Of a DNA stretch of 33,832 nucleotides, positions 1 through 33,832 are shown piece after piece (the stretch's first letter is position 1; the number at the start of each line of letters is the position of its first letter). The translations under genes were made by a program, and so were the position numbers. The stretch is taken from contig CALGKJ010000068.1 in the NCBI GenBank assembly GCA_937930535.1, positions 1 to 33,832 of the forward strand, in the 5' to 3' direction. The stretch is from an uncultured Clostridia bacterium. Its GTDB lineage: Bacteria; Bacillota; Clostridia; Lutisporales; Lutisporaceae. The notes under the pieces were generated by a model. That model had not been told where the DNA came from. It was given only the letters and a program-made list of their open reading frames with translations, and did no database searches.

Positions 1-58
1 ACAATATCAATATAATAGTCAGAAGCATTGCTGCTATGGGTTTACTGTTTTTTTTCAT
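1..58 (-). CDS. Second copy of secreted signalling propeptide (partial, cut by window edge)
   Basis: The ATG lies at 56-58 on the minus strand and the reading frame runs off the window after about 19 codons. The visible residues begin MKKNSKPIAAMLLTIILIL, nearly the same as the complete propeptide encoded at 74-217 (MKKNNKPIIVMLLTIILIL). A GGGGTGG ribosome-binding site stands in front at the same distance as in the first copy, and only 15 nt separate this ATG from the stop of the first copy. Positions 1-73 match 160-232 at about 68 of 73 bases, so this is a recent tandem gene duplication with a 159-nt period. The diagnostic C-terminal part, which would carry the mature peptide, lies outside the window, so it is unknown whether the two copies encode the same or different signals. 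Confidence 0.75.
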   Translation of the reverse strand, partial: MKKNSKPIAAMLLTIILIL

Positions 59-73
59 CAAATACCACCCCAT

Positions 74-217
74 TTATCGTATTATTATATATATCGGGTT
101 AGGCATACTATGACCAATAGGATCACGAATATCCCCTGCAAAAGAGATCACCGAAAATGACAATATCAATATAATAGTCAGAAGCATTACTATTATGGGC
201 TTATTGTTTTTTTTCAT
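74..217 (-). CDS. Small secreted propeptide, putative RRNPP-type signalling peptide (Phr/AimP-like)
   Basis: A 47-residue product. The ATG at 215-217 is chosen because GGGGTGG lies 5 nt upstream; the longer frame opening at 259 would place the ribosome-binding site inside the coding sequence. Residues 1-6 are basic and polar, residues 7-26 form a hydrophobic signal core, and ISFA ending at about residue 27 is a plausible signal-peptidase site. The remaining 20 residues include DPIGHSMPNP and would be exported. The gene overlaps the last 17 nt of the TPR receptor gene, the usual layout of Rap-Phr and related receptor-propeptide pairs. In those systems the exported propeptide is trimmed, re-imported by an oligopeptide permease and bound by the cytoplasmic TPR receptor. 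No homologous peptide was recognised by sequence; the function rests on gene order, size and signal sequence. Confidence 0.72.
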   Translation of the reverse strand: MKKNNKPIIVMLLTIILILSFSVISFAGDIRDPIGHSMPNPIYIIIR

Positions 218-1472
218 CAAATACCACCCCATATAATTTATATAATTTTCCAGACACATGCCCTAGACATTGGTACAAGCCATCAGTATAGCCTTGGCTG
301 GTTGATGCATCTGCTAATTCCATTATAACTGCGAAAAGTCTGTTTAAGCAACGCTTATCTTCTGTTGTCTTGATGAACTGCTTTATATTGTGTATTACAT
401 CCGCTTTGTTCAACTGCTTTCCTTTTGTGCTTAACAGCTTATCAAGATATATCTCATATGCCTCTGTTTCTCCCAGCTTTGACAGTATTTCCACATATGT
501 TTCTGCATAAATCAACATCTTAGTTAGATCACTCTCTTTTTCAACCATGTCCATAGCTATCTTTATATATTCTAACGCATTTTCATAATCCTCTATAATC
601 CTGTATACCTCGGCAATATTGTTATTTACTGAAGCTGTAGTTGATACATTTTCCTCATCATAGTAATCCAAAGCCTCATAATAATATTTAATGGCATCAA
701 CATAATTTTCTTGATATTTATATGTCAATCCTTTATTAGATACAGCACCAGCCTTTTCATAATTTTTAACGGCATGTTTTATTGCTTCTTCAAAATATTT
801 CCTTGCTGTATCGTATTTATCTTCACTCAGATAATATATGCCTCGCCAGTAGTAATAATAAAACAGTGTAGTACTGCTTAGACTTTCCTTATTCTTGCGT
901 ATATGCTCCTCTGCTATTCTGAACTTTCTGTGAGACTTCTCCATAAGGTTCTCATTCTGTAATATAAAAGCAAGCTCACAGTAAAAGAAAACCAGTTTGT
1001 CTATTTCCTCTTTGGGCAGGTTATCTATAGCAAACTGGTAGTTTGACTCAGTATTATCTATCCAGTTTGTATAGTAGTAGTTTCTTGCCTTTGCTCTGTA
1101 CATCATGGCTGTTTCCAGTTGCATATTTTCTTTTTTGGTTTCCTCAATAAGGTAGTCCATCATTTCTTGGTCGGTGTCTTCGTTGTATTTCCTTATTTCG
1201 TCATATATCATTTGGGCATATTTTGTAATCTGCTGTTGGGTGGAAAGAACGACCTTTGCATAATCCATACCCAGAGTATTAGTGACTATACATCTTATGG
1301 TGTCGGACATATTGGTTTCCTTGCTGAGATAGGAGCGAAAGGTTGACAATGCCATTGTAATATTGTTGCTCTCATAATATGTCCTTACATCCTTGTATCT
1401 TGCTTCTATGGCTTTTCGTATCTGTTGACCTTCGCCCAATATTCGTACATCTTCCAGCTTTAGCTTGCTCAT
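201..1472 (-). CDS. TPR-repeat cytoplasmic regulator, RRNPP-type peptide receptor
   Basis: A 423-residue soluble protein with no signal peptide or membrane segment. Residues 1-75 look like a compact helix-turn-helix of the lambda-repressor type: TMALSTFRSYL would be the recognition helix region and is followed by MSDTIRCIVTNTLGMDY. Residues 100-400 are tandem TPR-like helical pairs, for example DKYDTARKYFEEAIKHA, NYVDAIKYYYEALDYY and DYENALEYIKIAMDM. This layout fits RRNPP receptors (Rap, NprR, PlcR, AimR), which bind short re-imported peptides in the TPR groove. A small secreted propeptide gene overlaps its 3' end and is tandemly duplicated. A promoter with an inverted repeat over the -10 box lies upstream, so autoregulation is plausible. 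The targets are unknown; the exosortase pair upstream is a candidate only by proximity. Confidence 0.75.
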   Translation of the reverse strand: MSKLKLEDVRILGEGQQIRKAIEARYKDVRTYYESNNITMALSTFRSYLSKETNMSDTIRCIVTNTLGMDYAKVVLSTQQQITKYAQMIYDEIRKYNEDTDQEMMDYLIEETKKENMQLETAMMYRAKARNYYYTNWIDNTESNYQFAIDNLPKEEIDKLVFFYCELAFILQNENLMEKSHRKFRIAEEHIRKNKESLSSTTLFYYYYWRGIYYLSEDKYDTARKYFEEAIKHAVKNYEKAGAVSNKGLTYKYQENYVDAIKYYYEALDYYDEENVSTTASVNNNIAEVYRIIEDYENALEYIKIAMDMVEKESDLTKMLIYAETYVEILSKLGETEAYEIYLDKLLSTKGKQLNKADVIHNIKQFIKTTEDKRCLNRLFAVIMELADASTSQGYTDGLYQCLGHVSGKLYKLYGVVFDEKKQ

Positions 1473-1499
1473 ACTCTACTACCTTCCATCATGATATTT

Positions 1500-1559
1500 A
1501 TAATATGTATGAATATAATAATACAAACATATTATAACATTTTATGGCAAGTGTTACAA
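1500..1559 (-). promoter_or_regulatory. Promoter of the TPR receptor gene with overlapping inverted repeat
   Basis: On the minus strand TTGTAA (1554-1559) and TATAAT (1531-1536) are separated by 17 nt. An inverted repeat, ATAATATGT (1500-1508) and ACATATTAT (1527-1535), has one arm over the -10 box, as an autorepressor operator would. The region is AT-rich, so the repeat could be chance. Confidence 0.5.
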
Positions 1560-1573
1560 TATATATCTAAATT

Positions 1574-1606
1574 CCGCAAGTTTATATAGCGCACAGAAGA
1601 TTGCGG
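1574..1606 (-). terminator. Weak hairpin after the MSEP-CTERM gene
   Basis: CCGCAA (1574-1579) pairs with TTGCGG (1601-1606) across a loop of 21 nt, just downstream of the minus-strand stop at 1617. The stem is short and no run of T follows, so termination here is only possible. Confidence 0.25.
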
Positions 1607-1616
1607 TTTATCATGT

Positions 1617-4427
1617 CTATGAAGTTATCTGCCTTACAGCCCTCCTACGTTTTTTCACAAACAGCAGTACACACATCAAAGGTATAGCAATCAACAATAT
1701 AGCCGGCTCATCCATTTCTGTCATATCGTTAACATCCACTGGTTTGTCAGTTGCTAGAAGCTCCTTTTGCTTTTGCAGCATTGCTTTTTCCTGAGCCTCG
1801 TTTTCCAGTACTATAAAGGAGGTTAGGGGACTGAGGGTATTGCTGTTTATACTGCTTCTTACTATGGCAACGGATTTGTCAGTATATTTTTCTGGGTGCA
1901 GAAGATAGCTCATGTATGCCGCTTTCAGCATAATGCCCTGCTCCCATTTGGAGGCTTTTACTTCATTGATATCAGGGTCAAAATTATCATTCAGCAGTAC
2001 AATGTCATCCTGCTGGTTATTGGGCAGATAAAAGCTTTTGCTGTTATTGCTGTGCCAAACTGCTACAGGCTCATAGTTTATCTGTTTTATGTGCTCTGGT
2101 ACACTATAGCTGCTGTTTTGCAGCAGTGAGTATCTGGCAATAGTTTTTTCATCCATAAGGTGATAATAGTATATGCCCTCGGGACAGGTAAAGCCTAGGG
2201 ATTCAAAGTCTCTTGATAGTATTGCCTTATCAATATTGTCTGTGCTTATTATTATTACTGGATAGTATTCCGAATTACTGGTATAGCTTTCGTAGAGTAT
2301 TCTTTTTATGGTATAGTCAAGGTTAAAGCCTGCTTTTATACCTAGCTTTTCAACTCCTTTGCTCCAGTCCTCCTCCGGCTTCATTATTTTTTCGTTGTAG
2401 TTTACCAATACTATCTGGCTTACAGAGGTGCTTATATCGTTGTTGTCTATGTATTCTTTTATTCTGTCTATATATTGATTTACCTTTTGTTTATTTTCAG
2501 CCGAGCAGTCTATTACAAAATAATAGGCTGGCTTTCTTAGTGTTATTTTCAGATTGTCTTTAACCTCTTTTGGTATATATGCATAGTCTTTGTTTTGTAT
2601 TATACCCTTATGTAGTCTTGTATTATCTGCTGATGTCTCACCTAACTGCAGGGTTCTATTTTCTATCTGCAAGGCAAAGGGTGTTCTATGGGATATTTCC
2701 ATGCCTGTTTTTCTTGTTTCTCTTGCCCCAAAGGGGAATACCTTCAGCTCATATTTGTTTCCACCTATATTGCTTATTATGCCCGGGTCTCTGCGTATCA
2801 GCTTATTTTGATTGTATACCCAGTTGGCGGCTCTTTTATCTGCAATCATGCCGAACTTTTTTCCTTCTGGTACATACAAATAATAGTCGGTTATATAACA
2901 GCCCTCTGGAAGCTCAAAATTGGTAACAAACTCTCCCTGAAAATCGTTGTTGTTTTGAAGCTCAAAGCTTATCCAGCTTTTGTAGACTCCTTCTGCGCTG
3001 TCAAATATGCTACTGGTATCAATCTGTCTTATATAAACGTCGCTGATAAATGAATCAAAGGTTTCTTGATTATTATTGCTTTTATATTCACCTAAAAAGG
3101 CTTGCTCCAGCCGCCTTATCTTGCTGTCTGCCATACTGGTGTTGTCAAGTACATACCAGTTATAAAAGGCACTTAGATATGGTGTATTAGTGTTTCTGAA
3201 ATTAAAAAAGTCATTTCTGCTGCTCTTTAAATATTTTATATTGTTTAGTACTCTTTCTACTCCTTTTGTATCTATGGATAAGGGAGCTTTTTCCGTAAAG
3301 CTTCTTTGGTAGGTATGCTTTAGGGCGTTGTCTACATTTATTCTGTCGTCGCTTATTGATGCTGTAAGCAAGGCAGGTATTGATAATACAGCTACAGCAA
3401 ATAGGACTGCCAGCAAGCCTTTTTTGTAGTGTCTTTTGAGAAACATAAAATCATTGTAAAGGGTTTTGGTATGGAGCAGCGTAAGGATTAGGGGTACAAG
3501 CATAAGTATTCCTGCTCCAAAGGCAATTATTGCAATTAATGATAGGGGTAAATAGGGCAGAAATACTAAAAAGAAATAAATACTGTATACATAGGTAATG
3601 CTTCTGGCAATAAAAATAATCAGCCTTAACCTTGGACTGCTAGTCTCAGGAATTATCATAAGCAAAGAGGTAGCTGCTGCCAATACATAAAAACCGTAAT
3701 GGGAGAAATCTCCAAATACATTCCCCATTGACCGATTTAGCAGTAAGCCGAGTATGGAGCCTATCAGTACAAGGGGGGCGAGAAGGTTTTTCCATGCTAA
3801 TGTCTTTCTGCTTAGAAGCACATAAACAACTCTTACAAGAAAGAAGAAAAAAACCGTTGCTGATAGTATAAATACTATGGGGATAATTTTTTCTAAGGCT
3901 CTTACTAAGCCCATTCTAAATATTCCAAACATAAGATGGAACGTGGTATACCAGAAAAATGGTATTCCAAACACCATGAAAATATCTTTTTCTACGCTTT
4001 TTATTTTATACTTTTCTACAGTCCAATGAACTGCAATAAGCATAGCATATGCTAAGGCAGGCATAATCAGCGTCAGCAGGGACATTCCCGGCTCTATGCC
4101 CATAAACAGCCAGTTAGGTATATTGGAGGGTATAAAGCTTGAATGATTTAAAAAGTATATTGTAAGAAATGTCGTGTATACACTAAACATTGGTACTGCT
4201 ATAAGAGGGTGTATTTCTTTTTTTCGATATATGCTTATACTTGCGTAAGCCGTAAATATAATACAGCAAAGTGGCATAACTATGGCTGATACAGTCCATA
4301 GCTTTACTGCCTCTGGTGTCAGCTCTGATCCTATGATGCTGTATAGCTTGTAAAATAGACTGAAAAGAGTTATTTGGGGTATGGTAACAGTAAAAAATAG
4401 TATGTAGGGCTTATATAAATTCTTCAT
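1617..4427 (-). CDS. MSEP-CTERM-type sorting-domain membrane protein, exosortase K target
   Basis: A 936-residue protein. Residues 1-360 hold about ten hydrophobic segments. The rest is largely extracytoplasmic: a VIT/inter-alpha-trypsin-like stretch (about 470-590, with FELPEGCYITDYYLYVPEGK), then a vWA-like stretch opening with YYFVIDCS whose metal site is degenerate. The C-terminus has the tripartite sorting tail of this family: MDEP near residue 906 (family consensus MSEP), a hydrophobic segment and KKRRRAVRR-like basic residues. MSEP-CTERM proteins are known to occur singly beside exosortase K. Here the ATG overlaps the exosortase gene by 17 nt with GGAGG at 4434-4438, so the two are translationally coupled. 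The biological role of this pair is not known. I see nothing broken. Confidence 0.8.
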   Translation of the reverse strand: MKNLYKPYILFFTVTIPQITLFSLFYKLYSIIGSELTPEAVKLWTVSAIVMPLCCIIFTAYASISIYRKKEIHPLIAVPMFSVYTTFLTIYFLNHSSFIPSNIPNWLFMGIEPGMSLLTLIMPALAYAMLIAVHWTVEKYKIKSVEKDIFMVFGIPFFWYTTFHLMFGIFRMGLVRALEKIIPIVFILSATVFFFFLVRVVYVLLSRKTLAWKNLLAPLVLIGSILGLLLNRSMGNVFGDFSHYGFYVLAAATSLLMIIPETSSPRLRLIIFIARSITYVYSIYFFLVFLPYLPLSLIAIIAFGAGILMLVPLILTLLHTKTLYNDFMFLKRHYKKGLLAVLFAVAVLSIPALLTASISDDRINVDNALKHTYQRSFTEKAPLSIDTKGVERVLNNIKYLKSSRNDFFNFRNTNTPYLSAFYNWYVLDNTSMADSKIRRLEQAFLGEYKSNNNQETFDSFISDVYIRQIDTSSIFDSAEGVYKSWISFELQNNNDFQGEFVTNFELPEGCYITDYYLYVPEGKKFGMIADKRAANWVYNQNKLIRRDPGIISNIGGNKYELKVFPFGARETRKTGMEISHRTPFALQIENRTLQLGETSADNTRLHKGIIQNKDYAYIPKEVKDNLKITLRKPAYYFVIDCSAENKQKVNQYIDRIKEYIDNNDISTSVSQIVLVNYNEKIMKPEEDWSKGVEKLGIKAGFNLDYTIKRILYESYTSNSEYYPVIIISTDNIDKAILSRDFESLGFTCPEGIYYYHLMDEKTIARYSLLQNSSYSVPEHIKQINYEPVAVWHSNNSKSFYLPNNQQDDIVLLNDNFDPDINEVKASKWEQGIMLKAAYMSYLLHPEKYTDKSVAIVRSSINSNTLSPLTSFIVLENEAQEKAMLQKQKELLATDKPVDVNDMTEMDEPAILLIAIPLMCVLLFVKKRRRAVRQITS

Positions 4428-4935
4428 TGGTTACCTCCATTCTTTTTATCAGATAAGAAAATAAATAGTATGTGCATGCCAGATATACAAAATAAAATAT
4501 CACTCCCACAGACTGATGCAGCAGTACAGCTTGCTTTATGTCCGCCGCAATGCCAAGGCGCAGTACCAATATGGATGTAATTATCCTTGAAGCATTGGCA
4601 ATTATTGTTACTATATAGGATACAGCTAAAAAATAGGTCATAAGCAAGGGTTTGTCTTTACGTCCTCTGACCTTTGCCGCAAAGGATATGGTAAGCATCA
4701 GAAATATAACTATAAAAAAGTTTATGCCTGCACATTCTCGTCCAATAACTACCGACAGCTTATCGCTTACATATCCAAGCTCGGGGTAGTAGTCAAAGGG
4801 GCTGTTCATAGCTTTTTCTACCAAGGAAGCTACAGGTTTTAGAATAAATAGTAAATAGTCTATGCTTAAGTATGTATGTATATACTTAAGTCCCAAGGCT
4901 ATAGCTGCGGCGACTCCATATATTATATAGCTCAT
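4411..4935 (-). CDS. xrtK: Exosortase K
   Basis: A 174-residue multi-pass membrane cysteine protease/transpeptidase that should process the C-terminal sorting tail of the next gene. The exosortase catalytic set is visible: Cys68 in GRECAGINFF, Arg117 in ANASRI and His140 in LLHQSVGVIF. About five hydrophobic segments surround them. The start at 4933-4935 is chosen because AGGAGG lies at 4941-4946; the frame opens earlier at 4983 without a ribosome-binding site. Exosortase K with an MSEP-CTERM target is a one-enzyme, one-substrate pair, unlike PEP-CTERM systems with many substrates. Exosortases are common in Gram-negative biofilm formers and much less so in Clostridia, so this is a notable occurrence. 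An inverted repeat at 4994-5032 lies upstream. Confidence 0.85.
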   Translation of the reverse strand: MSYIIYGVAAAIALGLKYIHTYLSIDYLLFILKPVASLVEKAMNSPFDYYPELGYVSDKLSVVIGRECAGINFFIVIFLMLTISFAAKVRGRKDKPLLMTYFLAVSYIVTIIANASRIITSILVLRLGIAADIKQAVLLHQSVGVIFYFVYLACTYYLFSYLIKRMEVTNEEFI

Positions 4936-4993
4936 AGTATCCTCCTGTTTATATTTATATATATATTTTATACAATAACCCATAGTAAGTTAA

Positions 4994-5032
4994 AGAACCA
5001 CCTTTATTTGTATTTGTATTTTAGGTGGTTCT
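4994..5032. promoter_or_regulatory. 10-bp inverted repeat between xrtK and the antiporter
   Basis: AGAACCACCT (4994-5003) and AGGTGGTTCT (5023-5032) are perfectly complementary with a 19-nt AT-rich loop. No T-run follows on either strand, so it is not an obvious terminator. It sits about 60 nt upstream of the xrtK start and could be an operator or a leader hairpin. Confidence 0.4.
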
Positions 5033-5053
5033 GCATAGCTTAAAATTTCTTTG

Positions 5054-5082
5054 TTGCCTTTTGTAAATTCCTCTGCTATAAT
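5054..5082 (+). promoter_or_regulatory. Sigma-A-type promoter of the fluoride riboswitch-antiporter transcript
   Basis: TTGCCT (5054-5059) and TATAAT (5077-5082) are 17 nt apart. Predicted initiation near 5089 is exactly where the riboswitch aptamer begins, which supports both calls. Confidence 0.8.
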
Positions 5083-5084
5083 TG

Positions 5085-5163
5085 CTTTAGGTGATGGAGT
5101 TCGCCTTTAACCGCAGAGATGCTAATGACTCCTACTGATTTCTATGTCAGTAGGAGTTTTTTT
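5085..5163 (+). promoter_or_regulatory. Fluoride riboswitch (crcB motif) with intrinsic terminator
   Basis: The conserved pieces of the crcB-motif aptamer are readable in order: GGTGATGGAGTTCGCC (5090-5105), then TTTAACCGC, a short variable stem, and GCTAATGACTCCTAC (5121-5135). The aptamer's 3' strand is also the start of a terminator hairpin (5128-5157), so fluoride binding would be expected to prevent termination and turn the downstream gene on. It stands between a good promoter and the antiporter start at 5193. Fluoride riboswitches are known to control fluoride channels, CLC-F exporters and some cation/proton antiporters. Confidence 0.9.
5128..5163 (+). terminator. Riboswitch expression-platform terminator
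   Basis: ACTCCTACTGA (5128-5138) pairs perfectly with TCAGTAGGAGT (5147-5157) around an 8-nt loop and runs into seven T (5157-5163). The 5' arm is shared with the 3' part of the fluoride aptamer, giving mutually exclusive structures. Confidence 0.9.
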
Positions 5164-5192
5164 GTGTAAAAAAATCAAAGGATGTGAGTATT

Positions 5193-6377
5193 ATGGCAAC
5201 AAGTATAGGTATTATTGTTATTTTGGGACTTTTAGTTAATGCAGCCTTTACAAGATTAAAGCTTCCGGGACTATTGGGAATGCTTATTTTGGGTGCTGTC
5301 ATAGGTCCTTATGGTCTTGACTGGCTGACGCAGGATTTGCTGACTATATCAGGTGATTTTAGAAAAATCGCACTTATTATTATACTGCTGAGAGCTGGTC
5401 TTGGGATTAGCAGGGATGAACTGAACAAGGTAGGAAAAACAGCAGTAAAGCTTAGCTGTATACCTGGACTGCTGGAGGGCTTTTCTATAGCCTTTATTTC
5501 TATGGTGCTTTTAGACTTTTCCTTTATACAGGGTGGAATACTGGGCTTTATTATTGCCGCTGTGTCACCTGCTGTTGTAGTTCCGCAAATGCTATATTTT
5601 TCTGAAAAGGGTATGGGGACGGATAAGGGTATTCCTACTCTGATACTGGCAGGAGCTTCTATTGATGATGTTTTTGCAATCACCATTTTTTCAACCTTTT
5701 TGGGTCTTTATAGCGGAAGCCATATAAATATCGGAATACAGCTTTTTAGCATTCCTGTTTCTATTATTTTGGGCATAGGCTTGGGAATAGTAGCAGGCTT
5801 GGTGCTGATAAAGCTGTTTACGAGGTTTCATATACGGGATACAAAAAAAGTTCTGTATATTTTAGGAATATCTATACTGCTTACTGCATTGGAAAGCTTA
5901 CTAAAAAGTAAAATTGAAATTGCAGGACTGCTTGGAGTTATGACTATAGGGTTTATACTGCTGGAAAAGAAACCGGATGCTGCTAAGAGATTATCGGCAA
6001 AATTTAATAAGATATGGGTGTTTGCAGAGATACTGCTTTTTGTACTGGTTGCGGCTCAGGTGGATGTAGCAGTTGCTATGAATGCTGGTATAAAGGGCTT
6101 GATAATCATATTTGCAGGCCTTACTGCCAGAAGTATTGGGGTTTTAGTGTCTACAAGTGGTACAAAGCTTAATGTTAAAGAAAAGCTGTTTTGCGTTATC
6201 TCTTATACTCCAAAGGCTACTGTTCAAGCGGCTATCGGTGCTATACCTCTTTCTTTGGGGGTTGCCTCGGGGGATACTATTTTAGCCATAGCTGTTTTAT
6301 CAATACTGATAACTGCTCCCCTAGGGGCAATCGGGATAAAAGCCTCTGCTAAAAAACTGCTGAACTGCGAGCAGTAA
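5193..6377 (+). CDS. Cation:proton antiporter (CPA family), fluoride-responsive
   Basis: A 394-residue polytopic membrane protein with about 11-12 hydrophobic segments. It has the discontinuous-helix and ion-site signatures of Na+/H+ exchangers: AAVSPAVVVPQ near residues 122-132 and GASIDDVFAI near 154-163 with paired Asp158-Asp159. ATG 5193 is preferred to GTG 5184 because AAAGGAT lies about 9 nt upstream of it and would sit against the GTG. It is the only gene under the fluoride riboswitch, so its likely job is to restore pH or cation balance, or to support fluoride efflux, when fluoride (HF) enters the cell. The transported ion cannot be told from sequence. It converges with focA on a shared terminator. 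Confidence 0.85.
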   Translation: MATSIGIIVILGLLVNAAFTRLKLPGLLGMLILGAVIGPYGLDWLTQDLLTISGDFRKIALIIILLRAGLGISRDELNKVGKTAVKLSCIPGLLEGFSIAFISMVLLDFSFIQGGILGFIIAAVSPAVVVPQMLYFSEKGMGTDKGIPTLILAGASIDDVFAITIFSTFLGLYSGSHINIGIQLFSIPVSIILGIGLGIVAGLVLIKLFTRFHIRDTKKVLYILGISILLTALESLLKSKIEIAGLLGVMTIGFILLEKKPDAAKRLSAKFNKIWVFAEILLFVLVAAQVDVAVAMNAGIKGLIIIFAGLTARSIGVLVSTSGTKLNVKEKLFCVISYTPKATVQAAIGAIPLSLGVASGDTILAIAVLSILITAPLGAIGIKASAKKLLNCEQ

Positions 6378-6390
6378 TTTACACAAATAA

Positions 6391-6432
6391 AAACAGCCTA
6401 TATGTCGTATTTAAGACGATTATAGGCTGTTT
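6391..6432. terminator. Bidirectional terminator between the antiporter and focA
   Basis: AAACAGCCTATA (6391-6402) pairs with TATAGGCTGTTT (6421-6432), with an inner TCGT/ACGA pairing. It is flanked by A- and T-rich tails, so it can serve both convergent genes. Confidence 0.85.
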
Positions 6433-6444
6433 TAAATTTAGTAT

Positions 6445-7260
6445 TTATTTTTTTACTGCTGTTCCTGCTGGTATAGTAACTGTAGTGCTTTTCATATATG
6501 CTATATGATAGAATAATGGAACTATAACAGCTCCGCCAATAAGGTTACCTATTGTAACAGGTATAAGATTGTTTATCAGGAATTGTCCCCAGGTTATATC
6601 TGCGCCTACAAATATTCCAAGGGGTACGAAGTACATATTTGCTATGCTGTGCTCAAAGCCTGACATAACAAACAGCATTATTGGGAACCAGCATGCAAAA
6701 ATCTTGCTGATTATGTCCTTCGCTCCGGTAGCCATCCAAACTGCAAGTACAACTATAATATTACATAAAATTGCTCTCATAAAGGCTACGCTGAATGTTA
6801 ATTGAACCTTCTTTGTAGCTATTCCAATTGCATATTTGGCTATATCTGAGTCTGCCGGAAGTAATCCTGATTCTGCAACCATTATTGCAACAAGTACTGA
6901 TCCTATAAAGTTAGCAATATATACATAGAACCAGTTTTTTGCAATGTGTTTCCATGAATAGTGTCCGTTTAAACCACCAAGGGTCATTAGGTTATTGCCT
7001 GTCCAAAGCTCAGCACCGCATATTACAACCAACATAAGTCCAACAGGGAATGCTGCGGCAAATGCAAATCTTTGCAAGCCTGTATCAATTTTACCTAGAG
7101 TCTGACCAATAGTAATAGCTCCTTGAGATCCAAAAGCAATAAATGCACCTGCAAAAATACCTAATACAAGCATCTGCATTACTGAAAGCTTAGCTTTGAC
7201 AGAGCCTGCATCGCAAATTGCTTGGGCGATTTCTTTTGGAGTCAACATTCTCTTTTCCAT
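6445..7260 (-). CDS. focA: Formate/nitrite transporter family protein (FocA/NirC/FdhC-like)
   Basis: A 271-residue pentameric-channel family protein with six membrane segments. Family features are visible: AFIAFGSQGAITIGQ near residues 38-52, GAELWTGNNLMT near 82-93, the Asn-rich NWFYVYIANFIGS and HSIANMYFVPLGIF. The length is typical. The ATG at 7260 follows GGGAGGG. It lies 122 nt downstream of the carbonic anhydrase gene with its own promoter, and in the same orientation as mobA, fdhD and the anhydrase. Formate is the most likely substrate given fdhD next door; nitrite or another small monocarboxylate cannot be excluded. Confidence 0.85.
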   Translation of the reverse strand: MEKRMLTPKEIAQAICDAGSVKAKLSVMQMLVLGIFAGAFIAFGSQGAITIGQTLGKIDTGLQRFAFAAAFPVGLMLVVICGAELWTGNNLMTLGGLNGHYSWKHIAKNWFYVYIANFIGSVLVAIMVAESGLLPADSDIAKYAIGIATKKVQLTFSVAFMRAILCNIIVVLAVWMATGAKDIISKIFACWFPIMLFVMSGFEHSIANMYFVPLGIFVGADITWGQFLINNLIPVTIGNLIGGAVIVPLFYHIAYMKSTTVTIPAGTAVKK

Positions 7261-7299
7261 TTTTAGATATCCCTCCCATAATATTTTGTTACAGACAAA

Positions 7300-7328
7300 A
7301 TTTTAGCATTTTATAACAAAAAAGTCTA
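7300..7328 (-). promoter_or_regulatory. Putative promoter of focA
   Basis: TAGACT (minus strand, 7323-7328) and TAAAAT (7300-7305) are 17 nt apart in the 122-nt gap before focA, suggesting it can be transcribed apart from the upstream genes. Confidence 0.5.
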
Positions 7329-7382
7329 CTAATTTAAAATTGTCGAATTGTTTGTGAAATTGTTATTACTTATTTTTACAAA

Positions 7383-7931
7383 TTAGCTTTGGCTTCCATC
7401 AATTATTACTTCTATCTCCCCGGTATTGGGATCCATAATTAATCCATGCAGTATTACATCCTTAGGAATGTATGGTGAGGTTCTTATTTTGTTTACCACA
7501 TCCTTTACATTCTCTACCTCATCGCCTATAAGTCCTGCCCATTCTGCAATGTCTATTGCTTCTACTGCTTCCTTTGCTATACCTCTGGCAAGAAGCTTTT
7601 CCTTTATTGCTTCAGGGGTTTGCTTTGCCATTCCGCAATCCTTGTGTCCTACGATGAAAACCTCTTTAAGCCCCATAACAACAGTACCTATCATTATCGA
7701 TCTTATTACATCGTTACAGCCTGTCCTTATCATATTGCCTGCGTTTTTAAGTATTTTTATGTCTCCTCTTTTAAAGCCCATTGCAGGCTCTAAAAGATCT
7801 ACAAGTCTTGTGTCCATACATGTAAAAACCATTACATCAGCGTGAGCATGGGCGCTTATAGGCTTGTCCTCTCCTCTGTTTCTTCTTTCTTCCACAAATT
7901 TTTTATTGTGGTCTAAAATTTTGTGTAGCAT
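7383..7931 (-). CDS. Beta-class carbonic anhydrase
   Basis: A 182-residue cytosolic zinc enzyme interconverting CO2 and bicarbonate. The beta-class ligands are clear: Cys38-Met-Asp40-x-Arg42 (FTCMDTR) and His96-x-x-Cys99 (GHKDCGM), with the Asp-Arg dyad next to the first Cys. The short length fits the compact bacterial and archaeal (Cab-type) subgroup. A good AGGAGG precedes the ATG. It lies 35 nt downstream of fdhD, probably in one transcript with mobA and fdhD. In a formate-dehydrogenase setting it would buffer CO2/bicarbonate made from, or used for, formate. Confidence 0.9.
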   Translation of the reverse strand: MLHKILDHNKKFVEERRNRGEDKPISAHAHADVMVFTCMDTRLVDLLEPAMGFKRGDIKILKNAGNMIRTGCNDVIRSIMIGTVVMGLKEVFIVGHKDCGMAKQTPEAIKEKLLARGIAKEAVEAIDIAEWAGLIGDEVENVKDVVNKIRTSPYIPKDVILHGLIMDPNTGEIEVIIDGSQS

Positions 7932-7966
7932 TCTAATCCTCCTAAAATTTATTAATACAAAGTTAT

Positions 7967-8761
7967 TTAAAATATAATCCTTTCATGTGCTGTATAAATG
8001 TTCATTCTCTGTCCTCTCACAAAGCCTGCTATAGTGATATTCAAATGCTCTGCTATATCTAATGCCAAATCTGTAGGTGCGGATCTGGAAACTATCAGAG
8101 AAATTCCTCTTTTTGCAGATTTAATCAACATTTCCGAGGATATTCTTCCGCTGGTAATAATCATTTTGTCCTCCAATGCAATATCAGTCATTACTGCTTC
8201 TCCGATTATTTTATCTATGGCATTGTGTCTTCCCACATCCTCATGGAAAGCAAGAATCTGACTGCCGCTCTCTCCGCATTCACCTAAACATGCACTATGT
8301 ACTCCGCCGGTATCAATAAATAGCTGCGATTTTTTATTGAAATTCTTGACCAGATCTATTATATCACTACTATTGAATTTAGTGCTAATGCTAACTTTTT
8401 TGCAATTTAGGGAATCCATTCCATTATAAAACATGCTTCCTTTGCCGCAGCCTGTTGTGATTATTCTTTTGCTAAAAAGCTGTCTTGATAAGCTTGAACT
8501 GTTATAGGTATCCACATGAACAATACCATTTTCTTCATTTACTACTATTTTTTTAATATCCGATTTGTTTTTGATTAAGCCTTCCGACATTAAGAAGCCT
8601 ATTGCCAAAAAGCTTATGCTTGAGGGCGAGCAAAGCAATGTTACCAATTCCTCGTCATTTAAAAAAATTGTCAGAGGATATTCTTTTACTACTAAATCCT
8701 TTTGCTGCTCAAGGTTACCATTATCATATCTGTATATGTTTCTGCTCTTTGTAAGCTCCAT
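7967..8761 (-). CDS. fdhD: Formate dehydrogenase accessory sulfurtransferase FdhD
   Basis: A 264-residue FdhD protein, which passes sulfur from a cysteine desulfurase to the molybdenum/tungsten bis-MGD cofactor of formate dehydrogenase. Family landmarks are FHEDVGRHNAIDKIIG near residues 174-190, SGRISSEMLIKSA and the C-terminal AGFVRGQRMNIYT. The cofactor-loop motif is TTGCGKGSMF: Cys105 is present, but the second Cys of the classical CxxC pair is Gly108. FdhD proteins with one cysteine occur in some anaerobes, so this need not mean loss of function. It starts 29 nt after mobA with GGAAGGAAG upstream. No formate dehydrogenase gene is in the window. Confidence 0.88.
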   Translation of the reverse strand: MELTKSRNIYRYDNGNLEQQKDLVVKEYPLTIFLNDEELVTLLCSPSSISFLAIGFLMSEGLIKNKSDIKKIVVNEENGIVHVDTYNSSSLSRQLFSKRIITTGCGKGSMFYNGMDSLNCKKVSISTKFNSSDIIDLVKNFNKKSQLFIDTGGVHSACLGECGESGSQILAFHEDVGRHNAIDKIIGEAVMTDIALEDKMIITSGRISSEMLIKSAKRGISLIVSRSAPTDLALDIAEHLNITIAGFVRGQRMNIYTAHERIIF

Positions 8762-8790
8762 GATTTTTTCTTCCTTCCGGCAATAATATA

Positions 8791-9393
8791 TTATAGGGTT
8801 TTATCAAAAAAGACGTTTAAGTCCTCTATGGTATTAATATTTGTGAACATTTTCCAATCAGGACTAAAGCTTCGAGCTTTTTGTTCTTCGATATAATAAA
8901 CATCTGCCTTTTTAAGTACTGAGCTGATTTTTATATTATTCATGCTTATGCTGTCTATAATGACTGGCAGCAGTTTTTTTGAATAAATCGCATTAAAGGG
9001 CTCAAGCCACTGACCCAGCTTTGCAGCTACGGCTTCAGGCTTCTTAGAAGCATTTTTTATTATGCTGCTCATATATTCTATGTATTGGACTTCAATATAA
9101 GGCATATCACAGGCTATTACGTAGCTATACATACTGCTGGAGGTATTTAAGCCTACATGTATACCCCCCAAGGGTCCGCAGTCCTTGTACTCATCCTGCA
9201 CCACTATACAGCCCAGCTTTGTATACTTTTCCGGCATATTGCTGACAATTATTATTTCCTTGAACAAAGCTCTGAGCTGTTCAATTATCAGCTCTATTAT
9301 GAGCTTGTCCCCAAGCTTGATAAACTGCTTGTCAAAGCCCATTCTGGAGCTTTTTCCTCCAGCAAGTATAATAGCTGTATCAACTGTACTCAT
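8791..9393 (-). CDS. mobA: Molybdenum cofactor guanylyltransferase MobA
   Basis: A 200-residue nucleotidyltransferase that adds GMP to molybdopterin to form MGD, the cofactor of formate dehydrogenases and other DMSO-reductase-family enzymes. Signatures are LAGGKSSRMGFDK (residues 10-22), CGPLGG and VIACDMP with the metal-binding Asp. The ATG at 9391-9393 is preferred over the earlier opening at 9432 because GGTGGAG lies just upstream. It is first in a mobA-fdhD-carbonic anhydrase operon with a strong promoter at 9444-9472. MobA makes the guanine dinucleotide form, so it would not by itself serve the xanthine-dehydrogenase-type enzyme at 16,584-20,200 if that uses the cytosine form. Confidence 0.85.
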   Translation of the reverse strand: MSTVDTAIILAGGKSSRMGFDKQFIKLGDKLIIELIIEQLRALFKEIIIVSNMPEKYTKLGCIVVQDEYKDCGPLGGIHVGLNTSSSMYSYVIACDMPYIEVQYIEYMSSIIKNASKKPEAVAAKLGQWLEPFNAIYSKKLLPVIIDSISMNNIKISSVLKKADVYYIEEQKARSFSPDWKMFTNINTIEDLNVFFDKTL

Positions 9394-9409
9394 TATGTTC
9401 TCTCCACCT

Positions 9410-9472
9410 TTTGATAGCTTATCAAATATCATAATCCAATGGAATAATAATATAAATTTGTTAACTTGTCAA
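9410..9472 (-). promoter_or_regulatory. Strong promoter of mobA with palindrome in the leader
   Basis: On the minus strand TTGACA (9467-9472) and TATTAT (9444-9449) are 17 nt apart. Between the predicted start site and the ribosome-binding site lies TTTGATA-GCT-TATCAAA (9410-9426), a 7-bp-arm palindrome that could be an operator. Confidence 0.75.
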
Positions 9473-9514
9473 CACAATTCCATCTTTTGAAGTATTTTTG
9501 AATTAAATATAAAT

Positions 9515-9535
9515 GGAACAGCCTGTGACTGTTCC
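9515..9535 (-). terminator. Hairpin after the YfcE-type phosphoesterase gene
   Basis: GGAACAG (9515-9521) pairs with CTGTTCC (9529-9535) around a 7-nt loop, 9 nt after the stop at 9544. The minus-strand tail is AT-rich rather than a clean T-run. Confidence 0.6.
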
Positions 9536-9543
9536 TGCTTTTA

Positions 9544-10032
9544 TTAATCGAAATATACAATTTCGCCTTTAATTTCGTTATTGGTTATATGAAGTATACC
9601 TACTGAATACCGGGGTTGAAACCTTCTATTTGTGGGTGAGCCTGGATTAAAATATAAGATGCCTTCTATCAGCTCATTATGTGGTGTATGGCTGTGACCG
9701 TATACGATACAGTCTACATTATCATCCATAAATTCCGAATAGGCATTTATATAGGTTCTGCCCCTGCCAAAGCCGTGAGTTAATCCAATTTTCTTGCCTT
9801 CCAGCTCAATTAGCCTTCTTTTTCCGTACTTACTAAATAAATCAAAGCCGTCATTGTTGCCTGCCACTACTATAGTGGGTGCTATAGCTTCCAGCTCGAT
9901 TATTACCTCTTCAATCAATATGTCACCGGCATGAAGTATAATATCAACACCCTCAAAGGCATCATATACCTTGTTGGGTAGTGTTTTTCCAGCCTTATTT
10001 ATATGTGTATCTGATATAACGCCTATTTTCAT
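9544..10032 (-). CDS. YfcE/MJ0936-family metallophosphoesterase
   Basis: A 162-residue calcineurin-like phosphodiesterase with a two-metal site. The ligands can be read in order: Asp8 and His10 (SDTH), Asp37 (HAGD), Asn60 (GNND), His86 (LTHG) and His113/His115 (YGHSH). Relatives hydrolyse model phosphodiesters; the physiological substrate is not known. AGGAGG precedes the ATG. It follows the DUF1189 gene by 25 nt and probably shares its transcript, ending at the hairpin at 9515-9535. Confidence 0.85.
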   Translation of the reverse strand: MKIGVISDTHINKAGKTLPNKVYDAFEGVDIILHAGDILIEEVIIELEAIAPTIVVAGNNDGFDLFSKYGKRRLIELEGKKIGLTHGFGRGRTYINAYSEFMDDNVDCIVYGHSHTPHNELIEGILYFNPGSPTNRRFQPRYSVGILHITNNEIKGEIVYFD

Positions 10033-10057
10033 AGGGAATACCTCCAGAAAAGCAAAA

Positions 10058-10942
10058 TTAACTCAGCTTTTTTTCATCATTTTCAGTATCGTTATTTTCA
10101 CCATCATTATTGAAGCTGGTATCATTCTCATCATCCACTGCTCTATTGGTATCAGTGATAACTATATCAGTTATATCCGTTAATACATTTATACCGCTGT
10201 TTGAGCTTCTTATAGCCATTGCCATATAAATTACAGAGACCAGCCAGTATACTAGCCAAAAGTTTGGAAAAACAATCCCTGACAAGTCAATAGCTGTTTG
10301 TAGCAGCATGGGTAGTGTTAGTGCGTATATGGCAAAGTTTAATAGATTATTGAAATTAAACTTTGCTTTTAAAATTGAGCTTATGAGCAAGCCTGCTACG
10401 GCTAGAAGAATTACATTTAAAAGCTTATAGCCTAATACAAATATAAATCCAATAACTAAAAACACCGCAATCAGCTTGGGTATTCTTGGTAAAAAGTCTA
10501 GGATACCCTGCTTTGTCAGGGTTACTCCTTCATAGTCCTTAAAGTCATATACCATATATCTCAGTGTGTTTTTGACATATGCCTTATCCCCGGTAATCAA
10601 TGCACCAATCTCTATATTCTCCAGTACAGCTTCGGTAAGCTGTCCTGTAGTATCTATTACGATGGTTTGATCGGCTTCATCTATAATATAAAAGGGCATT
10701 TCCCCTTCAAATACAAATTTGCCGTTTTCAAGATAAAAATTTGGTATCTTATCGCTTACCTCCATTGCTGTAACATCAATTACCCTATTAACTATGGCAT
10801 AGTTTTCAACTGTATTTATACTGTATAGTATAAAAAACAGTATTAAAAAATAAACAAAGCTTTTACCAAAGGTATTATTTTTTATTTCGTTATAAAACTT
10901 AAAATCAGTTACACTTTCTTTTAACTGTCTAAAAAACTTCAT
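10058..10942 (-). CDS. DUF1189-family membrane protein
   Basis: A 294-residue protein. Residues 15-45 hold a first membrane segment, residues 50-150 an extracytoplasmic region, and residues 155-260 four further hydrophobic segments. The tail (about 275-294) is very rich in Asp, Asn and Glu. The order of elements (N-terminal FFRQLKESVTDFKFYNEI, outer domain, C-terminal membrane block) fits DUF1189, whose function is unknown. The ATG at 10940-10942 is chosen because GGGGGG lies at 10950-10955. It has its own promoter overlapping the end of the radical-SAM gene and is followed 25 nt later by the phosphoesterase gene. Confidence 0.75.
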   Translation of the reverse strand: MKFFRQLKESVTDFKFYNEIKNNTFGKSFVYFLILFFILYSINTVENYAIVNRVIDVTAMEVSDKIPNFYLENGKFVFEGEMPFYIIDEADQTIVIDTTGQLTEAVLENIEIGALITGDKAYVKNTLRYMVYDFKDYEGVTLTKQGILDFLPRIPKLIAVFLVIGFIFVLGYKLLNVILLAVAGLLISSILKAKFNFNNLLNFAIYALTLPMLLQTAIDLSGIVFPNFWLVYWLVSVIYMAMAIRSSNSGINVLTDITDIVITDTNRAVDDENDTSFNNDGENNDTENDEKKLS

Positions 10943-10974
10943 TTTATTTCCCCCCTTCTTCATTTGACAGTCTA

Positions 10975-11003
10975 ATTATATTCTATAAGGCAGACAATAT
11001 CAA
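10975..11003 (-). promoter_or_regulatory. Promoter of the DUF1189-phosphoesterase operon
   Basis: TTGATA (10998-11003) and TATAAT (10975-10980) on the minus strand are 17 nt apart. The -35 box overlaps the stop codon of the upstream radical-SAM gene. Confidence 0.7.
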
Positions 11004-12001
11004 TATTCTTTTGTTCCTAAAATATCTATAACCTTGCCGCACTTTGAGCATATTTTATCATCTAGGTGCTCATAGAATATTCCGCCGTCCCTGTTTACAA
11101 GCAGTGCCTTGCAGTTGGGGCAGTATGTGCTGGTGTCTCCCTGTACATTTCCTATGTATACATACTCCAAATATTCCTCTGCTGCTTTTTTTAAGCTTTT
11201 TAGTGTGCTTACTGGTGTTGGAGTGCCTTTCATCTTGTACTGGGGAAAGAATCTGCTGAGATGCAGGGGGATAGAGGGCTTTATTTCTGAAAGCCATTTA
11301 GCCATACTGCTTATTTCTTCTATGCTGTCATTTAAGCCGGGTACTATCAATGTAGTAATCTCTATATGGGCATTGGCTGCTGAAAGCTCAACGGTGTTTT
11401 TGACATGCTTAAGACTGCCCCCGCAAATCTCTGTATAATATTTCTCCGAAAATGCCTTTACATCAATGTTCATAGCATCAATATAAGGCAGTATTTCTAA
11501 AAGCGGCTTTTCTGATATATAGCCATTGGTAACAAGCACATTTTTTAATTCCTTTTGCTTTATAAAGCTTGCGGCTTCTAAAATATACTCATACCATACA
11601 TTAGGCTCATTATATGTAAATGCCGCTCCTATACATTCTTCATCATCCTGTCTGCAAAGGCTTACAAGGTAGCTTGGTTCTATTGTTTTTGTAGGTGAGC
11701 TTTGCTGCGCTATGTGATAGTTTTGGCAAAAACTGCATTTAAAATTACAGCCTAGAGTTCCTATTGATAGTATATATTTACCGGGATAGTAGTGATATAG
11801 GGGTTTTTTCTCAATGGGATCCATAGCAATAGCAGCTACTTTGCCGTAGTTTCTGCTGTACAGTCTTCCTCCGATATTTTCTCTGACTCTGCATATGCCT
11901 GATTTGCCCTCTGCTATGCTGCAATTATGGGGGCATAAAAGGCAATTTACCCTGCCATCATTTATGGGCTCATAATACATTGCTTCTTTAAGGTTTTGCA
12001 T
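11000..12001 (-). CDS. amrS: AmmeMemoRadiSam system radical SAM enzyme
   Basis: A 333-residue radical SAM protein. The [4Fe-4S] motif is Cys85-x3-Cys89-x2-Cys92 in GTLGCNFKCSFCQN. An N-terminal four-cysteine cluster (Cys20, 23, 27, 37) and a C-terminal zinc-ribbon-like pair (YCPNC and CSKC) flank the barrel. This arrangement and the neighbour encoding Memo and AMMECR1 domains identify the AmmeMemoRadiSam system; I do not know its reaction. It resembles pyruvate formate-lyase activases but no glycyl-radical enzyme is nearby. It starts 83 nt after the Memo-AMMECR1 gene with an AGGAGG about 12 nt upstream of the ATG, a rather long spacing. Confidence 0.85.
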   Translation of the reverse strand: MQNLKEAMYYEPINDGRVNCLLCPHNCSIAEGKSGICRVRENIGGRLYSRNYGKVAAIAMDPIEKKPLYHYYPGKYILSIGTLGCNFKCSFCQNYHIAQQSSPTKTIEPSYLVSLCRQDDEECIGAAFTYNEPNVWYEYILEAASFIKQKELKNVLVTNGYISEKPLLEILPYIDAMNIDVKAFSEKYYTEICGGSLKHVKNTVELSAANAHIEITTLIVPGLNDSIEEISSMAKWLSEIKPSIPLHLSRFFPQYKMKGTPTPVSTLKSLKKAAEEYLEYVYIGNVQGDTSTYCPNCKALLVNRDGGIFYEHLDDKICSKCGKVIDILGTKEY

Positions 12002-12084
12002 GACTGTTTCATCCTCCTAACCTGCGTAAAAAGCTGGTCTACCCAGTTTTTTTAGCAGCAATCAATGAAATTGCCTTTATAACA

Positions 12085-13506
12085 TCAGTAGTGGCGGACT
12101 ACCTCAAAACGCTGCATTGAATACTTTTCATTTCTGCTTATTCCTGCCTTTTTCAGTACTATTTCAATCTGCTTATCTACAGTATCCACGCCCTCCAGAT
12201 TAGGCAGCAATAGTCCGGCTTTGTGTCCGTTTCTTACTATTACACCGTACTTTTCAACATCCAAGGCATTTTTATCGGATATGTCTTCGGCTTCCATTAG
12301 TACATCCACAGAATATATTAAGTCATCCAGCTCATCTGCTTCTACAGGATAAAATCTAGGATCCTTTGTACCTGCGCTTATTGCATTGTTTATTATTTCT
12401 TCTGCAATATTTTTTCTGGTTGATGTTGTTGTACCAATACATCCTCTCAGTTCGCCGTCTTTTTTTATTGATACAAAAACCCCTGCTTTGCTGTTTAGCA
12501 TTTCTATTGGAAGTTTGTCAGGTACAGATATGGTTTTGCCTGTTCTGACATAAGCTTCTAAAGTCGCTCTCGCCAAGAAAACATAGGCATCTTCGTTATT
12601 TCTCCGCTTTGATATATCATTTCTTTTCTGTTCAAGGTACTTGGATAGAATCTTTGATTCTGATTGTACACCTTTACCGTTATCTGTAAAAAATAGCTGT
12701 GCAACGCAGTAGCCTACTCCAAAGGGACCTTCATAGGATAATACCTCTCCTTTTATATCACTTCCATCTAAAGCACCAAAAAGTATAATTGCAGACCTAT
12801 AGGCACATTCGCCTGCGCCTTCTAAAAAGCTGTGATCTATTGACAGAAGCTTTGTAACGTTGCCCTCCTTGAGGCATTGGCAGAAAATCTCATCAAACTC
12901 CCTGCCTCTTTTATCATATCCTGCGGGGGCATCTGGTGTCAGTTTGTGGGACAAATCACCGCTGGCAATTATTGCTACATTTTTGTTTGATGCTTCTATA
13001 GCTTTTCTCAAAACCATGCCGAATTTGTATTGCTCCTGATGAGGGATTAAGCCGTAAGTAATATGTATTAGCTGGAATTCCTTATATTTGTGTTCAATAA
13101 AATACAGAGGTACCAAGGCTCCATGATCCAGCTCGGGCTTTATATTGTAGTTCTTTCTTATATCCTCCGACAGAGATACGCAGGGTATGTTCATTTCGCT
13201 GGCTGTTGTAAGTATTTCGTATACAATATCCAAATCATTTTTATATTCCAGATTTACGTTGTGAGCTCCAAAATTGCCTAGATTTCCTTTAAGCTGCTGC
13301 TCTGCCGAAATAGAAATGGCATCTCTGAATAATGGACCATGTGGTGTAATAACTATAACTGTATCCGGCTTCATATGCTTTATTCTTTCCGCTATTTCCT
13401 CTGCTGCATTTATTGTATCTTGTACTTTTTGTGTTTGGTTTTTTCCAACTTCCTTAACCATTATTGGCGGATGTGGAAGTACAAAGGCTCCGACTATTTT
13501 TCCCAT
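12085..13506 (-). CDS. Memo-AMMECR1 fusion protein of the AmmeMemoRadiSam system
   Basis: A 473-residue two-domain protein. Residues 1-265 are the Memo/class III extradiol-dioxygenase-like domain, with candidate metal ligands in LPHPPIMV and ITPHGPLF and the SGDLSHKL motif. Residues 300-473 are the AMMECR1 domain, with the family signature GELRGCIGTT. In many genomes these are separate genes; here they are fused and followed by the radical SAM partner, so all three parts of the system are present. The biochemical role is unresolved. The ATG at 13504-13506 is chosen because AAGAGGT lies upstream; the frame extends to 13554 without a better site. Confidence 0.85.
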   Translation of the reverse strand: MGKIVGAFVLPHPPIMVKEVGKNQTQKVQDTINAAEEIAERIKHMKPDTVIVITPHGPLFRDAISISAEQQLKGNLGNFGAHNVNLEYKNDLDIVYEILTTASEMNIPCVSLSEDIRKNYNIKPELDHGALVPLYFIEHKYKEFQLIHITYGLIPHQEQYKFGMVLRKAIEASNKNVAIIASGDLSHKLTPDAPAGYDKRGREFDEIFCQCLKEGNVTKLLSIDHSFLEGAGECAYRSAIILFGALDGSDIKGEVLSYEGPFGVGYCVAQLFFTDNGKGVQSESKILSKYLEQKRNDISKRRNNEDAYVFLARATLEAYVRTGKTISVPDKLPIEMLNSKAGVFVSIKKDGELRGCIGTTTSTRKNIAEEIINNAISAGTKDPRFYPVEADELDDLIYSVDVLMEAEDISDKNALDVEKYGVIVRNGHKAGLLLPNLEGVDTVDKQIEIVLKKAGISRNEKYSMQRFEVVRHY

Positions 13507-13573
13507 ATAATTACCTCTTTTCAATTGGGATTTTGTATAAGGTATTTTGCCCATATACTGTCATAATATATAT

Positions 13574-13627
13574 ATAGAAAGTGATAATATTTTTACATTC
13601 AAATACTATAAAACATACACTTTCTAT
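13574..13627. promoter_or_regulatory. Inverted repeat upstream of the Memo-AMMECR1 gene
   Basis: ATAGAAAGTG (13574-13583) and CACTTTCTAT (13618-13627) form 10-bp perfect arms separated by 34 nt, upstream of the gene starting at 13506. Together with the hairpin, repeat and small frame below, this describes the roughly 575-nt stretch 13507-14082. Confidence 0.35.
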
Positions 13628-13684
13628 TAAATATAAATAGTGTATCAATTTTGCAGCTATGTAAAATCTTTATCATTATTTATA

Positions 13685-13716
13685 TAGATAACCAACTCTA
13701 AAACTCAAAATATTTT
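13685..13716. repeat. Dispersed palindromic repeat, partial copy 1
   Basis: The first 30 or so bases match the 54-nt element found complete at 14670-14723 and 22197-22250 (shared core CCAACTCTAAAACTCAAAAT). The second palindromic arm is missing. Confidence 0.65.
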
Positions 13717-13742
13717 ATTTATGTAATATTGGACATTATTAA

Positions 13743-13788
13743 GTACCCCATCTTTTCCACTACGTTTCATAGGGAAAAGATGGGGTAC
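13743..13788. terminator. Strong 16-bp perfect hairpin
   Basis: GTACCCCATCTTTTCC (13743-13758) pairs with GGAAAAGATGGGGTAC (13773-13788) around a 14-nt loop. It lies after the small minus-strand frame at 13850-13978. No clear T-run follows on either strand, so it may be a terminator, an RNA-stabilising hairpin or an end of a small mobile remnant. Confidence 0.5.
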
Positions 13789-13849
13789 AATAAACAACCG
13801 ATTTTTAATTATTTATGCTTGTACTTTGGCAGATCTTGTTTTGATATTC

Positions 13850-13978
13850 CTACTCGGATATAGTTACCCATTTAGTTTTAGGCTTCTTATAGAGTATACT
13901 CCCTGCTATAAGCAGCCCCACTGATAAAATTGCTATAAACCCGATTACTAAATACCTTGTCTTTATATTTATCCTCAC
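13850..13978 (-). CDS. Possible 42-residue single-pass membrane protein
   Basis: A short frame with GTG start at 13976-13978 behind GGGGGTG. The product has a basic N-terminus (RINIKTR), one hydrophobic segment (about residues 9-29, LVIGFIAILSVGLLIAGSIL) and a basic tail, KKPKTK. It is not recognised as a family. The ribosome-binding site, the typical small-membrane-protein layout and a strong hairpin downstream favour a real gene; the short length and non-ATG start argue for caution. Confidence 0.4.
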   Translation of the reverse strand: MRINIKTRYLVIGFIAILSVGLLIAGSILYKKPKTKWVTISE

Positions 13979-14082
13979 ACTAAACACCCCCATATTAGTA
14001 TAGATAATATATTATAAGACATAGACGGGTCGTCCACATCTATACCTTAATAATTCACCGTACTTCAAAAGCATAATACTGC

Positions 14083-14469
14083 TTAATCTATATATTTTGT
14101 TATTATCATTGTGTTTCCCTTAAACTCCAAGCTGTCTGCAAAGCAATTAATAAGCTTCAGCCCTCTGAAATCTTCATCTAAGATAATGCTGTCTGCGCCT
14201 TCCTGGGAAGCCTTAATATTGCCGAATCCTGTTCCGCAGTCTTCTATTTCAAATCTTACGCTGGATTTATTGGTAAAAACCCTAATACAAATAGGCTTTG
14301 AAGGATCTTCTTTATTCCCATGTATAAAGGCATTTGATAATGCTTCTGTCAGTATTACGCGCAGCTCATTGTTTTTGCTGTCTGTATCCAGCAAATCTAT
14401 TATATTGTCGATAATATTCGTATAACCCTCCAGACCATAAAGGGTATATTCTTTTTTAATTATTGGCAT
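14083..14469 (-). CDS. RsbW/SpoIIAB-like ATP-binding (HATPase_c_2) protein
   Basis: A 128-residue GHKL-fold ATPase without sensor domains. The N-box is TEALSNAFIHGN (residues 41-52), the G1 box DCGTGFG (77-83), and GLKLI (103-107) corresponds to the ATP-lid/G2 region. Such stand-alone proteins act as anti-sigma-factor serine kinases or as related switch kinases. No anti-anti-sigma or sigma gene adjoins it, so it may be an orphan switch component. The ATG follows AGGGGTG. It is transcribed alone or with the small frame downstream. Confidence 0.8.
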   Translation of the reverse strand: MPIIKKEYTLYGLEGYTNIIDNIIDLLDTDSKNNELRVILTEALSNAFIHGNKEDPSKPICIRVFTNKSSVRFEIEDCGTGFGNIKASQEGADSIILDEDFRGLKLINCFADSLEFKGNTMIITKYID

Positions 14470-14570
14470 ATTTTTACACCCCTAATTATTTTGATCACAG
14501 GATTATTTTATTCTGGCTTTGTATATCACGTAACTGTTGTTTTATATAATATTATATCATTACTGTAATA

Positions 14571-14619
14571 TAAATTAAAGTCGATATTACATTTCCTTTG
14601 TAATATCGACTTTAATTTA
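14571..14619. terminator. Long 21-bp perfect AT-rich hairpin
   Basis: Positions 14571-14591 and 14599-14619 are exact inverted copies (core AAAGTCGATATTACA) around a 7-nt loop. It lies between the DUF1450 gene and the RsbW-like gene, both on the minus strand, and probably terminates the former. Its length is unusual for an ordinary terminator. The 245-nt gap holds only this and repeat copy 2. Confidence 0.6.
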
Positions 14620-14669
14620 TATATAAAAGCCTTAGTAATTAAGAATGGTATATTTAGCATTGCTTGTTA

Positions 14670-14723
14670 TAGATAACCAACTCTAAAACTTAAAATACTT
14701 TTCGTTAAGAGTTGCTAATCTCT
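14670..14723. repeat. Dispersed 54-nt palindromic repeat, copy 2
   Basis: It is ungapped with the copy at 22197-22250 (4 differences in 54 by eye). The ends pair imperfectly (AGATAACCAACTCT with AGAGTTGCTAATCT, 12 of 14). This copy supplies the stop codon and last residues of the DUF1450 gene. Confidence 0.75.
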
Positions 14724-14942
14724 CTCTATTCGATCTACTATCTCCTCATAAAGATCTTCGGGGGTGTCCGCTTGCACAAAGTCATTGTCTACTAGTGCAA
14801 ATGGCCCTTCTGCACACTCGCCGCAGTAGCCCAAACATGGCTCCACCTCTATACTAATATCTGCAAACTTACTTTGGAGTCTGTCTGCTACTTGTTCTGT
14901 ACCCTGTTCAAAGTTGTTTTCACAAAATTTAATTTCTGTCAT
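14715..14942 (-). CDS. DUF1450 family protein (YuzB-like)
   Basis: A 75-residue acidic protein with four cysteines: Cys7, and Cys36-x3-Cys40-x2-Cys43 in PCLGYCGECAEGPFALV. This is the pattern of the DUF1450/YuzB family, a thioredoxin-like or ferredoxin-like small protein of unknown role; the cysteines could hold a metal or an Fe-S cluster. The length matches the family. The ribosome-binding site is GGGAG, before the ATG at 14942. The gene's last codons and its TAG stop fall inside a dispersed repeat element (14670-14723), suggesting that the element arrived at the 3' end without harming the gene. Confidence 0.8.
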   Translation of the reverse strand: MTEIKFCENNFEQGTEQVADRLQSKFADISIEVEPCLGYCGECAEGPFALVDNDFVQADTPEDLYEEIVDRIERD

Positions 14943-15025
14943 TTCTCTGCTACTCCCTTCATATTTTATTTGTTTATTATATCCTCGTGTATATGGGTTT
15001 TATGCCTATATTATGAAAATTATTT

Positions 15026-15064
15026 AAAAAAGTAGAATTCAGCGTAAGTTGAATTCTACTTTTT
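15026..15064 (-). terminator. Terminator of the molybdenum hydroxylase-lyase operon
   Basis: Positions 15026-15041 (AAAAAAGTAGAATTCA) pair with 15050-15064, ending in CTACTTTTT on the plus strand, 9 nt after the lyase stop. The minus-strand arm ends in a T-run. Confidence 0.85.
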
Positions 15065-15072
15065 AAATCTTT

Positions 15073-16587
15073 TTAAATTGTTTCTCTAATTTTATCTAAT
15101 ATTTTACAGCCTTTTATGATACCATATGCCTTTTTAATGTCCTCTGACAGATTTCTGTCCATATCAAGAAATGGTATTTCCTCACGAATGGCTTCATAGG
15201 CTATACGTGTTCCTTTGCCCAGCCTCGTAGCCTTTCTTAAATCAATAGCCTGAGCTGCATGGATTGCTTCTATTCCTAGTATATATCTTAGGTTATCAAC
15301 TATTTTTGCAGTTTTATTTACTACATAGGGTGAATTGTTTGCATGGTCTTCAATATCCCCTGCCAAGGAAAAATAATCTGCTGTGGCTGGATTGGATAGG
15401 TGTCTTATCTCTGTATCCAGTGAGGCAAATACCTTTTGTATTGTACCATATGCTATTACGCTTGTGTCAGCAGGTGTCAAAAACCTTGACAAGCCTGTAA
15501 ATCTGGGTGTACTCAGCTTTATGGTTCTAAAGCAGGCGTTTCTGGACAGGTGGCTGAGTGCTATACCCAGCATTTCAAATCCAAGTACCCAGGTGGTTGG
15601 TTCATAGTTGGCACAGGATATCATTCTTCTTTCCTCCAGCAAAACACATGGGTTGTCATCTGATGAGTTTAATTGTATGGTTAAATATTTTTCCGCATAT
15701 TCTAAAGCATCTCTTACCGCTCCATGTATCTGGCATGAGCCTCTCAGACTCAGAGGATCTTGTAATGACTCTGTAACTCCCGGAAGCCATAGATAGCTGC
15801 CCTCCAGCAGACTGCGTACTCTGCTTGCACTTAAGGCTTGACCGGGGAAAGGTCTTACACGGTGTGCTGATTCGTCAAGGGGCGAGACATTGCCTTTATA
15901 GCCTTCAAGGGTCAATGCATAAACAATATCCGCTGTATCAATCAAATCAACTATATCCCTGACAACTATAGCAGCCTCACCCGCCGCAAGGGCATTAGAG
16001 CTGACTATTGCAAGTCCATCCTTTGGTCCCAGCACCGCTTTTTTCAGCCCTGCCTTTTCAAGTGCTTCAGCGGCAGACATTCTTATTCCGTTATAGTATA
16101 CTTCTCCTTCTCCTATCATTGCCAGACCGATATGAGAAAGATTGGTAATATCTCCCTCACCTACTGAGCCTCTGGCTGGTATAACGGGGTGTATGTTGTT
16201 ATTCAGCAGTTCCTTGTACATAACTGCTATTTCCGGCTGTATTCCTGTACAGCCTACAAGGAGCGTATTTAATCGAGCCAGCATTACTGCTCTTACAATT
16301 TCTTCACTTAAATCCGGTTCAACTCCAAGGGTATGGGACAGTATAAGGTTTCTATTATAGTCCTCATAATATTTTGCTACAATCTGCCTGTCCTTGTTCA
16401 TGCCTACGCCTCTGTTAAAGCCATAGACAGGCACATCGCTTTCTGCCATTTCAAACACAAAGTCTCTTACATCTCTGAGCTTGTTTAATGCGGCTTTGTC
16501 TATTTCTACTAAAGCTCCTTCTCTGGCTACCTTGACAAGCTGCTCAATGTTAAGGTCAAATCCATTTAGAATTATTGTTTCCCTCAT
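15073..16587 (-). CDS. MIO-less histidine ammonia-lyase-fold enzyme, candidate ergothionase
   Basis: A 504-residue member of the HAL/PAL/TAL superfamily. Catalytic-site landmarks align: Tyr55 in VYGFNRGVG, His85 in NLILSHTLG, Arg282 in DPLSLRGSCQ and Glu413 in DIEDH. The MIO-forming loop, normally RGSVGASGDL, reads RGSVGEGDIT (139-148): Ala-Ser-Gly is replaced by Glu144-Gly145, one residue shorter, so the electrophilic MIO group cannot form. True histidine or phenylalanine deamination is therefore unlikely. Ergothionase (known from Treponema denticola) is a MIO-less member that eliminates trimethylamine from ergothioneine to give thiourocanate. The gene overlaps the molybdenum-hydroxylase large subunit by 4 nt (ATGA), and a BCCT betaine transporter lies upstream. 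The family is certain; the ergothionase function is a hypothesis. Confidence 0.7.
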   Translation of the reverse strand: MRETIILNGFDLNIEQLVKVAREGALVEIDKAALNKLRDVRDFVFEMAESDVPVYGFNRGVGMNKDRQIVAKYYEDYNRNLILSHTLGVEPDLSEEIVRAVMLARLNTLLVGCTGIQPEIAVMYKELLNNNIHPVIPARGSVGEGDITNLSHIGLAMIGEGEVYYNGIRMSAAEALEKAGLKKAVLGPKDGLAIVSSNALAAGEAAIVVRDIVDLIDTADIVYALTLEGYKGNVSPLDESAHRVRPFPGQALSASRVRSLLEGSYLWLPGVTESLQDPLSLRGSCQIHGAVRDALEYAEKYLTIQLNSSDDNPCVLLEERRMISCANYEPTTWVLGFEMLGIALSHLSRNACFRTIKLSTPRFTGLSRFLTPADTSVIAYGTIQKVFASLDTEIRHLSNPATADYFSLAGDIEDHANNSPYVVNKTAKIVDNLRYILGIEAIHAAQAIDLRKATRLGKGTRIAYEAIREEIPFLDMDRNLSEDIKKAYGIIKGCKILDKIRETI

Positions 16588-18842
16588 TGCCGTACCTCAC
16601 TTATGATATTTTTTCTTTTTATTGCTTCCAGTACTCTTTCTGGTGTTGCGGGCAAGGCTGTAATGTCTATATCTACAGCATTGCTTATTGCATTTATTAT
16701 GGCAGGGGCTATTGCAACGGTGCTTACCTCCCCAACGCTTTTAGCCCCATAGGGACCATGCTCCTCCCCTTCCTCTATGAGCATAACCTTTACATCAGGC
16801 ATATCAGGTGCGTTGACTATATGATACTTTCCAAGGTTTGTTTCCTTTACTATACCGCCGCTGTCAACACTAATCTCCTCGGACAGTGCAAAGCCTATTC
16901 CCATTTGTATTGCCCCTTGTATCTGACCTTCTACAAATCCCGGATTGATAGCCTTGCCGATGTCATGTACAGCCAGTACCTCTAATATTCTGACCATGCC
17001 TGTCATTGTATCAACCTCAGCTTCTACAAAGTTTACTGCGTAGGAGGCAGGGTTGGCTGGAGATTCATAGGTGCAGGAGACTTCTACTTTCTCTGATAAG
17101 GTTTTTTGTATACTTGTAACCATATCTCCATAGGCTTGCTTTTTATCTGGTTGATCGCTTGCATATATCATACCATTTTCTAATACTACTTGCTCCTCGG
17201 CGCATCCAAGTATTCTGGATGCATAATGCACAAGCTTTGCACGAGTCTGCTCTGCTGCCTTTAATGCACATGCACCGCATACAAAGGTAACTCTGCTTGC
17301 CTGAGTTCCGGCTGAGTCAAAAGGACTTTTAAAGGTGTCTCCTTCAACTGCTGTTACTTTATCCAAGGGTATATCAAAGACCTCGGATACAATCTGCTTC
17401 ATAGTAGTTACAGTACCACAGCCTAAGTCATGTATTCCAGAATTTAATATTATTTCACCCTTTTCATTCATCATAAGAGACATTGTTATATAGTCCTGAT
17501 ATGCTCCGTAATAGCCGTTGCCATGGGTGGCACATGCCATTCCTACACCTCTGACATATCTGCCGATGGCTTTTGGTCTTTCTCTTTTCTCCTTCCAGTT
17601 AAAAACTTCCATGCCTTTTTCTACACACTGGATTACTCTTGCATTGCCTAAGGCTGGACCTCCTATAGAGTCCTTGTCATAGGGCTGAAATAGATTTTTC
17701 AACCTTAGCTTTACGGGATCCATACCCAGCCTTCTGGCTGCTGCATCAATATTTATCTCCGTAAGAGCATGAATCTGAGGTGAACCATATCCCCTGCATG
17801 CTCCGCCGATTGGTGTGTTGGTATATACTACCTCTGCTGTATATCTTTGATTTTGTATTTTATATAGTCTGAATGCCTTTTTTCCCATAGCCAGTGCAAC
17901 TGCTTCGCCATTGGTCATGTATGCTCCTGCATCAACAAGCATCTTAATGTCTCTTGCCAGAATATTGCCCTCTGCGTCTACTGCCGTGCTTACATTTCCA
18001 ATAGTGGCTGTCCTTGTTCTTGTAGCAATAATACACTCTGTTCTATCCATATAAAGCTTTACAGGCTTGCCTAAGTCATATGCCATGTATGCACAGACTG
18101 GCTCCAAAACTGGCTGTCCTTTGCCCCCGAAGGAGCCGCCCATAGCTGCCTTTATTGCTCTTACCTTATCCTTGGGCAGTCCTAGTGCTGTACACACTAC
18201 TAGCTGTACCTGAAAAGCCACCTGACATGGTGTCCATATGGTAACAGTTCCGTCAAGCTCCTTATTGGCAAGGCAAATATGAGTTTCCATAGCTGCATGG
18301 TGTACCTTCTGTGTTTTTAGAGCTGTTTCTACTACAATTTCCGCAGTCTGGATTATATTCTCTGGCTCTCCGCTTTTTATTTCCTTGCTGGTTATTCTAT
18401 ATTCTGGATTTTCCTTTGCCTCAAGGGGGCTGATTATATGCGGAAGCTTTTCGTATTCTACCTTTATTAAGCTGATGGCTCTCTCTGCTGTTTCCTTGTC
18501 TTCTGCCGCCACTGCCGCTATTCTGTCTCCGTAAAACCTTACCTGCTTTGAAAATAAATACTCGTCTTCAATTGCCTTAAGTCCATCATACCAAATATGG
18601 GAGTTATAGGAAGTGCTAGGTGTATTCTCATAGGTGTATATCTTAACAACGCCCTTTAGTGCTTGTGCTTTTGATATATCAATGGATTTTATGACTCCGT
18701 GGGCAATATCACTAAGCAGAAGCTTTGCATAAAGCATATTGGGAAGCTTCATATCTCCTACGTATTTTATTTCTCCGGTAACTTTATCCATAACGTCATG
18801 CATTGGCACACTCTTGCCTACATATTTAAGCTTATTAGTCAT
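16584..18842 (-). CDS. Xanthine-dehydrogenase-family hydroxylase, molybdopterin-binding subunit
   Basis: A 752-residue large subunit of a molybdenum hydroxylase. Residues 15-120 form the aldehyde oxidase/xanthine dehydrogenase a/b-hammerhead domain. Cofactor loops follow: MGGSFGGKGQP (234-244), CRGYGSPQ with Arg350, and the catalytic Glu705 in SVGEVSTV. These enzymes hydroxylate N-heterocycles or oxidise aldehydes with water; the substrate cannot be read from the motifs. No purine-catabolism gene is near, so xanthine is not the obvious substrate; the coupled MIO-less lyase suggests an imidazole or related heterocycle. It overlaps the FAD subunit by 8 nt and the lyase by 4 nt, with GGAAGGTG before its ATG. 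Confidence 0.85.
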   Translation of the reverse strand: MTNKLKYVGKSVPMHDVMDKVTGEIKYVGDMKLPNMLYAKLLLSDIAHGVIKSIDISKAQALKGVVKIYTYENTPSTSYNSHIWYDGLKAIEDEYLFSKQVRFYGDRIAAVAAEDKETAERAISLIKVEYEKLPHIISPLEAKENPEYRITSKEIKSGEPENIIQTAEIVVETALKTQKVHHAAMETHICLANKELDGTVTIWTPCQVAFQVQLVVCTALGLPKDKVRAIKAAMGGSFGGKGQPVLEPVCAYMAYDLGKPVKLYMDRTECIIATRTRTATIGNVSTAVDAEGNILARDIKMLVDAGAYMTNGEAVALAMGKKAFRLYKIQNQRYTAEVVYTNTPIGGACRGYGSPQIHALTEINIDAAARRLGMDPVKLRLKNLFQPYDKDSIGGPALGNARVIQCVEKGMEVFNWKEKRERPKAIGRYVRGVGMACATHGNGYYGAYQDYITMSLMMNEKGEIILNSGIHDLGCGTVTTMKQIVSEVFDIPLDKVTAVEGDTFKSPFDSAGTQASRVTFVCGACALKAAEQTRAKLVHYASRILGCAEEQVVLENGMIYASDQPDKKQAYGDMVTSIQKTLSEKVEVSCTYESPANPASYAVNFVEAEVDTMTGMVRILEVLAVHDIGKAINPGFVEGQIQGAIQMGIGFALSEEISVDSGGIVKETNLGKYHIVNAPDMPDVKVMLIEEGEEHGPYGAKSVGEVSTVAIAPAIINAISNAVDIDITALPATPERVLEAIKRKNIISEVRQ

Positions 18843-19719
18843 GACATTTCACCTTCCTAACCATACTGCCAAACAAGTCAAAATATACGTCCTCTGCCAG
18901 CCCTCTGATCGCCTCCCGCTTGTAGCCTAGGGAGCTTCTATTGGGTATGGCTTCATCCACCTGCTTGACCAGTTCATTTTCAAAAGCTGTATATAAAGCT
19001 TCTGATATATCTTTATTTTCTATAGCCTTTTCTACACTTAATGCACGAAAGGCTTTAGTTCCCAAGGCTCCAAGTACTATTTTTACTGCTTCTATTGTTC
19101 CATCCTTTACTTGTGCTGTTGCTGCAATATTTAGCTTTGATATTGTCACCCTGCTTCTGCTTCCAAGCTTGGCAAAGGCTGATATGCAATTGTCATTTGC
19201 TATTGGAATTGATATTTCAATTATTGCTTCATCCTTGTATAATGTATTTTTACGTGAGCCTTTGATTATTTCATCAATGGGCTTTGTATATGTTGTTTTA
19301 TCTGATTTGAGTATTGTTACCATGGCATCCAAGGCTATTAAAGCAGGTATGGCATCAGCTCCGGCAAAGGCATTTGCTATATTTCCCCCTAGAGTTGCCG
19401 CATTTCTGATTTGGGTTGAGCCTATTTGACTGGATGCCTGCACAAGGCATTTGGCATGCTTTATCAGCATGGTGTTGCTTGTTATTTGGTTAAAGGTTGC
19501 TGCCGCTCCTATTTTTATATACTCTGCATTATATTTAATCTGCTTTAAATCATCGATCCCTGTCAGGTCTATCAATGTACCTTCATATATTTTGCTATTT
19601 CTCAGCTTTATGATAAGGTCTGTTCCGCCGGACAGCAAATATGTGTTATCATCAGACTGTTTAAGGCACATAACCAGTTCATCAATGGAAGCAGGGGTTT
19701 TCATAATCATATTACTCAT
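18835..19719 (-). CDS. Xanthine-dehydrogenase-family hydroxylase, FAD-binding subunit
   Basis: A 294-residue FAD subunit that passes electrons from the Fe-S centres onward. The FAD-binding signatures are LLSGGTDLIIKLR (residues 28-40) and RNAATLGGNIANA near residues 105-117; the C-terminal CO-dehydrogenase flavoprotein domain covers roughly 175-280. I did not see the extra 4Fe-4S cysteine loop of 4-hydroxybenzoyl-CoA reductases. Its ATG overlaps the end of the 2Fe-2S subunit gene by 8 nt with GGAGG inside that gene, so the subunits are translationally coupled. Length and domain order are normal. Confidence 0.87.
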   Translation of the reverse strand: MSNMIMKTPASIDELVMCLKQSDDNTYLLSGGTDLIIKLRNSKIYEGTLIDLTGIDDLKQIKYNAEYIKIGAAATFNQITSNTMLIKHAKCLVQASSQIGSTQIRNAATLGGNIANAFAGADAIPALIALDAMVTILKSDKTTYTKPIDEIIKGSRKNTLYKDEAIIEISIPIANDNCISAFAKLGSRSRVTISKLNIAATAQVKDGTIEAVKIVLGALGTKAFRALSVEKAIENKDISEALYTAFENELVKQVDEAIPNRSSLGYKREAIRGLAEDVYFDLFGSMVRKVKCHD

Positions 19720-20200
19720 GGTGATCCTCCTCGGAAGGTGCTTTGCTTTCCTTTACAACTTCCTTTACTGCATTAATAATCTTTACATAGCCGGTACACC
19801 TGCATAAATTACCCTCAATGGCTTCACGAATCTCATGTTCGGTGGGATTAGGGTTACGCATAAGCAGTGCCTTGCAGGACATAAGCATACCCGGTGTACA
19901 GTATCCGCATTGTACTGCTCCGTTATTTATAAAGGATTTTTGAAGTGAGTCCAGCTCTCCGTCCTGCTTTAAGCTTTCTACGGTAAGTATCCTTTTGCCT
20001 CTTGTCTGGTGTGCCATAACAAGGCAGGAGTTAACCGCCAAGCCGTCTATTATTACTGTACAGGCTCCGCATTCCCCTTCTCCGCAGCCTTCCTTTGTGC
20101 CAGTCAGTCCAAGGTCTTCACGCAGTACATCAATAAGCCTCGCTCTGGCATCAGCTTCTATACTATAATCCCTGCCATTTACGTTAAAATCTAAAATCAT
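19712..20200 (-). CDS. Xanthine-dehydrogenase-family hydroxylase, 2Fe-2S subunit
   Basis: A 162-residue two-cluster ferredoxin-type subunit. The plant-type cluster ligands are Cys39, Cys44, Cys47 and Cys59 (EGCGEGECGACTV), and the helical-domain cluster ligands are Cys98, Cys101, Cys133 and Cys135 (QCGYC and LCRCTG). The ATG at 20198-20200 is chosen because GGAGG lies 7 nt upstream; the frame opens at 20251, inside a hairpin, without a ribosome-binding site. It is the first gene of the FeS-FAD-Mo-lyase operon. A hairpin at 20241-20282 stands between it and the BCCT gene. Confidence 0.9.
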   Translation of the reverse strand: MILDFNVNGRDYSIEADARARLIDVLREDLGLTGTKEGCGEGECGACTVIIDGLAVNSCLVMAHQTRGKRILTVESLKQDGELDSLQKSFINNGAVQCGYCTPGMLMSCKALLMRNPNPTEHEIREAIEGNLCRCTGYVKIINAVKEVVKESKAPSEEDHHE

Positions 20201-20240
20201 AAAAAAACCTCCTTCTGTGTAAGGCACTATTAAGCTTAGT

Positions 20241-20282
20241 AAAATGCGCACCTCATATTTATTTCTATAAAGTGCGCATTTT
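20241..20282 (-). promoter_or_regulatory. Inverted repeat/attenuator-like hairpin before the hydroxylase operon
   Basis: AAAATGCGCAC (20241-20251) and GTGCGCATTTT (20272-20282) form an 11-bp GC-cored stem around a 20-nt loop; on the minus strand the 3' arm ends in TTTT. It lies 41 nt upstream of the 2Fe-2S subunit start and could terminate BCCT transcripts, attenuate the operon or bind a regulator. Confidence 0.5.
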
Positions 20283-20313
20283 GTGCAATATATTTATTTA
20301 TTCAGCCTTATAG

Positions 20314-20348
20314 AGAAACAACTTCCATATTAAGCATTCCCAGTTGTT
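20314..20348 (-). terminator. Hairpin at the BCCT gene end (AACAACT/AGTTGTT family)
   Basis: AACAACT (20317-20323) pairs with AGTTGTT (20342-20348), including part of the BCCT stop codon. The flanking AGAAAC matches the hairpins at 22255 and 25447, also placed after minus-strand genes. Confidence 0.4.
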
Positions 20349-21936
20349 AATCTATACGAACTACGTCCTTATCTATTTTTGCTGTATCAGGACAATTTAC
20401 AACATCATATTTTTCCTGTTTAATGATCATGTATAAGGATGTAAATGCCATCAATACCATAAAGAATAGTATCGGGAAGCCTGCTACTGTAGAAATCTGT
20501 TTTGTGGCATCTATTCCGCTTATCTTTCCACCTGCTGATAAAAGATTTATTATTGCCAGTGAGGACATTACTATACCCCAGAATATTTTTACCTTTCCTG
20601 GTGCTTCAGCCTCGATAGAGTTGTAAGCCTTTGTAGAAAGGGAGGAAATAGTTGATGTCATTGAATCTGCAAGGGTAACGATTGATACAAATATAGCTAC
20701 TATATATATTATGCTGGTTAAGGTAGGCAGCGGGAAGTTTTTCAAGAATGAGAATACAGCTACCTCGTTTCCACCTGATTTCATAGCTTCAAATATTCCT
20801 GCACCGTTCATTTGAAGGTTTACGGCCGCTCCGCCGAATACAGAGAACCATATTAAGCCGAATGTAGCTGGAAGCACTAGATTTACAAGCATAAACTGCT
20901 TAATTGTACGTCCCTTGGATATTCTTGCAAAGAACATACCTGATAATGGCGCATAAGCCAGCCAAATTGCCCAGTAATATATCGGCCACCATCTTGGCCA
21001 TGCTGAACCCTCAATTGGGCTTAAGTAGGTTGTCTGCTGGAAGAAGTTCTGTATAAAGTGTCCTGTAGATTGTGTGCCAAAGTTTAGTATAAATCTTGTT
21101 GGTCCAAATACAAATATAAATACCAGCATTGCAATAAACAGCTTTGCGTTATTATCGGACAGCCATCTGATTCCTTTTTGCAGTCCTGTATAGCTTGAGA
21201 TTATATAAGTAAGTACTATTAATGCAACTATTGCTATCCACAGCACCTTGCCTGTTTCTATACCTGTTAAAATATTTAAGCCGCTGCCTATCTGCATTGT
21301 GCCTACGCCAAGTATTGCAGCAACGCCGCCTGCTATAGCGAAAAGGCAGACATTATCAACTACAGCACCGATAGTGCCTTTTATTCTTTTTCCGAATAGA
21401 GGATAAAGTGTAGAGCTTACCTGGAATGGAAGCTTTGCATTATATACTGCATATGCAATACCTACACCAGCTATTGCATACATTGCATATGGTATGTATG
21501 TCCAATGTATGAAGGTTTGAGTCATGGAGAACATAGCTGCCGCTTCACTGCCAGCTACAAGTCCCAAGCCCTCTGGAGGATTAAACATATGTGTCAAGGG
21601 TTCAACAACGCCCCAGAATAATACTCCTGTACCTATTCCTGCACATAGGGAAATAGCAAACCAGTTCCAGAAGCTAAGCTCTGGCTTTGCGTCCTTGCCT
21701 CCCAGTCTAATGTTTCCATATTTAGAAAACATTAAGTATAAGCACATGAAAAGGAATATTACTCCAGAAATTTGGAACAGCCATCCAAAGTTCACGAAAG
21801 CAAATTCAGCAATGCTGTTTTCAGCATTAAAGAATGCTTCTGGTGCTACGATTCCTGTAACAATCGCTAAAACAAAGATAATAGACATCGGTATAAAGAT
21901 TGACAGTCTCAGTTTAGCCTTTTTTGAATTTTCCAA
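20347..21936 (-). CDS. BCCT-family betaine/choline/carnitine-type transporter
   Basis: A 529-residue, twelve-helix transporter of quaternary ammonium compounds. The family signatures are the glycine-rich GIGTGVLFWGVVEP (residues 100-113) and the helix-8 aromatic box region RWWPIYYWAIWLAYAP (315-330), whose tryptophans cage trimethylammonium groups. A conserved TLADSMTSTISSLS stretch lies near residue 440. The short termini lack the long osmosensing C-terminus of BetP, so metabolic uptake or exchange is likelier than osmoprotection. It lies 146 nt upstream of the molybdenum hydroxylase-lyase operon. Ergothioneine and related aromatic betaines carry a trimethylammonium group, which agrees with the candidate lyase. 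The substrate is not proven by sequence. Confidence 0.85.
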   Translation of the reverse strand: MENSKKAKLRLSIFIPMSIIFVLAIVTGIVAPEAFFNAENSIAEFAFVNFGWLFQISGVIFLFMCLYLMFSKYGNIRLGGKDAKPELSFWNWFAISLCAGIGTGVLFWGVVEPLTHMFNPPEGLGLVAGSEAAAMFSMTQTFIHWTYIPYAMYAIAGVGIAYAVYNAKLPFQVSSTLYPLFGKRIKGTIGAVVDNVCLFAIAGGVAAILGVGTMQIGSGLNILTGIETGKVLWIAIVALIVLTYIISSYTGLQKGIRWLSDNNAKLFIAMLVFIFVFGPTRFILNFGTQSTGHFIQNFFQQTTYLSPIEGSAWPRWWPIYYWAIWLAYAPLSGMFFARISKGRTIKQFMLVNLVLPATFGLIWFSVFGGAAVNLQMNGAGIFEAMKSGGNEVAVFSFLKNFPLPTLTSIIYIVAIFVSIVTLADSMTSTISSLSTKAYNSIEAEAPGKVKIFWGIVMSSLAIINLLSAGGKISGIDATKQISTVAGFPILFFMVLMAFTSLYMIIKQEKYDVVNCPDTAKIDKDVVRID

Positions 21937-22043
21937 GTTCTTTACCCCCTTTATATTTCCAAATTTCGATTACAAATGGGTGTGACTGTAACTTGCACAT
22001 AGGCTTATGTGTGGTGTATTTTGTAAACGAAATTGATTATAAT

Positions 22044-22060
22044 TAAATTGTAACAATTTA
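22044..22060. promoter_or_regulatory. Palindromic operator candidate upstream of the BCCT gene
   Basis: TAAATTG-TAA-CAATTTA is a 17-bp dyad with perfect 7-bp arms, about 110 nt before the BCCT start. A TATAAT-like box lies beside it, but I could not find a well-spaced -35 box. Confidence 0.45.
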
Positions 22061-22136
22061 GCGTCTATAAAAAGTCAAAAAAATGGTTTTGTAAGGTTTT
22101 TATATATTTTTGTATTTGGGGGGTTGTGGGAATGTG

Positions 22137-22186
22137 AAAAAGCATTGATCGACTGTACAATGCTTTTTTAGTCTATCAATGCTTTT
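22137..22186 (-). terminator. Terminator of the zinc operon with a competing upstream arm
   Basis: AAAAAGCATTG (22137-22147) pairs with CAATGCTTTTT (22158-22168), giving a minus-strand stem ending in T5. A third segment, GTCTATCAATGCTTTT (22171-22186), can instead pair with 22137-22153 across 12 contiguous pairs plus three more, so two alternative hairpins exist. Confidence 0.65.
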
Positions 22187-22196
22187 ATATTTTTTA

Positions 22197-22250
22197 TAGA
22201 TAAACAGCTCTAAAACTCAAAATACTTTTCATTAAGAGTTGCTAATCTCT
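22197..22250. repeat. Dispersed 54-nt palindromic repeat, copy 3
   Basis: It differs from copy 2 (14670-14723) at only four positions by eye and keeps both arms (CAGCTCT near the left end, AGAGTTG near the right). It lies in the 379-nt gap between the BCCT gene and the zinc-associated lipoprotein gene, beside another hairpin. Confidence 0.75.
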
Positions 22251-22254
22251 TTGT

Positions 22255-22294
22255 GAGAAACAACTGGACAAATTCAATTTTGAAGCTGTTTCTC
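22255..22294 (-). terminator. Hairpin after the lipoprotein gene
   Basis: GAGAAACAACT (22255-22265) pairs with AGCTGTTTCTC (22284-22294) with one G-T wobble. It starts about 20 nt downstream of the minus-strand stop at 22316. No long T-run follows. Confidence 0.5.
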
Positions 22295-22315
22295 TATAGT
22301 ATTTTGCTCTGCAAG

Positions 22316-22822
22316 TTAATCTGCTACTGTTTCCGCACCACGAACATCAAGAATCTTGAGGCTGGACAGCTTCAAAGCAACATACTTCACGCCATTTTCC
22401 TCCATCATTTGTATTATGCCTGCCACCTCAATCCAATCCTCAGCCTTGGGTTTATCTCCTTCAAACAAAATCTCAAACCCGGCAACTCCGTCATTTCCGC
22501 AGCATCCGGGACCGTAGCGTATTACATAGCTTTTGGTTTTACCTGTTTCAAGATCAGTATATTCATTATATAATCCCTCAAGCTTAATAGTCTTATTCTT
22601 ATAATCATCAGGGTTTAAATAAATATCATTGCATTGAGCAATAAACAGCTTTTCTTTAATCTCAACAATGCCAGAAGCATTTTCATCTGTCTGCACTGCA
22701 GCTTCATCAGAAATGTAGGGTTGTTCTGCTCGGGTATCCGCTCCAATGCTTGCCTTATTATTACACCCCGCAAGCAGTAAAATAAGCAAAGTGGTAAAGC
22801 TTATCAATAAAAATCTCTTCAT
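22316..22822 (-). CDS. Lipoprotein with YcgQ/DUF1980-like C-terminal domain, zinc-operon member
   Basis: A 168-residue lipoprotein with lipobox LLAGC (Cys20). After a low-complexity linker, residues 55-160 form a small beta-rich domain with YGPGCCGNDGVAGFEI (Cys107-Cys108) and a WIEVAGII motif. This resembles the C-terminal OB-like part of YcgQ/TIGR03943 proteins, which go with zinc homeostasis and metallochaperone loci; the match is by eye. Its ATG overlaps the znuB stop (ATGA), so it is the last cistron of the zinc operon. A surface metal-handling or permease-accessory role is plausible, with the Cys pair as candidate ligands. Confidence 0.65.
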   Translation of the reverse strand: MKRFLLISFTTLLILLLAGCNNKASIGADTRAEQPYISDEAAVQTDENASGIVEIKEKLFIAQCNDIYLNPDDYKNKTIKLEGLYNEYTDLETGKTKSYVIRYGPGCCGNDGVAGFEILFEGDKPKAEDWIEVAGIIQMMEENGVKYVALKLSSLKILDVRGAETVAD

Positions 22823-23655
22823 GCTGATACCTCCAATATTTTTTTCAGTATTAGTGCAGTAAGATAAAATATTAAAAATGCTGCAAGATTAACCGCAACC
22901 ACACTAGCACCAGCAGGTATGGAAAAGGAAAAGGAAATAACTATTCCTATGAAAAAGCAGACTACAGATAATAATGCCGAACATATTACTACGCTTTTAA
23001 AGCTTCGGCATAGTCGCATGGATGTAAGGGCAGGGAAAATTATTAAGCTGGATATAAGCATAGCTCCCATCATTCTCATTCCTATTACAATAGTAAGAGC
23101 AGTTAAAAGGGCTATCAGCATGTTATATCGTCCGGCATTGGTTCCTGTTGCCTTTGCAAAGCTCTCATCAAAAGTAACTGCAAAGATTTTGTTGTAAAAC
23201 AATATATACAAAATCAAAACTACAGCAGAAACAGCAACGCTGAGATAAACATCACTTTTACTCATGGCAAGTATGCTTCCGAACATATAGTTGCACACAT
23301 CAGTATTCATTCCTGTGGTAAGTGAGACAATAATTACTCCAATGGCTAGAGAGCTGCTTGATATCAATGCAATAGCCGCATCCCCTTTGATTTTACTGCT
23401 TTCGCTTATTCTAAGCAGTAAAAATGCAGCTACAGCTACAATTGGAATAGACACCTTCAGCGGTGCCATGTTCAGTGTCATTGCCAAAGCTAATGCACCG
23501 AAGCCCACATGAGAAAGTCCCTCTCCAATCATGGAATACCGCTTCAAAACCAGACTTATACCAAGCAGTGCCGCACATAGTGCCACCATAGTACCTACAA
23601 CCAAAGCTCTTATAATAAAGGCATAGGAAAAAAGCTCCCTTAATAAATCAGGCAT
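22819..23655 (-). CDS. znuB: Metal (zinc) ABC transporter permease, ZnuB/AdcB type
   Basis: A 278-residue, eight- to nine-helix permease of the ABC-3 metal family. Typical stretches are SLVLKRYSMIGEGLSHVGFGALAL near residues 35-58 and MRMMGAMLISSLIIFPALTSM in the second half. The start is placed at ATG 23655; an in-frame GTG at 23667 is an alternative, and both lie within the end of znuC, so the genes overlap and are coupled. The His-rich binding protein encoded by the first transport gene points to zinc rather than manganese. Confidence 0.85.
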   Translation of the reverse strand: MPDLLRELFSYAFIIRALVVGTMVALCAALLGISLVLKRYSMIGEGLSHVGFGALALAMTLNMAPLKVSIPIVAVAAFLLLRISESSKIKGDAAIALISSSSLAIGVIIVSLTTGMNTDVCNYMFGSILAMSKSDVYLSVAVSAVVLILYILFYNKIFAVTFDESFAKATGTNAGRYNMLIALLTALTIVIGMRMMGAMLISSLIIFPALTSMRLCRSFKSVVICSALLSVVCFFIGIVISFSFSIPAGASVVAVNLAAFLIFYLTALILKKILEVSA

Positions 23656-24355
23656 TTTCAACACCACCCATCATCCTGCGGCAAATATCTGTAGCCAGAT
23701 ATTCCTTGGTCAAGCCAAAAAAGCCGGTTTTAATATTCATATGCAGTATTTTATTTCCGTATTGTACAGCACTATTTATGTCATGGGATATCATTATGAC
23801 AGTGATACCCAGCTCTTTATTCAGCTTACTGATTAATGCATATAGTTCTTTGGTCATTACTGGATCAAGTCCTGTAACAGGCTCGTCCAGCAGCAACAGC
23901 TTTTCGGTAGCACACAAAGCACGTGCCAAAAGTACTCTTTGCTGCTGTCCTCCCGACAAATCACGGTAAGATTTCTTTTTCAGCTCATTTATTCCTAGCT
24001 TTGCAATGTTTTCCCTTGCACGAGCTTTTTCCTTTTTAGAATAAAATGGCAAAAAACCACGACGATTTAGACAACCTGAAAGTACCACTTCAAACACGTT
24101 GGCCGGAAAATCCTTTTGTACTATTGTTTGCTGGGGCAGATAACCTATCTCATTTTGTTTGATATCATTAAAAGCAATCTGCCCGCTGATTGGCTTCAAA
24201 AGTCCAAGAATCCCCTTCATCAAAGTACTTTTACCAGTGCCATTTTCACCTACAATACAAAGATAATCTCCCTGCTCCAAGTCAAAGCTTATGTTATTTA
24301 CAGCAATGTGTCCATCATACCCCATTGTTACATTTTTACAATGAATAAGCTTCAT
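23648..24355 (-). CDS. znuC: Metal (zinc) ABC transporter ATP-binding protein
   Basis: A 235-residue ATPase with all ABC motifs: Walker A GENGTGKST (residues 36-44), Q-loop in GYLPQQ, signature LSGGQQQR, Walker B LLLLDEP and H-loop MISHD. It belongs to the metal-uptake subgroup. It begins 3 nt after znuA and overlaps znuB. The last residues (MMGGVENA) are encoded within the overlap with the permease gene. Confidence 0.88.
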   Translation of the reverse strand: MKLIHCKNVTMGYDGHIAVNNISFDLEQGDYLCIVGENGTGKSTLMKGILGLLKPISGQIAFNDIKQNEIGYLPQQTIVQKDFPANVFEVVLSGCLNRRGFLPFYSKKEKARARENIAKLGINELKKKSYRDLSGGQQQRVLLARALCATEKLLLLDEPVTGLDPVMTKELYALISKLNKELGITVIMISHDINSAVQYGNKILHMNIKTGFFGLTKEYLATDICRRMMGGVENA

Positions 24356-24358
24356 GGC

Positions 24359-25408
24359 TTAATTTAACCCCTTTCTCAAATTCTCTGCGTTTTGCTTCAT
24401 AAGAGAAAGGTAAGTAGCTCCTGCCTCAAAATCGGTCTTTGAAATATTCTGGCATGAATGAAGCAGCAGTATTTCCGTTCCTGTCTGCTCGCATATCGAC
24501 CTTGCAATGTTCTGATTGCTCAGCTCAATACAAAAAATATAGGATACGTGCTTTTTCTTCACAAAATCTATCAAATAGCTTAAAGTACCTGCACTTGCTT
24601 CTGTTTCGGTGCTGCATCCATTGAAGGCAGCTCTATATTCCAACTCATATTCATCTGCAAAATATCTGAAAGGAAAGCGATCACCAAAGACTAACAGCTT
24701 ATGTTTTGCACTATCAACTATCTCTCTTATTTCGCTATCAAGCTCCTGAAGCTTCGCAATATAAGCTACAGCATTCTGTTTGTAGATATCTGCGTTTTTG
24801 CTATCTGCTTCACAAAGTGCATCAGTAATGGCATTTATCATCAAAACAGCGTTTTCAGGAGATGTCCAGATATGCTCGTCATATTCAGCTTCTTCATGAG
24901 CATGTCCTTCGTGTTCATCGTGTTCATGATCGTCGTGCTCATGTTCATGTTCATCATGCTTATGATCATGCTCATCTTCGTCACCATGAGAATGATGTCC
25001 TGCTTCCATTCCTTCAACTGTTTCTTCCGTCACAACAGCAACTGAGTTTATTAATTTTATAGTTTTTTTGCTGCTTGTATCCATAGAATCCAAAATGGTA
25101 TTTACCCACTGATCATTTTCTCCTCCAATATAAGCAAATACGTCAGCCTTTTGAATCTTGATAATATCGGCAGGTGATGGATCAAAGGAGTGAATTTCAG
25201 CACCCGGACGAACAAGCATAGTCAAGTCAACCTTGTCTCCTGCAATAGCCCTTACGAAATCATAAATAGGAAAAATTGTTGTAACAATGCTGATTTTTTT
25301 ATCAGCTTCTATTGTTGAATTAAAATTTGTGTTATTTTTTTGTGTACAGCCTGTCAGTATTACAGTTAAAAGTGTAAATATAAGAATAAAAGATAATATT
25401 TTTTTCAA
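24359..25408 (-). CDS. znuA: Zinc ABC transporter substrate-binding lipoprotein
   Basis: A 349-residue lipoprotein with lipobox ILTGC (Cys21) and cluster A-I metal-binding fold landmarks: TIFPIYDFVRAIAGD, PGAEIHSFDPSPADI with a His ligand, and DEHIWTSPENA with another. Between them, residues 138-171 are a His/Asp/Glu loop (HDHKHDEHEHEHDDHEHDEH), the mark of zinc-specific members. The start codon is TTG at 25406-25408, with GGGGG at 25417-25421 at good spacing; no ATG fits. It heads the transporter part of the operon, 104 nt after a Cys/His-rich membrane-protein gene. Confidence 0.9.
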   Translation of the reverse strand: MKKILSFILIFTLLTVILTGCTQKNNTNFNSTIEADKKISIVTTIFPIYDFVRAIAGDKVDLTMLVRPGAEIHSFDPSPADIIKIQKADVFAYIGGENDQWVNTILDSMDTSSKKTIKLINSVAVVTEETVEGMEAGHHSHGDEDEHDHKHDEHEHEHDDHEHDEHEGHAHEEAEYDEHIWTSPENAVLMINAITDALCEADSKNADIYKQNAVAYIAKLQELDSEIREIVDSAKHKLLVFGDRFPFRYFADEYELEYRAAFNGCSTETEASAGTLSYLIDFVKKKHVSYIFCIELSNQNIARSICEQTGTEILLLHSCQNISKTDFEAGATYLSLMKQNAENLRKGLN

Positions 25409-25446
25409 TTTAAGAACCCCCTTAGATTATTTAATATTTCTGTTTC

Positions 25447-25483
25447 AGAAACAACTTCATAATATAATGTTTCAGTTGTTTCT
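25447..25483 (-). terminator. Hairpin between the Cys/His-rich membrane protein gene and znuA
   Basis: AGAAACAACT (25447-25456) pairs perfectly with AGTTGTTTCT (25474-25483). It may partly terminate transcription and lower znuABC relative to the first gene. The motif recurs at 20314 and 22255. Confidence 0.5.
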
Positions 25484-25512
25484 CTAAGCTATATTAATAA
25501 TACCTAGGGTCT

Positions 25513-25827
25513 TCAATTGTTCATTCTTACCTTTAGCCGGACAAGTGTAACAGCTTTTCTATTACTACAATATATGGATAAAACTGTATATAACGAAATT
25601 GCCATACATAAAAAGGAATAAAATATAAAAACAAAAAATATATTTTGTAGCTTTTTTAGGGTCTCTGCACAAACAGCGATCTGTTCACATGTATCACAGT
25701 GCTCTCCGTCACAATCATGTTCTGCTTCAAGTGAGATAAAAAATGCGGAAAAAAGAAAGGCTGTAATAATGCAGATAAAGATTAACAGTGCTGTAAGCCG
25801 GACAAAGCTGTGAAATTTATTTTGCAT
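25513..25827 (-). CDS. Small two-helix membrane protein with Cys/His-rich outer loop, zinc-operon leader gene
   Basis: A 104-residue protein. Membrane segments lie at about 11-33 and 61-87. Between them is an extracytoplasmic loop with four cysteines and two histidines, HDCDGEHCDTCEQIAVC (His37, Cys39, His43, Cys44, Cys47, Cys53), a likely zinc site. ATG 25827 follows AGGAGG. It lies directly upstream of the znu genes and downstream of a good promoter, so it is probably part of the zinc regulon. I recall similar unnamed proteins beside metal transporters in Firmicutes but know of no assigned function. Confidence 0.65.
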   Translation of the reverse strand: MQNKFHSFVRLTALLIFICIITAFLFSAFFISLEAEHDCDGEHCDTCEQIAVCAETLKKLQNIFFVFIFYSFLCMAISLYTVLSIYCSNRKAVTLVRLKVRMNN

Positions 25828-25950
25828 TATACTACCTCCTTTTATATGCATGTATTTATGGTTTATTTATGCTTAACAAGCAGCTTATGTATTGTGTATA
25901 CAGTTTTTTACTTCACATTCACAAAAAATGTAAATAGATTTATTTTATTT

Positions 25951-25979
25951 ATAGTATATCAAATTTGCTGATTAGTCAA
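25951..25979 (-). promoter_or_regulatory. Promoter of the zinc-uptake operon
   Basis: TTGACT (25974-25979) and TACTAT (25951-25956) on the minus strand are 17 nt apart. The leader contains TTTACAT and GTAAA half-sites in inverted orientation (25910-25936), a weak Zur/Fur-like candidate; I cannot confirm an operator. Confidence 0.6.
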
Positions 25980-25987
25980 GCTTCTAT

Positions 25988-26357
25988 TCATGCCCAGTCA
26001 GGAGCACCTATATACAGGGGAAGGGGACACCAAGCATTCAGTATAGCTGCATTGCCATTTAATTCCACTATACTGTAAGGATTCGCAGGTCCAAACATCA
26101 GTCTCATTACGCTTGGAGCATCCGCTGTATAGTCATACTTTTTTCCGTTTTGCATCAGTCAGAGCCATTAGTGTCTACACTAAGCTTAACATTCCCATAG
26201 CCAGCAATGCCTAATATCACTTCCCCCTATACTAAAGGCATGTTTTCGCTTTTAAAGTCTAATTTGTCGGGCTGCTATTCATGCTAAATACCATATTGAT
26301 AAAATCAATGGCTTCTTCAAAATCCTCAAGGTGTAATTGAACTATATCATAGCTCAT
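25988..26357 (-). pseudogene. Decayed GNAT-family acetyltransferase (N- and C-terminal fragments)
   Basis: ATG 26355-26357, behind GGGGG, opens a frame MSYDIVQLHLEDFEEAIDFI that stops after 32 codons. Further on, other frames encode VILGIAGYGNVKLSVDTNGS and, after another frame break, APSVMRLMFGPANPY ending LPLYIGAPDWA with a stop at 25988. The beginning resembles the start of a GNAT protein and the end the sterol-carrier-like C-terminus of Eis-type GNAT proteins (FGP...LPLY). The central acetyl-CoA-binding region is missing and at least two frame breaks remain. This is a deletion remnant, not a small gene. It lies between the first SARP regulator and the zinc operon. Confidence 0.7.
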
Positions 26358-26383
26358 TGCATATCCCCCTTTAATTCCTGTAT

Positions 26384-29300
26384 TTATACAGCTCCACAAT
26401 CCGTCGTTTCCTTCATTCTTACAAGGATTTCTACCTCGCAGCAATCCTTAAATTCATGCAGCAGCTCGATAGCAATATCGCAGTAAAATTCCATACTTTT
26501 ATCAACATATCCTTTTAAGGCATTATATGCCTCAGAATCTTTACTCATTTGAGTCAAGATCTCTGCCTTTATTCTGTTTACTATTCCAAGCTCATAGGGA
26601 TTTTTAGCCTTTTCTGCATAGGCTTCTGACTGCGTAAGGTGGTAGAGTACGTCTGTATAATTTTTCTCCTGCATCAGAACCAGTGACATATATCCATTAG
26701 CTGTTGACCTGCGCCATAGTGTATCAAGCTGTGCGTACAAGCTTAATGCTCTTGACAAATGCTCCTTTGCTGTCTTATAGTCCCCTAGATCATAAGCGGC
26801 TTGACCTGCATTTGTGTGAAATATTGCTACTCCTCTTATCAGTTTATTGTCATCGCAAATGGCTATGGCTTTATTATATAGCTGCACTGCTTCTGCAAAC
26901 TGTTTTTTGCATCTTTTTATTTCACCCATGTAGTTATAGGCGGCAGCAATATTCAGTACATACCTGCTTTTGTTTTGCTGAGTCTCAAAAATCTCGATAG
27001 AGCTTTTTAATAAAGCTTCTGCATCATCAAATGAACCCAGCAATATATTATAAAGTCCTTTTAACCTTAATAGCACACCTTTTTCTGCAATATTTCTTGT
27101 TTGTTCAACGATTTCAATTGACTTTTCTATATATTTTCCCATATTGAGCGTATTTCTGGTATTGATGCAGTAGTATATTTTTTGTCTTAGTCCCTTTAAT
27201 AGATATTCCATATTGCATATAGCTTCCGCAGCTTCTATTACCTGATCTATTATTGATATTCCCAGCTCATACTCCCCTTGACCTATATAGTAGCGTCCCT
27301 TCATATGCATAAATGAGAGCTTAAGAAGCTTGAATTCGTCAATGTCATGTGCATTGCTGCCAACGGTATTTAATAGCCGCTCTAGCTCATCAAGCTGATT
27401 TCGTGCCTGCTCATAGCTTAGATAAAGATATTTACATTGGTGCATGCCTATATCACTTAGTATTGGAAATATTTCATGGCTGAACTGCAAATACTCCTCT
27501 ATATTTTTTATACTGTATTTTAGTTGAGCAAGCTTATCATTTGCATGCTGATAGTGGTATATGAGCCTTGAGTATCTCAGTCTGTCAGTTACATCATTTT
27601 GCAGCTTTGCTTCTAAAAGCTTTGCTATCCTGCTGTGCAGCAATCTTCTTCTTGAAGCTGACATTTCGCTGTATATATATTCTCTAAGCTTTTGGTGAGT
27701 AAACTCAAAGCCTATTTCTTCATTGGATACAATCTCATTTAATAGTGCTTTTTGTTGAAGCTCTTCCATAAGCTCTATAAGCTCCAGCTCATCCTTGCCG
27801 CTTAGTTCCTTTAGTATATCAAGAGAAACTCTGTCAAAGAATACTGATGCCATGTTGAGTATTTTTTTTCCTTCCTCGGATACATTTATAATTCTGCTTT
27901 TGAGAATATCCTTCATTTTGGGTGTAATGCTTATTTCATAGTTATTTTGCTTTATACTGTTTAAAAATTCAACCAGAAAAAATATATTTCCCTCTGTCTC
28001 TTTATATATCAGTTCCTTAAGCTCCTGTGTAAGCTTGTGGTTTAGCAGTGCGTAAGCAAAGGCTTCTGTATCCTCCATGCTTAGCCTTAGAAGCTCAATC
28101 TTTGTACCAAGATTCTTAACAGCTATTTCAGTTATAAATCTGTCTATTTTTTTATCAAAGGTATTTCTACAGGTCGCAATAATCATTATTGATTTGTTTC
28201 TATCTTGCAGTATTATGCTTTTTAAAAGGGATAGACTCATATCATCAATCCACTGTAGATCTTCAAAAAGCAGTACTATTTTTTTATTTTCAGCAGACTT
28301 CCTTAATATGCTTAATACAGTACTCTCTACTACTTGATATTTCAGTATATCATCTCTTTCATAGGCTGGATTACTGCTGTCTTCGTAGGATTTGTCAAAG
28401 GTGGGGAATAAACAGCCTGCGACTTGCCTCCAGCTTTCAGGTATATAAATGCTCTGCTGGCTGATATGCTGCGAAAGCTTGGAAAATATCTCATTCCACG
28501 GCTTAAGAGGGTAGCTCTCCTCAGCTTGATAGCAGTAAGTTTCAAATAGCACAACCTGACTCATATCAGAAAGCTTAAAAAACCTCTCCACCAGCTTGCT
28601 TTTTCCAATGCCCGCTTCTCCTAAAACTATAACTGCCTTTCCACAGGAATTTTTAACAAAATTGTCATATGCTTCATGGATAAGCTTTAGCTCCTGCGTT
28701 CTGCCATAAAAGAACTCCTCGTCATTTAAGCTCGGCTTGTCTGCCTTATGAGTCTTTGCTTTAACCAAATCTTCAAATACCTTTATAGTCCTGCTGTCTG
28801 GAGAAATAGACAGCTCCTTGCTGAGAATTGACTTCAGCTTGTTGTAAACCTCAATACCTTTATTATGCTGACCTTCCTTGCTGTAAATCTCCATTAAACG
28901 TCTGTATGAGTCTTCATCCAAATGGTCAACACCTATTAACTGCTTACAGTATATTTCAGCGGATTTTAAATCTTTTTGATCCCAGCAGTCTTTTAAAAGC
29001 TTGTTAAGCTTATTAATATACATGTATTGGTATTGCTCTCTTTTTTGAAACATCCACTGTTCAAACCGCTCTGCATCCTTAACTAAAAACCCCTGCAAAA
29101 ATTCATCTGTATAAAGCTCTACACATGATGAATTACCGCACTTAATAAAGCTTTCCAGATCAATATTCCATGCAATATCGGCATTTAACATTATATTTGC
29201 TCTCTGGGGCGAGACTACAACATCTTCATCAAATATTTTTTTAAGAGTGTATACTGCATTACGAAGGTTCTTTTTAGCCAGACTGTCTTCCTGCTCTGAC

Positions 29301-29452
29301 CAGAGCAGATCCACCAGCTCGTCTCTGGAAGCATTTTTTTTGATTGCTAGATAGTAGAATAGTGCTTCCACCTTTCTAAAAGGAAAAACAATAACTTGTT
29401 CATTATAGAGTACTTCCGGCGTTCCAAGAAGTTTAACTTTAATACTATTCAA
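26384..29452 (-). CDS. SARP/BTAD-type transcriptional regulator with AAA ATPase and TPR repeats (copy 1)
   Basis: A 1022-residue regulator. Residues 1-95 form an OmpR-like winged helix (FPFRKVEALFYYLAI, RDELVDLLWSE, KKNLRNAVYTLKK). Residues 95-235 are the bacterial transcriptional activator (BTAD) domain. A STAND/AAA ATPase follows, with Walker A GEAGIGKSK (278-286) and Walker B IVLLFEDLQWIDD near 390. Residues about 620-1010 are TPR-like repeats. The start is TTG at 29450-29452 with AAAGGGGGAG upstream, and its first residues align with the paralogue's start. It lies 27 nt downstream of that paralogue, so the two are co-transcribed. Such proteins integrate a ligand or partner signal through the TPR/ATPase part. 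The targets are unknown; the neighbouring acetyltransferase has decayed. Confidence 0.82.
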   Translation of the reverse strand: MNSIKVKLLGTPEVLYNEQVIVFPFRKVEALFYYLAIKKNASRDELVDLLWSEQEDSLAKKNLRNAVYTLKKIFDEDVVVSPQRANIMLNADIAWNIDLESFIKCGNSSCVELYTDEFLQGFLVKDAERFEQWMFQKREQYQYMYINKLNKLLKDCWDQKDLKSAEIYCKQLIGVDHLDEDSYRRLMEIYSKEGQHNKGIEVYNKLKSILSKELSISPDSRTIKVFEDLVKAKTHKADKPSLNDEEFFYGRTQELKLIHEAYDNFVKNSCGKAVIVLGEAGIGKSKLVERFFKLSDMSQVVLFETYCYQAEESYPLKPWNEIFSKLSQHISQQSIYIPESWRQVAGCLFPTFDKSYEDSSNPAYERDDILKYQVVESTVLSILRKSAENKKIVLLFEDLQWIDDMSLSLLKSIILQDRNKSIMIIATCRNTFDKKIDRFITEIAVKNLGTKIELLRLSMEDTEAFAYALLNHKLTQELKELIYKETEGNIFFLVEFLNSIKQNNYEISITPKMKDILKSRIINVSEEGKKILNMASVFFDRVSLDILKELSGKDELELIELMEELQQKALLNEIVSNEEIGFEFTHQKLREYIYSEMSASRRRLLHSRIAKLLEAKLQNDVTDRLRYSRLIYHYQHANDKLAQLKYSIKNIEEYLQFSHEIFPILSDIGMHQCKYLYLSYEQARNQLDELERLLNTVGSNAHDIDEFKLLKLSFMHMKGRYYIGQGEYELGISIIDQVIEAAEAICNMEYLLKGLRQKIYYCINTRNTLNMGKYIEKSIEIVEQTRNIAEKGVLLRLKGLYNILLGSFDDAEALLKSSIEIFETQQNKSRYVLNIAAAYNYMGEIKRCKKQFAEAVQLYNKAIAICDDNKLIRGVAIFHTNAGQAAYDLGDYKTAKEHLSRALSLYAQLDTLWRRSTANGYMSLVLMQEKNYTDVLYHLTQSEAYAEKAKNPYELGIVNRIKAEILTQMSKDSEAYNALKGYVDKSMEFYCDIAIELLHEFKDCCEVEILVRMKETTDCGAV

Positions 29453-29479
29453 GTGTGCTCCCCCTTTGGTATTGCTGCA

Positions 29480-32400
29480 TTATTCCTTGTTCTTTTTTAG
29501 TGCATTTAAAATTTCGATCTCATAGGGATTTTTAAGCTTTTTTAAATAACCAATTCCTATATTACAGTATTCATCCAGCTCTATATTTAGATAGGAAGAA
29601 AATATATTGTTTATTCTTATATTTCTTTCCATGCTGGATTTTATTTCTGCTTTTACTCTATATATAAGCCCCATTTCGTACGGGCTTTTCAGCTTGTCTG
29701 CATATGCTTCAGCCTTTTTCAGATAGCTTAGTGCGCTTTTGTATTCTCCGTTCTTTACCTCTACCAATGCCATATAAGCTTCCGCAGTAGATCTTCCCCA
29801 AAGCATATCCATCTGATTATACATCTTGATAGCCAGATTCAGATATACTCTGGCTCTATGATAATCCCCCATATCCAAAGCCGCCTGACCTGCATTGGTA
29901 TAAAATATTGTCAAGCCCCAAGGGATGCTTTTAACCTCGCAGATGTTTATTGCCTTATCGTAGTAATCCAGAGCTGTTGTAAATTTCATATTGTGTCGCC
30001 GTATCTCTCCGATATAGTTGTAGCAAGCGGCAATATTCAGTATATATTTGTCCTCCTGATTTATGGAGTTAAACATTCCTATCGCCTGCTTCAATATCTC
30101 CTCTGCTTCCTCATATTTTCCCTGCATTATTCTGCTTAAGCCCTTAAGGCGAAGCAGTATGGCTGTATCCTCATGCTTATTGTGCTTCATGGACAGCTCC
30201 AGCCCTAGCTGTATATAGTCATCCATCAAGCTGATATCGTGAATCTGAATGCTATAGTATATCATTTGCTTATAGCCCTTCAGCGCATGCTTCTGGTCAT
30301 TAAGCTTCAATGCTGTATCTATCATTTCAATTATGCATGCTGTACCAGCATCATATTCCCCTTCCTTAATATGGTATCGACCCTTTAGGTGAAAAAACTC
30401 CATATTAAGCTGTGCAATGCTGTCAAAGGGGGTTTCCTCTAGCTTTACCTTTTGCATTAGCTGCTCAATCATATCAAGCTGCTCTAAAGCTTCATCAGAA
30501 TTAATATTAATATGTGGATTATTACTGTTGCCAGAGCTTATTATAGGAAAAAGCTCATGCTTTAAGTCAAAAAATACATCCAAATTTTTTATTCTGTATT
30601 TCAGCTCTGAAAGCTTGTTTCCACTGTTTTTGTAGTGGTATATCAGCTTGGGATAAATAAAGCGGTCTCTTTTGTCCTTATGCAGCTCCTTTTCAAGCAC
30701 CAAGCCTATTTTATTATGAATAAGCTTTCTTCTTGCCAATGACTGCTGCTGGTATATGAATTCTCTAAGCTTTTGATGAGTAAACTCATAGCTTATGCTG
30801 TCGCTGTCCGTTTCCTTTAATATCATTTTGTTTTTCAGCTCGTCCAGTATATCAATCAGCTCCATATCATCTTTTCCGCTTAACTGCTTCAATAGATCTA
30901 TTGATACTTCATCAAAGAATATGGAGATAATATTTAATATCTTTCTGCCTTCGTCGGGAATATCAATAAATCGGCTTTTCAGTATATCCTGAGCCTTTGG
31001 ATTCAGTGCTCCTATTTCACCTGTATCCTTAATAGTATTCAGAAGCTCAACCAGAAAAAAGGCATTGCCTGAGGTTTCTTCAAAAATCTGATTTTGCAGC
31101 TCTTTTGTCCATTTACTGTGGGGTACTACCTTTTTTGCTATTTCTTCAACCTCTTTTTCAGTAAACCTTTGAAGCTCCAGCTTTGTGATTGCATCATATT
31201 TGGACATGGTCGAGATAAAGCTTTCTATTTTTTTGTCGTATCCGCTTCTGCAAGTTCCTACCAGCATTATGTTTTTGCTTCTTTGGTGCAGCATTATGTT
31301 TCTCAGCAGGGTTATACTGGTGCTGTCCATCCATTGAATATCATCAAATATCAGTATCAGCTTTTGTTTCTGGGAAAGCTTGTTTAATACTCCAATAATA
31401 GCTTCCTCAGCCACTTGAAATTTAAAGCTGTCTATTTTTTCTATACTGCTTACTACAGCCATATTGTTTTCCTCAGCAAACATTGGAAATATATGAGCAA
31501 TAATATTAGTCCAGATGGATGGAAGCTTAATATTGCTTTTCATTATGATATCCTTTAATCTGGCAAATATATCATTCCAAGGCTTTAGAAAATACCCCTC
31601 CTCTGCTTGATAGCAGTTGGACTGTAAAAGCAGTACCTTTTGTCCTCCTGTAAGCTCTATAAATCTGTCCTTTAATCTGGTTTTGCCTATGCCCGCTTCT
31701 CCTGCAATTATGATGGATTTGTGACTGCTGTCGTTTAAAAAGCTGTTGTAGTTGTACATCATTATATTAAGCTCTTCTTCCCTGCCGTAAAAGAAGGCTT
31801 CCGTACTTTTCTTTTTAATAGGATGCTTTATATCTCTTTCTACAAGTATTGCTTCCATTAGGCTTTTAGTTGACGCATCTGGTGATATGCCCAGCTCTTT
31901 TTCCAATACAGCAGATAATTTGTTGTATGTATCTACTGCTTTATTGTAGGAGCTTTCCATAGCATAAATCTTCATTAATAGGCTGTAGGAGTTTTCATCA
32001 AAGGGGTCTTGATTTATCAAAAGCTTGGAGTAAAGCTCTGCCTGTTTTGTATCTTCATTTTGTATGCATTTATTTATATAAACGTATAGTTTTTGTCGGT
32101 ATGCTTCTTTGTAAAGCTCTCTTTGTGTTGTCAGCCAATCCTCAAACTGCTCTCCATCCTTGACGTTAAAGCCTTGCATAAACTCTCCTGTATAGGCATT
32201 AATGCTTTCTAGTTCACTGTTATTTAAAAAGGCTTGTAAATCAGAAGAAACTGTTATATCTGGGTTTATCATAGCTATGGATTTTTGCGGAGAAATAATT
32301 ATATCTATTCCAAAGGCTTTCCTTATCATATACATAGCATGTCTAAGGTTTTTCTTTGCTGTTTCCTCGTCTGCCTCGCTCCAGAAAATACTTACAAGCT

Positions 32401-32533
32401 CGTCTCTAGCAGCTTGACCTTTGGTCAGCAGGTAGTAAAATAGTGCTTCTGCTTTTTTAAATGGGAATATTACTATTTTGTTGTTTATTGTTACTGATGG
32501 AGTGTTGAATAATTTTACGAAAATGCTATACAT
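29480..32533 (-). CDS. SARP/BTAD-type transcriptional regulator with AAA ATPase and TPR repeats (copy 2)
   Basis: A 1017-residue paralogue of the downstream gene, collinear over the whole length. The winged helix (residues 1-95, FPFKKAEALFYYLLT, RDELVSIFWSEADEETAKK) is followed by BTAD (95-235). The ATPase has Walker A GEAGIGKTR (278-286) and Walker B LILIFDDIQWMD. TPR-like repeats follow (for example GKYEEAEEILKQAIGMF and KFTTALDYYDKAINIC). The two proteins share position-for-position domain boundaries but have diverged well beyond a recent duplication. ATG 32533 follows AAAGGAG, with a promoter at 32573-32601. Full-length paralogues in one operon suggest that they act together or respond to different inputs. 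Confidence 0.82.
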   Translation of the reverse strand: MYSIFVKLFNTPSVTINNKIVIFPFKKAEALFYYLLTKGQAARDELVSIFWSEADEETAKKNLRHAMYMIRKAFGIDIIISPQKSIAMINPDITVSSDLQAFLNNSELESINAYTGEFMQGFNVKDGEQFEDWLTTQRELYKEAYRQKLYVYINKCIQNEDTKQAELYSKLLINQDPFDENSYSLLMKIYAMESSYNKAVDTYNKLSAVLEKELGISPDASTKSLMEAILVERDIKHPIKKKSTEAFFYGREEELNIMMYNYNSFLNDSSHKSIIIAGEAGIGKTRLKDRFIELTGGQKVLLLQSNCYQAEEGYFLKPWNDIFARLKDIIMKSNIKLPSIWTNIIAHIFPMFAEENNMAVVSSIEKIDSFKFQVAEEAIIGVLNKLSQKQKLILIFDDIQWMDSTSITLLRNIMLHQRSKNIMLVGTCRSGYDKKIESFISTMSKYDAITKLELQRFTEKEVEEIAKKVVPHSKWTKELQNQIFEETSGNAFFLVELLNTIKDTGEIGALNPKAQDILKSRFIDIPDEGRKILNIISIFFDEVSIDLLKQLSGKDDMELIDILDELKNKMILKETDSDSISYEFTHQKLREFIYQQQSLARRKLIHNKIGLVLEKELHKDKRDRFIYPKLIYHYKNSGNKLSELKYRIKNLDVFFDLKHELFPIISSGNSNNPHININSDEALEQLDMIEQLMQKVKLEETPFDSIAQLNMEFFHLKGRYHIKEGEYDAGTACIIEMIDTALKLNDQKHALKGYKQMIYYSIQIHDISLMDDYIQLGLELSMKHNKHEDTAILLRLKGLSRIMQGKYEEAEEILKQAIGMFNSINQEDKYILNIAACYNYIGEIRRHNMKFTTALDYYDKAINICEVKSIPWGLTIFYTNAGQAALDMGDYHRARVYLNLAIKMYNQMDMLWGRSTAEAYMALVEVKNGEYKSALSYLKKAEAYADKLKSPYEMGLIYRVKAEIKSSMERNIRINNIFSSYLNIELDEYCNIGIGYLKKLKNPYEIEILNALKKNKE

Positions 32534-32572
32534 GTTATTACTCCTTTGTTTGGTGCGTGATCGTATAGTATT

Positions 32573-32601
32573 ATTATATAGGATTGGTGGGGGAAAGACA
32601 A
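32573..32601 (-). promoter_or_regulatory. Promoter of the tandem SARP operon
   Basis: TTGTCT (32596-32601) and TATAAT (32573-32578) on the minus strand are 17 nt apart, about 40 nt before the start codon. The -35 box lies in the T-rich tail of the upstream terminator. Confidence 0.65.
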
Positions 32602-32628
32602 AAATAAAAAGCCCTCGGTTAGGAGGGA
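32597..32628 (-). terminator. Terminator after the GIY-YIG gene
   Basis: On the minus strand CCCTC-CTAACC-GAGGG is followed by CTTTTTATTTTTG. It lies about 40 nt after the stop at 32670. Confidence 0.85.
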
Positions 32629-32669
32629 TTCTTAATATGATATTTTATATGCATCACAATATTTTAAAT

Positions 32670-33305
32670 CTAATCAGGAATCCAATCATCAGTAAATATT
32701 TCACCAACACAATTTGCCATGGATATATCATCTAGCTCTAAGAACTTCTTTACGTTTATATTTATTGGTGCTTGAGATTTAAAAAGCAAATCATTTTCAT
32801 CTACATCTTCTATTATAAATGCTAAATCTACTCTAGTTATATATTGATTTTTTAAATACTCAGATATGTATTCATCCTTGGTAAATTCAAAATATACTCT
32901 ATCATTATTTTGAAATATTCTCATTGAACTAATTTGATTATCAATATTTTCACCATATCTTTGAAGAATTTGCGGCAATATTTCAATAGCTTCAAATTTA
33001 TCTTCATTTTGATATTTATCAAAGTCTTTTAAACTATCAATTAATTTAATAGCTTTATTTAATGGATAATTAAAAAATTCCCTATTAGGATTAACTCTAA
33101 ATTCACACAATTTTTCATGGAGCTCTTTTTCAAAATTTAAGTAATCATCAACATAAACTTCATATGCAACTCTAAAAGGGGTAGGCACAGCAGTATTGGA
33201 TGATAATTGTTTTGCTCGCTCCTGTGCTCCTAGCGTCGTACTACCAATTTTTATTAATCCCTTATAAGAATCATTTGTTAATATATAAATATACCCAGCA
33301 CCCAT
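32670..33305 (-). CDS. T5orf172/GIY-YIG domain protein
   Basis: A 211-residue protein. Residues 1-90 are a GIY-YIG fold of the T5orf172 (MUG113) subtype: GYIYILTND, then LIKIGSTTLGAQERAKQLSS with the conserved Arg, then FEKELHEKLCEFRVNPNREFF with a conserved Glu near the end. Residues 95-211 are unassigned, mixed helix and strand. T5orf172 proteins occur in phages, plasmids and defence or toxin-antitoxin loci and are presumed nucleases; the activity is unproven. GAGGTG precedes the ATG. The gene follows a VbhA-like antitoxin gene by 64 nt and ends at a clear terminator. Confidence 0.75.
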   Translation of the reverse strand: MGAGYIYILTNDSYKGLIKIGSTTLGAQERAKQLSSNTAVPTPFRVAYEVYVDDYLNFEKELHEKLCEFRVNPNREFFNYPLNKAIKLIDSLKDFDKYQNEDKFEAIEILPQILQRYGENIDNQISSMRIFQNNDRVYFEFTKDEYISEYLKNQYITRVDLAFIIEDVDENDLLFKSQAPININVKKFLELDDISMANCVGEIFTDDWIPD

Positions 33306-33369
33306 TATTACACCTCATTTACTTATCACAGATGGTAATTTATACCATATATTTATAATTATTAAATTT

Positions 33370-33588
33370 TTATACATGTTTCTTAGTTACTGGATATTCC
33401 CTTCCTATTTCCGTATACTTTTTCTTTAAAGCTTCTATTTCTTGTTGGCAGGTTACTTTGCCAGCATCTCGAAGCTTACAATACTTTAGTGCTTTTCTAC
33501 TTGTCTTTATACCTTCTATAGCAAATGAAGCAATGGTACTTCTAAGATTTTGCGAAAGTTTTTTGTTATTTATTATACTATCAGTCAT
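33370..33588 (-). CDS. VbhA-like antitoxin-domain protein (Fic inhibitor motif)
   Basis: A 72-residue basic, helical protein. It contains RSTIASFAIEGIKTS, which aligns with the inhibitory helix of VbhA-type Fic antitoxins and carries the defining [S/T]xxxE[G/N] motif as Ser21-x-x-x-Glu25-Gly26. The following AGKVTCQQEIEALKKKY fits the second part of the domain. In class I Fic systems this peptide blocks the ATP site of a Fic AMP-transferase encoded next to it. Here the next gene encodes a GIY-YIG-type protein and no Fic motif is seen in the window. ATG 33588 is chosen for GGGAGAAG upstream; an earlier opening exists at 33618. Confidence 0.65.
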   Translation of the reverse strand: MTDSIINNKKLSQNLRSTIASFAIEGIKTSRKALKYCKLRDAGKVTCQQEIEALKKKYTEIGREYPVTKKHV

Positions 33589-33702
33589 AAACAAACTTCT
33601 CCCTATTTTGTATTCCACTTGATTTCAACATTTTTATAAACTAATTAGTCCAGACTTAGCTTAAGATATCATAATGTTAGCATTATAAAATACAGATTCT
33701 TC

Positions 33703-33831
33703 TTACCGTTTTCTCTTATATAATAGTAGTGTCATAGCAATATTAATTATAAGCAAAACATATATAACTACGAATTTTATATTTTGTAATACACTTCCTA
33801 CAATACCGAATTTATCAATATTTGTTGGGTT
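33703..33831 (-). CDS. C-terminal fragment of a membrane protein (partial, cut by window edge)
   Basis: An open minus-strand frame enters at the right edge and stops at 33703-33705. The last 42 residues include NIDKFGIVGSVLQNI, a single hydrophobic segment (IKFVVIYVLLIINIAMTLLL) and the terminal YKRKR. The N-terminal bulk is outside the window and the family cannot be assigned. A hydrophobic helix with a basic end is typical of a C-terminal membrane anchor. Confidence 0.4.
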   Translation of the reverse strand, partial: NPTNIDKFGIVGSVLQNIKFVVIYVLLIINIAMTLLLYKRKR

Positions 33832-33832
33832 T

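Follow-up and report, generated by a model that had tools for sequence, protein, structure and literature searches.

The locus at the start of the window, the whole 33,832-nt stretch of DNA analysed here, is very probably an RRNPP-type cassette for peptide quorum sensing, with putative signalling, maturation and regulon, in which two tandem propeptide genes would give one receptor both a higher dose of signal and a close variant of it. The receptor gene (201–1472, minus strand) encodes a 423-aa regulator with a predicted Xre-type HTH domain (approximately residues 12–76; 1245–1439, minus strand) and a C-terminal TPR superhelix (approximately residues 78–414). Propeptide copy 1 (74–217, minus strand; MKKNNKPIIVMLLTIILILSFSVISFAGDIRDPIGHSMPNPIYIIIR) is preceded by a Shine-Dalgarno-like GGGGTGG and consists of a signal peptide followed by an exported tail with DPIGHSMPNP. 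As the original prediction had it, this gene has 47 codons and overlaps the receptor, by 17 nt at the receptor stop, and it is duplicated with a 159-nt period (positions 1–76 and 160–235 share 92% identity over 76 nt). Propeptide copy 2 begins at position 58 (1–58, minus strand) and is broken off by the contig end. The genome of 4.69 Mb is in 252 contigs, of which the window is the whole of C68, with no further extension inside the contig, and leftward extension was obtained from another contig of the same genome, C65 (3,638 bp), whose end matches the window start region. An exact 37-nt overlap with the minus-strand end of the window, in the right orientation, completes copy 2 as MKKNSKPIAAMLLTIILILSFSVISFAGDVHDPISHSMPNPIQTIVQK, which gives ...SFAGDVHDPISHSMPNPIQTIVQK against ...SFAGDIRDPIGHSMPNPIYIIIR in copy 1. 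Because this overlap falls in the letters that tell copy 2 from copy 1 (ATAGCAGCA versus ATAATAGTA), the inferred join across the assembly break is credible. No third propeptide copy is present in the C65 sequence after copy 2, where a 12-bp terminator-like hairpin is found (RNA z-score −5.0); an extra identical copy may conceivably have been collapsed by the assembler.

Upstream of the receptor, a promoter-like TTGTAA-N17-TATAAT whose second hexamer follows a TG (1531–1559, minus strand) has a form common to most paralogues. Promoter-like matches in this region do not rise above shuffled sequence, and recurrence upstream of the paralogues is the stronger argument for it. Just past the −10 lies a 40-nt palindrome, TTATAATATGTTTGTATTATTATATTCATACATATTATAA (1498–1537, minus strand), which scores 11 against a maximum of 10 in 60 shuffles. 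It is a weak candidate operator, since most paralogues are without it. No operator palindrome common to the regions upstream of the receptors was found, and among the close paralogues only that of the window slightly exceeds its shuffles.

The predicted receptor structure is compatible with the RRNPP reading at the level of fold. Pfam finds only generic TPRs above cut-off in the window receptor, and the RNPP-specific curated models of Pfam and NCBIfam do not match it. The AlphaFold model, computed from an alignment of the window protein with five relatives, has a mean pLDDT of 90.5 and a pTM of 0.84. With Foldseek alone, unrelated TPR proteins came out on top, and a second aligner, VIA-align, was needed to place NprR and Rap: apo NprR came second among solved structures and is the best RRNPP structural match (Z 22.5, 308 residues, 4.4 Å), Rap–peptide complexes reached Z 21–22, and the NprR/Rap range is Z 19–22.5 over approximately 300 residues. 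Superhelices of unrelated eukaryotic TPR proteins (7t7t, LGN) reach scores equal to those of NprR and Rap, and fold similarity alone is therefore not proof of peptide-pheromone binding; the model shows a predicted fold compatible with NprR and Rap, function aside. RRNPP(A) receptors have a C-terminal TPR or TPR-like peptide-binding superhelix and a length of approximately 250–500 aa, a range that includes the 423 aa found here, and carry an N-terminal HTH in all subfamilies except Rap. When the first 80 residues of the window receptor are folded alone (pLDDT 73), the N-terminal domain forms five helices, including 14–25, 29–35, 42–49 and 57–67, and VIA-align matches it to HTH structures at Z 8.0–8.4 (ImmR 8.4, SinR 8.2, PrgX 8.1), with ComR and PlcR at approximately 7. 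A Z near 8 is modest, and Pfam HTH_3 gives a weak match in relatives only. The N-terminal HTH of the original prediction is therefore supported by predicted structure rather than by sequence, and its TPR region by both Pfam and the model. NprR itself consists of an HTH, a Rap-like three-helix bundle and nine TPRs, and its peptide NprX is of the SKPDIVG type. NprR–NprX resembles the window locus in pairing an HTH and TPR receptor with a downstream propeptide and in overall receptor fold; it differs in receptor sequence (approximately 15% identity) and in its peptide.

The cassette belongs to a large paralogous expansion. A tblastn-style search of the source genome returned 37 receptor matches, corresponding to 33 receptor genes or remnants once fragments split across contigs had been merged by hand. 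Two of the 33 end at a contig edge and are not assessable; 25 of the remaining 31 have a Sec-type secreted propeptide ORF of the DP type (core DPxG) downstream. A consistent lack of this small frame behind receptor homologues had been set beforehand as the finding that would count against the RRNPP-type architecture, and the frame is also present downstream of receptors in related genomes. Here secretion was called by charge and hydrophobicity, not SignalP, a measure by which both copies at the window locus qualify as adjacent secreted-propeptide genes. The same downstream test was passed by 3 of 141 other ORFs (146 ORFs of at least 150 aa had been taken as controls, and five of the eight that passed were receptors missed by the filter). 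No recognisable propeptide follows six receptors: L033, L034, L036, the two tandem receptors in L040, and the remnant L042. Two tandem propeptide genes occur at seven loci (the window, L003, L010, L011, L027, L028 and L029), and L031 has a single propeptide with an internal HDPYN/DDPYN repeat. The L027, L028 and L029 subgroup has a DPWG core, with paired propeptide genes approximately 151–152 nt apart in all three.

Between the two copies, dN/dS is below 1 in all seven tandem pairs: 0.44 for the window, 0.19 for L003, 0.40 for L011, 0.75 for L027, 0.10 for L028, 0.14 for L029 and 0.76 for L010, with small counts for each pair and with a second copy in L010 that has lost the DP core. Pooling six pairs by hand gives approximately 50 synonymous changes over 197 sites versus approximately 55 nonsynonymous changes over 631 sites, the purifying selection on the small frame that the RRNPP reading called for. 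The value of 0.44 between the window copies, together with the recurrence of the same arrangement across the genome, argues that the window repeat is not due to chance. These data also bear on the idea that the cassettes are chiefly units of a selfish or mobile kind, copied around the genome and mostly in decay, with second propeptide copies as functionless slippage products. Decay is evident among the 33 loci, several of which are truncated, frameshifted or interrupted by internal stops (L007, L025, L026, L042); the degenerate second copy of L010 fits such decay as well, and many contigs break at cassette loci. However, several tandem pairs have a dN/dS well under 1 (0.10–0.44), no transposase or integrase is consistently adjacent to the cassettes, and the receptor has no match in viral contigs, phage records or plasmid records. 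As such, we give this idea hardly any credence.

The propeptides themselves point to a candidate signal in their conserved core, not at the propeptide end. D or E precedes P in 29 of the 30 propeptides compared (a set that leaves out the second copy of L010), and G occupies the +3 position in 22 of them. Both window copies keep DPI[G/S]HSMPNPI while their C-termini differ, which argues for the core rather than the C-terminal end as signal and agrees with the earlier placement of the signal around DPIGHSMPNP; the receptor's own candidate peptides would lie within GDIRDPIGHSMPNPIYIIIR and GDVHDPISHSMPNPIQTIVQK. The tail is less conserved than the signal part, with mean propeptide identities of 30% and 41%, respectively. 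Distances between receptor TPR regions correlate with tail distances (r 0.42, p 2e-4), and the correlation with distances in the signal part is higher (r 0.74). Co-inheritance therefore explains at least part of the receptor–tail correlation, and the correlation may be plain co-inheritance. Two features of the tails are unusual: at approximately 18–20 residues they are longer than known mature RRNPP signals, and 10 of the 30 carry a conserved Cys at +6, which is uncommon in such signals. Both would suit a different role for these peptides, secreted or anchored in the membrane, such as that of an antimicrobial or a membrane partner, under the control of an HTH–TPR protein that senses something else. 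Against this, the position and size of the small ORFs, their signal sequence and variable tail, the NprR/Rap-like TPR receptor and the Opp genes all follow the RRNPP pattern, so we regard such a role as improbable.

From the architecture of the quorum-sensing cassette, we infer a scheme of export, trimming, re-import, TPR binding and HTH switching. The two small genes would be translated and their products exported by Sec, with signal peptidase cutting after ...SFA. Trimming of the exported tails would then leave a short peptide from within DPI[G/S]HSMPNP(I), which an oligopeptide permease could take up; four SBP_bac_5 oligopeptide-binding proteins, as well as Spo0A, are present in the genome. 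Inside the cell, the TPR superhelix of the receptor encoded next door would bind the peptide, and the receptor's HTH may then change its grip on DNA. Since the conserved core of the two copies differs at a single residue, the duplication most likely provides a higher dose and a close variant. The suggestion that multiple copies mean dosage or diversification thus stands in part: there are two copies, not more in the available sequence, and diversification at the window locus is modest because both are nearly the same over the core. Across the genome, the approximately 30 cassettes, each with its own tail variant, suggest many parallel private channels.

Several known systems share parts of this arrangement. 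AloR–AloP pairs an HTH–TPR receptor with a secreted propeptide of 32–50 aa, reaches 40 receptors per genome, 27 of them with a peptide, includes some receptors without one, and is essentially restricted to Paenibacillaceae (PMC7425212). The present family is like Alo in its order of HTH–TPR receptor and then propeptide, its large paralogous expansion and its receptors without peptide; unlike in Alo, its host is a member of the Clostridia, its propeptides keep a DPxG core and some of its propeptide genes stand in tandem, differences that set it apart from AloR by description. The Qsr–Qsp systems (QssA–H) of Clostridium acetobutylicum have Qsp C-termini that conserve Leu, Pro and Trp, as in QspB7 AEPTWGW (PMC7376267). 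They too have an HTH–TPR regulator followed by a propeptide, several to a genome, in Clostridia, whereas the 30 tails here conserve D-P-x-G and, having no conserved C-terminal Trp, fall outside the Qsp pattern. For Rap–Phr, a 2022 survey reports 71 Rap loci with two neighbouring, slightly different propeptide genes and terms systems with multiple propeptides 'chatterers' (PMC9765709, PMC11343458); it saw no multiple propeptide ORFs in the rest of the RRNPPA subfamilies under survey (PMC9765709). The window locus is like Rap–Phr in having one receptor and two neighbouring, slightly different propeptide genes, and unlike it in that Rap has no HTH. Precedents thus exist in Alo for the expansion and in Rap for paired propeptide genes. 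What is new is the subfamily, its DPxG signals, the tandem propeptide genes behind HTH-bearing receptors, which the 2022 survey saw for Rap only, and possibly an RNA/micro-ORF arm. The claim that neither protein belongs to a named family accordingly holds for the literature and family libraries searched, in which no subfamily member was found, and fails for the kind of system, which is known from Alo, Qss and Rap–Phr. To our knowledge, few RRNPP systems have been worked out in Clostridia, to which this family adds an expanded set of peptide channels (approximately 30 receptors, 25 with their own signal gene). With DPxG as a constant frame and variable residues around it, the paralogues form a natural data set for the divergence of receptor–peptide specificity.

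Among the genomes sampled, the receptor subfamily appears only in one GTDB family of Clostridia. Receptor matches occur in 5 of 22 genomes of the GTDB family of the source genome, with 34 in the source genome and 1–3 in each of the others, and in a sample of the class Clostridia 3 of 393 genomes have one match, all in that same family. The named relatives comprise Clostridia MAGs, a MAG of Bacillota and a genome that NCBI lists as 'Calditrichales bacterium MX18-03'. A scan of genome contigs with an alignment of relatives recovered six loci; nothing was confirmed in the same scan with a 23-paralogue alignment.

Nine cassettes (L005, L007, L010, L012, L025, L029, L030, L031 and L036) have a structured element of approximately 100 nt on the same strand, 497–773 nt downstream of the receptor match, followed by a leaderless, acidic micro-ORF of 21–46 aa with the core D[ILV]E[LMTF]P. 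Two covariance models identify 15 RNA copies in the genome (11 type 1 and 4 type 2), six of which lie more than 1 kb from any receptor (on C134, C169, C65, C33, C69 and C117); if the join holds, the C65 copy is approximately 3.2 kb past the window receptor. A naive binomial for 9 of 15 copies within 1 kb of a receptor gives 4e-19, a value overstated because the copies share ancestry. The 11 type 1 copies show 9 pairs changed on both sides, versus 2.3 in shuffles and 0–3 in slid controls, in an alignment that had been fitted to the model, and one copy folds at z −8.4. The micro-ORF follows all copies except that on C69, and for its core, pooling over non-independent pairs gives pS 0.84 and pN 0.14. 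Neither gathering nor relaxed Rfam thresholds assign the RNA to a family, a search of 21 family members with covariance model R1 brought up no copy, and the RNA has no match in phages, nor its core in viral contigs. A DIELP ORF nevertheless occurs at the corresponding place in the relative G001. The type 1 outer stem, AAAAAGTGATA/TATCACTTTTT, led us to consider a MITE with terminal inverted repeats. This is disfavoured in that the stems covary and most copies share flanks, a Shine-Dalgarno-like AGGAGGTGA upstream and the micro-ORF downstream, though the C69 copy lacks the latter. More tentatively, the unit in this lineage could be a four-part cassette of receptor, one or two DPxG propeptide genes, RNA and micro-ORF, the last two perhaps being a local output of the peptide signal or an arm that feeds back on it, which would be an unprecedented type of quorum-sensing target. 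The RNA and DxELP micro-ORF are as such a concrete, testable candidate for what some channels control.

The cassettes have no shared neighbour gene apparent from the ORF lists. Beside the window receptor, at 1617–4983 (minus strand), a gene for an MSEP-CTERM protein (TIGR04286, E 1.7e-231) adjoins one for exosortase K (TIGR04287). This sorting pair was considered as a dedicated target of the receptor and rejected; the flanks of the other inspected cassettes are without it, so the adjacency is taken as chance. A fluoride riboswitch (5081–5141, plus strand; Rfam, 56.2 bits) immediately precedes an ORF for a 397-aa membrane transporter-like protein (5184–6377). Further along the window, 26384–32533 (minus strand) encodes two similar neighbouring BTAD/AAA/TPR (SARP/STAND-like) regulators of approximately 1,020 aa each.
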